Below are positions 1 to 64,000 of a stretch of 64,000 nt of DNA, piece by piece. The stretch spans positions 1-64,000 of the forward strand of contig CALDVW010000010.1 of the NCBI GenBank assembly GCA_937924405.1, in the 5' to 3' direction. The DNA comes from an uncultured Lysobacterales bacterium. Lineage in GTDB: Bacteria; Pseudomonadota; Gammaproteobacteria; Xanthomonadales; SZUA-36. The position numbers were made by a program, and so were the translations under genes. Every line of letters starts with the position of its first letter. Within the stretch, counting starts at the first letter, position 1. The notes below the pieces were generated by a model, which saw only the letters and a program-made list of their open reading frames with translations, searched no databases and was not told where the DNA came from.

Positions 1-2564
1 TCATCTGAAGACTGGTCGTCTACCACGATAACTTCGAAGCTGGCCGCATTCGTTGACTCGGCCAGGGACCGCAGGCAGGCCGCCGTGTAAATCCACTGGT
101 TATACACCGGGATGACTATGGAAACTTCGGGATTCTCTTCACGTGGAAATCGGCCGGGTGGCTCGGGATCCCCAACAGACGGGATTGCTTCCGGACTCTG
201 GGTTTCCGGAATAGCTGTTTTGGTCTGAGACAGTTGCGCACGCACCAAGGCGCCTTTCAGGCCCTGGGTCCCAAGCGTTCGGACGCTCTGCGAATAGATC
301 AGTCGCCAACGAAGCGGATTCCATGCCCTGGCCTGCGCCAGGTTCTTGAAGATTCTGGCGAGGACCCGAAATGGCCGGGTCAGTCGCCAGGAAGCGCTGG
401 CCAGAACCCAGTCGTGTACTGCCCTGAGTTGCTCCAGGTGCAGGTTGGTTTGCCGGTGAGCTGACTGCTCATGTTCAAATTCGAGAGCTTTCCCTCGCAA
501 TTGGTCTTCAAGGCTGGAAACCCAGGTTTTTCGTCGTTTGACTTCTTCTTTTCTTTCCCTTTCGCGCTCTTCTGCCCAGCGGCTGCGTTTTTCAACTTCC
601 ATTTGCAGCGATTCGTTCTGCTGCTTGAGAACACGATTTCTCCCGGTGAGTGTGGCCTTCTCAAAGGCGAGGGCAGCAACTTGTGCAGTGTCGAGGTTTT
701 GCGTTCTGGCCACCGCTCTCCGGGCGGGGCGGGGAAGACAGATTTTTTCGTATTTGCGCACCATCTGTCCGGCGCCCGGCAGGTCGAAGTCCTTCAGCCG
801 TTCCCGCACTTCGCTGATTTTGCTCCGTTCTTCAGCCAGTGTTGCTAACCGGGCAACCAGTGCTTCTGCATTGGGTTCGATTAACCAGCCTGTCTCGCCG
901 TCGGTGATTCGCTCTTCCAGACTGCCGACCCGGTTGGCGATGACCGGAATGTTCAGCTGTTGCATCTCGGATAAGGTGTAGCTGAATGTTTCAGGAACAA
1001 TAGAGAGAAGGCCGGCGACATGAGGACCTATTTTTTGCAACAATTCACGCAGGTCATCCCGGTGATATTGCAGGATGACGTCCACCCCCGATTTTCCAAA
1101 AAACGCTTCGCCTTCTTTTCCGCAGCCCAGAAGATAGACCTGGGCGAGTTCCGTGACCTGCGGTAGTGCAGTCATCAGCAAATCGCGACCCTTGCCTTGC
1201 AGTATGCGGCCGGGAACGACAAGCCGCAGGCGGCCGTCTTCACGATCTTTCGGCAACACCTCGGCGCTACCCGCCAGTTCCGGCAGGCCATGAGGAAGAA
1301 TCTCGATATTTATTTCAGACCATGCCGGGTCCAGTCTTCTGAGCAAATCGGCGACCGAGCGGCTCGGAGCGACCACTTGCACGGCCCAATGGCCAACGTT
1401 TTCTCGCCAACGCCGGCCAATCTGCTCCCAGCCCCGGGCATCACGATCGCGGAATTCGGGTAGCAGCGTGTGCTCCTGCAACGCCAGTTGCAGACGGTCC
1501 GCCGGATCCTTTTCCAGGTAAAGAGAGGGGTGAATGCCAAGCAATGGCCAGAGTGGGTAAAAATCGTGCAGGACCTGAATAGTAGGTATTTCCGTCGCCA
1601 GTGCTTCCAGGCTGTGGCCGACCAGCGAAGATACAATAATTCTGCCGACGCCGTACCGCTGAGAAATTTCCCGCAAAATTTTCCGGTATTGAGAGTGTTC
1701 TTCCGCCGTTGATTGTATGGGCGGTTGCAGCCACCAACTGGCCACAGATGACTCCAGTTGATTGTCGAGATAAAGCGCCAGGCGTTGACCGCAACCTTTA
1801 CCGGTCTGGGGGCCTTCTGAACGCAACTGAAAGTTCAACCCGGATTCGTCTGCCTGGATGAACGACTCCACGAACTGTGCTACGCCGCCACCCCAGCTGT
1901 GGGTGAGGTGCAGAGTGACGGGCCTTTCCCCGGCGTGAAAGTCATCCAAGGCGCCTTGCCACGATGAGTTTTCTGAAACCCGGGGTAACTTCAGCCAGGA
2001 GTCGAGCCTCTCGCTCAGTACGCCCCAGGCCGCAGGACGTCGCTGTTCATGGGGCTCGAGCACATCCTGGCGGAACAGGCCCAGTTCGGGATCGTAGGCA
2101 AATATGCTGTCTGCCAGAAGCACATTTCCGCCGGCCTGGTGTAATCGAAACAGCGCATTTTCGGACGTTGTTCCGGACCGGGCCAGAGCCTCTACGGCGG
2201 GCGCTGAAATTAACAGGCAGTGTTCCGGCCAGCCTTGCCACTCCAATATTTCACCTGGCGCCAGAAGCGTGACCAATTGCTCGGCGAAGGGGCCTGAAGG
2301 CGCATCTTCCGTGGCCGTAGCCAGGCCTGAATAGGGGTTGAGATCAGATACCGCATTACTTAACACGGTAAGCACCACCGGTCCTTCAGCTTCTGCTTCG
2401 ATTTGCTTCAACAGACTGCGCATGGCAGCTTCAATCCCGGGCGCAAGCGACAGTCCCTTCTTCAGGACCAGCAGGGCGGCACCGGGATTTTTTTGCTTCT
2501 GATCGTTCAGCAGCGCCCCGAGCGAGCCGGGTTCAAATTCTTGGTCTGGCAATGTTGTCGTCAT
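1..2564 (-). CDS. Modular glycosyltransferase, GT4 domain - coiled coil - GT2 domain (3' end outside window)
   Basis: One frame stays open from an ATG at 2564 down to base 1, giving 854 codons with no stop, so the C-terminus lies outside the window. Residues ~1-200 are not recognised. A GT-B (GT4) fold follows: a glycine-rich start (HLTHSWGGGVAQF), then SRSVADLL, ILPHGLPEL, the donor-binding start VVPGRILQGKGRDLL and the signature VPETFSYTLSEMQQLNIPVIA. A charged coiled coil follows, then the linker SASWRLTRPFRV that is common in surface-glycan transferases. A GT2 domain begins with SIVIPVYNQ and reaches VVDDQSSD at the edge. It probably builds O-antigen, capsule or a glycan on a surface protein; donor and acceptor cannot be told. 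It is divergent from mrcB with only 50 bases between the starts. Confidence 0.85.
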   Translation of the reverse strand, partial: MTTTLPDQEFEPGSLGALLNDQKQKNPGAALLVLKKGLSLAPGIEAAMRSLLKQIEAEAEGPVVLTVLSNAVSDLNPYSGLATATEDAPSGPFAEQLVTLLAPGEILEWQGWPEHCLLISAPAVEALARSGTTSENALFRLHQAGGNVLLADSIFAYDPELGLFRQDVLEPHEQRRPAAWGVLSERLDSWLKLPRVSENSSWQGALDDFHAGERPVTLHLTHSWGGGVAQFVESFIQADESGLNFQLRSEGPQTGKGCGQRLALYLDNQLESSVASWWLQPPIQSTAEEHSQYRKILREISQRYGVGRIIVSSLVGHSLEALATEIPTIQVLHDFYPLWPLLGIHPSLYLEKDPADRLQLALQEHTLLPEFRDRDARGWEQIGRRWRENVGHWAVQVVAPSRSVADLLRRLDPAWSEINIEILPHGLPELAGSAEVLPKDREDGRLRLVVPGRILQGKGRDLLMTALPQVTELAQVYLLGCGKEGEAFFGKSGVDVILQYHRDDLRELLQKIGPHVAGLLSIVPETFSYTLSEMQQLNIPVIANRVGSLEERITDGETGWLIEPNAEALVARLATLAEERSKISEVRERLKDFDLPGAGQMVRKYEKICLPRPARRAVARTQNLDTAQVAALAFEKATLTGRNRVLKQQNESLQMEVEKRSRWAEERERERKEEVKRRKTWVSSLEDQLRGKALEFEHEQSAHRQTNLHLEQLRAVHDWVLASASWRLTRPFRVLARIFKNLAQARAWNPLRWRLIYSQSVRTLGTQGLKGALVRAQLSQTKTAIPETQSPEAIPSVGDPEPPGRFPREENPEVSIVIPVYNQWIYTAACLRSLAESTNAASFEVIVVDDQSSD

Positions 2565-2614
2565 GGGGGTGCTTTTGGCACGAAATCCCCTCATTATGGT
2601 CAAAGGATCGGAAT

Positions 2615-4993
2615 ATGTCACCCGGTGATGAGGCTCATGACCAGATGAGTAAACGCAGCAAGAAGAAAAGGTCGCGGCGAAAGAAGTCCGGTACGTCACC
2701 ATCGCGTGGCTGGGCCGGCCGTATCTGGAAACTTCTGCTGCTCATGGCGGGTGTTTTTTTGGGACTGCTGTTGCCCTGGGTCACTTACCTCAACTACCAG
2801 GTGACGACCGAATTCGAAGGCCGAAAATGGGATTTGCCCAGCCGGGTTTATGCAAGGGCGCTGGATCTTTTTCCCGGTGCCCGGATTACTCTTCAGGATC
2901 TTGAAAAAGAATTGGGGCTTTCCGGATACCGGCGCAGTGAGCAGGTTACCAGGCCCGGACTTTATGGGATTTCCGGGAATACGCTGGATATTCATCGCAG
3001 AGCATTCGGATTTCCCGACGGCGCCGAGGACGCCATCCGGCTAAGGGTCCGTTTGGCGGGCGAAGAGATCACCGCGGTCAGCGACGTGGCGAGCGGACGG
3101 CATCTGGAGCTTGCACGACTTGACCCTGCGGAAATTGCCTCGATTTATCCGCTGCAGAAAGAAGACCGGACGCTGGTGAAAATCACTGAAGCCCCCCCTC
3201 TCTTGCTGACCGGGCTGCAAGCGGTCGAGGATCGTAATTTCAAGCATCATCCTGGTGTTGATCTGCGGGGAATTGCACGGGCTGCGGCCGCCAATCTCAG
3301 AGCCGGCAAAGCGGTTCAGGGCGGTAGTACGCTGACGCAACAACTGGTCAAGAATTATTTTCTTACACAGGATCGTACGGTGACCCGTAAATTCAATGAA
3401 GCCATCATGGCTGTTTTGCTGGAATTGCATTACGGAAAAGCGGAGATTCTTGAGGCCTACATCAACGAGGTCTTTCTGGGGCAGCAGGGGGCTTATGCCG
3501 TTCACGGCTTTGGCCAGGCCAGCCTGTTCTATTTCGACCAGCCACTGGAACGGCTGGAAGCCCGGCACATTGCGCTGTTGATAGGTCTGGTGAAAGGGGC
3601 ATCCTATTACAACCCGCGGCGCCATCCGGACCGGGCGAAGAAAAGGCGCAACCAGGTGCTGTCCGCGTTTGCAGAAACGGGTCTTATGACGGAGTCTGAA
3701 GCCGCTCTGGCAGCGGCCGCTCCGCTGGGTGTGAGCAGGGAGCCCCGTTCACGGGGTACCCGCTATCATGCATTCGTCGATCTGGTGCGCAGACAGCTGG
3801 CACAGGTGTACCGGGAGGAAGACCTGAAAACCGAAGGGTTGCGAATTTTCACCACCCTGGTACCCCATGTACAGGAAAAAGCACAGCGCTCCGTCACGGA
3901 TGGTCTGCACAATCTGGAAGAGCGGGGGCTGTCTTCAAGCCTGCAGGGCGCACTGGTGGTCGCGGATGTTGCAAGCGGAGAAGTACAGGCCCTGATCGGA
4001 GATCGCGATGCCAGTCGTGCGGGATTCAACCGGGCGATTCATGCGCGCCGCCAGATCGGCTCGGTGATTAAGCCGCTGGTTTATCTTTTAGCCCTGGAAC
4101 ACGATGAGGACTACACTCTCCTGACCCGCATCGAAGATGAACCCGTTACACTGAAACTTGCAGACGGCAGCGCCTGGACTCCGGCCAATTATGATGGTAA
4201 ATCACATGGTGAAGTTACCTTGCTGGAGGCATTGACACAGTCTTATAACCAGGCAACGGTTCGCCTGGGGCTCAATATCGGCGTCAACCATCTTTTGAAC
4301 CGGGTCAAACAACTCGGAGTCGATGCCGATATCGACGCTGTACCTTCGGTTTTCCTCGGGGCCGTGGAGCTTACACCGCTCGAGGTGACTCAGATCTATC
4401 AGTCACTGGCCGCCGGTGGATTCAGTGTTCCCTTGCGTTCGGTGATTGCCGTGCAAACGGCTGATGGTGATGAACTGGTTCGTTACCCGTTGAGGATCAT
4501 GCCCCAACCGCGCCGGGAAGCCATCGGTGTTCTCAACTATGCCCTTACCGAAGTGGTTGAGCAGGGAACCGCAAAAAGACTCCAGGGGCTGCTGGGCAGG
4601 CAGGTGACTCTGGCTGGAAAAACAGGAACGACAAATGATCGCAGAGACAGCTGGTATGTCGGCTATACTCGTAACCGCATTGCGGTCGCCTGGGTGGGTG
4701 AAGATGACAACCGGCCTGCGGGCGTTACCGGCAGTAACGCGGCCATGCGTTTATGGGCCGGGCTATTCCGCGAATTGCCCGTGGAACCTGTAGATCTCAG
4801 AATGCCTGACGGCGCCTACTGGTTCTGGGTAGACGGGGGCAGTGGCTGGTTGACTGGCGAAAAATGTGATGGTGCCATTCAGATACCTTTCGTCGATGGC
4901 TCCGAACCCCGGCAGGCGACAGACTGCCTGGCCACACGGGATAAAGACAAGGATTCAATATGGAAGAAATGGTTTGGTAAAAAGGATGGATAA
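2615..4993 (+). CDS. mrcB: Bifunctional penicillin-binding protein 1B
   Basis: This class A PBP (792 aa) polymerises and crosslinks peptidoglycan at the inner membrane. A basic cytoplasmic tail is followed by one membrane segment (~37-58). A UvrB-like domain 2 precedes the GT51 transglycosylase, with catalytic Glu205 in AVEDRNF and the GGSTLTQQLVKN motif. The transpeptidase has SxxK at Ser483-Lys486 (GSVIKP), SYN, and KTG at 669-671 (GKTGTTND). I chose the ATG at 2615 because AAAGGAT lies 7-8 bases upstream; an ATG at 2645 with a poorer ribosome site is possible. The C-terminus overlaps the next lipoprotein gene by 8 bases, which implies coupled translation. Confidence 0.95.
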   Translation: MSPGDEAHDQMSKRSKKKRSRRKKSGTSPSRGWAGRIWKLLLLMAGVFLGLLLPWVTYLNYQVTTEFEGRKWDLPSRVYARALDLFPGARITLQDLEKELGLSGYRRSEQVTRPGLYGISGNTLDIHRRAFGFPDGAEDAIRLRVRLAGEEITAVSDVASGRHLELARLDPAEIASIYPLQKEDRTLVKITEAPPLLLTGLQAVEDRNFKHHPGVDLRGIARAAAANLRAGKAVQGGSTLTQQLVKNYFLTQDRTVTRKFNEAIMAVLLELHYGKAEILEAYINEVFLGQQGAYAVHGFGQASLFYFDQPLERLEARHIALLIGLVKGASYYNPRRHPDRAKKRRNQVLSAFAETGLMTESEAALAAAAPLGVSREPRSRGTRYHAFVDLVRRQLAQVYREEDLKTEGLRIFTTLVPHVQEKAQRSVTDGLHNLEERGLSSSLQGALVVADVASGEVQALIGDRDASRAGFNRAIHARRQIGSVIKPLVYLLALEHDEDYTLLTRIEDEPVTLKLADGSAWTPANYDGKSHGEVTLLEALTQSYNQATVRLGLNIGVNHLLNRVKQLGVDADIDAVPSVFLGAVELTPLEVTQIYQSLAAGGFSVPLRSVIAVQTADGDELVRYPLRIMPQPRREAIGVLNYALTEVVEQGTAKRLQGLLGRQVTLAGKTGTTNDRRDSWYVGYTRNRIAVAWVGEDDNRPAGVTGSNAAMRLWAGLFRELPVEPVDLRMPDGAYWFWVDGGSGWLTGEKCDGAIQIPFVDGSEPRQATDCLATRDKDKDSIWKKWFGKKDG

Positions 4994-5480
4994 GCGCTCA
5001 ACGGTTGTATTTCTGTTCCTCTTTCTGAGCGCCTGTGCGGGCAGAGGGCCGGCGCCGGTGGAAGACAGGGAAGTGGAAAGCCGGGTCAGGGAACCGGCAA
5101 AGCAGGACAGTGCCGGCGTCCAGGTATTTCCCCTGCAAAACCCGGCGGTCAAGGAGTTGATTGCCGATGCCAGCGCCGCTGAGTCGACAGGCGACTACAG
5201 TCAGGCGGCAACATTGCTGGAGCGCGCTCTGAGAATTCAGCCACGGGATCCTGAAATTCTTCAGAACCTGGCCGAAGTACAGTTACAGGTAAATGATTTT
5301 GAGCAGGCGCTGAATTTCGCGATCCGGTCTTATGACATCGGTCCCCGGGTAGGCGAAATCTGCAGCCGCAACTGGCGTACGATTAGTGTGGCACGCGAAC
5401 ATCTGGGTGACCACAACGGATCGCTCCAGGCCGGTAAAAAGGCAGCAGAATGCATGAATACCAAGCCAGAGAGCCTTTAA
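4986..5480 (+). CDS. TPR outer-membrane lipoprotein, probable PBP1b activator (LpoP-like)
   Basis: A 164-aa protein with a short signal peptide ending in the lipobox LSAC (Cys16), then a low-complexity linker and two or more tetratricopeptide-like repeats (ESTGDYSQAATLLERALRI, QVNDFEQALNFAIRSYDI) at ~60-125. The residues after the Cys (AGR) do not include Asp, which is compatible with outer-membrane sorting. The ATG sits inside the 3' end of mrcB (8-base overlap). In Pseudomonas a TPR lipoprotein encoded directly downstream of ponB/mrcB, LpoP, activates PBP1b. Gene position, size and fold match here, so the same role is inferred. Sequence similarity to LpoP itself was not tested. Confidence 0.8.
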   Translation: MDKRSTVVFLFLFLSACAGRGPAPVEDREVESRVREPAKQDSAGVQVFPLQNPAVKELIADASAAESTGDYSQAATLLERALRIQPRDPEILQNLAEVQLQVNDFEQALNFAIRSYDIGPRVGEICSRNWRTISVAREHLGDHNGSLQAGKKAAECMNTKPESL

Positions 5481-5487
5481 AAGAACC

Positions 5488-7410
5488 GTGATTGATCATT
5501 CAGGTAGTTGCGCGAACCTGCTTGATGTAGACGGCCCGTTTACCGATGCCCTCAGCGGATTCGCCCCGCGGGATGCCCAGATAAAAATGGCGGAAGCCGT
5601 CGAGAAAACCCTTGCCGGCGGGCACTCACTGGTCGTTGAAGCAGGAACGGGTATTGGCAAAACGCTGGCCTACCTGGTTCCCGCCTTGCGCAATGGTGAA
5701 CGTGTCATCATCTCAACCGGTACCAAAACGCTCCAGGATCAGTTGTTTTTCCGGGATATTCCATTGGTTGTGGAGGCGCTTGGGATTTCGGTCAGGACGG
5801 CGCTGCTGAAGGGCCGGGCCAATTATCTCTGCCTGCACCGGATGGTCATCGCCCGCACAGAAGGACGGTTGCCGAGCCGGGATGCGGTGACAGAACTTGA
5901 ATCCGTGGTGGACTGGTCGGCCAGGACAACAGATGGTGATTTGTCCATCAGCGGAGTGATAAGCGAAGAAAGCGGCCTGCTGCCACTGGTGACTTCCACG
6001 ACCGACAATTGCCTGGGTTCAGAGTGCCCACAGTTTGATGACTGCTTTGTCGCCACGGCCAGACGGGAGGCGCAGGATGCCGATGTGGTCGTGGTCAATC
6101 ATCACCTGCTGTTTGCTGACATGGCGATCAAGCAAAGCGGATTTGGCGAAGTACTGCCCGGGGCCTCGGCGTTCATAGTCGATGAAGCCCACCAGGCTCC
6201 AGAAACCGCAACCCGGTTCTTCAGTGTTTCAATATCAGCGAAACAGGTGAATGACCTGTGCCGCGATTTCCTGGCTGAGTCCGCCCAGGTTTCGGGTGCG
6301 ATGGGGATCCTCCGTGAGCCGCTGGCAGATTGCCTGCAAAAGCTCAGGGAGATACAGCTGGTGATTTCGGAGCGCATGCCTGAGCGTGGTTCCTGGCATG
6401 AACTGGTCAATGATGAACCCGTTCGCAGTGCCCTCCAGCAGTTGGATCAGGCGATTGTTTCCCTTGCCGCTGCCGTCGAAAAGCTGGCCGGCGGCGCTCG
6501 CGGCATGGATGGGTGCATCGAGCGGCTCAAAGAGCTGCAAAACAGGCTGGATCGCTTCGATTCGCATCAAACCGGGGAGGAAGTTCGCTGGTTCGAGAAA
6601 AGGGGTCGGGGTTTCGCCTTGCACATCACCCCGTTGGAAGTCTCCACGGCCTTCAGCAATTTTCGGGAGATGAGCGACGCTTCCTGGGTCTTTACTTCGG
6701 CAACCTTGTCGGTTGGCGGGGACTTCACTCACTTCACATCGCAGATGGGCCTGGAAGAAGCGGCGACCCTGCAACTGGATTCTCCTTTTGATTATCCGAA
6801 CAATGCACTGTTGTGGTTGCCAGATGATCTTCCCGAACCACGCGATGCCGAATTTGTTCCGGCATTGCTGGATCGGGTCGTACCATTGCTGGAGGCGAGT
6901 AATGGCAGGGCCTTCCTGTTGTTTACTTCGCACCGGTCGCTGAAGCGGGCCGCGGAGCTATTGGTGGACCGGGTATCATTTCCGCTATTCGTTCAGGGTG
7001 AACAGCCGCGCAGCCTCCTGCTTGAGCAATTCCGGGAATCCGGCGAAGGTGTCTTGCTGGGTTCATCCAGCTTCTGGGAAGGCGTCGATGTGATGGGTGA
7101 TGCATTATCACTGGTCGTAATCGACAAACTGCCGTTCGCGGCCCCCGACGATCCGGTCATGGAGGCGAGGAGCGATTCACTGCGCCGTAGCGGTGGCAAT
7201 CCTTTTACACAGTTGTATTTGCCGCAGGCAGTGATATCGTTGAAGCAGGGCGCAGGCCGCCTGATCCGGGATGTAAATGATCGCGGTGTGCTGGTGATAT
7301 GCGACCCGCGGATACAGACAAAGTCCTACGGTGGAGTGTTTCGTGAAAGTTTGCCTCCCATGAGAAAAGCCGAAGACCAGAGTGAGGTTGAGAATTTTCT
7401 GAGTGAGTAA
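5488..7410 (+). CDS. yoaA: ATP-dependent DNA helicase, YoaA/DinG family (XPD-like, iron-sulfur)
   Basis: A 640-aa superfamily 2 helicase. Walker A is EAGTGIGKT (51-59) and the Walker B box is DEAH (232-235). Four cysteines at ~115, 175, 180 and 186 sit where XPD-like helicases bind a 4Fe-4S cluster. The C-terminal motif QGAGRLIRD is present. YoaA works with the polymerase III chi subunit in repair of damaged forks in E. coli; I prefer YoaA over DinG because of the length and C-terminal motif. The start is GTG at 5488, seven bases after the lipoprotein stop, with a weak AAAAGAA ribosome site. The end overlaps tsaB by 8 bases. Confidence 0.9.
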   Translation: MIDHSGSCANLLDVDGPFTDALSGFAPRDAQIKMAEAVEKTLAGGHSLVVEAGTGIGKTLAYLVPALRNGERVIISTGTKTLQDQLFFRDIPLVVEALGISVRTALLKGRANYLCLHRMVIARTEGRLPSRDAVTELESVVDWSARTTDGDLSISGVISEESGLLPLVTSTTDNCLGSECPQFDDCFVATARREAQDADVVVVNHHLLFADMAIKQSGFGEVLPGASAFIVDEAHQAPETATRFFSVSISAKQVNDLCRDFLAESAQVSGAMGILREPLADCLQKLREIQLVISERMPERGSWHELVNDEPVRSALQQLDQAIVSLAAAVEKLAGGARGMDGCIERLKELQNRLDRFDSHQTGEEVRWFEKRGRGFALHITPLEVSTAFSNFREMSDASWVFTSATLSVGGDFTHFTSQMGLEEAATLQLDSPFDYPNNALLWLPDDLPEPRDAEFVPALLDRVVPLLEASNGRAFLLFTSHRSLKRAAELLVDRVSFPLFVQGEQPRSLLLEQFRESGEGVLLGSSSFWEGVDVMGDALSLVVIDKLPFAAPDDPVMEARSDSLRRSGGNPFTQLYLPQAVISLKQGAGRLIRDVNDRGVLVICDPRIQTKSYGGVFRESLPPMRKAEDQSEVENFLSE

Positions 7411-8089
7411 GCTACTGGCCATAGAAACCTCAGCAGAAACCTGTTCGGTGGCGCTCAGCGCCGGCGGATTCAGCAGGGAGATTTTTAAACACGCCCCGAT
7501 GCGGCACGCGGAGTTATTGTTGCCGGCCATACATTCTCTCCTCTCCGATGCCGGATTGGAGTTATCCGCTCTGGATGCCATCGCATTTGGAAGGGGGCCG
7601 GGCAGTTTTACCAGTTTAAGGATTGGCATTGGTGTCGTTCAGGGATTGGCATGGGGAGCTCAGCTACCGGTGATACCGGTCTCGTCCCTGGCAGTGGTGG
7701 CACAGGGCATAGCAAAATATCCGGTCGAGCCCGGCGCCCGGATTTGTGTTGCTATGGACGCGCGGATGCAGGAGGTCTATACCGGCATGTTCGTGCTGGG
7801 TGACAATGGCCTGGTCGTTGCAGACGGCGCTGAAAGGGTCTGCGGCCCGGAACAGGTCGAGCCCGGTGAAAAGGGCACATTTATCGCCGCCGGTAATGGA
7901 TTTGAACGATTCGAATATCTGGCGCAAGCCGGAGCAGAAGCGCTGAGGTGCCAGGCTGACGCCTGGCCACACGCAGAAGCAGTATGCCTGCTTGCCACGA
8001 ACTGGCTTCAGTCGAACGAACCCTTGCAGCCCGCACTTGCCCAGCCGGTTTACCTCAGGAATGAAGTTGCAGACAAGCCTGCGAGTTAA
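7403..8089 (+). CDS. tsaB: tRNA threonylcarbamoyladenosine biosynthesis protein TsaB
   Basis: A 228-aa member of the ASKHA fold. The N-terminus LLAIETSAETCSVAL and the motif GRGPGSFTSLRIG are typical of TsaB. TsaB scaffolds the TsaD-TsaE complex that makes t6A37 in tRNAs reading ANN codons; it lacks the catalytic metal site of TsaD. It starts with GTG at 7403 inside the 3' end of yoaA (8-base overlap), a pairing seen in many gammaproteobacteria. It ends 9 bases from the convergent glycosyltransferase, with no obvious terminator between. Confidence 0.93.
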   Translation: MSKLLAIETSAETCSVALSAGGFSREIFKHAPMRHAELLLPAIHSLLSDAGLELSALDAIAFGRGPGSFTSLRIGIGVVQGLAWGAQLPVIPVSSLAVVAQGIAKYPVEPGARICVAMDARMQEVYTGMFVLGDNGLVVADGAERVCGPEQVEPGEKGTFIAAGNGFERFEYLAQAGAEALRCQADAWPHAEAVCLLATNWLQSNEPLQPALAQPVYLRNEVADKPAS

Positions 8090-8098
8090 ACAGGCGGG

Positions 8099-10540
8099 TC
8101 AGCAAAGCGCGTTGTAAAGTGACTGGTAATTCTCAGCGATAGTGTCCCAGCTCAGGTTCTCGGCCAGGGCACGACCTTCCATGGCCAGGGATTCCGCTTT
8201 ATCCCGATTTTCCCACAGATCAATTACGGCTGTGATGATGGCTTCCCAGTTGTCCAGAATCAGGGCCTGTTTACCGGCAACTACCGGTATTCCCTCAATT
8301 CCCTTGCTGGTGCTGATCACCGGCAGGCCAGCCGCAAAACAATCGATGATTTTCATCCGTGTTCCACCGCCATCGACCAACGGCACAATCGACAGATCAG
8401 CTGACCTGAGCCAGGGCCCGACCTGTTCGACACTGCCAACCAGGTGAATCCGTGGATGCGGGCTGACCGGTGGCGGATTCCTGCCCACTGCGAGCAAGTG
8501 GCAAACCAGGCCCCTTTTTTCCAGTTCCGGCAGCAGGGTATCAGCGAAGATTTGCAATGCTTCGCGGTTGGGTGGGTATGAAAAAGTTCCGTGGAAAGCC
8601 ACAACCAGCTGATCTTCGGGAATATCGAACTTTTGCCGTGCATCCACTGCCGGCGCCGAATCGAACTGTGCCAGATCGACACCGTGAGGCACGATATGAA
8701 GAATATCCGCATCGACTCCGTCTTCCCCAAGCTTCTGCCGGTCATTATCGGATACGCAAACCACGGCATCGGAACGGTTACACAAATCGATTTCAATGGC
8801 TTTCAGGTTTTCATACTGCTGCTCGGTGAGATCATCGACCTGCGCCCGGATGCGCTCGTATTCGACATTGTGTTCGACCAGTACAACGCTGCAGTTCAGT
8901 GGTTCCCGTGCCTTGATGCAGGGCAGGGCATAGGCGGGAAACTCGGCTTGCAATACGCCGGCATGAACGGCCCGGGCTGCCCAGAGGGTTCGCCAGAAAA
9001 ACGATCTGTCTGTCAGCGGCAGGTAGAGAAAGCTGTTGCTGTAGGGTAGATCTTTTGAAAAATGCAATAGCTTGAGTAGCGGGCCGGGCAGGCTGAGCAG
9101 CCGGATCCAGGCTGGAAACTTCCGGGTTTTCATTCCATCCGCATTCAACTCGTACCAGCGCGACCGGTCTTCGGTGACTATGCCTACTTTTTTCCCCGCG
9201 CGGGCCAGCGCCCTGGCTGTTTCAACCGTGCGAACAGCAGCGCCGTGATCAGTCGGGAACAAGTCACCGCGGGTCACGATGACAACGCCTGCTCCGCTAT
9301 CCTGGCCAAAAAGCCGGTTGAGCAGGACGGTCCGAGCCAGGCCAAACTGTCGCGCCAGTCTTTTTCTGAGTGGAGGAACACCGAGTACGGGTGGTTTCTC
9401 CCTGCTTCTGATTACCGGCGCCAGTCTTGCCGGCGCGTCCGGGGAATCCAACCAGTCCAGCAGAGGTTTGACGGTGAGATCCGGATGAAGTGTATCGGAC
9501 ACCAGTCTCAAAGCATTAGCGGACTTCCGCTGCCACTCATCCGGGTGCGAAATGATTTCAGGCAACAGTGTTTCAAGCGATGCGGGCTCATCTACCACCC
9601 ACCCGGCATCAAAAATTTCTACCTGCTTTGAAAAGGGCAGATAACGGTTGCACAGCAGGGGTAAACCGTGGCGCAGAAACTCCAGCGAACGAAAGGATTG
9701 GCTGTATACCCGCTCAATATTGCGGTCGGCGAGTTCAACTCCGATATGGGCGGAGAAGGTCAGAAATTCACTGAATTGCTGATACGGCTCGAGCTGCTTG
9801 TGTATGACACCCTGGTGGTTCGCGGATGAACTGATATCCGGCGCCGCGCCAGTTTCTTCATGCCAGCGATACTGGCCGCCAAACCGGATCAGCTGCATTC
9901 CGGGCTGGTTTTGTTGCAAGAAGGACTCCAGCCTCGCCTGGTAGGGCCCGGAATTCCTCCACGGCCAGGACACACCGCCACTGACTAACAACCATCCATT
10001 TCTGGTGGGATCGGATTGCGGTGGCCCGACGATTTCGGCGCCCAGGGGGACGACCCTGACGGGATCGGGCCCACGCAGGTCAAAGCCCGCTTCGATCATG
10101 GAGTTGACCAGAAGATGCTTTTGCAATTCGTTGCCAACCAGAACCAGGTCACAGCGCTGGAGATTGAACCTGAGACGCCGCAGGCTGGAAATCACTGTCT
10201 GAGGGGATTCGTATAGTTCCTCCAGGGAGCGTGGCGCCACGTAGTCCAGAATGACTGGCGAACTGTTCTCCAACGGCAAAAGGCCGAGTAACTCCCAGTA
10301 GCTGACCAAGACCGCATCGGGCTGCTGCTTGATCAGAATTCCCTGTAACTCGTTCCGATTGCGAAACGTGAGTTCGCGCCTGTCGTGATGCCCTTCATTT
10401 TTGCCGGTCAGCCAGACTTGCACCACCTGGTGATTCGCGCGTTCAAGAGCGATCTCGAGCTGGCGGCATCGAATTGCGTTGCCGCTGACGATTTCACTAT
10501 CCCGTAGCGGCGGTTCCTGCGTGACCATTAATATCTTCAT
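8099..10540 (-). CDS. Tandem GT4-GT4 glycosyltransferase
   Basis: An 813-aa protein with two GT-B halves. Half one (~1-370) starts KILMVTQEPPLRDSE and carries RVVPLGAE and a degenerate C-terminal nucleotide-sugar region (SFRSLEFLRHGLPLLCN). Half two (~400-813) is a clearer GT4: GVVIVTRGDLFPTDHGAAVR, VEHNVEYERI, IVPHGVDLAQF, VAFHGTFSYPPNREAL and the donor site SIVPLVDGGGTRMKIIDCF followed by AGLPVIST. No membrane segments or signal peptide are visible, so it is probably cytoplasmic. It likely adds two sugars to a surface glycan, or one half is regulatory. The partner gene at 1-2564 has a similar modular style, so both probably serve one glycan, separated by the mrcB-tsaB block. Confidence 0.85.
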   Translation of the reverse strand: MKILMVTQEPPLRDSEIVSGNAIRCRQLEIALERANHQVVQVWLTGKNEGHHDRRELTFRNRNELQGILIKQQPDAVLVSYWELLGLLPLENSSPVILDYVAPRSLEELYESPQTVISSLRRLRFNLQRCDLVLVGNELQKHLLVNSMIEAGFDLRGPDPVRVVPLGAEIVGPPQSDPTRNGWLLVSGGVSWPWRNSGPYQARLESFLQQNQPGMQLIRFGGQYRWHEETGAAPDISSSANHQGVIHKQLEPYQQFSEFLTFSAHIGVELADRNIERVYSQSFRSLEFLRHGLPLLCNRYLPFSKQVEIFDAGWVVDEPASLETLLPEIISHPDEWQRKSANALRLVSDTLHPDLTVKPLLDWLDSPDAPARLAPVIRSREKPPVLGVPPLRKRLARQFGLARTVLLNRLFGQDSGAGVVIVTRGDLFPTDHGAAVRTVETARALARAGKKVGIVTEDRSRWYELNADGMKTRKFPAWIRLLSLPGPLLKLLHFSKDLPYSNSFLYLPLTDRSFFWRTLWAARAVHAGVLQAEFPAYALPCIKAREPLNCSVVLVEHNVEYERIRAQVDDLTEQQYENLKAIEIDLCNRSDAVVCVSDNDRQKLGEDGVDADILHIVPHGVDLAQFDSAPAVDARQKFDIPEDQLVVAFHGTFSYPPNREALQIFADTLLPELEKRGLVCHLLAVGRNPPPVSPHPRIHLVGSVEQVGPWLRSADLSIVPLVDGGGTRMKIIDCFAAGLPVISTSKGIEGIPVVAGKQALILDNWEAIITAVIDLWENRDKAESLAMEGRALAENLSWDTIAENYQSLYNALC

Positions 10541-10581
10541 GGAATCAGTACCGGGTCATGCACAAAAGATGGCGCTTTTCA

Positions 10582-11946
10582 TCAGTGCCCTAACAGGATA
10601 TAGGTGGCGAGACCGACGAAAGCGATGATGCCAATGACGTCAGTCACCGTTGTCAGGACAACGCCTCCGGCCAGTGCAGGGTCGATGGACATTCTCTTGA
10701 GCGCAACAGGTATCAGTGCTCCGGCAATGGCGCCGGCCACCAGGTTGACGAGAATCGCTGCGGCCATGACCAGCCCCAGTGACATATTGTTGTACCAAAA
10801 TATAGCAATGACGGCGACCACGATTGAAAAGACCATGCCATTGAGCAGGCCGACCGCCATTTCCTTGCGCAGCAGCGCGGGTATGTTGGCGCCGCTGACC
10901 TGGCCCGTCGCCATCCCGCGGATCATGAGGGTCAGGGTCTGGGTGCCGGCGATGCCACCCATGCTCATGACGATGGGGAACAGCACGGCGGTTGCAACGA
11001 TTTGATCCAGCGTCGGCTCAAAAGCATAAAGAACGACAGCAGCCATCAAGGCTGTAACCAGGTTAACGCTCAGCCAGATCCAGCGGCGGAAGGCAGACTG
11101 CACGATTGGGGCGAACATGTCGTATTCTTCGTCGAGACCGGCCATGGTCAAGACCGTATGTTCGGCCTCTTCCCTGATCACGTCGACAACGTCATCGACC
11201 GAGATCCAGCCGAGAAGCCGTCTATCAGGATCAATTACCGGCGCGGTAATCAGGTCGTGATGTTCAAACTCCAACGCCACCTGGCCCGCGTGCATGTCCA
11301 CGGGAATGGTTACCGCGGAAGTATCCATCAGGGTTTCTACCTTGCAGCCCGGATCTGCGGTCAACAGGTCGGATAATTTGAGGCTGCCCAGGTAACGCCC
11401 GCTCCTGTCGACCACGAACAACAGGTCGAACACTTCGGGTAGTTCTGCCCTTAGCCGCAAATAGCGCAATACAACATCCAGCGTGACGTCCGGCCGGATG
11501 GTCAGCACATCCGGGTCCATCAGGCCCCCGGCCGAGTCTTCCGGGTAGGCAAGCACCTGCGTCAGCCGTTCCCGGTCCTGCAAGTCCAGGCTATGCAGAA
11601 CCCGGCTGATGACGTTGCCCGGAAGATCATCCAGGATGTCAGCCAGGTCGTCCAGATCAAGATCGTCAACGGCCACAACCAGATCTTCGGCCGAGGTGTA
11701 CCGGATCAGGGTGGCGCGAACTTCGTCATTGACCTCGACCAGAACTTCGCCCTCCAGGTCCAGGTCTGTCATTTCCCAGACGACGAGACGTTTGGCAACC
11801 GGAAGTGACTCCAGCAGGTCTGCAATCTCGGCGGCTGACAGGTTTTTCAGAAGCTTGCGAACCTGTTGCTGTTTTCCAGAATCCAGTGCTTCGGATAAAT
11901 GGTCAAGCTGGCGTGCCGTCTTTTCTTCGTGCAACTGTTCCGCCAT
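10582..11946 (-). CDS. mgtE: Magnesium transporter MgtE
   Basis: A 454-aa inner-membrane Mg2+ channel. The MgtE N domain (~1-130) is a set of short helices (LLESLPVAKRLVVWEM, ILDDLPGNVISRVL). Two CBS domains follow (~135-255), beginning at SAGGLMDPDVLTIRPD. The membrane part (~285-454) has five hydrophobic segments and the motif GIAGTQTLTLMIRGMA. It lies downstream of ptsI, an order also known in Xanthomonas-type genomes, but it has its own promoter (perfect TATAAT at 11996-12001) and ribosome site GGGAGTG. No convincing Mg2+ riboswitch is visible in the 117-base leader. Confidence 0.95.
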   Translation of the reverse strand: MAEQLHEEKTARQLDHLSEALDSGKQQQVRKLLKNLSAAEIADLLESLPVAKRLVVWEMTDLDLEGEVLVEVNDEVRATLIRYTSAEDLVVAVDDLDLDDLADILDDLPGNVISRVLHSLDLQDRERLTQVLAYPEDSAGGLMDPDVLTIRPDVTLDVVLRYLRLRAELPEVFDLLFVVDRSGRYLGSLKLSDLLTADPGCKVETLMDTSAVTIPVDMHAGQVALEFEHHDLITAPVIDPDRRLLGWISVDDVVDVIREEAEHTVLTMAGLDEEYDMFAPIVQSAFRRWIWLSVNLVTALMAAVVLYAFEPTLDQIVATAVLFPIVMSMGGIAGTQTLTLMIRGMATGQVSGANIPALLRKEMAVGLLNGMVFSIVVAVIAIFWYNNMSLGLVMAAAILVNLVAGAIAGALIPVALKRMSIDPALAGGVVLTTVTDVIGIIAFVGLATYILLGH

Positions 11947-11995
11947 GAGACACTCCCAAAAAAGGTTGAAAGACCCGGATTATTCGAGCCGGAGC

Positions 11996-12001
11996 ATTAT
12001 A
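11996..12001 (-). promoter_or_regulatory. Consensus -10 box of the mgtE promoter
   Basis: Read on the minus strand, the gap between ptsI and mgtE contains a perfect TATAAT. Initiation about seven bases on would give a leader of ~43 bases containing GGGAGTG before the mgtE ATG. No good -35 hexamer is visible at 16-18 bases, so the promoter may be activator-dependent or weak. Confidence 0.5.
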
Positions 12002-12063
12002 AGTGAAATGTTCGAAACAGTTTATGTTTATAAGGAGCCCCGCTTTGCTCGACCGGTGGGAGG

Positions 12064-13818
12064 TCAGCGGGTTATCTGTGACTCGTCCAGAACCTGGAGT
12101 AGTGACTGACTGCCAAACTCAATCGGGTTATTGAGCCACAGTCTCAGGGCTTCCTGCGCAATGTGCGCATTCGTATCACGGACCACCTGCTTTACCTCCA
12201 GCAGCTCTGCCGGGTGCATGCTGAAGTCTCTCAGGCCCAGCGCCAGCAGCAGCCTGGTATAACGTCTGTCACCGGCGACCTCACCGCATACGGAGACTGG
12301 AATACCCAGCTCATGCGCTTTTCTGAAGATATGCTTGAGCAGGCGCACCACGCCCGGATGTTGCAGGTCGTACAGGTGGGCGACCTGCTCATCGCCGCGA
12401 TCGGCGGCCAGCGCGTACTGTAAAAGGTCGTTGGAGCCCACCGAGATAAAATCAAGATGTCGCCCCAGATCTTCGATGGCCAATGCCGCTGCCGGTACCT
12501 CGATCATGCCCCCCAGTTGCATGCCGGCGTCGTATTGCTGGCCGCGTTCGTCAAGCTCTTCCATGGATTCCTCCAGCAGGGAACGAACCATCAGAATTTC
12601 CTGCACACTGGTCAGCATGGGCACCAGACAGCGGACCGGACCGGCAGCGCTGGCCCGTAAAATAGCTCTGAGTTGGGTCTTGAACAGATCGGTGTCACGC
12701 AGGCACAGACGAACGGCCCGCAAACCCATGGCCGGATTCGCCGCCCGGCTGAGTTGGGCAAAGTCCAGAGAATCGGTCGACTTGTCCGCGCCCAGATCGA
12801 GTGTCCGTATGGTCAACGGAATCCCGTTAAGTATCCGGATGGCTGCCGTGTATTCCTCCAGCTGAGCTTCCTCGCCGGGCGGGGCGCCGCGAAGGTATAG
12901 AAATTCGGTCCGGTATAGCCCTATTCCCGTTGCACCGGATGCGATGGCCTGCTGAAGCTCTTCGCTGCGCTCTGCGTTGGCCTGGAGATTGATATGTTCA
13001 TCATCGATGCAGAGTGCGGGCTGATCACGCACCGCTTCCAGCGACTCCCGGTACCGTCTGGTGTCACGCTGCACCTGCCGGTAATGGTCCTGAATGGAGT
13101 CGTCGGGGTCCGAATAAACAACACCCAGACCTCCGTCCAGGATCAGGGTCTCGCCTTCCTTCAACAGGCTTTGAGCCCGGCGTACACCCAGCACGGCCGG
13201 AATACCCAGGCTGCTGGCAAGAATGGCGGTGTGGCTGTGCGGGCCTCCGTGCTCCGTTACGATTCCAGCCACGCCTCTTTCATGCAGGATGGCCAGTTCG
13301 CCCGGGGTCAGTTCCACTGCAATGACCAGGGTATCAGCAAGCCGGTCGGGGATATTTTCGAACGGCTTGGATGTCGTTTCTACATTGAGCTTGCTCTGAA
13401 TCAGCCGGACGACCTGGGTGACATCTTCCGCACGTGTTCGGATGTAGTCATCATCCATATTGCGAAATTCATTCAGCACCTGTTCAAGTTGGGACTGAAG
13501 CGCCCACTCCGCATTGCAGAGTTCGCTCCGGATATGATCTTCGGTGTTTTTCCTGATCTGGGAGTCCCTTAGCATCAGAATGTGGGTCTGGATGATGTCC
13601 GCCGCGGGGATGGCTACTTTCTGGTCGATACGGTTCGCCAGTTCCGTGAGTTGTTCTCCGGCGGCGTCAACCGCATTTCGGTAGCGGAGTATTTCGCCAT
13701 CCACATCCCGGTTTTTGATGCGGTACTCTCCAATTTCAATTTCATTCCGCTCAGCAAGGTGTGTTCGCCCGATGGCGATTCCACGTGCTACTCCATACCC
13801 TGTCAGGGCAAGCGTCAT
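12064..13818 (-). CDS. ptsI: Phosphoenolpyruvate-protein phosphotransferase (enzyme I)
   Basis: A 584-aa PTS enzyme I that moves phosphate from PEP to HPr. The phosphorylated histidine is His196 in GGPHSHTAIL. The PEP-binding barrel shows GIGLYRTEFLYL, LGADKSTDSL and SVGSNDLLQYALAADR, and the essential Cys lies in SVCGEVAGD. There is no N-terminal GAF domain, so this is PtsI-type rather than PtsP. It overlaps ptsH by 4 bases. No EIIB or EIIC permease lies nearby, so its output here is probably regulatory (HPr and the two EIIA proteins). Confidence 0.94.
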   Translation of the reverse strand: MTLALTGYGVARGIAIGRTHLAERNEIEIGEYRIKNRDVDGEILRYRNAVDAAGEQLTELANRIDQKVAIPAADIIQTHILMLRDSQIRKNTEDHIRSELCNAEWALQSQLEQVLNEFRNMDDDYIRTRAEDVTQVVRLIQSKLNVETTSKPFENIPDRLADTLVIAVELTPGELAILHERGVAGIVTEHGGPHSHTAILASSLGIPAVLGVRRAQSLLKEGETLILDGGLGVVYSDPDDSIQDHYRQVQRDTRRYRESLEAVRDQPALCIDDEHINLQANAERSEELQQAIASGATGIGLYRTEFLYLRGAPPGEEAQLEEYTAAIRILNGIPLTIRTLDLGADKSTDSLDFAQLSRAANPAMGLRAVRLCLRDTDLFKTQLRAILRASAAGPVRCLVPMLTSVQEILMVRSLLEESMEELDERGQQYDAGMQLGGMIEVPAAALAIEDLGRHLDFISVGSNDLLQYALAADRGDEQVAHLYDLQHPGVVRLLKHIFRKAHELGIPVSVCGEVAGDRRYTRLLLALGLRDFSMHPAELLEVKQVVRDTNAHIAQEALRLWLNNPIEFGSQSLLQVLDESQITR

Positions 13819-14084
13819 TTTTCCTCACCGAAGCGATTATCGAAAAGAGCGATAACCGCAATGATCGCTTCCTGTTCGTCGCTGCCATCGGCTTCGATGA
13901 CCAGGTCGGTGCCTTTGGCTGCCGCCAGGGTCAGAACACCCATAATGGACTTGCAATTCACGGACCGGGCGCCCCTGATCACCCTGATCGTTGATTCAAA
14001 ATCCGATGCGCAGTTGACGAGCTGGGCTGCGGCCCGGGCGTGCAGCCCCAGTTTGTTGATTATCGTGACGTTGCGGGAAATCAT
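13815..14084 (-). CDS. ptsH: Phosphocarrier protein HPr
   Basis: An 89-aa HPr. His15 in GLHARAA is the site phosphorylated by enzyme I, and Ser46 in CKSIMGVL is the site used by HprK. Both fall at the canonical positions. Keeping Ser46 matters because hprK lies three genes upstream in the same cluster. The gene overlaps its neighbours by 4 bases on both sides. It passes phosphate to the EIIA-Man and probably EIIA-Ntr proteins encoded here. Confidence 0.95.
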   Translation of the reverse strand: MISRNVTIINKLGLHARAAAQLVNCASDFESTIRVIRGARSVNCKSIMGVLTLAAAKGTDLVIEADGSDEQEAIIAVIALFDNRFGEEK

Positions 14085-14470
14085 TCCTGAAAAATTTTTA
14101 TGCCGCGCCTGCCTCCATCGACCGCTTTCCGTGCAACCAGTCCAAGCGGTTGCTCGCGGTAATTCCAGACGCAGATTGTCATGGGTAGATTGACACCGGT
14201 CACCATTACGGCGTCGTATTCCTCTAACAGGCGGGCAACCCGGTTTGAAGGGCTGGCGCCTATCAGGTCGGTCATGACAAGGACACCGTCACCCGAGTCG
14301 GCTTTTTCTATTGCCAGACGGATATCCGAGACACTGTCCAGGGAACCTTCAGACTGGTTGAAAGAAACCAACACAACTTCCTTCATTGACTGTCCCAGAA
14401 CGAACTCCGCCTCTGCAACCAGAGATTTACCCGTCTGGCCGTGGGTGACAATAACGAATCCCACGCTCAT
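14081..14470 (-). CDS. PTS EIIA component, mannose/fructose (EIIA-Man) family
   Basis: A 129-aa cytoplasmic protein. The active-site histidine is His10 in IVTHGQTG, and GVLVMTDLIGASPSNRVARLL is the usual second motif of the family. In E. coli the domain is fused to EIIB; here it stands alone with no EIIB, EIIC or EIID. Free EIIA-Man proteins linked to rapZ, HPr and hprK are known in alpha-, beta- and some gammaproteobacteria, where they act in regulation rather than uptake. Overlaps both neighbours by 4 bases. Confidence 0.92.
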   Translation of the reverse strand: MSVGFVIVTHGQTGKSLVAEAEFVLGQSMKEVVLVSFNQSEGSLDSVSDIRLAIEKADSGDGVLVMTDLIGASPSNRVARLLEEYDAVMVTGVNLPMTICVWNYREQPLGLVARKAVDGGRRGIKIFQE

Positions 14471-15336
14471 GCCTGCAACTCTCTGTGATGAATCAGGACC
14501 TCACCAAAATCTGTTCCGAGACCATCCGCCAGCCTGTCCACCAGGTATACAGAGCGGTGGCGTCCTCCGGTGCAACCAATACCCACGGTGACGTAGCTGC
14601 GCTGACTGTGCTGAAACTCGGGTAGCCAGCGTTTGAGAAAATGCAGGATGTCGGTCAGCATTCCCTCGACAGCCTGATCCTGCTCCAGCCAGTCGCGGAC
14701 AGGCTGGTCAAGTCCGTTGCGCTCACGCAGCTCAGCCACCCAGTGGGGGTTGGGAAGAATTCTCGCATCAAAAATGAAATCTACATCCTGCGGCACGCCA
14801 CGTTTGAATGCGAACGACTCAAGAACGACCGTCATGGATTCATTATCACCGCCGACACACTTCCAGACCTGGCGCCGTAATTGGTGAATATTGATATCGG
14901 TGGTGTCGATGACCCAGTCCGCCCTGTTTTTCAATTTTCCGAGCAGTTCCTTTTCCTGCTCAATGGCATCAGGCAAGGCGAACTCCCCGGTTGTCAGGGG
15001 ATGGCGCCGGCGGGTTTCACTGAACCGCTTGATGATCGCGTTGGTATCGGCCGTGAGGAAAAACAACTGGCAGCGCAGGCCTGCATTTGCCTGCTCCTCA
15101 AGCCAGACAGGGATTTCTTCAAGTTCAGATCCGGGCGACCTGGCGTCAACCCCCAGGGCAACTCTGGAAAACTGTTTCGGCTTCAGCCTGATCTGTTTTG
15201 CAAACTCGGGCAGCAGGGCTGCCGGCAGATTGTCAACGCAATAACATCCCAGGTCTTCGAGCGCTCGCAGGGCTGTCGATTTCCCACCCCCTGATAGTCC
15301 GGTCACGAGGATGAGATCCTGCCGTGACATTGTCAT
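14467..15336 (-). CDS. rapZ: RNase adapter / nucleotide-binding protein RapZ
   Basis: A 289-aa protein with an N-terminal P-loop domain (Walker A GLSGGGKST, 13-21) and the C-terminal RNA- and metabolite-binding domain with GIGCTGGRHRSVYL. In E. coli RapZ binds glucosamine-6-phosphate and directs RNase E to the sRNA GlmZ, thereby setting GlmS levels for envelope sugar supply. The GlmY/GlmZ RNAs are not visible in this window, so that mechanism may not apply. Position between hprK and the EIIA gene matches the regulatory PTS cluster. Confidence 0.94.
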   Translation of the reverse strand: MTMSRQDLILVTGLSGGGKSTALRALEDLGCYCVDNLPAALLPEFAKQIRLKPKQFSRVALGVDARSPGSELEEIPVWLEEQANAGLRCQLFFLTADTNAIIKRFSETRRRHPLTTGEFALPDAIEQEKELLGKLKNRADWVIDTTDINIHQLRRQVWKCVGGDNESMTVVLESFAFKRGVPQDVDFIFDARILPNPHWVAELRERNGLDQPVRDWLEQDQAVEGMLTDILHFLKRWLPEFQHSQRSYVTVGIGCTGGRHRSVYLVDRLADGLGTDFGEVLIHHRELQA

Positions 15337-16307
15337 GATGACTCGTTGAGGTCCCGGCTGTTCCGTTGCAGCAGCCGGGAGTGTCTCTCGATGAAAACCG
15401 AAGCTGCGTCATATCCTTTCATCTTCAGCATGAAGTCTCGAACTGCGGCTTCTGCGATCACGGCCAGGTTTCGACCCGCGATGACAGGAAGGGTGATTCT
15501 CGGCACATCCAGGTCGAGCACTTTCAGTGTACTGGTATCGCCGTGAAGTCGATCATTGATGACGGGTCTGGAAGGGTCACTGGGTATTTCCAGGTGAATG
15601 ATGAGCCGTAGAAATTTATTCAACTTTACCGCAGCATCTCCAAACATACGCCGCACATTCAGAACCCCAAGCCCACGCACTTCCAGACAGTCCTGTAGCG
15701 CCTCGGGACAGGTGCCATCAATGATTTCAGGCGAAATCTGGGTGAACTCCGGTGCATCGTCCGCGATCAGCCGGTGGCCCCGGTTCAACAATTCGAGCGC
15801 AAGCTCACTTTTGCCGCTACCGGGATCACCCGTTATCAATACACCAATGGTGAAAACTTCCATGAACACACCGTGCCGTGTCGTCCGGCGGGCGAGCGTG
15901 GTGGATATGTAATACTGAAGGTAGTTGACCAGTTCGTAGGCGCGAATGTCGGAACGAATCAGAGCCGTATCGTATTTTTCCGCCGCAGTCCTGATGGGTT
16001 CAGGTACGTCCAACCCGTCTCCAACCATGATGGCCAGAGCGCCTCCGGCCAGTATCCGGGTAATGGTCGCAAATTTTTCAGTACTTTCGAGTGATTCCAG
16101 GTAGTTGATTTCTTCAGGGCCAAGCACCTGGACCTTGTTTGGATGAATCAGGTTGAGGAAACCGGCCATGGCAGGCCGCTCACTCAGGTCTTCGGAAGAT
16201 ATCGAGTATGCGGTCTCATCCCTGCTTCCGGATACCCATTGCAGCTGCAACCTTTCGCCAAGGTCTTCAAACAGCCTGATTGCAGTGATCGAACTGGTCA
16301 CGCGCAA
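15333..16307 (-). CDS. hprK: HPr kinase/phosphorylase
   Basis: A 324-aa enzyme that phosphorylates and dephosphorylates HPr at Ser46. The N-terminal domain runs to ~130. The catalytic domain has His145 (RHGVFMEVF), the P-loop GDPGSGKS (160-167) and the HprK signature LEVRGLGVLNVRRMFG. The longest frame begins at TTG 16307; GTG at 16301, starting VTSSITAIRLF, is an equally good start and no ribosome site decides between them. It overlaps rapZ by 4 bases. HprK is typical of Firmicutes but also found in proteobacteria with a regulatory PTS. Confidence 0.93.
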   Translation of the reverse strand: MRVTSSITAIRLFEDLGERLQLQWVSGSRDETAYSISSEDLSERPAMAGFLNLIHPNKVQVLGPEEINYLESLESTEKFATITRILAGGALAIMVGDGLDVPEPIRTAAEKYDTALIRSDIRAYELVNYLQYYISTTLARRTTRHGVFMEVFTIGVLITGDPGSGKSELALELLNRGHRLIADDAPEFTQISPEIIDGTCPEALQDCLEVRGLGVLNVRRMFGDAAVKLNKFLRLIIHLEIPSDPSRPVINDRLHGDTSTLKVLDLDVPRITLPVIAGRNLAVIAEAAVRDFMLKMKGYDAASVFIERHSRLLQRNSRDLNESS

Positions 16308-16334
16308 CAGTATTGCAGATCGGGGTGAGAGACT

Positions 16335-16790
16335 TCAATGCCTGGATCGGGAAAGCAGTTTTAGCATTTTTCCTGAACTGTCTGCGGCCCGGAGTTCCTC
16401 GAGCAAATGCGGATCGCTGAACAACTCTGCAACCTGGGCCAAAAGTTTCAGGTGATCATCGCTGCATTTCTCAGGCACGGCCAGCGCGAACAACAGGTCA
16501 ACCGGTTCGCCGTCGATCGCATCGAAAGGAAGTGGCTTCTTGAGCCGCAGGAAGGAGGCTTCAATGTGCCTGGTCCCCTTCACCCTGCCATGCGGAATAG
16601 CGACGCCCTTACCAAGACCGGTACTGCCCAGGCGCTCCCGCGCACACAGGCTTTCAAATATTTCTCTTTGGCTCAGATCGTCGCTGTTGCGGGCCAGTTC
16701 TGCACTGATCAGTTCAAGCAGTCGCTTTTTGCTGCTGCTGTGAATGTCACAATGAATGCGTTCCGGGCTCAGCAGATCACTTATCAACAT
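16335..16790 (-). CDS. ptsN: Nitrogen-regulatory EIIA protein PtsN
   Basis: A 151-aa EIIA-Fru/Ntr fold protein with active His67 in GVAIPHGRV. Unphosphorylated PtsN regulates K+ transport, KdpD and other targets in E. coli and Pseudomonas. It follows hpf and rpoN, the conserved order. The gene ends 27 bases before hprK, so the two are probably cotranscribed. Confidence 0.94.
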   Translation of the reverse strand: MLISDLLSPERIHCDIHSSSKKRLLELISAELARNSDDLSQREIFESLCARERLGSTGLGKGVAIPHGRVKGTRHIEASFLRLKKPLPFDAIDGEPVDLLFALAVPEKCSDDHLKLLAQVAELFSDPHLLEELRAADSSGKMLKLLSRSRH

Positions 16791-16840
16791 TTCCAGTAAA
16801 AGCCTTTTCAGCGTGTTGTTTACACCCGGCGCAGGATAAT

Positions 16841-17164
16841 TTATCCAAGCGACGCGGCCCTTTTCGCTGCACTGGCGTGGTGGCCCCTGATCCGGTCTTT
16901 ATGACGCCTGACCTGTCTATCCAGCTTATCGGCGAGTCCGTCTATAGCCGCGTACATGTCGGAGGCGGACTCCTGGGCGAACAGGGACTTGCCCGCCGCA
17001 TGCACTGTTGCCTCGGCCTGCTGCTTGTGATTTTCTATTTTGAGAATGACATTAGTGGAAATCACGTGGTCGAAGTGCCTGGAAATTCTCTGAAGCTTTT
17101 CGGTAACATAAGCTCTCAGGGCGGGCGTTACATCGATGTGATGTCCAGTAATATTAATTTGCAT
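16841..17164 (-). CDS. hpf: Ribosome hibernation-promoting factor (short form)
   Basis: A 107-aa protein that starts MQINITGHHIDVTPALRAYV, like E. coli HPF. It binds the 30S subunit near the decoding centre and promotes 100S dimers in resting cells. Basic residues cluster near the C-terminus. It lacks the long C-terminal dimerisation domain of long HPF. The start at 17164 is chosen because TGGAG lies 5-7 bases upstream; a frame extension to 17176 (MEID) would place the ribosome site inside the gene. Order rpoN-hpf-ptsN is conserved in gammaproteobacteria. Confidence 0.93.
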   Translation of the reverse strand: MQINITGHHIDVTPALRAYVTEKLQRISRHFDHVISTNVILKIENHKQQAEATVHAAGKSLFAQESASDMYAAIDGLADKLDRQVRRHKDRIRGHHASAAKRAASLG

Positions 17165-17344
17165 GTCAATCTCCATTTTACGACCAAAGTATTGGCCGGC
17201 TGAACCGCAATCGGCCGCTACTTATATGATGAGTTTGGAAGCGGGTTATGGCGTTACCGTCCCTTGGCGCCTTGGTTATCCCTTTGTTGCGAACGAGAAG
17301 GATTACACAATCCATATATTTATCTTATACCCGATTTTGAAAGT

Positions 17345-17360
17345 TGCCTAGTGCATGCCA
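17345..17360 (-). promoter_or_regulatory. Possible sigma-54 promoter core upstream of hpf
   Basis: In the 221-base gap between rpoN and hpf, the minus strand reads TGGCATGCACTAGGCA. It keeps the GG-N10-GC spacing and the TGGCA half of the sigma-54 consensus but has AGGC where TTGC is expected. It would start ~170 bases before hpf. The same gap has an AT-rich stretch (17310-17335) that could instead hold a sigma-70 promoter. No other gene or RNA was seen in the gap. Confidence 0.25.
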
Positions 17361-17385
17361 TGATCAGGGTCACAAAATTTCCCGT

Positions 17386-18825
17386 TTAGTATCCGGCAGA
17401 ACCTCTTCTGTAAAGTCGCCGGCGTTCGTTTGAAGATCCGATTCCGAGGGATTCCCGGTATTTCGCCACGGTCCGCCTCGCAACGATTATCCCGCCCTGC
17501 CTTAACAACGAGGACAGCTCCTGGTCGCTCAACGGGCTTGCACCGGATTCGTTTTCCAGCAGCAACTGTAGCCGTGCCTTGACTGCTGTCGCACTGACTG
17601 CACTACCCCGGTCTGTGCGGACGTGACTGGAGAAGAAATATTTTAGTTCAAACAATCCGCGAGGCGTCAACATGTACTTCCGGGTCGTAGCGCGGGAAAC
17701 TGTGGATTCGTGAACGCCGACCGTCTCAGCAATTTCCTTAAGTACCAGAGGGCGCATGGCCATTTCACCATTTTCCAGAAAATCCTGCTGGAAATTCACG
17801 ATGCTCTGGGAAACCTTGAGCAGGGTCTGGTTGCGCAACTCAAGGCTGGACATCAGCCAACGCGCTTCCTGCAAACGCCCCCGCAGGTACTCGGCATCTT
17901 TGCCACCTGACTTACGCAGCAGGTCGATGTAATAATTATTCAATCTCAGGCCTGGTTCGTTTTCGGGATTCAGCGTAACTGACCATGCTCCCTCCACCCG
18001 GGTGACATAGACATCCGGGACCAGGTATTCATCCCGTCTGTTGTCGTAACGCGCTCCTGGCCTGGGTTCCAGTGATTGGATCAGTTCGAGCGCGGATTCG
18101 ATTTCACTGATGGTAGCGCCCGTTCTTTTTTTCAGTTCGGGAAGATCGTGATTCGCCAGTAAGTCCAGGTAATCTTTTGATATGCGCAGTGCAAGGTCGC
18201 GAGATCCGGTATCCGAGGGCAGGGCTGAAAGCTGAACCTTGATGCACTCGCCGGCATTCCGGGTAGCCACACCCACGGGTTCCAGGCGTTGAATACGGTG
18301 CAGCACCGCCAGGACTTCGTCTTCCTCGACCAGTAACTCCGGCGCCAGACTGGCCCTGACTTCCTCAATGCTTTCCTGCAGGAATCCTTCTTCATCCAGA
18401 CCGAAGACAATAGCCTGGGCAATGGCGGTGTCAGTGTCACTGAAATGGGCCAGGTTGATCTGCCACAGCAGGTGGTCCCTGAGAGTGTCTTCACTGGCAT
18501 CCGGGATCTGCGATTCACCTGAGTAATTTTCATAGGAACGGCTCTCCAGCCACTGATCCCCACCGGCGTTTTCACTCTCCCAGTCGGGGGTTTCCGGAGT
18601 TTCCGGAATTTCTGAGCCCGTGTCGCGTTCCGCCGTTTCAAAATCTGGCGACTCTTCACCTGCATCATCTCCCTGTCTTTCCAGTATGGGATTGGCGTCA
18701 AGTGCATCCTGAATGTATTCGCGGAGCTCGATCCGATTGAGCTGCAACAGTCGAATGGCCTGCTGTAGCTGTGGCGACAGCGCGAGCTTCTGGGTAAGCC
18801 TGAGTTGTAATGACGGTTCCACCAT
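17386..18825 (-). CDS. rpoN: RNA polymerase sigma-54 factor
   Basis: A 479-aa sigma-54. Region I is glutamine/leucine rich (LRLTQKLALSPQLQQAIRLLQ), contacted by AAA+ activators. An acidic region II follows (~50-110), then the core-binding domain and the helix-turn-helix (VGVHESTVSRAT). The RpoN box ARRTVAKYRESLGI near the C-terminus reads the -24 element. The start ATG lies 9 bases after the lptB stop, so it is cotranscribed with the lpt genes, as in E. coli. Confidence 0.96.
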   Translation of the reverse strand: MVEPSLQLRLTQKLALSPQLQQAIRLLQLNRIELREYIQDALDANPILERQGDDAGEESPDFETAERDTGSEIPETPETPDWESENAGGDQWLESRSYENYSGESQIPDASEDTLRDHLLWQINLAHFSDTDTAIAQAIVFGLDEEGFLQESIEEVRASLAPELLVEEDEVLAVLHRIQRLEPVGVATRNAGECIKVQLSALPSDTGSRDLALRISKDYLDLLANHDLPELKKRTGATISEIESALELIQSLEPRPGARYDNRRDEYLVPDVYVTRVEGAWSVTLNPENEPGLRLNNYYIDLLRKSGGKDAEYLRGRLQEARWLMSSLELRNQTLLKVSQSIVNFQQDFLENGEMAMRPLVLKEIAETVGVHESTVSRATTRKYMLTPRGLFELKYFFSSHVRTDRGSAVSATAVKARLQLLLENESGASPLSDQELSSLLRQGGIIVARRTVAKYRESLGIGSSNERRRLYRRGSAGY

Positions 18826-18833
18826 GCTGCCGC

Positions 18834-19553
18834 TCAGAGGGTGAAGTCTTTACCGAGGTAGACCTGCCGTACCTCATCATTGGATATGATGGTTTCAGGC
18901 TTTCCTTCGGCCAGCACCTGACCATCATTGAGAATGTAAGCATGATCACAAATGCCCAGAGTTTCACGCACGTTGTGGTCAGTAATCAGGACGCCGATAT
19001 TCAGATCGGTCAGGTGTTCAACGATTTTCTGAATTTCGATCACCGAGATGGGATCGACACCGGCAAAGGGTTCGTCCAGCAGGATAAAGCGTGGGCCGGC
19101 AGCAAGTGCGCGTGCGATTTCAGCACGCCTGCGCTCTCCTCCGGACAGGCTGATGCCCATCTGGTCGGATATATGCGCAATGCCCAGATCACCCATCAGG
19201 CGTTGCAGTTCTGCTCTTCTTTCTGCTTCGTCCAGTTCGGGACGAATCTCAAGAATGGCCATGATGTTGTCAGCGACGCTGAGTTTTCGAAAAATCGAAG
19301 CGTCCTGCGGTAGGTACCCAACACCAAGACCGGACCGCACGTTGACAGGTTGATGGGTGACATCGACTTCGTCTACCAGGATTTGGCCGTCGCCCACTGA
19401 TACAAGCCCCACAATCATGTAAAAACAAGTGGTTTTTCCTGCCCCGTTTGGTCCCAGCAGTCCAACCACCTCGCCTGGTTCGACCTGCATGGTCACGCCC
19501 CGAACGACTTCCCGCTTACCAAATGATTTGTGGAGGTTAATGGCTTTGAGCAT
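18834..19553 (-). CDS. lptB: LPS export ABC transporter ATP-binding protein LptB
   Basis: A 239-aa ABC ATPase. Walker A is GPNGAGKTT (34-42), the signature is [15 protein letters not shown] and Walker B is [12 protein letters not shown]; the switch His is in LITDHNVRE. It powers extraction of LPS from the inner membrane with LptF, LptG and LptC. It follows lptA by 3 bases and precedes rpoN by 8, matching the standard lptC-lptA-lptB-rpoN order. lptF and lptG are not in this window. Confidence 0.96.
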
Positions 19554-19556
19554 GGT

Positions 19557-20129
19557 CTAGTCCGGCTTTTTTGTTCCGTTGTCTGTTGCGGGTTCACCCT
19601 CGACCGGTTCGTCGGTTTCCGGGAGATTGCCCGGTACTACTTCAGGATCAAGCCGAATGCGGATTCTGCCGTTGTTGTCACCGCCGCTGCCCTGAAAATG
19701 CTGAATATTCATGTCGTACTCCAGAATTTCACCGCTGATGTGGTACTGGGGGTGCACCACGTCAGCATCACCGCTCAGTGTCACAATTCCGCTTGCGACT
19801 TCGTACTCGACCTTTTTTGCCTCGGCAGTTACCAGCCCGGCATCCTCTATTTCCTGCTGCAGGTGAACGGGATTACCATTCAGCTCAAAGCGGCGCACGC
19901 GGCCTTCCACTTTTTCAACCTCTGCGATATCGGCCTGGATCAGCAACGTACCCTGCCGGATTTCCACGTTGCCTTTCAGTGTCGCAATTCCGTCACCCAG
20001 CGTTCCGTCAGTCGAGTCAGCGTTAACCTCCAGTGGCTGCTGTCGGTCCGACTTAAGTGCAAGCAACGGCGCCGGCGCCAGCAGCAGGCAAAGACTCGTT
20101 AGCAGCACCATCCGGTCATGGAATTTCAT
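19557..20129 (-). CDS. lptA: LPS transport periplasmic bridge protein LptA
   Basis: A 190-aa protein with a signal peptide (MVLLTSLCLLLAPAPLLA) and an OstA-type beta-jellyroll. Repeated strands begin QPLEVNADSTDGTLGDGIATL. It oligomerises to form the periplasmic slide for LPS between LptC and LptD. The C-terminal ~30 residues are Glu, Pro and Asp rich. It overlaps lptC by 14 bases. Confidence 0.93.
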   Translation of the reverse strand: MKFHDRMVLLTSLCLLLAPAPLLALKSDRQQPLEVNADSTDGTLGDGIATLKGNVEIRQGTLLIQADIAEVEKVEGRVRRFELNGNPVHLQQEIEDAGLVTAEAKKVEYEVASGIVTLSGDADVVHPQYHISGEILEYDMNIQHFQGSGGDNNGRIRIRLDPEVVPGNLPETDEPVEGEPATDNGTKKPD

Positions 20130-20679
20130 AGTGCGCCCTTACTTCATTCATTAATTCAAAACTGTTGCCAATCATGTCGATATGCATGCCTGTCGCGTCG
20201 AGCCAGTCTTCATCCTGCCTGATGTTGACCTGCGCTTCAGTACGTGCGGTCCGGGGAGTTACGTTCAACATGACATCCTTGGTCTGAATATCGAGTTGCT
20301 GGCCGGTAATATCATTAAGTCTCTTTAGATTTACATCACCCATGAGTGACACGTACTCCCGGTCAGCAGTGATAATTGCAGCCTCTGCAGTAATGTACCA
20401 CCGTTCATCTTCCTGCTGAATGCGGACTTCAGGGCTTTCCAGCGTGCCAACCCCGCTTCGGGCGTTGTTGCGGAGTTTAGGCGACTGGATCTCCAGGCTT
20501 ATCCCGCCGTCATCATCAAGTAAGCGGCCTTCGAAGTCATAGAGCGCGTAGTTCAGGCGGAGGTCCAGTTCACTGGCTGGCTCTGAGGCCACCTCGCGCT
20601 GTTGCAGCGTTAGTATCCACGACAGGGTAGCGAGCAAGGTCAGCAGGATGATCCCCCTGCGGGTGCTGCGTCTGGTCAC
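20116..20679 (-). CDS. lptC: LPS export protein LptC
   Basis: A 187-aa bitopic inner-membrane protein with one N-terminal membrane segment (GIILLTLLATLSWILTL) and a periplasmic jellyroll that passes LPS from LptFG to LptA. The GTG start at 20679 forms a GTGA junction with the kdsC stop, so I prefer it over a longer frame that would run well into kdsC. Sequence conservation is modest, as is normal for LptC, and order supports the call. Confidence 0.9.
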   Translation of the reverse strand: MTRRSTRRGIILLTLLATLSWILTLQQREVASEPASELDLRLNYALYDFEGRLLDDDGGISLEIQSPKLRNNARSGVGTLESPEVRIQQEDERWYITAEAAIITADREYVSLMGDVNLKRLNDITGQQLDIQTKDVMLNVTPRTARTEAQVNIRQDEDWLDATGMHIDMIGNSFELMNEVRAHYEIP

Positions 20680-21230
20680 TGGTCCAGAATTCCGTCCAGT
20701 ACCTGCCTGTCCTGGCCGCGGGCAGCGAGGATCAGATCGCAAATTTCGCGCACTGCTCCGCGGCCTCCACCGCTGGGGGTAATCCAGTGAACACGTTTTT
20801 TGACCACGGAATCGGCGTCGGCTACCGTGACCGCCAGCCCGACCCGTTCGAGTACTGGAATATCAATCCAGTCGTCCCCGGCATAACAGATTTGCTCTTC
20901 GTCCATACCGGTATCAGATAGTAATTCGTTAAAAGCGTTCAGTTTGTCATTGCGGCCCTGGTAAACGTGACGCACACCCAGTTGGGCCGCCCGGTGCTCA
21001 ACGATTCTGGATTGGCGGCCCGTGATAAATGCCAGCAATGTGCCGTGTGACTGCAGTGCTTTCAACCCCAGGCCGTCGCGGGTAAAGAAAGCTTTCATTT
21101 CATTGCCCTGGTTATCAAAATAAAGATTCCCGTCTGTCAGAACCCCGTCAACATCGAGCACCAGCATCCTGATCCGGGCTGCCCTTTCAATCAAGAGTTT
21201 ATCCAGGCTTGAAATATCGATGACTGACAT
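20676..21230 (-). CDS. kdsC: 3-deoxy-D-manno-octulosonate 8-phosphate phosphatase KdsC
   Basis: A 184-aa HAD phosphatase with the nucleophile motif DVDGVLTDG (Asp26, Asp28), the second motif FITGR and the motif CYAGDDWIDIPVL. It dephosphorylates Kdo-8-P to Kdo for LPS inner core, the step after KdsA (encoded at 46762). It shares a 4-base GTGA overlap with lptC. In most relatives kdsD lies just upstream; here it does not. Confidence 0.95.
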   Translation of the reverse strand: MSVIDISSLDKLLIERAARIRMLVLDVDGVLTDGNLYFDNQGNEMKAFFTRDGLGLKALQSHGTLLAFITGRQSRIVEHRAAQLGVRHVYQGRNDKLNAFNELLSDTGMDEEQICYAGDDWIDIPVLERVGLAVTVADADSVVKKRVHWITPSGGGRGAVREICDLILAARGQDRQVLDGILDQ

Positions 21231-21341
21231 TCAGAACACCCCGGTGCTCAGCAGGTGCTGATATATGGAAGGAGCCGGGGCAGCCGAGTTGCTCATGAAC
21301 GTAGTTTACCCGTCACCGTCGGTGATTACAGCCGCTGGCTA
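21231..21341 (-). other. Gap where kdsD is expected; possible kdsD 3' remnant
   Basis: The 111 bases between yrbG and kdsC hold no complete gene. On the minus strand a short frame directly before kdsC ends QHLLSTGVF-stop, which is weakly like the KdsD C-terminus (HDLLRAGVV in E. coli). A perfect 6-bp inverted repeat (TCACCG-T-CGGTGA) lies near 21316. Both are too short to prove descent. Confidence 0.3.
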
Positions 21342-22331
21342 TCAACCAGGGCTTCCCGGGACAACAGGAACTGCGGTAATCCAGACCAGGGTCTGGTAAG
21401 CGATGAACATGGAGAGCAGCAAGACACCTGATTTTCGGCTGATTCTACCCGGGCCGTGTATTCCATAGGCCATGAAAAACAAAAGTACGGTAAACAGGAA
21501 CATGACCGGAAAGTCCTGCTTGAGCATGAGGAAATCAATTTTTACCGGACTGATGACAGCTGCGATGCCCAGCACTCCGAGAATGTTGAACATGTTGGAG
21601 CCAATCACATTGCCTATCGCCAGGTCGTCCTCTTCCCGTAATGCACTGGTCAGAGCCGCGGCCATTTCGGGAAGACTGGTGCCGAAAGCCATGATCGTCA
21701 GACCGATGACCGCTTCAGAAACCTCCAGGCTGCGTGCAATGAAAATTGCACCATCAACCAGGAATTTGGAACTGACTGGCAGTATGACCAGGCCCACCAT
21801 TAACCACAAAACAGCATAACCGGTGGGCATGTTGGTAGGAATTTCCGCCGCGAATTCTACCGCCAAGGGGTCATCCGGACCGCGCCTGAGGCCGAAACGG
21901 ACCATCCAGATCACCAGGGCTGCAAGTCCGGTCAGCAACAACCAGCCCTCTGTGCGATCGTAGACAAGGTCTCCGGCCATGATGAAACTGGCTATCATGA
22001 TCAGCATCAGCAGTGGGTATTCGCGTTTGAGGGTTTCAGACTCGACCCTGAGTGGATAGACAATGGCGGTAATGCCCAGTATCAATCCGATATTGGCGAT
22101 GTTTGAACCAATGGCGTTGCCAACGGCCAGACCGGGATTACCGCGGTGGGCCGCCACACCGGAAACGACTAATTCCGGCGCAGATGTGCCGAAGGCAACA
22201 ATGGTCAACCCGATGATCAGTGGTGAAACGCCCAGGTTACGGGCCAGTGCGGAGGCGCCCGCTACCAGGCGGTCCGCGCCCCATACGAGTAGAATGAATC
22301 CTCCGATCAACTGTGCAATGGAAATCAGCAT
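21342..22331 (-). CDS. yrbG: Calcium/sodium:proton antiporter, YrbG family
   Basis: A 329-aa inner-membrane CaCA-superfamily exchanger. The two alpha repeats are visible: VAFGTSAPELVVSGVAAHRGN with the paired GNAIGSNIANI, and MAFGTSLPEMAAALTSALR with GNVIGSNMFNI. About ten hydrophobic segments are present. The frame is open to 22589, but I start at ATG 22331 (MLISIAQLIGGFILLVWGADRLV), as the upstream residues look non-coding and would overlap ibaG. It is divergent from ibaG with 100 bases between. The order yrbG-(kdsD)-kdsC-lpt is conserved. Confidence 0.88.
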   Translation of the reverse strand: MLISIAQLIGGFILLVWGADRLVAGASALARNLGVSPLIIGLTIVAFGTSAPELVVSGVAAHRGNPGLAVGNAIGSNIANIGLILGITAIVYPLRVESETLKREYPLLMLIMIASFIMAGDLVYDRTEGWLLLTGLAALVIWMVRFGLRRGPDDPLAVEFAAEIPTNMPTGYAVLWLMVGLVILPVSSKFLVDGAIFIARSLEVSEAVIGLTIMAFGTSLPEMAAALTSALREEDDLAIGNVIGSNMFNILGVLGIAAVISPVKIDFLMLKQDFPVMFLFTVLLFFMAYGIHGPGRISRKSGVLLLSMFIAYQTLVWITAVPVVPGSPG

Positions 22332-22431
22332 TGGGCGTAAATCGCTTTCAGTATCCGTTCCTGTTCCATTATGATGTCCGCCTTCCGCGGCATCACGGCC
22401 AAAAATTGAGAGACGAGAGGAAGCATAGTCT

Positions 22432-25496
<3,065 letters not shown>

Positions 25497-25500
<4 letters not shown>

Positions 25501-26177
25501 TCAGCCGGGGCCTGCCAGCCAAACCCGCCATCAGGCTGCAGCCGGAGCGGTGAGGTTAAAACTTTGCCATCGACAAAGACGCTGGCACCGCTGCATTCGA
25601 CCCTGTGCCTGGAGAAGAATTCAACCGTGGCGACAATCAGGCGATGCTCCATGGGCGCCAGACGTTGCGCCAGGCTGTCCCTGTCGTCATCAGGCAGCAC
25701 CGGGATGGCGACTTGCGAAATGACCGGACCGCCATCCAGTTCGGCCGTTACAAAGTGTATGCTGGCGCCATGCTGTGTGTCGCCCGCATTGAGCGCCTGC
25801 TGGTAGGTGTTTGTGCCCCGGTGCAGTGGCAGTAGCGAAGGGTGCAGGTTGATCATCCTGCCGCTGAACGGTGTCAATAGTTCCGGCCCGATGATGCGCA
25901 TGAAACCGGCCAGCACAATCAGGTCGGGATCGCCTGCCCCGACCAGTAAAGAGAGCGCCCGGTCAAAATCGCTGCGGTCAGAAAACCGACCGTGTTGCAG
26001 CACGCTGGTATTGAGACCGGCCGACTCTGCCCGGGCCAGTCCCTTTACATCCGGAACATTGCTGATTACATGGATGATGTCTGTTTCCAGCCTGCCTGTC
26101 CGGCACGCATCGATCAACGCTTGAAGATTGCTGCCGGTCCCGGAGATCAGGACGGTTGTCTTCAAGAGAGCAGTCAT
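25497..26177 (-). CDS. purN: Phosphoribosylglycinamide formyltransferase PurN
   Basis: PurN (226 aa) formylates GAR with 10-formyl-THF in purine synthesis. The phosphate loop is [11 protein letters not shown]; the catalytic Asn and His lie in [10 protein letters not shown], and the Asp in [12 protein letters not shown]. It overlaps purM by 4 bases. Length is slightly above the usual ~212 because of the C-terminus. Confidence 0.95.
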
Positions 26178-27232
26178 GAAATATAGCGAACCCGCTCAGC
26201 TGAGCCGGCCTGGACCACCCGGCCGATGTCGTAACATGAAATACCCAGCTTGTCGGACCTGGAAATCAGGTCTGCCACTGAATTTTCCGGTACCAGCATC
26301 ACCATCCCAATCCCGCAGTTGAATGTGCGCAGCATTTCTGTGTCAGATATTCCGCCATTTTCCTGCAGCCAGTTGAATACCTCTGGCCGGACCCAGGAAT
26401 TTGTATCGACGTCAATGCCGAGTTGGTCCGGCAAAACGCGAACAATGTTTTCGGTCAGACCACCACCGGTTATGTGGGCGAGGCCGTCAATGGCGCCTGT
26501 CTGAAGCATTTCCAGAACCGGTTTCACGTAGATTTGAGTTGGTGACAACAACGCACTGCCGAGGTCTACAGGCTCTCCCGAAGCGGCAGTGATCGTTTCT
26601 TCGAGATCGACGCCTGACCGCTCTATTACTTTACGGATCAAGGAATAGCCGTTGGAGTGGGGTCCGCTGGATGCCAGCCCCAACAGGTGATGACCCGGAC
26701 GGATCCGGCTGCCGTCCAGCAGCTCAGAACGCTCCACCGCGCCGACCACAAATCCGGCCAGATCATAGTCGCCGCCGGAGTACATTCCGGGCATTTCCGC
26801 AGTTTCCCCACCAATCAGGGCGCAACCCGCCTGGCGGCAGCCCTCGGCGATTCCTTCAATTACCGACTGGGCTTCATCCAGCTGCAATTTCCCTGTTGCG
26901 AAGTAATCAAGAAAGAATAGGGGTTCAGCACCACTGGTCAGAATGTCGTTTACACACATCGCCACCAGGTCAATTCCGATGCTGTCATGCCGGTTCATTT
27001 GCCTGGCCAGTATCAGCTTGGTTCCCACGCCATCGGTACCCGACACCAACAAAGGTTCGCGCCATTGATCCAGGTTCAATTCAAACAGGGCGCCGAAACC
27101 ACCGAGTCCGTTGAGGACTTCAGGGCGCATGGTTTTGCGCACAGCCGGCTTGATGCGTTCGACCAAATCATTACCGGCATCAATGTCGACTCCGGCGTCG
27201 CGATAGGATAGGCCTTCTTTGGCTTCTGTCAT
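26174..27232 (-). CDS. purM: Phosphoribosylformylglycinamidine cyclo-ligase PurM
   Basis: PurM (352 aa) closes the imidazole ring of AIR using [17 protein letters not shown] at the N-terminus, [29 protein letters not shown] and [11 protein letters not shown] are hallmarks. I start at ATG 27232 (MTEAKEG); the frame is open to ATG 27286 and neither has a good ribosome site. It is divergent from the DUF2066 gene, a common arrangement near hda. Confidence 0.95.
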
Positions 27233-27323
27233 GTCATTCAAGAGTGGTTCCGGTTCGCTATTTTCGTTACGGCTGACGAGAGGCATATGTTATCTTATTT
27301 GTTGGTTTCGCACCCCTTACCCC

Positions 27324-28346
27324 ATGAGAACAATTTTTTTAGTTTTGCTCCTGTTGCTTCCAGCGATTGCAAGTGGACAGGTGGCCACCATCGACCTTTA
27401 CACAGGTGAAGTTCCGGTTGAGACCCAGGACAGCGCCGAGCGACGCCGCGCCTTGCCGCAGACGCTTGAGCACGTCTTTAAAAAACTGAGTGGTCTGAAC
27501 GACTTCGAAGATTATCCGCTGGTCGAACCCGCCCTGGGAAGCGCTTCTTCAATTCTGCTTTCTTTTCATTACAGAAAGGAAGAAACCGTGTTGGCAGACG
27601 GCAGTGAAGCGAGTGAGCTCAGACTCGTGGCGAGCTTCTCCGAAGCAAAAGTCGAAGAGATGGTTCAGTCGCTGCAACTGCCGCTTTGGAAACCGGATCG
27701 CCCGCCCCTGGATATCTGGATCATTGTCGATGACGGAGTCGACCGCCGCACTTTCCCGCTTGAGTTCTCCTATGCCTGGAGGTCCATGGGCGAAGAGGCA
27801 GTTCGCCGAGGGCTGAACGTTCGCTGGCCGGTACCGGATGAAGACGGCCAATACCAGATTGACGCCCAATTGCTGTGGGGTGGATATACCGAAGACCTGG
27901 GGGCTGGACAGCGCGGTGGTGTGATGATCGCGGCAGCGCGCAGAGAGGGCCCGGAATGGAGTGTCCGCAACAATGTTTCCTACAACGGTGAGGACTGGAC
28001 CTGGCGTGTCCAGGACATTGACCTCCAATCCGCGTTGACACAGAGCATGCAGCAGGCGATTGATCGGATTGCGGCGGCCAACACGATCGCTGCTGCCGAA
28101 CTTGGCCTCTGGGGTTACCAGTTGACCATTGGCGGTCTGCGCAACGCGCACGACTACCAGCGCTGCCTGGCTTACCTGCAAGGCCTCAGCGTCGTGAATC
28201 ATGTTGCAGTGATTTCAGCCGGGCAGGGAAACGTGGTATTCAAATTGGAGCTGAGCGCGGTGCCCCAGTATCTTGAGGAAGCGCTGGGCACCGGAAAGTT
28301 TATGGAGTTGAGTGAAGACGATGGCAAATATTTTCTTCTGCCCTGA
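27324..28346 (+). CDS. DUF2066 domain-containing protein
   Basis: A 340-aa secreted or periplasmic protein with signal peptide TIFLVLLLLLPAIASG. The mature start (VATIDLYTGEVPVETQDSAERRRALPQ) and a following KKLSG match the DUF2066 pattern found between purM and perM/hda in many gammaproteobacteria. Function is unknown. The ATG at 27324 was chosen because a longer frame to 27219 would run into purM and puts residues before the signal peptide. Confidence 0.8.
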   Translation: MRTIFLVLLLLLPAIASGQVATIDLYTGEVPVETQDSAERRRALPQTLEHVFKKLSGLNDFEDYPLVEPALGSASSILLSFHYRKEETVLADGSEASELRLVASFSEAKVEEMVQSLQLPLWKPDRPPLDIWIIVDDGVDRRTFPLEFSYAWRSMGEEAVRRGLNVRWPVPDEDGQYQIDAQLLWGGYTEDLGAGQRGGVMIAAARREGPEWSVRNNVSYNGEDWTWRVQDIDLQSALTQSMQQAIDRIAAANTIAAAELGLWGYQLTIGGLRNAHDYQRCLAYLQGLSVVNHVAVISAGQGNVVFKLELSAVPQYLEEALGTGKFMELSEDDGKYFLLP

Positions 28347-28369
28347 TCATCCCGGACGAGGAAATTTAC

Positions 28370-29461
28370 ATGGATGAATCACGTCACTGGTTTATTCTTG
28401 CACTGATTGCCGGCACCGGTTGGCTGGTTTATCAACTTGCCCCGGTGATCACTCCCTTCGTTATCTCCGCCGGCCTCGCTTTTCTCGGTGATCCATTGGT
28501 CGACCGCCTGGAAAAGTTGAAGTTTTTCAAGTGGCAACTTAGCCGCACTTTTGCCGTAGTCGTAGTTTTTGTCCTGATCTCGTCTGTCCTTGTCGTGGTG
28601 CTTCTGATTTTCATGCCTTTGCTGCGGGACCAGGTAGAGCGCCTGGTGGAAAAGGCGCCTGCACTATTCGAATGGTTTATCGGCACCGCATTGCCCTGGG
28701 TCCAGGCGAAACTGGGATTGACCATTGTTGAGCTGGATGCTGAAAGTCTCAGAGAAGCATTGAAGTCTTACTGGAGGGAAGTCAGTTCGGCGGCGATGGG
28801 GGTGCTGGGAACGGTGTCGCGTAGTGGGCAGGCTGTCCTGACATGGTTAATGAACCTGGTGTTGATTCCGGTCGTCACCTTTTACCTGCTGCGCGACTGG
28901 GACAAACTGGTGGAGGGTATCCGAACCCTTATCCCCAGGCATATAGAGCCGACAGTCAGCGACTTATTTGGGAAAATTGAAGACGTATTGAGCGCGTTTA
29001 TCCGTGGTCAGTTGCTGGTCATGATAGCGCTGGGGATGATCTACGCCTCAGGTCTCTGGCTGGTTGGCCTGGACCTTGCCCTGATTATTGGAATGGGCGC
29101 CGGCTTGCTCAGCATCGTGCCCTACCTGGGTACTTTTGTCGGGGTCGTCGCAGCCGTGGTGGCGGCAGTGTTCCAGTTCCAGGACACTTTCCATACCGTG
29201 ATGGTTCTGGCTGTATTTGTGGCAGGTCAATCCCTGGAAAGCATGGTGCTGACCCCCAAGCTGGTGGGCGATCGGATCGGCCTGCATCCCGTCGCGGTTA
29301 TTTTTGCTGTTCTGGCCGGTGGCCAGTTATTCGGCTTCCTTGGAATTCTGCTGGCGCTGCCCGCGGCAGCGGCGCTTAATGTGCTGGTCGGCTATTTGCA
29401 CGATCAATACCGCCAGAGTGATTTGTACGGTAAGGAACCACTGACTCCGGATACGCGTTGA
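28370..29461 (+). CDS. AI-2E family transporter (PerM-like permease)
   Basis: A 363-aa inner-membrane protein with about eight hydrophobic segments and the family motifs PFVISAGLAFLGDPLVDRLEK, VTFYLLRDWDKL and GQSLESMVLTPKLVG. The family includes TqsA, which exports autoinducer-2, and PerM of unknown substrate; this position next to hda matches PerM. Its TGA is followed directly by the hda ATG. Confidence 0.88.
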   Translation: MDESRHWFILALIAGTGWLVYQLAPVITPFVISAGLAFLGDPLVDRLEKLKFFKWQLSRTFAVVVVFVLISSVLVVVLLIFMPLLRDQVERLVEKAPALFEWFIGTALPWVQAKLGLTIVELDAESLREALKSYWREVSSAAMGVLGTVSRSGQAVLTWLMNLVLIPVVTFYLLRDWDKLVEGIRTLIPRHIEPTVSDLFGKIEDVLSAFIRGQLLVMIALGMIYASGLWLVGLDLALIIGMGAGLLSIVPYLGTFVGVVAAVVAAVFQFQDTFHTVMVLAVFVAGQSLESMVLTPKLVGDRIGLHPVAVIFAVLAGGQLFGFLGILLALPAAAALNVLVGYLHDQYRQSDLYGKEPLTPDTR

Positions 29462-30157
29462 ATGTTGTTCTCACCCCAGATTCCCCTGCAGCTCGAGCCT
29501 CGCCGCCCGGATCGCCTGGAAGAGTTCGTAGCCGGCCCGAACGGAATTCCACTGGCGGCGGTCAGGCAGTTACTCGAGGAGCCGGGAGGCATTCTGTTTT
29601 TGTCCGGCCCGGAAGGGTCAGGGAAATCACACCTGCTGAACGCTCTTTGCCATTCAGCCCGGGAAGCCGGACTGGCAGCTTTTTACATTGCCTTGAAAAG
29701 CCTGCCCGAAGAGGCAGCCGCCAGCCTGGAAGGTTTGCAGGTTCTGGACCTGGTTTGTGTCGATGACCTCGATTCGGTGGCAGGCAACCCGGTCTGGGAA
29801 AATGCTCTGTTCCGTTGCTTCAACGAAGTTCGGGCTGCGCACGGCCGGCTTCTTGTCAGCAGCAGAAAACGACTGTCGTCACTGGATTTCCTTCTCCCGG
29901 ATCTGGCTTCGAGATTGGCCTGGGGCGTTCGCCAGAACCTCCAGCTTCCAGACGACGAGGGCAAGATGGAGATCCTGGATCAGCGGGCGCGTACATTGCG
30001 GATCGAGTTACCGGGGGATGTCCGGGCGTACCTTCTCAAGCACTCCAGGCGCGACATGGCTTCGCTGCTCTCAGCCCTCGAGCGCCTGAAGGACGCTGCC
30101 TTCGCCAGCAAAAGGAAAATCACCGTGCCACTGGCCAGGGAAATCCTCAATTCCTGA
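29462..30157 (+). CDS. hda: DnaA regulatory inactivator Hda
   Basis: A 231-aa AAA+ protein. An N-terminal clamp-binding motif (QIPLQL, 6-11) links it to the beta clamp. The P-loop region is LSGPEGSGKSHLL, with the sensor 2 region RDMASLLSALERL. With the DNA-loaded clamp it stimulates ATP hydrolysis by DnaA and so prevents re-initiation. Its ATG abuts the perM stop, so translation is coupled. Confidence 0.93.
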   Translation: MLFSPQIPLQLEPRRPDRLEEFVAGPNGIPLAAVRQLLEEPGGILFLSGPEGSGKSHLLNALCHSAREAGLAAFYIALKSLPEEAAASLEGLQVLDLVCVDDLDSVAGNPVWENALFRCFNEVRAAHGRLLVSSRKRLSSLDFLLPDLASRLAWGVRQNLQLPDDEGKMEILDQRARTLRIELPGDVRAYLLKHSRRDMASLLSALERLKDAAFASKRKITVPLAREILNS

Positions 30158-30171
30158 CGAACCGGATTCCC

Positions 30172-30189
30172 TGACCTATTTAAAGGTCA
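30172..30189. terminator. Small hairpin between convergent genes
   Basis: TGACCT and AGGTCA form a 6-bp stem around the AT-rich loop ATTTAA. It lies over the stop of the 595-aa lipoprotein gene, 15 bases after hda. There is no T tract and few GC pairs, so termination is doubtful. Confidence 0.25.
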
Positions 30190-31963
30190 TCTGATTGTCG
30201 GCGACAAAGCCATCGCTGGTAAATCGCAATATGGTGTGGCTGCGATCCGCCATTTCACTGAAGCTTTTCAACGCCGCTTCTTGAATCTCCCTGGCAGCCT
30301 GCGAGTGCGCATCGTGGTCGCCCTTGTGCTGATCCATTCCGTCCTGGTGATGGTCGCCCGATTTTCCGGTGTAATCAAGGTAGGCTGCCACGTCATAGCT
30401 GGCCGAAAGGAAAGTGCCATCAGGTCCGGATTTTTGATCCAGGTATGGCAGTAAACCCGATTCTTCACCTTCACCCACCGCCAGTCCAATCGCGTTATCC
30501 GATAAGGCAGCGAAGGCCACCATCCCCGGTACGGGAACCAGGGATTCCGGCAATCGGACCGGAGGGTCGCCCGGGGTTATCGAAAGCGTTGACAGGTCTG
30601 GAATGAACATCTGTGCCATTCCGATGAACATTTCCGGTTGTTCAACGTGAACCGCGAGGTGTCCCCTTGCGTTTTGGGGAATGGAATCGTGGCCCACCAT
30701 GATTTCGCTCAGCCGGATTCTCAAACCACGGAAATTGTTAACGAACGGGGGCATCGGCTGATTGAGCTGGGTCAGGCTTTCAGAGGCACTGCTATTGAGA
30801 TCGGCCAGGTGCTCACATTGGTACGGGTCATCCACGATCGCAGTCACTTTTTCCCGCAGGAAGTCGCGCACCGGTCCGAATTTCATACCGAAAGCAAATT
30901 CAAGGATTCGGTCCGAATGAGCGTCGACCATCGGGATTTTCGAAACCAGGTCCATCAACTGGCCGGCGAGGCTCGCGGGAGTCTCCACCCGGTACTGAAC
31001 CGAAACTGCTGAAGTGGTCAGTTCTGTCGTTCCCATGGTGATACGCGGCGCATGATCGATGATTTCATGAATTTCCGAGACGCACTCCTGCGTGAGTGAC
31101 GCAGGATCAAATTCACCCGATGAAGCCAGCGCCCGGCCAGCTACGGTTTCTGCTTGCAGAAACTGGTCCGCCAGCTTCCGGATATCGAGGATGCCTGAGC
31201 CATGGGGTGTGTATTCATGAGTCCGGTTCAACTCGGCCAACCGGGCCTGTGCATCACTGTCTACAGGCATCTGCAAACCAAGAAAGGCTGGCAGGAGTTC
31301 TGACTCAGCCATTGCCGGAAAGAGGCTTATGGCCAGGTGGTCATCGAGTATGGAAAGATAAAGGCTGATGGGTGATTCGTCGACGCCTTCATCGCCGACA
31401 CGCCAGAAAGAAACCCCCTGAAAATTCTGTTCCGGGGCCTCGATACCGGCATTGTTCAGGACGCGTTCAATGGTAGCGCGCAGGACTTCGGAATCTGAAA
31501 GGCCCAGGCGGACGACAGGGAAAGCACCCATGCCGTAAACAACCTTGTTTGATCGCAGATCGAATCCAAGGCTTTCCAGCCCGGGTCTGCTCAGCTTGCC
31601 GTCCAACTCCACCAGCAGGGCGTGCGCCAGCGCCAAGCCCATTTCGTCGTGATATGAAGCTTCAATTGCTTCTTCACTGCCTTGCGGTAGCGCGGCAGTG
31701 GTTTCCATCTCCGCGCGCGCTATGCTCAACCGGTTTTGCATGGAATCCAGAACCGGCTGCAGGCGTATCAGGAACGTATCGATAACTTCCTCCGGTACCG
31801 GCTCCAGGTTGGCCAGCAGATAGGGAGTGTCGGCCGGCACATGAAGCAGCAGGTCATTACTCGGGCCGCTGTCAGTAACGACCTGTTGCTCGTCGCTCTT
31901 AGTGCAGGCGCCAAGTAAAATCATCGAAAGGATGGCGAAAGTGGCCAGGCGGATTTTGGTCAT
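30176..31963 (-). CDS. Uncharacterised lipoprotein with His/Asp-rich C-terminal segment
   Basis: A 595-aa protein I do not recognise. A signal peptide ends in the lipobox LGAC (Cys20), and the next residues TKS favour the outer membrane. The mature part starts with LLLHVPADTPYLLANLEPVP, a pattern loosely like DUF3352-type extracellular proteins. At ~550 a short His/Asp-rich run (DHHQDGMDQHKGDHDAHSQ) could bind metal. Two Cys remain (~297 and ~386). It is a monocistronic gene convergent with hda, with a clear promoter and operator-like palindrome upstream. No neighbour suggests its job. Confidence 0.75.
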   Translation of the reverse strand: MTKIRLATFAILSMILLGACTKSDEQQVVTDSGPSNDLLLHVPADTPYLLANLEPVPEEVIDTFLIRLQPVLDSMQNRLSIARAEMETTAALPQGSEEAIEASYHDEMGLALAHALLVELDGKLSRPGLESLGFDLRSNKVVYGMGAFPVVRLGLSDSEVLRATIERVLNNAGIEAPEQNFQGVSFWRVGDEGVDESPISLYLSILDDHLAISLFPAMAESELLPAFLGLQMPVDSDAQARLAELNRTHEYTPHGSGILDIRKLADQFLQAETVAGRALASSGEFDPASLTQECVSEIHEIIDHAPRITMGTTELTTSAVSVQYRVETPASLAGQLMDLVSKIPMVDAHSDRILEFAFGMKFGPVRDFLREKVTAIVDDPYQCEHLADLNSSASESLTQLNQPMPPFVNNFRGLRIRLSEIMVGHDSIPQNARGHLAVHVEQPEMFIGMAQMFIPDLSTLSITPGDPPVRLPESLVPVPGMVAFAALSDNAIGLAVGEGEESGLLPYLDQKSGPDGTFLSASYDVAAYLDYTGKSGDHHQDGMDQHKGDHDAHSQAAREIQEAALKSFSEMADRSHTILRFTSDGFVADNQMTFK

Positions 31964-31991
31964 ATCAATTCTCTTGTGTCAGCTTGTGTAG

Positions 31992-32013
31992 GTGTTATAC
32001 CACAGTATAACAC
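31992..32013 (-). promoter_or_regulatory. Perfect 9+9 palindrome over the -10 box of the lipoprotein gene
   Basis: GTGTTATAC, four bases, then GTATAACAC: a perfect 9-bp inverted repeat. On the minus strand it covers the -10 hexamer TATAAC (31994-31999). A -35-like TTGCAT lies 17 bases upstream (32017-32022). The lipoprotein ATG is ~24 bases past the predicted start site. This geometry is that of a dimeric repressor operator. It is AT rich and has no T tract, so it is not a terminator. I cannot name the regulator. Confidence 0.65.
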
Positions 32014-32093
32014 TATATGCAATTTTCCGACTGTCGTGTCGGGCCAGGAAGGTGGTTTTTATTCTCCCGCGAAGGGAATGACGCCATTTCAAG

Positions 32094-33739
<1,646 letters not shown>

Positions 33740-33812
33740 AAGCACATTTTGCCGCAATTACCGGGCCTGTGTAATCCATTGGGTCTCAAATCACGGGGGA
33801 TCTCATTTAAAC

Positions 33813-33829
33813 AGTACTTATATGGTACT
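33813..33829 (+). promoter_or_regulatory. Operator-like inverted repeat and -10 box before the suf regulator
   Basis: AGTAC, seven bases, GTACT forms an inverted repeat directly upstream of the Rrf2-type gene. The -10-like TACTAT at 33826-33831 overlaps its right arm and would start transcription at or within a base or two of the ATG at 33838. No Shine-Dalgarno lies at a normal distance. It is the expected place for autoregulation of suf by the encoded regulator. Confidence 0.5.
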
Positions 33830-33837
33830 ATATAGGG

Positions 33838-34284
33838 ATGTTGAGAATATCAAAATTGACCGACTATGCCATTCTGCTCATGGTGGAGCTGACCCGTGAC
33901 AGCGAAATGCTGAGCGCTCATGCACTGGCGGAGCGAATCCATGTCGAAATTCCGACCGCCAGCAAAGTGCTCAAATTGCTGGCCGGGGATGGCTTGCTTG
34001 AGTCCTATCGGGGAGCGAGTGGGGGCTACCGCGTGAGTCGGCAGGCGGGCGATATCAGCGTGGCGGAAGTGATAGCCGCAATCGAAGGGCCGATCGCAAT
34101 GACTGAATGCAGTGTGGAAGAGGGCCTCTGCAGTCAGGAAGACAGCTGTGAACTGCGCAGCAACTGGCAGCGGATCAGTCTGGCGGTAGCCGGGGCGCTG
34201 CAGGAAGTAAGCCTGGCTGAAATGTCCACTCCGATGACAAAAAACGATAATCCCCTGCAAATAACCACCTTGAGCGTCAGTTGA
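33838..34284 (+). CDS. Rrf2-family Fe-S regulator of the suf operon
   Basis: A 148-aa winged-helix regulator ([41 protein letters not shown]). Three cysteines at 91, 98 and 104 match the cluster-binding Cys of IscR, so it should bind a 2Fe-2S cluster. Its location at the head of sufBCDS matches the SUF assembly regulators of Xanthomonas-like bacteria rather than IscR of the isc operon. It likely represses suf and itself when iron-sulfur supply is adequate. Confidence 0.88.
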
Positions 34285-34309
34285 AACCCGCAATGAGAGT
34301 CATTCGATC

Positions 34310-35773
34310 ATGAGTAACGAACAGACCAAGGCAGATCCGTCGTCTGTCGATCATTTCGTTCAGCAGAAGTACCAACACGGGTTTGTCACTGAGATCGAAT
34401 CCGAAACGGTGCCTCCCGGCCTGGACGAAAATGTAATTCGGTGGATTTCAGCGAGGAAGGAAGAGCCCGGTTGGCTGCTCGAGTGGCGGCTGGACGCATA
34501 CCGGCAATGGCTGAATATGACGCCGCCGGACTGGGCTCACCTCGAGATCGACCCGATCGATTTTCAGGCGATTTCCTATTTTTCGGCTCCCAAGTCCGAC
34601 AAGGACAAACCGCAAAGCCTGGACGAAGTCGACCCGAAATTGCTGGAAACCTACGACAAGCTCGGAGTGCCCCTGCATGAGCGCGCCCGGCTCGCGGGTG
34701 TGGCAGTGGATGCTGTATTTGATTCGATTTCAATCGGCACTACTTTTCGCGATGAACTCATGAAGGCGGGTGTGATTTTCTGCTCTTTTTCCGAAGCCGT
34801 GAAAGATCACCCGGAACTGGTCCGCAAATATCTCGGCACGGTGGTTCCATCACGTGATAATTTTTTCGCTGCTCTCAATTCAGCAGTCTTTTCCGATGGC
34901 AGCTTCGTGTTCATTCCGCGTGGTGTTCGCTGTCCGATGGAACTGAGTACCTATTTCCGGATCAATGCGGCCGAAACGGGGCAGTTTGAGAGAACACTGA
35001 TCATTGCCGAAGACAGCAGCTATGTCAGCTATCTGGAGGGCTGCACGGCACCTATGCGTGATGAGAACCAGCTTCATGCCGCCGTAGTTGAACTGGTGGC
35101 GCTGGAACAAGCAGAAATCAAGTATTCGACGGTGCAGAACTGGTATCCCGGTGATGAAAATGGAGTGGGCGGAATTTACAACTTCGTGACCAAACGTGGT
35201 GATTGCCGCGGCGCACGCTCAAAAATCAGCTGGACGCAGGTAGAAACCGGTTCGGCAATTACCTGGAAGTACCCGTCATGCGTATTGCGTGGTGATCATT
35301 CGGTGGGCGAATTCTATTCGGTCGCCCTCACCAATAACTGCCAACAGGCGGACACCGGCACGAAGATGATACATATTGGGCGGGAAACCCGCAGCAAGAT
35401 CATTTCGAAGGGCATATCAGCCGGTCGCGGCCAGAACGCCTACCGTGGGCTGGTGCGAGTGGCAAAAAAGGCGGATAAGGCGCGTAATTTTACACAGTGC
35501 GACTCGATGCTGATCGGAAAAGGCTGCGGCGCCCACACTTTTCCCTATATCGAAGTCAGCAATCCCTCGGCGAAAGTAGAACACGAAGCGACGACATCCC
35601 GCATCGGCGAAGACCAGATGTTTTATTGCCTGCAACGCGGTATTTCCGAAGAAGATGCGGTATCGATGATTGTCGATGGCTTTTGCAAGCAGGTCTTCCG
35701 CGAACTGCCGATGGAGTTTGCTGTAGAAGCCAAGGCCCTGCTGGAAGTCAGACTAGAAGGTGCGGTTGGCTGA
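34310..35773 (+). CDS. sufB: Fe-S cluster assembly scaffold protein SufB
   Basis: A 487-aa SufB with the beta-helix core that pairs with SufD and the SufC ATPase. Recognisable segments are [64 protein letters not shown] and the C-terminal Cys-containing [19 protein letters not shown]. It starts 25 bases after the regulator gene. SufBCD assembles clusters under oxidative or iron stress. Confidence 0.96.
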
Positions 35774-35809
35774 CGATTACTGACATGATCTGAACAGAGA
35801 GAGTTATAT

Positions 35810-36586
35810 ATGCTGGAAATCAAAAACCTCCATGCCACGGTGGGCGGTAAGCCCATATTGAAAGGTCTGAATCTCAAAGTATCGGATGGTGAAGTACATG
35901 CCATCATGGGCCCCAACGGTGCAGGAAAAAGCACCCTTGGTAATGTCATTGCCGGCCGTGACGGGTATGACGTCACCGCCGGTGAGGTGCTTTACAAGGG
36001 TGCTGACCTGTTACAGCTGGAGCCGGAAGAACGGGCCTGCGAAGGTATTTTTCTGGCGTTTCAGTATCCGGTGGAAATTCCCGGAGTGAACAACACTTAC
36101 TTCCTGCGGGCGGCGCTGAATGCCCAACGCAAATACCGCGGTGAGCCGGAACTAGACTCCATGCAGTTTCTAAAACTGGTGCGTGAAAAGCTGCATATTC
36201 TGCATATCAGTGATGACCTGATGCATCGCGCGGTCAACGAAGGATTTTCGGGCGGTGAGAAAAAACGTAACGAGATTTTCCAGATGGCGGTGCTTGAACC
36301 GTCGCTGGCCATACTCGATGAAACGGATTCCGGACTCGACATTGATGCTCTGCGACTGGTCGCGGAAGGGGTAAATCGCCTGCGGAGCGAAGACCGCTCG
36401 ATCATCGTCGTCACTCATTACCAACGGCTTCTCGATCACATCGTGCCCGATGTCGTGCATGTTCTGGCTGATGGAAAAATTGTCGCCAGCGGTGACGCGG
36501 ACCTGGCGTTGAAACTGGAAGAAAAGGGTTACACCTGGCTCGAGCAAGGTGGCATTCAACCGCTCAATGAAGAAGCAAGGGTTTGA
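35810..36586 (+). CDS. sufC: Fe-S assembly ATPase SufC
   Basis: A 258-aa soluble ABC-type ATPase. Walker A is GPNGAGKST, the signature is FSGGEKKRNEIFQM, Walker B is LAILDETDSGLDIDAL, with the switch His in VVTHYQRLL. It drives the conformational change of SufBD. Follows sufB by 36 bases and precedes sufD by 12. Confidence 0.96.
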   Translation: MLEIKNLHATVGGKPILKGLNLKVSDGEVHAIMGPNGAGKSTLGNVIAGRDGYDVTAGEVLYKGADLLQLEPEERACEGIFLAFQYPVEIPGVNNTYFLRAALNAQRKYRGEPELDSMQFLKLVREKLHILHISDDLMHRAVNEGFSGGEKKRNEIFQMAVLEPSLAILDETDSGLDIDALRLVAEGVNRLRSEDRSIIVVTHYQRLLDHIVPDVVHVLADGKIVASGDADLALKLEEKGYTWLEQGGIQPLNEEARV

Positions 36587-36598
36587 GGATAGCGGACA

Positions 36599-37927
36599 AT
36601 GAGTAACACCCAGGCTTTATCGACAGCGGACAAATGGTTCCGGGCATACCAGGCGCTGGACCAGACTGCGGATCCCGGCTGGATGCAATCTCTTCGGGAG
36701 AATGCGGCGAAGCAGCTCAGCGTCAACGGATTGCCGCACCGTAAAATCGAAGAATGGAAATATACCCCCCTGCGCCGTTTGGAAAACCTCGAGCTGCAAA
36801 CCCGCAACCAGCGGGAAATCCCTCCGGTGGATACCCAGTTTCCCGCAGCCATTGCTGAACCTTCTGCTCTGGTAATCGACATTTCAGACGGGTCGCTGCA
36901 ATCCCGGCAGGAGACTCCGGATGGATTGACCATCAATTCGCTGGCCGGGGGGCTTGGAAAATACGAAGACAGGCTGAGGTCTCTGTGCGAGGCAACAGAT
37001 CTGAGCGGCCCTGGCCGTGCTTTTGCGGCATTGAACACCGCGTTTCTGGACCAGGGCCTGCTGATTCATGCCGGCGCCGGGGTCAAAGCTGGCTCAATCC
37101 TCATCCGCTGGGCCTTTTCCCCAGCAGAAGCAGCCCGCCTGGACAACTTCAGGGTGTTTGTCCTTCTGGATGCGGGTGCTGAGCTGGCGGTCATTGAGCA
37201 GTTTGAAAGTACAGTCGGAACAGAAAATGCGCTGAACGTTATAAGCCAGGTGGAACTCGGAAAAGGGGCTGCGCTGGAGCATGTTCGAGTCCAATTGGAG
37301 TCGGACCGCTGCTCGCTGCTTACTTCCACTTCAATACGGCAGGCTGCGGACAGCCGTTACACATATAGCGGCTTCGATCTCGGCGGCGGGCTCGTGCGTC
37401 ATGAAATTGATGCCTCGCTCACCGGCCCTGGCGCTCATGCTGAGATCAGGGGTGCGTTCGTACTGGATGGCAGCCGTTACGTAGATAATCACGTAAGCGT
37501 GGATCATGTCTCTGCCGGATGCACCAGTCAGCAGTTTTTCAGAGGGGTGCTTGGTGGCCGTAGCCGCGGAGTGTTCAATGGCCGGGCGCTTATACGGGCT
37601 GGGGCCGATGGTTCTGTTGTGAAACAGTCCAACGCCAACCTGCTTTTATCGGGGCTGGCGGAAATGGATACCAAACCGGAACTTGAAATCTATGCCGATG
37701 AAGTCGAGGCCAGCCATGGAGCGACTGTCGGGCAGCTCGATGAAGCCGCCGTATTTTATTTGCGAACGCGCGGGCTCAGTGATGCACAGGCCCGCCGGAT
37801 GTTGACGGCGGCTTTTTGCCATGCGGTAACGGATCAGCTGGAAAACCGTACACTTGCCGACCGGCTGTCAGTCCTGCTGGACGAAGCGATGCCGGATGAA
37901 CCGCCAGAGACTGGGAGAGAAGATTGA
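36599..37927 (+). CDS. sufD: Fe-S cluster assembly protein SufD
   Basis: A 442-aa SufB paralogue. The N-terminal segment GLPHRKIEEWKYTPLRRLENL and the C-terminal region VDHVSAGCTSQQFFRGVLGGRSRGVFNGR with DEVEASHGATVGQLDE are diagnostic, the last including the conserved His. Its stop overlaps the sufS start. Confidence 0.95.
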   Translation: MSNTQALSTADKWFRAYQALDQTADPGWMQSLRENAAKQLSVNGLPHRKIEEWKYTPLRRLENLELQTRNQREIPPVDTQFPAAIAEPSALVIDISDGSLQSRQETPDGLTINSLAGGLGKYEDRLRSLCEATDLSGPGRAFAALNTAFLDQGLLIHAGAGVKAGSILIRWAFSPAEAARLDNFRVFVLLDAGAELAVIEQFESTVGTENALNVISQVELGKGAALEHVRVQLESDRCSLLTSTSIRQAADSRYTYSGFDLGGGLVRHEIDASLTGPGAHAEIRGAFVLDGSRYVDNHVSVDHVSAGCTSQQFFRGVLGGRSRGVFNGRALIRAGADGSVVKQSNANLLLSGLAEMDTKPELEIYADEVEASHGATVGQLDEAAVFYLRTRGLSDAQARRMLTAAFCHAVTDQLENRTLADRLSVLLDEAMPDEPPETGRED

Positions 37928-39177
37928 TCGAGCCGGTATCAGCGTCAGTGGAACCTGAGTCTACTTTCAATATCAACCGCATCCGCAGGGATTTTCCTAT
38001 CCTGGAGCGGGAGGTGCGTGGCAAACCTCTGATCTATTTCGATACTGCGGCTTCGGCGCAGAGGCCGCTCGCAGTGATTGACGCAGTCAATAATTTTTAT
38101 CGTGAGCACAACGCAAATGTTCACCGCGGGGTTCACACGCTGAGCCAGGAAGCGACAGATCTGTATGAGGGAGGACGCAGAAAGCTGGCGCAGTTTATCA
38201 ACGCTCCATCCGAACGCGAGGTCATTTTTACCCGTGGCACCACCGAATCCATCAACCTGGTCGCGCAGAGTTTCCTGCGCCCGAAACTGAAGCCCGGCGA
38301 TGAAATACTGGTCACACACATGGAGCATCACTCCAACATTGTTCCGTGGCAGATTCTGTGTCAACAGACCGGGGCCCTGCTCAGAGTGGTGCCCATAAAT
38401 CAACGCGGCGAATTGGAGATGGGCGCGCTGCAACGCCTGCTATCCGAGAGAGTCAAGATGCTTGGAATCGTGCAGGTCTCGAATGCGCTGGGAACCATCA
38501 ATCCGGTCGCTGAAATTTGCCGGATGGCTAAGCATCATGGGGTACCCGTGCTGGTGGACGGCGCTCAGGCGATGCCGCACATGCAAGTAGATGTTCAGGC
38601 CCTGGGTTGTGAGTTCTTCTGCCTCTCGGGCCACAAAATGTACGGACCCACCGGTGTCGGCGCGCTATGGGCGAGGGAATCGACCCTGGATTCCATGCCA
38701 CCCTGGCAAGGGGGGGGAGAAATGATCCGCCACGTGACGTTCGAAGAATCGACCTGGAACGATCTGCCGGCCAAATTCGAAGCGGGAACGCCCAATATCG
38801 CGGGCGGCGTCGGTCTGGGAGCCGCGGTGGATTATCTCAGCAAGCTGGGTCTTCCTGAAATTGCCGCTCATGAAAATCAAGTCCTGTCTTACGCCACGGA
38901 AAAGCTGGCTGAAATTGATGGCCTGAGGATCATTGGAACTGCCCGAGACAAGGCCAGCGTGATCAGTTTCATTCTGGGTGACATCCACCCTCACGACCTG
39001 GGCACCATCATCGACCACTATGGAGTGGCGCTGCGCACGGGTCATCATTGCGCCATGCCGGTAATGCAGTTTTTCGGAGTTCCTGCGACTGCCCGTGTAT
39101 CTTTCGGACTTTACAACACACAACAGGAAGTGGATGTGTTCGTCGATGCGCTGCTCAAAGTAAGAGAGATGTTCTAA
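37924..39177 (+). CDS. sufS: Cysteine desulfurase SufS
   Basis: A 417-aa group II PLP desulfurase. The PLP lysine lies in LSGHKMYGPTG; the active Cys lies in RTGHHCAMPVMQFF with the long loop of the SufS type. The start is a TTG at 37924 overlapping the sufD stop (TTGA), chosen because GGGAGAGAA lies just upstream and no ATG occurs nearby. A GTG at 37948 is the alternative. No sufE or sufU partner follows, which SufS normally needs for sulfur transfer. Confidence 0.94.
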   Translation: MIEPVSASVEPESTFNINRIRRDFPILEREVRGKPLIYFDTAASAQRPLAVIDAVNNFYREHNANVHRGVHTLSQEATDLYEGGRRKLAQFINAPSEREVIFTRGTTESINLVAQSFLRPKLKPGDEILVTHMEHHSNIVPWQILCQQTGALLRVVPINQRGELEMGALQRLLSERVKMLGIVQVSNALGTINPVAEICRMAKHHGVPVLVDGAQAMPHMQVDVQALGCEFFCLSGHKMYGPTGVGALWARESTLDSMPPWQGGGEMIRHVTFEESTWNDLPAKFEAGTPNIAGGVGLGAAVDYLSKLGLPEIAAHENQVLSYATEKLAEIDGLRIIGTARDKASVISFILGDIHPHDLGTIIDHYGVALRTGHHCAMPVMQFFGVPATARVSFGLYNTQQEVDVFVDALLKVREMF

Positions 39178-39180
39178 GCA

Positions 39181-39213
39181 GATTGAGGAGTAGCGGCGAG
39201 GCTCCTCCTAATC
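39181..39213. terminator. Stem-loop between convergent sufS and parC
   Basis: GATTGAGGAG pairs with CTCCTC then AATC (bulge CT) around an 11-base GC-rich loop. It starts 4 bases after the sufS stop and includes the parC stop codon. There is no T tract on either strand, so it would be a non-canonical or merely protective hairpin. Confidence 0.4.
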
Positions 39214-41460
39214 TACTGCCAGTTCTATTTTTGTTACCCGCTGAAAGCCCCGCGGCAGTTTGCGCCCTCGATGAGCCCGGTCGCCACGGAAATGTTCGAT
39301 GTCTTTTGCGCCCATGCGCAGGTAGCGCTGGCCGGCCCAGATCAGGATCTCCTCTTTATCTGCCATCACCGTCATGCCCACCATGAATTCTTCTCCGGCC
39401 TTGAGGCGCTTGGGCGGAACGTTGATGAGCTTGTTGCCTTTACCCTTGGACAGCTCAGGCACATCCTCGAGTGGAAAGGCCAGGAGATAACCGTCGGAAG
39501 TTGCGCAGATAATGGTATTCGATGCCTGCTCGCTGTAGAGGGCCGGCATTACGGGTAAAGCACCGGTTGGAACCGTCAGAACCGCCTTGCCGGCCTTCAT
39601 TCGGCTATGGAGATTGGCCACTTCAGTCAGGAATCCGTATCCAAAAGTACTGGCTAGCACGATTTTCTGATCACTGCTGCCGGCCAGCGTATACAGAAAA
39701 CTTTCGCCGGCCTCTATGTTGAATCGACTGGAGAGTGGTTCGCCCTGGCTGCGGGCCGACGGCAGGGTGTGGGCTGCAAGAGAGTATGCCCTGCCTTTTG
39801 AATCCAGGAATACGGCCTGTTCATTACTCCGTCCCGCGGCTGAATGCTGGAATTCATCGCCGGATCGATAATTCAGGGTGCTGGGATCGATGTCGTGGCC
39901 TTTGGCCGCCCGCGCCCAACCAGACCGCGAAAGGATGACTGTAACGGGTTCAGACGGCACCAGGTCCTCCTGGCGCAGGGCTTGTGCCGCGTCGCGCGTC
40001 ACCAGCACAGAGCGGCGTTCGTCGCCGTAAACCTCCGCATCGGCCAGCAACTCCTTTTTGATCAGTGTTTTCAGGCGAGCTTTAGACCCGAGTAGTTTTT
40101 CCAGCCCGTCGCGTTCGTCGGACAGCAGGTCCTGCTCGTCACGAATCTTCATTTCCTCGAGTTTTGCGAGATGACGAAGTTTCAGGTCGAGAATCGCCTC
40201 GGCCTGCGTTCCGGTGAGGCTAAAACGCTCCATCAGTACCGGCTTGGGCTTGTCCTCGTGCCGGATAATGTAGATGACTTCGTCGATGTTCAAATAGGCG
40301 ACAAGCAGGCCTTCAAGTATATGCAGGCGATCCACCACCTGGTCCAGGCGGTGGTTGAGCCTGCGGATGACCGTCTTCATCCGGAAATCCAGCCATTGCT
40401 TCAACAGTCTGCGCAGATCGAGGATCTGCGGCTTGCCATTGTTGCCAATGACGTTCATGTTCACACGGTAATTACGTTCCAGGTCAGTTGTTGCAAACAG
40501 GTGATTCATCAACTGTTCGAGATCGACCCGGTTTGAACGGGGAACGATGACCAGGCGAGTTGGGTTTTCGTGATCCGACTCATCGCGTAAATCTTCAACC
40601 ATGGGAAGTTTTTTCGTCTGCATTTGATGCGCAATCTGCTCCAGCACCTTGGCCGGAGAAACCTGGTGGGGCAGGGCGGTTATGACGATTTCGCTACTTT
40701 CTTTTTCCCACACGGCCCGCATTTTCACCGAACCGGTTCCGAGCTCGTACAGGGCGAGAAGATCTTCGGTCGGAGTGATGATTTCCGCATCCGTCGGGTA
40801 ATCCGGTCCTTTGATATGTTCGCAGAGTTCCGCGACGGTGCTTTTGGGCTGGTCCAGCAGGCGGATGCAGGCGGAAACGACCTCCCTGAGATTGTGTGGC
40901 GGGATGTCTGTTGACATGCCCACGGCGATTCCGGTGCTGCCGTTGAGCAGCACATTTGGAAGCCGGGCAGGAAGCATGACGGGTTCTTTCAGGGTTCCGT
41001 CGAAGTTTGGCCCCCAGTCCACCGTACCCTGGCCCAGTTCGCTCAGCAGTGTCTTCGCGTACGCAGTCAGCCTTGATTCGGTGTATCTCATCGCCGCAAA
41101 TGACTTGGGATCATCGGGTGAGCCAAAATTGCCCTGTCCGTCGACCAGGGGATAACGGAAAGAGAAGGGTTGGGCCATCAACACCATTGCTTCGTAGCAC
41201 GCTGAATCACCGTGGGGGTGAAACTTACCGATGACATCACCAACGGTTCGGGCAGATTTCTTGTGCTTTGACGTTGCACTGAGGCCCAGTTCGCTCATTG
41301 CATAGACTATCCGGCGTTGAACCGGCTTCAAGCCATCGCCTATATGGGGGAGGGCCCGGTCGAGTACCACGTACATGGAATAGTCCAGATAGGCTTTCTC
41401 GGCATAGTCCTTGAGGGGGATTTGTTCGTGATCGGAAAATGATTGGGTTATTTCAGTCAT
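39208..41460 (-). CDS. parC: DNA topoisomerase IV subunit A
   Basis: A 750-aa type IIA topoisomerase that decatenates chromosomes. The catalytic Tyr126 is in [10 protein letters not shown]. The quinolone-determining region [11 protein letters not shown] keeps Ser86 and Glu90 (E. coli Ser80/Glu84), the sensitive state. The C-terminal wheel domain (from ~490) has degenerate repeats. parE lies 1.6 kb upstream on the same strand. Confidence 0.97.
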
Positions 41461-41507
41461 GGTTTCTTGAAGGTGGATTGGTTGCAGGTTTCGCTCGGGG
41501 CTCTGGC

Positions 41508-42668
41508 TCAGGCAGCATCGATTCGCTTACTGACCAGCATGGGTATGAAAACAAGGGCAAACAGCGCGAAGCTGATGATCCACAGAATTCCGGAAGCGCC
41601 AATCCAGAAACGGTAGTGAACGGGATCCATCAACGGCAGAAAAATTCGAACAGTTGCGGTCAGGACCATTCCGGCGAGTAACAGCGTCATGATGGGCGGT
41701 GATTGATGTACATTTCTCCCGGTGTGGCCCAGCGTCACGCGCGCCATCATGCTGACACTGACGATACCGATACCGCCGACGGCAAATGCATGGATGGGAA
41801 GCAGGTCGGGGATCGCCGTTACCAGTGTAAATGCGCGCATCAGAAATCCCAGGTTAATCATGATGAATGCAGTGAAAAGCCCCCAAAGCAAGGGCTTTTT
41901 CCAAATTCCCAGTGTATGCCAGCCATGGACGCGCAGTGAATTCAGTATGAACAGACCGGCGGCCAGCACGGCCCCTGCGGCACTTTGTGGAAAAACCAAT
42001 TCACTGAGCATGAAAGCCGGATACAGTATGAATGTGGCAATATCGTTCCAGCGGGCGTTCTTCAGTTCAACAGCGTAACCCACCCCCCTTTCGGTAAAAA
42101 AAGGAATGACCCGGCGGCCCATGAACAGCACCATGCCCAGCACCAGGTACAGACCGCCGTACACGCTCAGCCGGACACCCTGGTCGGCCAGGCCCGCTGC
42201 ACCCAGGTAAAACAGGAGATTGGCCGCTGCCAGCAGGGCAATAATCAGCAGGACGGGAGCCTGTCTCATCTGGCGCACCCTGATGACAGGCCTGGCTACG
42301 GCAATACCCAGGCCTAACATGAACGACAAATCCGCCACGGCCGCGTAGATCAGCAGGTCAGTCCCAATCATCATCAATGCCCTGGCCAGCACCCAGAAAA
42401 GGAATATCCACGCGAGTCCGGCTCCACTCGCTGTTTCCTGGCCGGTCCAGTTCCATGCCGCTGTCAGCAGGAAGCCGGCTATGACAGCCATGGTGTAGCC
42501 ATAAATCATTTCATGCGCGTGCCACTGGAATATCGAGATACCCGGAAAATTGAGCGGGAGTTGGAAAAGGTAGATTGACAGCCACATGACCATGCTGAGA
42601 ACAGCCACCAGAGCAGCGCCAAGAAAAAAGGGCCGAAACCCTCGCAACCATAATGACTGGCCGGTCAC
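41508..42668 (-). CDS. nnrS: NnrS family heme-copper membrane protein
   Basis: A 386-aa membrane protein with about twelve hydrophobic segments. [42 protein letters not shown] and [13 protein letters not shown] are NnrS hallmarks, and His residues in the first part probably bind heme. NnrS proteins relieve nitric oxide stress. No other NO or denitrification gene is in the window. It overlaps the NTF2-like gene upstream by 4 bases. Confidence 0.92.
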
Positions 42669-43024
42669 CTCGCTCCCTTCAGTAATGGACGCGTATCGAA
42701 AAAAGTCTGGTCCAAGCAGATTTTGCCTTCCCTGACCCTGAAAAATTCAGCACCCTGGATCACCACGCCATTGAGGCCTTCAAACTCCAGTATGACGGCA
42801 GCAGTGTCATTTTCGATGACGGTAAATTTCCGTTCCATCCGTGTCACGAAAGGCGCAACGTCGTTTATATGCCGGCGCACGGCATCCTCACCGCTAACCG
42901 GCTCAGGCATCATCGGGCCGGTGAGCACGACATCGTCAGTCAGTGGGATGATTCCGGCGTTTTTCGTGTTGACACCCTCGAAATACAGGCTGACGGCCTG
43001 CTCTACTTCTGCTCGCAAACTCAT
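42665..43024 (-). CDS. NTF2-like (SnoaL-type) protein
   Basis: A 119-aa protein with the cone-shaped NTF2-like pattern: an N-terminal helix (VEQAVSLYFEGVNTKN), a loop with DDVVLTGPMM, then strands ending AEFFRVREGKICLDQTFFDTRPLL. The fold is used by isomerases, esterases and binding proteins; the pocket residues do not let me choose. It overlaps nnrS by 4 bases and may be a cofactor or small-molecule handling partner. Confidence 0.75.
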   Translation of the reverse strand: MSLRAEVEQAVSLYFEGVNTKNAGIIPLTDDVVLTGPMMPEPVSGEDAVRRHINDVAPFVTRMERKFTVIENDTAAVILEFEGLNGVVIQGAEFFRVREGKICLDQTFFDTRPLLKGAR

Positions 43025-43106
43025 TCAATTCTCCCAGTTTAGTGCATTGAGACTTTGGGTACATTCAGTCCGGTACAAAGCGGCCATGTGCTGCTTTATT
43101 CACCCA

Positions 43107-44990
43107 CTAGATGGTGGCAAGGTTGCCCTTGTCTTCGAGCCAGACCTTGCGATCGGATGCGCGTTTCTTACCCAGCAGCATGTCCATGATTTTCGTGGTT
43201 GCCGCGTGGCTTTCCACGGTGAGCTGGACCAGCCTGCGCGTATCCGGGTCGACCGTGCTCTCGCGCAGTTGCAGCGGATTCATTTCGCCCAGGCCCTTGA
43301 AGCGGGTTTCCATGACTTTGCCCTTTTTCTTTTCGGCCGCAATCCGTTCATGGATGCCCTTGCGCTCTTCATCATCGAGTGCATAGAAAGTTTCCTTGCC
43401 GACGTCTATTCGGTAAAGCGGGGGCATGGCCACAAAAATATGCCCGGTTTCGACCAAAGCCGCGAAGTGCTTCAGAAACAGAGCCGACAAAAGCGTAGCA
43501 ATATGCAGACCGTCGGAGTCAGCGTCCGCCAGGATGATGATTTTTCCGTAGCGCAGGCCTGAAATCTGGTTTGAACCGGGATCAACGCCGATGGCCACCG
43601 ATATGTCGTGGACTTCCTGGTTACTCAAAACCGATTCCGACTCCACTTCCCAGGTATTGAGTATTTTTCCGCGCAGCGGGAGAATCGCCTGGTATTCGCG
43701 GTTGCGCGCCTGCTTGGCCGAGCCGCCGGCGGAGTCGCCCTCGACCAGGAAGAGTTCGGTATTGGACAGGTCCTGCGAAGAGCAATCCGCCAGTTTGCCG
43801 GGTAGGGCAGGGCCCTGGGTGACCTTTTTCCGTACCACTTTGCGCGCAGATTTCATCCGTTTCTGCGCACTGGAAATGGCGAGTTGCGCGATGGCCTCGC
43901 CGTCGGTCACGTTCTGGTTCAGCCACAGGCTGAACGAATCCTTGACGATTCCGGAGACAAACGTTGCGCAGGCCCGGGAAGACAACCGTTCCTTGGTTTG
44001 CCCGCTGAACTGGGGATCGGACAGTTTGACCGACAGGATGAAGCCGATTTTCTCCCAGATATCATCCGGCGTTAACCGCAGGCCGCGCGGCAGCAGACTG
44101 TGGTGTTCGCAGAATTCTCTCAAAGCTTCCACCAGTCCGGTGCGCAGCCCATTGACGTGCGTGCCGCCCTGGGGAGTGGGAATCAGATTGACATAGCTTT
44201 CCTGCAGAAGGCCGCCGTCAGGCAGCCAGCACAGCGCCCAGCTGACTTCAGAATCCGTGCCCTTCATTTCTCCATTGAAAGGTTGCTCCGGCAGGCAGTT
44301 GTATTCTTCCAGTTCCAGTTGCAGGTAATCGGTGAGTCCGTCCTGATAACACCACTCTTCTTTTTCGCCGGTTTTATCAATCGTCAGGTTGACGGTCAGG
44401 CCGGGGCACAGCACGGCTTTGGCGCGCAACAGGTGTCTCAGTTTCTTCAGGGAAAAATTGGGGGAATCAAAATACGAGGTATCCGGCCAAAAGCGAATTC
44501 GCGTGCCCGTGTTGCGTTGTCCCACCGTTCCGATTTCCTTGAGTTCCGACTTCTTGTCCCCGTTGGAGAAGGACATATAGTGCTCAAGGCCGTCGCGCTT
44601 GATCCAGATTTCCAGCTTGCTGGACAGGGCGTTCACCACCGAGACGCCTACCCCGTGCAGGCCGCCTGCGTACTGATAGTTGTTGTCCGAAAATTTTCCT
44701 CCGGCATGCAACTTGGTCAGAATCAACTCGACTCCGGGAATGCCCTGCTCCGGGTGAATATCCACGGGCATGCCCCGCCCATCGTCGGTAACTTCCACGG
44801 ATCCGTCGTCATATGCCGTCACCGAAACCTCGCTGGCATGACCTGCCAGCGCTTCGTCCACGCTGTTGTCGATCACCTCCATAGCCAGGTGGTTTGGCCG
44901 GGAGGTGTCTGTATACATGCCAGGACGGCGTTTGACGGGTTCAAGCCCGGTCAGGACCTCGATATCTTCTGCGCGATACTTGTTGCTCAT
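43107..44990 (-). CDS. parE: DNA topoisomerase IV subunit B
   Basis: A 627-aa GHKL ATPase and TOPRIM subunit. ATP-site motifs are EVIDNSVDEALAG, DDGRGMPVDIHP and YAGGLHGVGVSVVNALS. The TOPRIM domain has LVEGDSAGGSAKQARNREYQ and DADSDGLHIATL. EDIEVLTGLEPVKRRPGMYT at the start is typical of ParE. I start at ATG 44990 (MSNKYRAED); the frame runs to 45029. Confidence 0.96.
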   Translation of the reverse strand: MSNKYRAEDIEVLTGLEPVKRRPGMYTDTSRPNHLAMEVIDNSVDEALAGHASEVSVTAYDDGSVEVTDDGRGMPVDIHPEQGIPGVELILTKLHAGGKFSDNNYQYAGGLHGVGVSVVNALSSKLEIWIKRDGLEHYMSFSNGDKKSELKEIGTVGQRNTGTRIRFWPDTSYFDSPNFSLKKLRHLLRAKAVLCPGLTVNLTIDKTGEKEEWCYQDGLTDYLQLELEEYNCLPEQPFNGEMKGTDSEVSWALCWLPDGGLLQESYVNLIPTPQGGTHVNGLRTGLVEALREFCEHHSLLPRGLRLTPDDIWEKIGFILSVKLSDPQFSGQTKERLSSRACATFVSGIVKDSFSLWLNQNVTDGEAIAQLAISSAQKRMKSARKVVRKKVTQGPALPGKLADCSSQDLSNTELFLVEGDSAGGSAKQARNREYQAILPLRGKILNTWEVESESVLSNQEVHDISVAIGVDPGSNQISGLRYGKIIILADADSDGLHIATLLSALFLKHFAALVETGHIFVAMPPLYRIDVGKETFYALDDEERKGIHERIAAEKKKGKVMETRFKGLGEMNPLQLRESTVDPDTRRLVQLTVESHAATTKIMDMLLGKKRASDRKVWLEDKGNLATI

Positions 44991-45076
44991 TGCGCGAAGG
45001 ATATTCACCTGTTTGTGCGCGGTTTTCAAGTGGCTTGATCATCACGTACAATGTGCTTCCAGAACTTCACCAATAA

Positions 45077-47586
<2,510 letters not shown>

Positions 47587-47602
47587 TGATTCCGGAATCT
47601 GA

Positions 47603-48907
<1,305 letters not shown>

Positions 48908-48916
48908 CCAGCGCTG

Positions 48917-49216
48917 ATGCGCACCTTGCTGGCCATTCTGCTGATAATTTTCAGTTTGCTTCAATTTAAAATGTGGTTTGGTGAAGGTGGTTACAGGGAC
49001 GTCAAGCGGCTGTCCCTGAGGGTTGAGAAACAGGAGCAGGAAAATGAGGCCCTGGCTCAGCGAAACCGCGAGCTGCAGGCTGAAGTGGAAGACTTGCGCC
49101 AGGGCCTTCAGGCAATTGAAGAGAGGGCACGCAGTGAACTGGGTATGGTCAAGGAGAACGAAAAGTTTTATCAGGTCGTTCCCGGTAAAAAAAACAGCGC
49201 GGAGAATCCGGAGTAG
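48917..49216 (+). CDS. ftsB: Cell division protein FtsB
   Basis: A 99-aa bitopic protein: a short cytoplasmic start, one membrane segment (LLAILLIIFSLLQFKMWF), then a coiled coil (VEKQEQENEALAQRNRELQ) and the conserved C-terminal region EERARSELGMVKENEKFYQVV. It joins FtsL and FtsQ in the divisome. Nine bases after eno; classic location. Confidence 0.93.
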   Translation: MRTLLAILLIIFSLLQFKMWFGEGGYRDVKRLSLRVEKQEQENEALAQRNRELQAEVEDLRQGLQAIEERARSELGMVKENEKFYQVVPGKKNSAENPE

Positions 49217-49265
49217 AATAGTTCGAAAAGCGACCAGGAGCTACCTTGCAAGGGAGTAAAGAGCA

Positions 49266-49973
49266 TTGAGTGGGCAGCGGATCCATGCACTGATACCCGC
49301 CGCCGGACGCAGTGTCCGTTTCGGGGGAACGACGCTGAAGCAGTACGCCCACCTGTCGGGAACACCGGTAATCGCCCACACTATCTCCGCCGTATCGCGT
49401 CACCCTTGTGTCGTGTCAGTTACCGTTGCACTTGCTCCTGATGACGGCATTTTCGAACAACTGATCCGGCCAGACTTTCCTTTCGTCAATACCGTGCCGG
49501 GTGGTGATACCCGGGCGCGAACGGTGATGAACGGACTCGATTACATTCTGCAGAGCCATCCGGACGACGATTGGGTGCTGGTGCATGATGCTGCCAGGCC
49601 GTGCCTTTCATCCGGCTGCCTTGACCGCCTGGTGAGCAAAGGGCTGGAATCGGCCACCGGCGCCATACTGGCCATGCCGGTGAACGATACATTGAAGATT
49701 GCGGGAAAGGATGGCGGCATTGACCGCACGGTTGACCGCTCCTGTTACTGGGCTGCGCAGACACCGCAGATGTTCAGGGTAGCGGATCTGGCGCGCAACC
49801 TGGCGGCGGCCCTGGCAGCAGGAGAAGCACCCACGGATGATGCGGCTGCCATGGAGCGGGCTGGAACTCGTCCCTTATTGGTTAAAGGAGCTGCGACCAA
49901 TATCAAGATCACCGGGGCGGATGATCTTGCGCTGGCCGGATTCATACTACGGCAGCAGTACATCAGGGATTGA
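49266..49973 (+). CDS. ispD: 2-C-methyl-D-erythritol 4-phosphate cytidylyltransferase
   Basis: A 235-aa MEP-pathway enzyme with [45 protein letters not shown] and [15 protein letters not shown]. The start is TTG at 49266, supported by AGGGAG about ten bases upstream; no ATG occurs before the nucleotide-binding glycine loop. It ends 4 bases before ispF, so the two MEP enzymes are made together. Confidence 0.95.
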
Positions 49974-49977
49974 GATC

Positions 49978-50457
49978 ATGGAATTCCGCATAGGTCAGGG
50001 CCTGGATGTTCACGCATTCACAGATGGCGATTTCGTCAGGCTTGGCGCGGTGCGAATACCCCACTCCAGGGGACTCGAGGCACACTCAGACGGTGACGTC
50101 GCGTTACATGCACTTTGTGACGCCCTGCTGGGCGCGGCGGCGCTGGGTGATATCGGGCAGCATTTTTCGCCGGCGGATGAGCAATGGAGAGGCGCCGACA
50201 GCGGCCTTCTGCTTGGCCGGGTTCGCGACCTGCTTCTGCAGGAAGGCTGGCAAGTCGTGAATCTCGATATCACCATCGCCTGCGAAACCCCCCGGATTGC
50301 GCCGCATGTGCCTGCCATGCGGCAAGCGATTGCGTCAGTTCTGAACACGCCCGTCGATACCGTATCGGTGAAGGCGACGACGACGGAAAAACTGGGTTTT
50401 TGCGGACGGGCAGAAGGTATAGCAGCCATGGCCATTGTTTTGGTCCAGCGTGGTTGA
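49978..50457 (+). CDS. ispF: 2-C-methyl-D-erythritol 2,4-cyclodiphosphate synthase
   Basis: A 159-aa trimeric MEP enzyme: [11 protein letters not shown] with the zinc Asp and His, [29 protein letters not shown] and [24 protein letters not shown] 49978 is chosen since the longer frame overlaps ispD. truD begins immediately after its TGA. Confidence 0.96.
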
Positions 50458-51513
50458 ATGAAGGGCAACTATTCTCCATTGCCACAGTGGGCGTGGGCGC
50501 AGGGGACTCCGGAAGTCAGTGGATCGTTACGGGTCCAGCTGGAAGATTTTCGGGTTCAGGAACTGCCGGCGGTGACACCCGATGGAAAAGGGACTCACCT
50601 GTGGCTGGAAATTGAAAAATGCAACGCCAACACCGACTGGGTGGCGCATCAGCTGTCTATATCCGCCGGCGTTCCGGCCCGTGATGTTGGCTATGCCGGA
50701 ATGAAAGACCGTCGTGGCGTGACTTCTCAATGGTTTTCTGTTGCATTACAGGAAGCAACCAACAGCGCCTGGGAGAACTGGTCATGGCCGGATATTCGAA
50801 TCCTGCAGGCCTGTCTTCATACGCGCAAGCTGAAGCGGGGAACGCTGCATGGAAATCGCTTCCGGATAGTCGTCCGCGACTTGAAGGGTGGCATCGAGGG
50901 GCTGGAACATCATCTGAACAGGGTAGCTGCGACCGGCGTACCTAACTATTTCGGCCCACAGCGATTCGGGCATGGCGGCAGGAATGTTGTTCGGGGGATT
51001 CACTGGTTGCAGAACGGCGGCCGGCTGCCCCGGAACAAAAAAAGTATTTACCTTTCAGCTGTTCGCAGTTTCCTGTTTAACCAGGTTTTATCCCGCCGTG
51101 TGGAACGGGAAAACTGGAACCGGATGATCGACGGTGATATTGCCGTGCTGGATGGAAGCCGTTCCACGTTTGCCTGTACGATGCCTGATCCGGAGTTGGA
51201 GCAACGCTGCGACAGGTTCGACATCCACCCGAGCGGACCGCTGCCGGGTAAAGGCGGAGTCAACCCGGTTGCCGCTGCATTAAGAATTGAGCACATGACT
51301 CTCGAACCCCATGAAGCGCTGATTCATTCAATACAAAAAGCCGGTCTGAAATCCGCCCGCCGCAGCCTGCGCTTGCGGCCGGTCAATATGAAATGGATGA
51401 TAGAAGGCATAAACCTGATAGTGGAATTTGATTTGCCTCCCGGTGGTTATGCGACCAGCGTGCTGCGGGAGCTTGTTTCGATTGACTCTGACACCATATC
51501 GGAAAGGCAATGA
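50458..51513 (+). CDS. truD: tRNA pseudouridine synthase D
   Basis: A 351-aa pseudouridine synthase for position 13 of tRNA. The catalytic Asp84 is in GYAGMKDRRGVTSQWFS; KRGTLHGNRFRIVVR and NYFGPQRFGHGGRNV are TruD motifs, and the TRUD insert lies between ~150 and 300. In E. coli surE, pcm, nlpD and rpoS follow; here an FHA gene overlaps its stop by 4 bases. Confidence 0.95.
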   Translation: MKGNYSPLPQWAWAQGTPEVSGSLRVQLEDFRVQELPAVTPDGKGTHLWLEIEKCNANTDWVAHQLSISAGVPARDVGYAGMKDRRGVTSQWFSVALQEATNSAWENWSWPDIRILQACLHTRKLKRGTLHGNRFRIVVRDLKGGIEGLEHHLNRVAATGVPNYFGPQRFGHGGRNVVRGIHWLQNGGRLPRNKKSIYLSAVRSFLFNQVLSRRVERENWNRMIDGDIAVLDGSRSTFACTMPDPELEQRCDRFDIHPSGPLPGKGGVNPVAAALRIEHMTLEPHEALIHSIQKAGLKSARRSLRLRPVNMKWMIEGINLIVEFDLPPGGYATSVLRELVSIDSDTISERQ

Positions 51514-51932
51514 ATACCTATCGGCTGAAAGGCGCATCGGGTGCAGTCATCAACCAGGCTTTTACACTGGAAAGCACGACCTCGATTGGTCGCGCGGACG
51601 ATTGTGATCTGCGCGTCGATTCAGACGGTATTGCGCCCAGGCATGCCGAAATCCATGAAGTCGAAGACGGCGCCCTGATCATTCGGAACCTGGACCCATC
51701 TTTCGAAACTCTGTTGAACGGCGATGCAGTAGATGAAGCCCGCCTGGCGAGTGGAGACGAGATCAGAATCGCCAATTGCCGCTGGGTACTCCAGGCGCCT
51801 GGATTACGCCCGGACAAGGTTCTCACCGCAGATGCGATCGGGCCGAAGCGCAGCTTCCTGCCCTGGCTGGTCGTGGGGGGGTTGCTGGCCGCTGCAGCGG
51901 CGGCCTGGCGCCTGGGGTTACTTGCTTTTTGA
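51510..51932 (+). CDS. FHA-domain protein with C-terminal membrane anchor
   Basis: A 140-aa protein. FHA domain ~20-95: SIGRADDCDLRVDSDGIAPRHAEI, then LIIRNLDPSFETLLNG with the conserved Asn. The Ser of the usual SxxH is Ala (APRH), so phospho-threonine binding may be weak or altered. A hydrophobic segment (LPWLVVGGLLAAAAAAW) at the C-terminus makes it tail-anchored with the FHA domain in the cytoplasm. No Ser/Thr kinase is visible in the window. The last 15 bases overlap the convergent HExxH gene. Confidence 0.82.
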   Translation: MNTYRLKGASGAVINQAFTLESTTSIGRADDCDLRVDSDGIAPRHAEIHEVEDGALIIRNLDPSFETLLNGDAVDEARLASGDEIRIANCRWVLQAPGLRPDKVLTADAIGPKRSFLPWLVVGGLLAAAAAAWRLGLLAF

Positions 51933-52430
51933 ATTGAGTTGAAACGTCGGCCTGCCTTGCCGGGTAATCAAGCCGTTGCGGAGTAACCAGTCGAAAGCAT
52001 CCTCTGCGTCCTGTTCAAACCAGGCTTGCGCTGACCCGAGGCGGAACGTGTAACCCCAGTCATCCATGTCGTCCATCATTTTGCGGCGGCCGAAGCCCGC
52101 AACTTCATCAGCCAGGAGGATCTGCAGGTAACAGACCGCGCTTTCCTCGTCATAGTTTCCGCCGGCATCAGTATTCAAGCCCTGGCGGCGGTTTTCATCC
52201 ATGCATATGTAATGACAGGTTTCATGCAGTGCGGAGTGTAAGGGAGTGTCCGGCCTCAGGATCAACTTATTGGCGATTAATCCCGCTTCCTCATCGCCCC
52301 AGAATGATCCGGGGATGGGAGCACCGCTGGGCATCAACCTGATAGTCATCCCATAGCGCGACAGCAAGCGCTCCAGCGAATCAGAATCGCTGCTGGAAAA
52401 GCGGCTGATTGCGGTCGCGTAAGTAGTCAT
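51918..52430 (-). CDS. Uncharacterised protein with HExxH motif
   Basis: A 170-aa soluble protein. LHSALHETCHYICMDENRR contains HExxH (HETCH), suggesting a small zinc metallopeptidase or a relic of one; a distal Glu in DEESAVCYLQ could be the third ligand. There is no signal peptide. The C-terminus (LRNGLITRQGRPTFQL) has a winged-helix flavour. I do not know its target. Convergent and overlapping with the FHA gene, and divergent from the kinase gene by 70 bases. Confidence 0.72.
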   Translation of the reverse strand: MTTYATAISRFSSSDSDSLERLLSRYGMTIRLMPSGAPIPGSFWGDEEAGLIANKLILRPDTPLHSALHETCHYICMDENRRQGLNTDAGGNYDEESAVCYLQILLADEVAGFGRRKMMDDMDDWGYTFRLGSAQAWFEQDAEDAFDWLLRNGLITRQGRPTFQLNSKSK

Positions 52431-52500
52431 TTGCGGCGTATCATGACTTTCGAGAGGTATGGGAAATGATGGACTGGGGTAATATTAGCCTATCTTACCA

Positions 52501-53682
52501 ATGAGATCGCAGGTAGTTTGGATGGAATTACAGGAAGGCAGACAGAGGCCGATTGAACTGCTCCGTTACACCGGGTTGTTTGCCTGGTTGTGCGCATCGA
52601 TTCCGCTGTTTCTGATGCCGTTCTGGTATGAAAGTTTGCTGGGCATGAATCAATACGTCACCTGGTGGGTTCTGCATCTGGTGTTCGGCCTGACCTACTG
52701 GAATCAGGTCAGGACACTTCCCGTCCGCTCCAGCCTGTCGCATCGCCTGGTGACTGTTTCCGTGCTCACCATCTGTGCGCTGGGTGTCAGCATGATGGCG
52801 GAAACTTCACTGGGTGGAATCCTGCTTTTGATTGTCGCAGGCCTGTTGCCCTGGATGCTGCCTTCGGCGCCTGCCCTCGGCTGGCTTATCATCCAGAACA
52901 TCCTGCTGGTTGCGGTCATCAACAATATTCCGGATATTACGTTCAGTGATGCTGCGACGGCCGGGGGAATCTTTCTCGGGATTTCACTTTTTGCCTACAT
53001 GAGCGGCGTGGTGTCCCTGCGCCAGCATATCGCCCGGGACGCTCTGAGAAAGGTGAATTCAGAACTCCGCGCCACGCAGGCCTTGCTGGCCGACAACACC
53101 CGGATTGCCGAGCGAGTTCGGATTGCGCGTGAACTGCACGACCTGGTGGGTCATCACCTGACAGCGCTGACGCTGAACCTGGAAGTGGCTACTCACATGG
53201 TGGACGGGAAAGCGCTCGATCATGTCCAGCAAGCCCACTCGCTGGCCAAGCTATTGCTGGCTGATGTGCGTGAAGTCGTCAGCGACATGCGGGTGGATGA
53301 CAAGGTGGATCTGGCAGCCGCATTACGGACCCTGGTCAGCGGTGTGCCTGAACCACAGATTCACCTCGATCTGCCTTCCGAATTGGCCATGACCGACCCA
53401 CAACGTGCGCAAGTGCTGTTACGCTGTGCCCAGGAAATGATTACCAACAGTGTCCGGCATGCGCGGGCGAAAAATCTGTGGATCAGCCTGGTCCATGATG
53501 TGGATGGCGTAGCACTCACCGCGCGCGACGATGGGCGTGGTGTAGGCAGCGTCAAAGTTGGGAATGGCTTGCAGGGTATGACTGAGCGGCTCCGGCAGTT
53601 GGGCGGCGAGCTGAAAATTGAAACGAGTCCGGGCGCTGGATTTTCCCTGCGAGCCTGGGTGCCTGTGGAGGGAATCAGATGA
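52501..53682 (+). CDS. Sensor histidine kinase, HisKA_3 (DesK/LiaS-like)
   Basis: A 393-aa kinase with about six hydrophobic segments (~22-175) and no large periplasmic domain, typical of sensors of membrane state. The DHp helix has His213 in RIARELHDLVGHHLT. The ATPase has the N box CAQEMITNSVRHA and ARDDGRGVGSVKVGNGLQGM. It overlaps the regulator gene by 4 bases. ATG 52501 is used; ATG 52522 is also possible. The signal is unknown; a PspB-like gene nearby suggests envelope stress. Confidence 0.9.
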   Translation: MRSQVVWMELQEGRQRPIELLRYTGLFAWLCASIPLFLMPFWYESLLGMNQYVTWWVLHLVFGLTYWNQVRTLPVRSSLSHRLVTVSVLTICALGVSMMAETSLGGILLLIVAGLLPWMLPSAPALGWLIIQNILLVAVINNIPDITFSDAATAGGIFLGISLFAYMSGVVSLRQHIARDALRKVNSELRATQALLADNTRIAERVRIARELHDLVGHHLTALTLNLEVATHMVDGKALDHVQQAHSLAKLLLADVREVVSDMRVDDKVDLAAALRTLVSGVPEPQIHLDLPSELAMTDPQRAQVLLRCAQEMITNSVRHARAKNLWISLVHDVDGVALTARDDGRGVGSVKVGNGLQGMTERLRQLGGELKIETSPGAGFSLRAWVPVEGIR

Positions 53683-54320
53683 TCAATGTAATGCTGGTGG
53701 ATGACCAGAACCTGGTGCGAAAGGGCGTACGAAGCCTGCTTGAGCTGTCGGAAGAAATCGAGGTTATTGCAGAAGCTTCCGACGGAGCGGAGGCCATCCG
53801 GATGATCCCGCAGGTTGCCCCGGATGTCGTGCTGCTCGATATGCGCATGCCAGGGCTTTCCGGGCTGGATGTGCTCAGGGAACTGTCTCAGAATGACACG
53901 CTGCCACCCACGATCATTCTGACCACATTCGATGATGATGAGCTGGTACTGGGAGGAATCAAGTCCGGCGCGAAAGGCTACCTGCTCAAGGATGTCGCCC
54001 TGGCCGAGCTGGTCAATGCGATCAAGACGGTTGCCGAAGGCGGTTCGATCGTGAAACCCGCCGTTACCCAGCGCCTGCTGAAAGGCCTGGAAAATCTGCA
54101 AAATGATTTTTCAAGCCTGGACAGGCCCGACCCGCTGACCGATCGGGAAACCGAGATTCTGCGATTGATGGCAGGTGGTTACAGCAACAAGGAGATCGCC
54201 AGTTCGCTGGGTGTGGCTGAAGGCACCGTCAAGAATCATGTCTCCAACATCCTGTCGAAAATGGGTGTCAGAGACCGCACACGAGCGGTACTCAAAGCAT
54301 TCGAGCTGGGCCAGATCTAG
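53679..54320 (+). CDS. NarL/FixJ-family response regulator (DesR/LiaR-like)
   Basis: A 213-aa regulator. The receiver has acidic Asp8-Asp9, the phospho-acceptor Asp54 (VVLLDMRMPGLSG) and Lys in KGYLLKDVAL. The LuxR-type helix-turn-helix (LTDRETEILRLMAGGYSNKEIASSLGVAE) follows. It is co-translated with the kinase. Its targets may include the adjacent small membrane-protein gene, which points toward it on the other strand. Confidence 0.93.
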   Translation: MINVMLVDDQNLVRKGVRSLLELSEEIEVIAEASDGAEAIRMIPQVAPDVVLLDMRMPGLSGLDVLRELSQNDTLPPTIILTTFDDDELVLGGIKSGAKGYLLKDVALAELVNAIKTVAEGGSIVKPAVTQRLLKGLENLQNDFSSLDRPDPLTDRETEILRLMAGGYSNKEIASSLGVAEGTVKNHVSNILSKMGVRDRTRAVLKAFELGQI

Positions 54321-54348
54321 GCCCTGATCAACCCGTTGCTGAAGACTA

Positions 54349-54588
54349 TTATCCGGCTTTATCCAGATGGTCGAATTGGCGTTTCAGGTCATCCTTGTCA
54401 TCGGTGACGATGCGCTCGAGTGTTTCGACCCGGTTGCGCAGATCGTTCTCCAGTGAGTCGATTCGCTGATGCAAATCATCCAGCGCTTCCCTGTCCGTAT
54501 TTGAACCGCGTGCTTTGACATGATGCCGCCAGGCTTGTCCGGCCATGGCTGCAATGACAATCAGTACGATAGCTGTCCACATACTCAT
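54349..54588 (-). CDS. PspB-like small membrane protein
   Basis: A 79-aa protein: one N-terminal membrane segment (MWTAIVLIVIAAMAGQAW), then a charged coiled coil with LHQRIDSLENDLRNRVETLERIV, which is like the RIQALESIL part of E. coli PspB. PspB partners PspC in the phage-shock response. The start at 54588 is set by the strong GGAGGAGCGGAG upstream; a longer frame to 54609 would bury it. No pspA, pspC or pspF is visible. The call rests on a short pattern. Confidence 0.6.
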   Translation of the reverse strand: MSMWTAIVLIVIAAMAGQAWRHHVKARGSNTDREALDDLHQRIDSLENDLRNRVETLERIVTDDKDDLKRQFDHLDKAG

Positions 54589-54671
54589 CTCCGCTCCTCC
54601 ATTGATCATCCACCCCTATCATTGGGGACCACCGCGTCACCCCACCAGTGACAAAAGTCATGCCGGCTGCT

Positions 54672-55772
54672 TCAGAGCGTTGGCGCACCGGGGCGATCGG
54701 AGCGGTTTATGCCTTCCGGAAGCTGATCCGGGCCGGTCACTGCCTCGTCGAACTCGAAATGGATGCGGTCCATCAGGTAGCAAAGGCAATCCTGCTGTAT
54801 CACTCTGCGGTCCTGGGTCAACATGGACGGCATGATCTCCCGGGTAGTTTCCACCTGGCCCTGCCCGAAAAAGAAATAGTCCGCCGTTACATCGGCGCCG
54901 TCCGGGTTAACGGCGACCAGGGGCTGTTTTGAAAGACTATTGAGATCACCAAAAGAAGTGCCGGCAGGAAGTTCACAGAAATTGAATCGATCCAGGTCCT
55001 GCCGCAGAGCAAGGTCCGCCGGAACCCGCCCAAAGCCGAACAACACCCCGTCGTTTACGTAGACGGTGGCAACCATGTGAAACAGGTGGACCGCTTCGGC
55101 GTTGACAGGATTACTCGAAATCTCGTCGAGATGAAGGCAGGTCTCCAGGTAAGACAGTGTGTGATCTGTGCCGTGAATTTCACCTGCCTGACCACATTCC
55201 AGAGTCAGGGACGGGCAGTATTGAGCCATGGATAGGGACAATGTACCGGCCGGCATGGTGAAATAGACCACTTTGGACGAAAACAACGCAGCGAGGCGAA
55301 GATAGTCGGGCCGGATGAGGTTAATGGCTGCATAATGCGGGTTGAGTCCCGTATTGTTGTGGATATCAATCACCGCCAGCGGCTTAAGTTCACGAAAACG
55401 ATCATGGACCTGGCGGAACAATCGGGTGTACGCACTGTCCACTTCATTGCCACCTGGCCAGCAACGGTTAAAATCCGGCTGGTCGTCAAGACGGCGAAGC
55501 CGGTGTTTTGCCGCCTGAGGGTTGCCGATCAGGATGACCAGCGAGCGGGGTAGTTCATAGTTTGGGTAGTGGTTTTTAAGCAGGCGGCGCACGGCTTCCC
55601 AGCCTGTGACTTCGTTTCCATGTTGCAGCACGGAAACGACCAGCGGACATTTGTTTTGTCCTTCGAGATGGATCAGTGTCGGGCCATCGATCTGCTGGTA
55701 AAGTGCCGATGCAGGCCGCTCGAGCAGCCCGTCCGGCATATGGTTCAGTTCTTTGAAATCCAGAGCAACCAT
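54672..55772 (-). CDS. AstE/AspA-family zinc carboxypeptidase (M14-like)
   Basis: A 366-aa succinylglutamate desuccinylase/aspartoacylase-type protein. Zinc ligands are His51 and Glu54 (LQHGNEVTGW) and His138 (VIDIHNNTG); RNxxR-like DFNRCWPGG and the catalytic Glu192 in LTLECGQAGE are present. No astABCD genes are nearby, so arginine catabolism is not supported. It may deacylate an amino acid or trim a peptide. It stands alone, with a weak AAAGG ribosome site. Confidence 0.85.
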   Translation of the reverse strand: MVALDFKELNHMPDGLLERPASALYQQIDGPTLIHLEGQNKCPLVVSVLQHGNEVTGWEAVRRLLKNHYPNYELPRSLVILIGNPQAAKHRLRRLDDQPDFNRCWPGGNEVDSAYTRLFRQVHDRFRELKPLAVIDIHNNTGLNPHYAAINLIRPDYLRLAALFSSKVVYFTMPAGTLSLSMAQYCPSLTLECGQAGEIHGTDHTLSYLETCLHLDEISSNPVNAEAVHLFHMVATVYVNDGVLFGFGRVPADLALRQDLDRFNFCELPAGTSFGDLNSLSKQPLVAVNPDGADVTADYFFFGQGQVETTREIMPSMLTQDRRVIQQDCLCYLMDRIHFEFDEAVTGPDQLPEGINRSDRPGAPTL

Positions 55773-55852
55773 GGCCTTTGTAATGAACTACTCCTGATAT
55801 GGAAACGAAGCGGCCAAGATACAGACAATAATGCAAGGATTAAAGAGAGAGC

Positions 55853-55880
55853 TTGAAAAAAAAATACTAAGACCTAAATT
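55853..55880 (+). promoter_or_regulatory. Candidate promoter of the Gld-type ABC operon
   Basis: TTGAAA at 55853-55858 and TAAATT at 55875-55880 are separated by 16 bases in an AT-rich part of the 150-base gap. Transcription would begin near 55887, giving a leader of ~36 bases that ends with TGGGGA before the ATG at 55923. Confidence 0.4.
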
Positions 55881-55922
55881 CCGCATGTACATCGTGCAGA
55901 AGACTTGTTGTGGGGATTTTTC

Positions 55923-56855
55923 ATGAATGAATTAAGAATCGAAGCCAGGCAGTTGAGCAAGAGATACAACAATCTCGTCGCAGTAGACCAACTGAGCTTT
56001 GAAGTGGAAGCTGGTGAGGTATTGGGCTTCCTGGGCCCCAATGGCGCTGGAAAATCGACGACGATGAAAATGCTGACCGGATTCCTGACCCCTACGTCGG
56101 GAACCGCCGTGATAAACGGGCATGACATCGTAGACGACTCGCTGGCCGCCCGGCGGGTCATCGGATACCTGCCGGAGGGAGCGCCGAGCTATGGCGAGAT
56201 GACGGTGAGAAGCTTTCTTGAATTCATCGCCAGGGCCAGGGGATTTGAAGGCAGGGAAGCGTTGCTCGCGGCGGGGTCTGCCATTGACCGGCTCAATCTC
56301 GACGGTGTGCCAGAGCAGCCGATCGAAACGCTATCCAAAGGTTTCAAACGCCGGGTTGGCCTGGCGCAAGCCATCATTCACGATCCCCAGGTATTGATCC
56401 TGGACGAACCGACTGACGGACTCGACCCCAATCAGAAACATGAAGTCAGACGGCTGATTCGCGACATGTCCAGAGAAAAAATTATCGTCATATCGACGCA
56501 CCTGCTGGAGGAAGTCCACGCCTTGTGCAACCGGGCAATGATCATCTCAGATGGCCGTTTACTGGTCGATGACTCACCCATCGGCCTGATCACCCGGTCC
56601 CGGTATCATGATGCGATGACCCTGGTCGTGGAGCAGCCGGAACGGGCCGCAAGCGTGCTTAGCGAATTGCCCCAGGCGGGTAAAGTCGAATTGCGGGAAG
56701 GTGAACTAACGGTGTTTCCGGCAGAGGGCTGCAAGCTGTTCGAGGTCATCACAGATGCCATCCGTGAACACGGTTGGTCAGTCAGCGAATTGCGGTTGGA
56801 AGCCGGCCGGCTCGATGAAGTATTCCGCCAGATTACTAAAGGGGAGACTACGTAA
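55923..56855 (+). CDS. ABC transporter ATP-binding protein (GldA-like)
   Basis: A 310-aa ATPase. Walker A is GPNGAGKST (38-45), the signature is the unusual LSKGFKRRVGLAQ instead of LSGGQ, and Walker B is VLILDEPTDGLDPNQ. The C-terminal ~80 residues (after DDSPIGLI) match the accessory domain of GldA/NatA-type exporters. With the permease and the auxiliary protein downstream it forms a full exporter. Start at ATG 55923; stop and permease start overlap as TAATG. Confidence 0.92.
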   Translation: MNELRIEARQLSKRYNNLVAVDQLSFEVEAGEVLGFLGPNGAGKSTTMKMLTGFLTPTSGTAVINGHDIVDDSLAARRVIGYLPEGAPSYGEMTVRSFLEFIARARGFEGREALLAAGSAIDRLNLDGVPEQPIETLSKGFKRRVGLAQAIIHDPQVLILDEPTDGLDPNQKHEVRRLIRDMSREKIIVISTHLLEEVHALCNRAMIISDGRLLVDDSPIGLITRSRYHDAMTLVVEQPERAASVLSELPQAGKVELREGELTVFPAEGCKLFEVITDAIREHGWSVSELRLEAGRLDEVFRQITKGETT

Positions 56856-57601
56856 TGAGCAGTGCTGTTTACGCCGTCCTCAACGTCATGAGAAGAGAGT
56901 TGGCCGGGTATTTTTCTACCCCTGTGGCCTGGGTATTCATCGTTATTTTCCTGGTCATGTCGGGTGTTTTTACATTTTACCTGGGCTCCTTTTATGAGCG
57001 TGGAATAGCCGATCTGCAACCGTTTTTCCAGTTCCATCCCTGGTTGTATCTTTTCCTGGTTCCGGCCATTGCGATGAGGCTGTGGGCTGAAGAAAGGCGC
57101 TCAGGCACCGTTGAATTATTGCTGACACTCCCGCTCTCGACCTGGCAGGCCGTTCTGGGTAAATTCCTGGCTGCCTGGTTTTTCGTAGGACTGGCATTGA
57201 TTCTGACATTTCCCGTATGGATTACCGTGAATTACCTTGGCAACCCTGATAATGGGGTCATTATTTCAGCTTATATCGGAAGCTGGCTGATGGCCGGCGG
57301 ATTCCTGGCCATTGGATCCTGTATGTCGGCGTTGACGCAGAACCAGGTCGTTGCTTTTATCCTGAGTGTCGTAGTCTGTTTTGGCTTTCTGCTGAGCGGA
57401 TTGCCCATGGTCATGAATCTTTTCACCGGGTGGGCGCCACAGGCGCTGCTGGACGCCGTTGCAGATTTCAGTTTCCTGTCACATTTTGCCGCCATTTCGA
57501 AAGGCGTCATCGATATCCGGGACCTGGTCTATTTCGGCTTGGTCATGATGTTCTGGTTATTGGCCAACACCATACTGCTCGAAATCCGGAAAGCAGACTG
57601 A
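56855..57601 (+). CDS. ABC-2 type permease (GldF-like)
   Basis: A 248-aa inner-membrane protein with six hydrophobic segments. It starts with a short cytoplasmic part (NVMRRELAGYFSTPVAWVF), then FLVPAIAMRLWAEERRSGTVELLLTLPL, the elbow region characteristic of ABC-2 permeases. Only one permease gene exists, so it probably works as a homodimer. Substrate unknown. Confidence 0.9.
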   Translation: MSSAVYAVLNVMRRELAGYFSTPVAWVFIVIFLVMSGVFTFYLGSFYERGIADLQPFFQFHPWLYLFLVPAIAMRLWAEERRSGTVELLLTLPLSTWQAVLGKFLAAWFFVGLALILTFPVWITVNYLGNPDNGVIISAYIGSWLMAGGFLAIGSCMSALTQNQVVAFILSVVVCFGFLLSGLPMVMNLFTGWAPQALLDAVADFSFLSHFAAISKGVIDIRDLVYFGLVMMFWLLANTILLEIRKAD

Positions 57602-57608
57602 GGAGACG

Positions 57609-59477
57609 GTGATGCGCAAAAAATCCATATATTCATTAGGTTCACTGGTCCTGTTGCTGGTTCTTTTCGTCGTCCTGAGCATGTTGTCGGCCAATCTGCT
57701 CAAGGGCATGCGGTTCGATCTGACGGAAAACAAGCTTTATACACTGAGCGAAGGCAGCAGGAATATCCTCGAAAATCTGCAGGAGCCGGTTACGCTTTAC
57801 CTGTTCTTTTCGCAGGATGCCAGTAGCGATCTGCCACAAATTCGCAGTTACGCCAAAAGGGTTGACGAACTGGTCGATGAGTTTGTCAATCACAGCGGTG
57901 GAAAGCTCGTCCTCCAGCGGATCGACCCGGCACCATTTTCAGAGGAAGAAGACCAGGCAGCGGCTTTTGGATTGCAGGCGGTGCCCATCGGCGCTGCCGG
58001 TGAGACACTGTACCTGGGTATTGCGGGCAGCAACACCCTGGACGATGTACAGGCAATGCCGTTCCTGCAACCCTCCAAGGAAAAATTTCTCGAGTATGAC
58101 CTGGCGAAAATGATTTCTTCATTGGGTAACCCGGAAAAAATGTCGATTGGATTGCTGTCTTCCTTAAACATGGAGCCAGCCTTCGATCCGTCGACCCAGT
58201 CCATGAGCAATGCATGGGTTGTTCATGAGCAACTGGGCCAGTTGTTCGATATTCAGAACGTTGACGCCAACAGCGCTGAACTTCCCGGGGATCTGGACGT
58301 ATTAGTGCTGGTCCATCCCAAAGATCTGGATGAAAACCGGCTTTACCAGGTTGAACAGTTTGTACTCGGCGGCGGTCACCTGATCGCGTTCCTGGATCCC
58401 TTTGCCGAAATGGACCGTGGAAATCCAAACGACCCGATGGCGCAAATGCAGTCCGGAAGCGCCTCATCGCTGGGTTCCTTACTGGAAGCCTGGGGCGTTG
58501 AATACGACGCTGCCCGGGTGGTCGGTGATTTGCAGTACGGCGCCGGCACCAGCCGCGCACGGCATATTGGAATCATTTCTGTGCCTGCCGACGGGCTTAA
58601 CCGCGATGATATCGTCAGCGCTGATCTGGAAATCGTGAATTTTTCGTCGACGGGCTGGTTCTCGCCTGCCGCAGAATCGCAAATGAATTTTGAGCCACTG
58701 GTTTTGACCAGCCAGAATGCCGCGCCTATGGACTCTTCAGTCTTGAGATTCCTGACCAATCCGGCCGACCTGATGACCGGTTTCAGTCCCACCGGCCAGC
58801 GCTATGCACTGGCCGCAAGGGTAACCGGACGGGCCAAAGCGATCATGGACGCTCCTGAAGGGATGGCTGGAAGTCACCGGGCTGAATCAGGTGAGTCCGG
58901 TATCAACGTCTTGCTGTTTGCGGACACGGATGTTCTGAGCGACCGCCTGTGGGTGCAGAGGCAGCCTTTCTTTGGTGAGGACATTGTCACGGCTTTTGCC
59001 GACAACGGTTCGCTGGTGATCAACGCCGTAGACAACATGTTGGGTAACCGGGAGCTGATCAGCATCCGCACCCGGGCCAGCTCCGGCCGGCCCTTCGTGC
59101 GCGTGGACGAAATCAGGGTGGCTGCAGAGAATTCCTACCGAACAACGGAGGAGAGGCTCCAGCTTGAACTACAGGAAACGGAACGCAAACTGACCGAACT
59201 CCAGGCTGCCAAGGGTGAAAGTGAACTCACGGTTATCAGTGACGAGCAGCAAGTTGAAATTCAGCGTTTCATGGACCGCAAGTTTGAAATCCGGCGTGAA
59301 TTGCGACAGGTGCAACACGATTTGCAACGGGACATTGGCCGGCTGGGCACTCAGTTGAAGCTGTTGAATATAGCCCTGGTCCCGGCACTGGTGATGGTCG
59401 CAGCCCTCGTGTATGCCGTCCGCAGACGCAAGCGACAGGATCAGAAGCAGCTCGGGGGGCAATCAAGCCATGAGTAA
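57609..59477 (+). CDS. ABC transporter auxiliary protein (GldG family)
   Basis: A 622-aa protein with membrane segments at ~10-30 and ~595-612, and a large periplasmic part between. LRFDLTENKLYTLSEGSRNIL-type text (RFDLTENKLYTLSEGS) and LVLVHPKDLDENRLYQVEQFVLGGG mark the ABC_transp_aux/GldG domain. A coiled coil (~515-590) precedes the second segment. In Flavobacterium GldAFG is needed for gliding, but homologues in non-gliders have unknown substrates. Confidence 0.9.
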   Translation: MMRKKSIYSLGSLVLLLVLFVVLSMLSANLLKGMRFDLTENKLYTLSEGSRNILENLQEPVTLYLFFSQDASSDLPQIRSYAKRVDELVDEFVNHSGGKLVLQRIDPAPFSEEEDQAAAFGLQAVPIGAAGETLYLGIAGSNTLDDVQAMPFLQPSKEKFLEYDLAKMISSLGNPEKMSIGLLSSLNMEPAFDPSTQSMSNAWVVHEQLGQLFDIQNVDANSAELPGDLDVLVLVHPKDLDENRLYQVEQFVLGGGHLIAFLDPFAEMDRGNPNDPMAQMQSGSASSLGSLLEAWGVEYDAARVVGDLQYGAGTSRARHIGIISVPADGLNRDDIVSADLEIVNFSSTGWFSPAAESQMNFEPLVLTSQNAAPMDSSVLRFLTNPADLMTGFSPTGQRYALAARVTGRAKAIMDAPEGMAGSHRAESGESGINVLLFADTDVLSDRLWVQRQPFFGEDIVTAFADNGSLVINAVDNMLGNRELISIRTRASSGRPFVRVDEIRVAAENSYRTTEERLQLELQETERKLTELQAAKGESELTVISDEQQVEIQRFMDRKFEIRRELRQVQHDLQRDIGRLGTQLKLLNIALVPALVMVAALVYAVRRRKRQDQKQLGGQSSHE

Positions 59478-60537
59478 AAAACACTTTTCCTGGTTGTTGT
59501 TGCTAACTCTGATGGCGGCCGGCCTGGTTCTTCTCGTGCCCGGCAAGACCGGCAAGGAAAGCATCATCGAAGAGACCAGAATATTACCCGAATTGGCAGC
59601 GCAGGTTAACGACATCGAGTGGGTGCAGATCATCTCAGCGGGTGATGTGAGCGTTGCCACGCTCAGGCGTGCGGAAGAGGGCTGGATCGTCGAGGAGGCC
59701 GGCGGTTACCGGGCGGACTGGGATCGCATAAGGCAATTGCTGTCCGCGCTGTCACAGGCTGAGATCATCGAGGCCAAGACATCCAACCCGGAATACTACC
59801 AGCGCTTATCGGTCGAGGATGTCAGTTCCGCGACGGCGGGCGGTCTGAAAATTGAATTTTCGGCGGATAGTGGGCTTCCGGCATTGATCGTTGGCAAAAC
59901 AGCAAACAGCAGGAATGGGCAGTATGTCAGGCTGGACGACTCAGCTGCCAGCGCCCTGCTTGATCGGGTCGTGGAAGTATCCGGGAACCGCAGTGACTGG
60001 CTGGATAAGACCGTTATCGATATTGCAGATGCAGAAGTTGTCGAGGTAACGATTAACCATCCGGATGGAGATGCCGTCACGATCTCGAAGATTTCAGCCG
60101 ATGACGAAAATTTTGACTTACAGGATATTCCGGAAGGTCGCGAAGTGAGGACAGAGTGGACCGTCAACGCACCGGCGAATGCGCTGGCGGCACTGAGCTT
60201 TGAAGATGTCGTTCCGGATTCGCGACTGGACTGGTCCGGGCCGGTGCGGTTCAAATTGTTGACAGCAGACGGCCTGCATATTGAAGTGGAACTGACGGCC
60301 ATTACCGGTGAGGATGAAGTCGAACAGTCCGATGAGCACTGGATGCGTCTGACGGCCGGACTTTACACCACCGCGCTCAATTCCGGTGATGGGCAGGCGG
60401 CAACAGCGCCCGAAACGGCGAAGCGGGCAGAAATAATCAACGCACGGGTTGCAGGTTGGGCCTATAGAATTCCGAAATACAAGTTCGATTCCATGGTCAA
60501 GCGGATGGAAGATTTACTGCAGCCCCCGGAAACCTGA
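59470..60537 (+). CDS. DUF4340 domain-containing protein
   Basis: A 355-aa protein with an N-terminal signal anchor (HFSWLLLLTLMAAGLVLLVPG), then repeats of the DUF4340 type (LRRAEEGWIVEEAGGYRADWDRIRQLLSAL, LIVGKTANSRNGQYVRLDDS). These domains regularly accompany GldG-type exporters. The ATG overlaps the GldG stop by 8 bases. Periplasmic side likely; function unknown. Confidence 0.87.
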   Translation: MSKKHFSWLLLLTLMAAGLVLLVPGKTGKESIIEETRILPELAAQVNDIEWVQIISAGDVSVATLRRAEEGWIVEEAGGYRADWDRIRQLLSALSQAEIIEAKTSNPEYYQRLSVEDVSSATAGGLKIEFSADSGLPALIVGKTANSRNGQYVRLDDSAASALLDRVVEVSGNRSDWLDKTVIDIADAEVVEVTINHPDGDAVTISKISADDENFDLQDIPEGREVRTEWTVNAPANALAALSFEDVVPDSRLDWSGPVRFKLLTADGLHIEVELTAITGEDEVEQSDEHWMRLTAGLYTTALNSGDGQAATAPETAKRAEIINARVAGWAYRIPKYKFDSMVKRMEDLLQPPET

Positions 60538-60570
60538 GTCAAGCATGGCACAAACCGCCTTTCATCAGTC

Positions 60571-61194
60571 ATGAGCCGCCTTCGATACAATCGAAAGCAG
60601 GCGGTTACCCATCTGCGCAACCAGTGCAATTATCTAGCTGATTTCATTGACCTTTGTGGGCCGTTAAAACTCAGGGTGCCTGGAGATGTTGACTTGTTCA
60701 GCGCCCTTTCCTCCTCGATTGTCTATCAACAACTTTCCGGAAAAGCCGCGGCCACCATTCATGGCCGTTTCGCTTTGCTTTTCAGAAACGGCCTGCCCGA
60801 GGCTGGCCAGGCATCAAAGCTGTCAATTGAAAAGCTGCGCAGCGCCGGATTGTCCCACAACAAGGCGCTGGCTATCCTGGATCTTGCAAGCAAGTCGGAA
60901 GACGGAACCCTGCGGCCCATGCGCCGTATGTCGGGTTGGAACGACCAGCAAATAATAGACAACCTCTGCCTGGTCAGAGGCATTGGCCCGTGGACTGCAC
61001 AAATGTTTTTGATGTTTAATCTGGGTAGACCCGACGTGATGCCCGCGACGGATCTGGGTGTTCAGAAAGGCGTTCAATCAGTCTACCGGCTGCGCAATCT
61101 GCCTGAACCGGAACAGGTTTTGAGGAAAACGCGCCACCTGGCGCCATACCGGTCAGCAGCCAGCTGGTATTTCTGGCGAGCCGCTGATCAATAA
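60571..61194 (+). CDS. DNA-3-methyladenine glycosylase II (AlkA family)
   Basis: A 207-aa HhH-GPD glycosylase. The hairpin-helix-hairpin is LVRGIGPWTAQMF (134-146), and the catalytic Asp161 is in MPATDLGVQKG. No Fe-S cysteine cluster is seen, so it is not an EndoIII type. It lacks the N-terminal domain of E. coli AlkA and is nearer to the short Mag-type enzymes. It removes alkylated bases. The stop is ~65 bases before the next gene. Confidence 0.9.
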   Translation: MSRLRYNRKQAVTHLRNQCNYLADFIDLCGPLKLRVPGDVDLFSALSSSIVYQQLSGKAAATIHGRFALLFRNGLPEAGQASKLSIEKLRSAGLSHNKALAILDLASKSEDGTLRPMRRMSGWNDQQIIDNLCLVRGIGPWTAQMFLMFNLGRPDVMPATDLGVQKGVQSVYRLRNLPEPEQVLRKTRHLAPYRSAASWYFWRAADQ

Positions 61195-61259
61195 GACGCA
61201 ACCGCGACGGCATTTCAACTGCCCCATCCCCCCGGGACCGGTATTGCGTAATTCATCGC

Positions 61260-61784
61260 GTGCCTGGAATTCCATCACTTGAAAGCTTCCGGTCGAGGTC
61301 GCATGTTGGAGTGGTGAATCTTCTCGAACAATTTGTTCTGCAACACGTCCAGGTTTCATTGCTGAAAGCCAAGCTTGTGCACCTGAGCCGGGAAACAGAG
61401 GCCGGCCACCAGGAGGCCAAGGTAGAATTGAACCTGACGCCCCGCCTGCTCAATGCTGACAGTGGCGATAGTTTGCCGGCTTACCAGGTCAGCGCCCGGC
61501 TCAGCTGCCACGGTGGTTCGAAGGATGAACCAGGCGCAAAGTTTGTTGCCCAGGTTGCTTTCGAGGTTATATATCAGCAAATATCCGGAAATCCTGTTGA
61601 TGTGTCAGAGTTTACGGCCAATCATGCCAGCCTGACCCGGCAGTTGTACCCCTTGCTGCAGCAGGAATTGCGCATGCTATTGGTCCGGCTTGGCCTGGAA
61701 CAGGTTCACCTGCCTTTCGATCTGGCCGCAAAAGTGGACTCGCCAGAATCCGGGACCGTTCAGGTCTCCGGTGCATTGCACTAG
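61260..61784 (+). CDS. SecB-like fold protein
   Basis: About 150-174 aa, not a standard SecB. The pattern follows SecB: an aromatic-poor N-terminal strand (FVLQHVQVSLLKAKLVHL), a charged strand (QEAKVELNLTP), a strand pair (YQVSARLSCHGG, FVAQVAFEVIY), then helices (LTRQLYPLLQQELRMLLVRLGL) and the terminal strand VHLPFDLA, like SecB's PVNFDALF. The acidic SecB tail is absent. It could be a specialised chaperone. GTG 61260 begins the frame; GTG 61311 and 61314 are alternatives. Its stop shares CTAG with the convergent gene. Confidence 0.6.
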   Translation: MPGIPSLESFRSRSHVGVVNLLEQFVLQHVQVSLLKAKLVHLSRETEAGHQEAKVELNLTPRLLNADSGDSLPAYQVSARLSCHGGSKDEPGAKFVAQVAFEVIYQQISGNPVDVSEFTANHASLTRQLYPLLQQELRMLLVRLGLEQVHLPFDLAAKVDSPESGTVQVSGALH

Positions 61785-62380
61785 TCCCTCCAGGCCCAGT
61801 GCCAGGGTTCGAAAGCGATGCCATGGGGGTTGTCGCGCGGGAAGGAAAGGCTGAAACTGAAACGCCCGGCGTTTTCCATCAGCCACTCAAAAGCATTACT
61901 TTGCTCAAAATCTTCATCCAGCACGGCACAGCCGGGAGTAGTCAGATCCAGCGCGCAGCCAGTGTGGTGCTCACTGAAACCGGGCGCCGCGGATACCATC
62001 AGAATTTCACCGATGGCCTGACCTTTTTCCAGCTTTTTTCTCAGGATACCGGCCTGGTACTCAACTGAACGAAAGGCCGAAACAACCTGTAATTCTATTT
62101 GCTCTCCGGCCGCGGAAGTTTTCATGGAGCGCCATGCGTTCGCTGCTGGCGGGATCATGCGTTGTTCACGCTCGAAAATATCCGGTCCAATCGAGCACAG
62201 ACCCTGCGCCTCCGGGCACAGGGGCAGTTTGTGCACACGGGCGTAATCCATTGGTATACCCAGGGATTCGTGCAGGGCGTCGATACGCTTCAGGTACCGG
62301 CGTTTCCGAAAATAATTCAAAATTACGATATTGCTCCCGGCCTCAATTCTTCGAAAACAGTAGCAGAAACAATGAGGCAT
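61781..62380 (-). CDS. M15-family D-alanyl-D-alanine carboxypeptidase (VanY/LdcB-like)
   Basis: About 199 aa. LHESLGIPMDYARVHKLPLCPEA, QVVSAFRSVEYQAGIL, the zinc motif SEHHTGCALDL and the terminal EPWHWAW define the VanY/LdcB fold with intact ligands. It should trim peptide stems, probably in wall recycling. The start is uncertain: an ATG at 62380 is the best short candidate, but the frame is open further into epmA and no strong ribosome site is seen. No convincing signal peptide is visible, so it may act in the cytoplasm like LD-carboxypeptidases. Confidence 0.85.
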   Translation of the reverse strand: MPHCFCYCFRRIEAGSNIVILNYFRKRRYLKRIDALHESLGIPMDYARVHKLPLCPEAQGLCSIGPDIFEREQRMIPPAANAWRSMKTSAAGEQIELQVVSAFRSVEYQAGILRKKLEKGQAIGEILMVSAAPGFSEHHTGCALDLTTPGCAVLDEDFEQSNAFEWLMENAGRFSFSLSFPRDNPHGIAFEPWHWAWRD

Positions 62381-62418
62381 TTCCCGGTTGGGGCCTCCCG
62401 GCTCCCGCTTGCTGCCCC

Positions 62419-63387
62419 TCAAACACGGTCTGCGCCAAAGGCGAGTACCGAATCCATCTGCTCCAGTTTGAGCAATGACATCAGTAAGCGATCTACGCCA
62501 AGCGCCACGCCACTGCATTCCGGTAATCCGTAAGACATGGCCTGAATCAGGGCCCGGTCGATCGGCGGTGTTTCCTCGCCACGGGCTTCACGAATGCGCA
62601 ATTCCTGCTCGAATCTTCTGAGTTGCTCTTCGTCATCAGTCAGTTCCTGGTAACCGTTTGCGAGTTCCATTTGTCCCAGGTAGACCTCGAATCGCTCTGC
62701 AACCGGGGGGTCATCTGATCGAATTCGGGCGAGCGCAGCCTGTTCAGCCGGATAATCGTACATGATGGTAATGCACTCGCCGGGAAGTGAGGGTTGAACG
62801 ACTTGCGCCAGGATGAGATCCAGCCATTCCTGTTGTCCCAGGGAGGCACCATGGATTCCGCGTTCCATCGCACAGCCTGACAGATCGGATTCCGAGCAGA
62901 AAAACGGATCCAACCCGGTATGTTCGAGGAAAAGATTTCTGTATGAAGAGCGCTGAACCGGCCAGTTGTTGAACTCCCCATGGGCGCAAAACCGGATCAA
63001 TTCGGCCACTTCTGCGGCAAGATCCAGGTACCCCATCCCGGTCCGATACCATTCCAGCATGGTAAATTCCGGATTGTGATAGCGGCCTTTCTCTCCTTTT
63101 CTGAAAACCCGCCCCAGTTCATAAATGTGTTGGTGGCCGGAGGCGAGAAGACGCTTCATTGCGAATTCGGGCGACGTGCGGAGATACTTCCTGTGTGTAC
63201 CATCGATTGAGATGCTGCGGATATTGGGATCGCTGTTACCGCTCAGCGACAACAGTGGCGTTTCAACCTCGAGTACTTTTCGATCGCTGAAGAATGTCCT
63301 GATATCTGACAACAAACGGGCCCTGGCCTCCACTGCATACCGGGATGCACCCGGCCGCCAGTCGGGGTTTTTTCGTGCCGAATTCAC
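62419..63387 (-). CDS. epmA: Elongation factor P--(R)-beta-lysine ligase EpmA
   Basis: A 322-aa class II lysyl-tRNA-synthetase-like protein without the anticodon domain. Motifs: VLEVETPLLSLSG, FRKGEKGRYHNPEFTMLEWYR (motif 2) and CSGVALGVDRLLM (motif 3). It attaches beta-lysine to EF-P, easing translation of proline runs. epmB and efp are not in the window. GTG start overlapping the ppx stop by 4 bases. Confidence 0.95.
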   Translation of the reverse strand: MNSARKNPDWRPGASRYAVEARARLLSDIRTFFSDRKVLEVETPLLSLSGNSDPNIRSISIDGTHRKYLRTSPEFAMKRLLASGHQHIYELGRVFRKGEKGRYHNPEFTMLEWYRTGMGYLDLAAEVAELIRFCAHGEFNNWPVQRSSYRNLFLEHTGLDPFFCSESDLSGCAMERGIHGASLGQQEWLDLILAQVVQPSLPGECITIMYDYPAEQAALARIRSDDPPVAERFEVYLGQMELANGYQELTDDEEQLRRFEQELRIREARGEETPPIDRALIQAMSYGLPECSGVALGVDRLLMSLLKLEQMDSVLAFGADRV

Positions 63388-64000
63388 GGGCTAACCGGTC
63401 CGCTGACCCGGAATTGCAGCCTGATGGACTCCAGGTCGCCAGCCTCCTGCCGGAGATCGAACATGGTCAGGGGATGGGACTTTTTCCACTCTTCCGGAAA
63501 ACTGGCGGTGATCATGTTATCGCCGCCGCTCATGCGGAAAGTGGGTGAGGTCTGGTCATCCCTGCTGCGGCAAAGGATACAGGCGAATCGCAGGCAAAAT
63601 AGCGTCATCCGCAGGGGCTCATGCATGCGGGCCGGCAATTTGTCGGCAAACCCTCGGGGAATGGCCCGCCGGTGATTTTGCACCAGTGCGGCCAGGAACA
63701 GCTGCTCCTGGCGGGTGAAGCCCGCCATATCGGAATTTTCAACCAGGTATCCGGAATGCAGCTGATATTGGCTGTGTGACACGCTCAGGCCGACCTCGTG
63801 CAGATCTGCCGCCCAGGCCAGCAATTGGCGGTGAAGCGGCCGCAAGAACATGCCGTCCGCGATTTTGTCACACACCCTGAGCGCAATCAGTTTGACGCGG
63901 TCGACCTGCTGGTGGTCCACGCTGTAACGCGCCATGAAAGCATCTACCGTTTTATCCCTCGGATCCTGGTCGTCCAGACGGCCGAGCAAATCGTGTAGTA
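63384..64000 (-). CDS. ppx: Exopolyphosphatase/pppGpp phosphohydrolase, C-terminal part (5' end outside window)
   Basis: The frame is open to the right-hand edge, so the N-terminal ASKHA phosphatase half lies outside. The visible ~205 residues match the C-terminal HD-like domain of Ppx/GppA: LHDLLGRLDDQDPRDKTV, LAWAADLHEVGLSVSHSQYQLHSGYLVENSDMAGF, then QEQLFLAALVQNHRR. Ppx and GppA share this region; I prefer Ppx by the motif style but cannot exclude GppA. Followed by epmA through a 4-base GTGA overlap. Confidence 0.88.
   Translation of the reverse strand, partial: LHDLLGRLDDQDPRDKTVDAFMARYSVDHQQVDRVKLIALRVCDKIADGMFLRPLHRQLLAWAADLHEVGLSVSHSQYQLHSGYLVENSDMAGFTRQEQLFLAALVQNHRRAIPRGFADKLPARMHEPLRMTLFCLRFACILCRSRDDQTSPTFRMSGGDNMITASFPEEWKKSHPLTMFDLRQEAGDLESIRLQFRVSGPVSP

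Follow-up and report, generated by a model that had tools for sequence, protein, structure and literature searches.

The palindrome lies over the putative promoter of a lipoprotein gene

The window analysed here is the whole stretch of 64,000 nucleotides taken from one contig of an uncultured Lysobacterales bacterium. Between a nucleotidyltransferase gene (32094-32759) and a lipoprotein-like ORF (30176-31963), both on the minus strand, it carries a perfect 9+4+9 inverted repeat, GTGTTATACCACAGTATAACAC, at 31992-32013, made up of the arm GTGTTATAC, the centre CACA and the arm GTATAACAC; the 22-bp palindrome described in an earlier note on this DNA is thus borne out by the sequence. The features of the locus are the following.

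30176-31963, minus strand: putative target gene, encoding a putative lipoprotein of 595 aa (lipobox LGAC, Cys20; no Pfam or NCBIfam family)
31983-31990, minus strand: conserved stretch directly 3′ of the operator, recognized because the alignment columns that follow the site are richer in information
31991-32014, plus strand: candidate operator of 24 bp, GGTGTTATACCACAGTATAACACT, of the form RGTG-N16-CACY (match to the weight matrix and to the combined model R2)
31992-32013, no strand: perfect 9+4+9 palindrome (sequence and pattern search)
31994-31999, minus strand: −10-like TATAAC within the operator, kept over 32 aligned promoters and separated by 17 bp from the −35
32017-32022, minus strand: −35-like TTGCAT (from the sequence; its TTG block is kept at the same distance in relatives)
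32094-32759, minus strand: upstream nucleotidyltransferase gene (PF00483), in the same direction as the lipoprotein gene

Because it lies next to an APH-family kinase gene, we take the 32094-32759 gene to be MurU-like. TTGCAT and TATAAC, read on the minus strand and separated by 17 bp, form a plausible σ70-like promoter for the lipoprotein gene, and from this promoter the +1 is estimated to be near 31987, 24 bp 5′ of the ATG at 31963. The repeat therefore overlies the promoter, as had been claimed before; as for its being centred on the −10, this element is indeed within the repeat, in the promoter-proximal half, but the repeat centre falls in the −35/−10 spacer. The promoter was absent from the list of a 9-of-12 promoter scan, and its support comes from the −35/−10 spacing conserved in relatives. 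The candidate operator reads on the plus strand, and is thus reversed relative to the lipoprotein gene. Directly 3′ of it, the stretch 31983-31990 is tacacaag in the window and TATACATA or TTTACACA in relatives; this TATACATA-like stretch may mark the region where transcription starts or serve as an additional half-site.

A second site precedes a GntR regulator operon in the same genome

When the genome to which the window belongs (G000; 2.84 Mb, 129 contigs, 90% complete) was searched with the repeat pattern, the sole match at up to 3 mismatches besides the palindrome itself was found on another contig, at C47:20217-20238. This is not a random hit in coding DNA, since the site precedes a row of genes for an 85-aa ORF, a 124-aa GntR protein, an ABC ATPase and a permease-like protein. 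The GntR protein has an N-terminal GntR winged helix-turn-helix (PF00392, 48 bits against a cut-off of 27) that ends at residue 74 and leaves a short C-terminal part of about 50 aa, and its closest solved relative is 3tqn_A (E 1.8e-35). The ABC ATPase gene (PF00005) overlaps the stop of the regulator gene and is followed by the permease-like gene, whose product matches PF13346 at 18.7 bits, below the 25-bit cut-off. A C-terminal domain reduced to about 50 aa and an ABC transporter operon are the traits given for the YtrA subfamily in the accessible text of PMC4494728, and the C47 regulator is, by its sequence, a member of this subfamily of GntR regulators. The operator sequence is present before the regulator's own operon, as would suit autoregulation. 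The earlier note was right that no regulator is adjacent to the palindrome, the candidate YtrA regulator being encoded on contig C47. An Rrf2-family gene at 33838-34284 had been considered as the regulator and was set aside because the palindrome motif is that of YtrA operons.

The operator motif is that of YtrA operons

In the YtrA operons of other genomes the site reads GGTGTTATACTTCACTACAACACC or near variants, and before the lipoprotein gene of relatives it reads AGTGTTGTACTGTGGTATAACACC or close forms. With a weight matrix made from 14 distinct YtrA-operon sites, all from other genomes, the palindrome scored 24.6 bits (plus strand) and ranked first when both strands of the window were scored, with 10.0 bits for the runner-up; none of 19.8 million first-order Markov positions reached 24 bits. 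The covariance model R1, derived from these same YtrA-operon sites alone, gave the window site 10 bits (E 0.089), and a whole-genome search of G000 with R1 did not list it. The combined model R2, derived from 14 YtrA-operon and 15 lipoprotein-promoter sites, gave it an E of 1.5e-4 in the whole-genome search, a value that is partly circular since the 15 lipoprotein-promoter sites include the window's own. The high rank of the window site thus comes only from the matrix and R2, not from R1.

The motif GGTG-N16-CACC has been assigned to a YtrA-like regulator of Xanthomonas citri (Zhou et al. 2017, as cited in an excerpt of PMC6746942). The window site, GGTG-N16-CACT, agrees with it in 7 of the 8 outer bases and exactly in spacing (outer GTG-N16-CAC), the last base being T instead of C; the regulators of both systems are assigned to the YtrA subfamily. 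The full GGTG-N16-CACC form is found before the same lipoprotein gene in several relatives (for example L013, L017 and L024). The earlier statement that no known operator fits exactly has to be corrected to a near-exact fit of this one, save for that last base.

The site is kept before the lipoprotein gene

Within the taxonomic family of the window, the lipoprotein gene is present in 36 of 39 genomes. Leaving out G008 and G053, in which the 5′ end of the gene is missing from the contig, 34 genomes were testable (in G015 the lipoprotein is split over two contigs), and the 24-bp site was detected with R2 before the orthologous gene in 33 of them, so that the upstream region in close relatives, to which the earlier note had pointed, does keep the palindrome. 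Among the family genomes first met after R2 was built, the site is present in 10 of the 11 that were testable, and five further contigs (L141, L143, L146, L148 and L149) all have it before the gene. In G042, the regulator operon and the lipoprotein gene are present and the site before the latter is absent. Outside the family, a homologue occurs in 13 of the 41 genomes, with the site in four (G028, G032, G033 and G039) and none in nine; a lipoprotein homologue is found in 37 of the 41 genomes overall. The link between YtrA site and lipoprotein is, judged by these counts, not universal. The relatives are largely labelled Lysobacterales or Xanthomonadales, and when 200 genomes of the order were searched with R2 at a threshold of E 0.1, one or more sites turned up in 153 of them, irrespective of the downstream gene.

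A footprint over 32 lipoprotein promoters gave 1.58 bits per column within the site, versus 0.18 upstream and 0.25 downstream (60-bp flanks); as the rows were anchored on the best matrix match, the conservation within the site partly reflects this way of selecting them, which does not affect the flanks or the −35 block. A conserved TTG block lies 17 bp before TATAAC over the 32 promoters. The operator is reversed with respect to the lipoprotein gene in 29 of these and forward in the other three, and 38 of 39 YtrA operons carry it in the forward direction; its occurrence in either orientation at the lipoprotein gene is more in keeping with a dimeric regulator than with a sigma factor. In other relatives the upstream nucleotidyltransferase gene is replaced by a PntB-like gene and the operator persists, staying with its own gene even where a different neighbour lies upstream. 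In its overall behaviour the site resembles the operator of a dimeric regulator more than it does a terminator or the promoter of a sigma factor.

YtrA operons and regulon size in relatives

Orthologues of the YtrA protein (E 3.9e-36 or better) were found in 40 of the 41 genomes; the sole genome without a close one, G029, is also without an R2 site (a single case). We took 44 YtrA loci, of which 39 were located by a peptide signature (L053 and L111 being one gene), and scored the best matrix match in up to 900 bp as the YtrA-operon site. An RGTG-N16-CACY site was present 352-519 bp before the helix-turn-helix codons in all 39 located loci, L050, L051 and L058 each having it before the YtrA gene. 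The other five loci (L066, L068, L069, L117 and L119) were left out because the signature missed the gene; L117 and L119 have a site near the expected place, L066 also has one, and L068 and L069 are R2 site loci themselves.

Several side observations concern these operons. They open with a fast-evolving ORF of 74-96 aa (L036:7935-8192 and relatives), whose product has a hydrophobic stretch at the N-terminus and often ends in a sequence resembling SLLLFGRG. G005 has two YtrA operons, L111 on contig C80 and L112 on C87, each with the same operator. In L117, L119 and L129, a glutathione peroxidase gene (PF00255 for the former two, similar sequence for L129) is divergent from the YtrA operon promoter.

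In some relatives a third site is found before an HlyD_D23-type RND adaptor gene (L099, L100, L104, L106, L108, L109, L161 and L162; Pfam was run on L099, L104, L106 and L161, and the others were assigned by similar sequence), in several cases within the promoter divergent from a small cytochrome c gene. R2 gave exactly two sites in G000, the window palindrome and the C47 site, and listed none at an RND adaptor gene; the nearest adaptor homologue there is 30% identical, and the lack of a close adaptor orthologue is consistent with the missing third site. By these searches the regulon of G000 appears to comprise two sites. The dispersed regulon supposed in the earlier note therefore holds in that the site recurs elsewhere in the genome, but not in the sense of a large set.

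Proposed regulation of the lipoprotein gene and its alternatives

The promoter-operator anatomy, its conservation, the identity of the motif with that of the YtrA operons and the presence of the regulator are seen directly. Taken with them, the palindrome is in all likelihood the operator of the C47-encoded YtrA-subfamily GntR regulator, which heads an ABC exporter operon, and it would link the lipoprotein to this operon. We infer binding, repression, a releasing signal and a functional partnership of lipoprotein and exporter as follows. A dimer of the 124-aa regulator would contact the outer GTG and CAC half-sites, about two helical turns apart. In the lipoprotein promoter, the −10 and the adjoining end of the spacer would thereby be covered and RNA polymerase excluded; YtrA is thus probably a repressor of the lipoprotein gene that acts by occlusion of the −10 region. 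The signal that releases the regulator might, by analogy, be stress to the envelope or from antibiotics. With an identical type of operator at the head of its own operon, the regulator would also control itself, and release would switch on exporter and lipoprotein together.

The sign of this regulation is the point on which the same regulator allows another reading, namely that binding at the −10 and spacer activates the lipoprotein promoter. HpaR1 of Xanthomonas campestris, which is of the YtrA subfamily and binds over the promoter core as we propose for the window site, protects −21 to +10 of gumB and raises its transcription (PMC4730234, in excerpt); from the estimated +1, the window operator would extend from about −27 to −4. 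On the other hand, the YtrA subfamily is described, in the excerpt of PMC6746942, as generally repressing its own ABC operon, and the lipoprotein promoter, whose TTG −35 and good −10 are 17 bp apart, has no obvious need of an activator. We consider activation rather unlikely on this balance; repression is only the likelier mode, given that HpaR1 activates from a similar position. The repressor geometry invoked in the earlier note stands to the extent that a regulator site lies over the promoter, with repression as the likelier sign.

A different regulator of similar specificity, for example another GntR protein, would be a still less probable occupant of the site. G000 has three GntR-domain matches including the C47 regulator, and the site centre does differ, being mostly CACA in lipoprotein promoters versus mostly TTCA in YtrA operons; the outer operator bases, however, are identical in the two kinds of promoter, and the other two GntR frames, of 273 and 640 aa, differ from YtrA in size and reach only 1e-5 to 1e-7 against the YtrA query. 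That the palindrome arose by chance, or is the terminator hairpin of the upstream gene, has hardly any probability left. Size alone is unremarkable and gives no evidence, since the real window has a single perfect repeat with arms of at least 9 and a gap of 0-10, fewer than the average of 2.75 over 12 first-order Markov sequences. In a post hoc test that allowed up to 3 mismatches, none of 100 shuffles contained the exact repeat pattern, which the window has once. What goes beyond chance is, at the sequence level, the specific match to the YtrA-operon motif together with the cross-genome conservation, which contradicts a chance origin. The terminator reading was rejected: the A+T-rich arms have no T-run, no terminator-like structure was found in 31900-32160, and it is further weakened as the palindrome is kept even where the upstream gene differs. 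An operator of the C47 YtrA regulator accordingly remains the preferred reading of the palindrome.

Comparison with known YtrA-type systems

The half-site sequence of the Bacillus subtilis YtrA differs from that of the window operator, and the two organisms belong to different phyla. That regulator is likewise a small GntR protein, with inverted repeats 13 bp apart (PMC4730234, in excerpt), and is said to respond to cell-wall antibiotics (excerpt of PMC6746942). HpaR1 differs from the case proposed here in that its gumB inverted repeats are 1 bp apart, in its activation of that promoter and in being described as a global regulator (same excerpt of PMC4730234). YtrASa of Sulfolobus acidocaldarius also has a very small regulon, consisting of its own operon and one separate membrane-protein locus, but it is archaeal and has a 14-bp core motif (PMC6746942, in excerpt). 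A lipoprotein as a named YtrA target was not found in the literature searched, and the accessible main text of PMC4494728 does not contain the word 'lipoprotein'. What would be new is thus the lipoprotein gene as a target, which is well supported by comparative sequence evidence; the kind of regulator is known.

The lipoprotein

Through the predicted link, what was an orphan palindrome becomes a regulatory connection, open to experiment, between a lipoprotein and a small YtrA regulator. It would place the lipoprotein of the 36 family genomes under a regulator whose subfamily elsewhere answers cell-wall antibiotics and controls exporters, and it offers a first lead on the role of this protein. 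The sequence has the lipobox LLGAC at residues 16-20, with Cys20 invariant in 15 orthologues. Neither Pfam nor NCBIfam gave a family for it, none was reliable over 25 members either, and no convincing sequence relative was found in the PDB.

The AlphaFold model has a pLDDT of 85.8, and the full model had no Foldseek match in the PDB at E 0.001 or better. With VIA-align, its best match was TP0453, which we take to be a Treponema lipoprotein (Z 8.5, within the tool's ambiguous range; rmsd 5.6 over 216 residues). The middle part alone (pLDDT 90.5) likewise had no Foldseek match at 0.001, and in VIA-align it was nearest to MucB (Z 5.7, rmsd 4.1, 85 residues), with RseB at Z 5.4 (rmsd 3.8, 84 residues). 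The model-based likenesses to TP0453 and MucB/RseB are leads only. A wider and rather doubtful idea is that the ABC exporter and this undescribed, multi-domain envelope lipoprotein are paired in a YtrA regulon that is widespread among bacteria related to the Xanthomonadales, in which the lipoprotein might act as exporter partner or sensor in an envelope-stress response.

In G009, the lipoprotein gene (L016, G009:C16:54861-56629) is broken into two frames, of which the second contains an internal TGA; this reflects either a frameshift or an assembly error.
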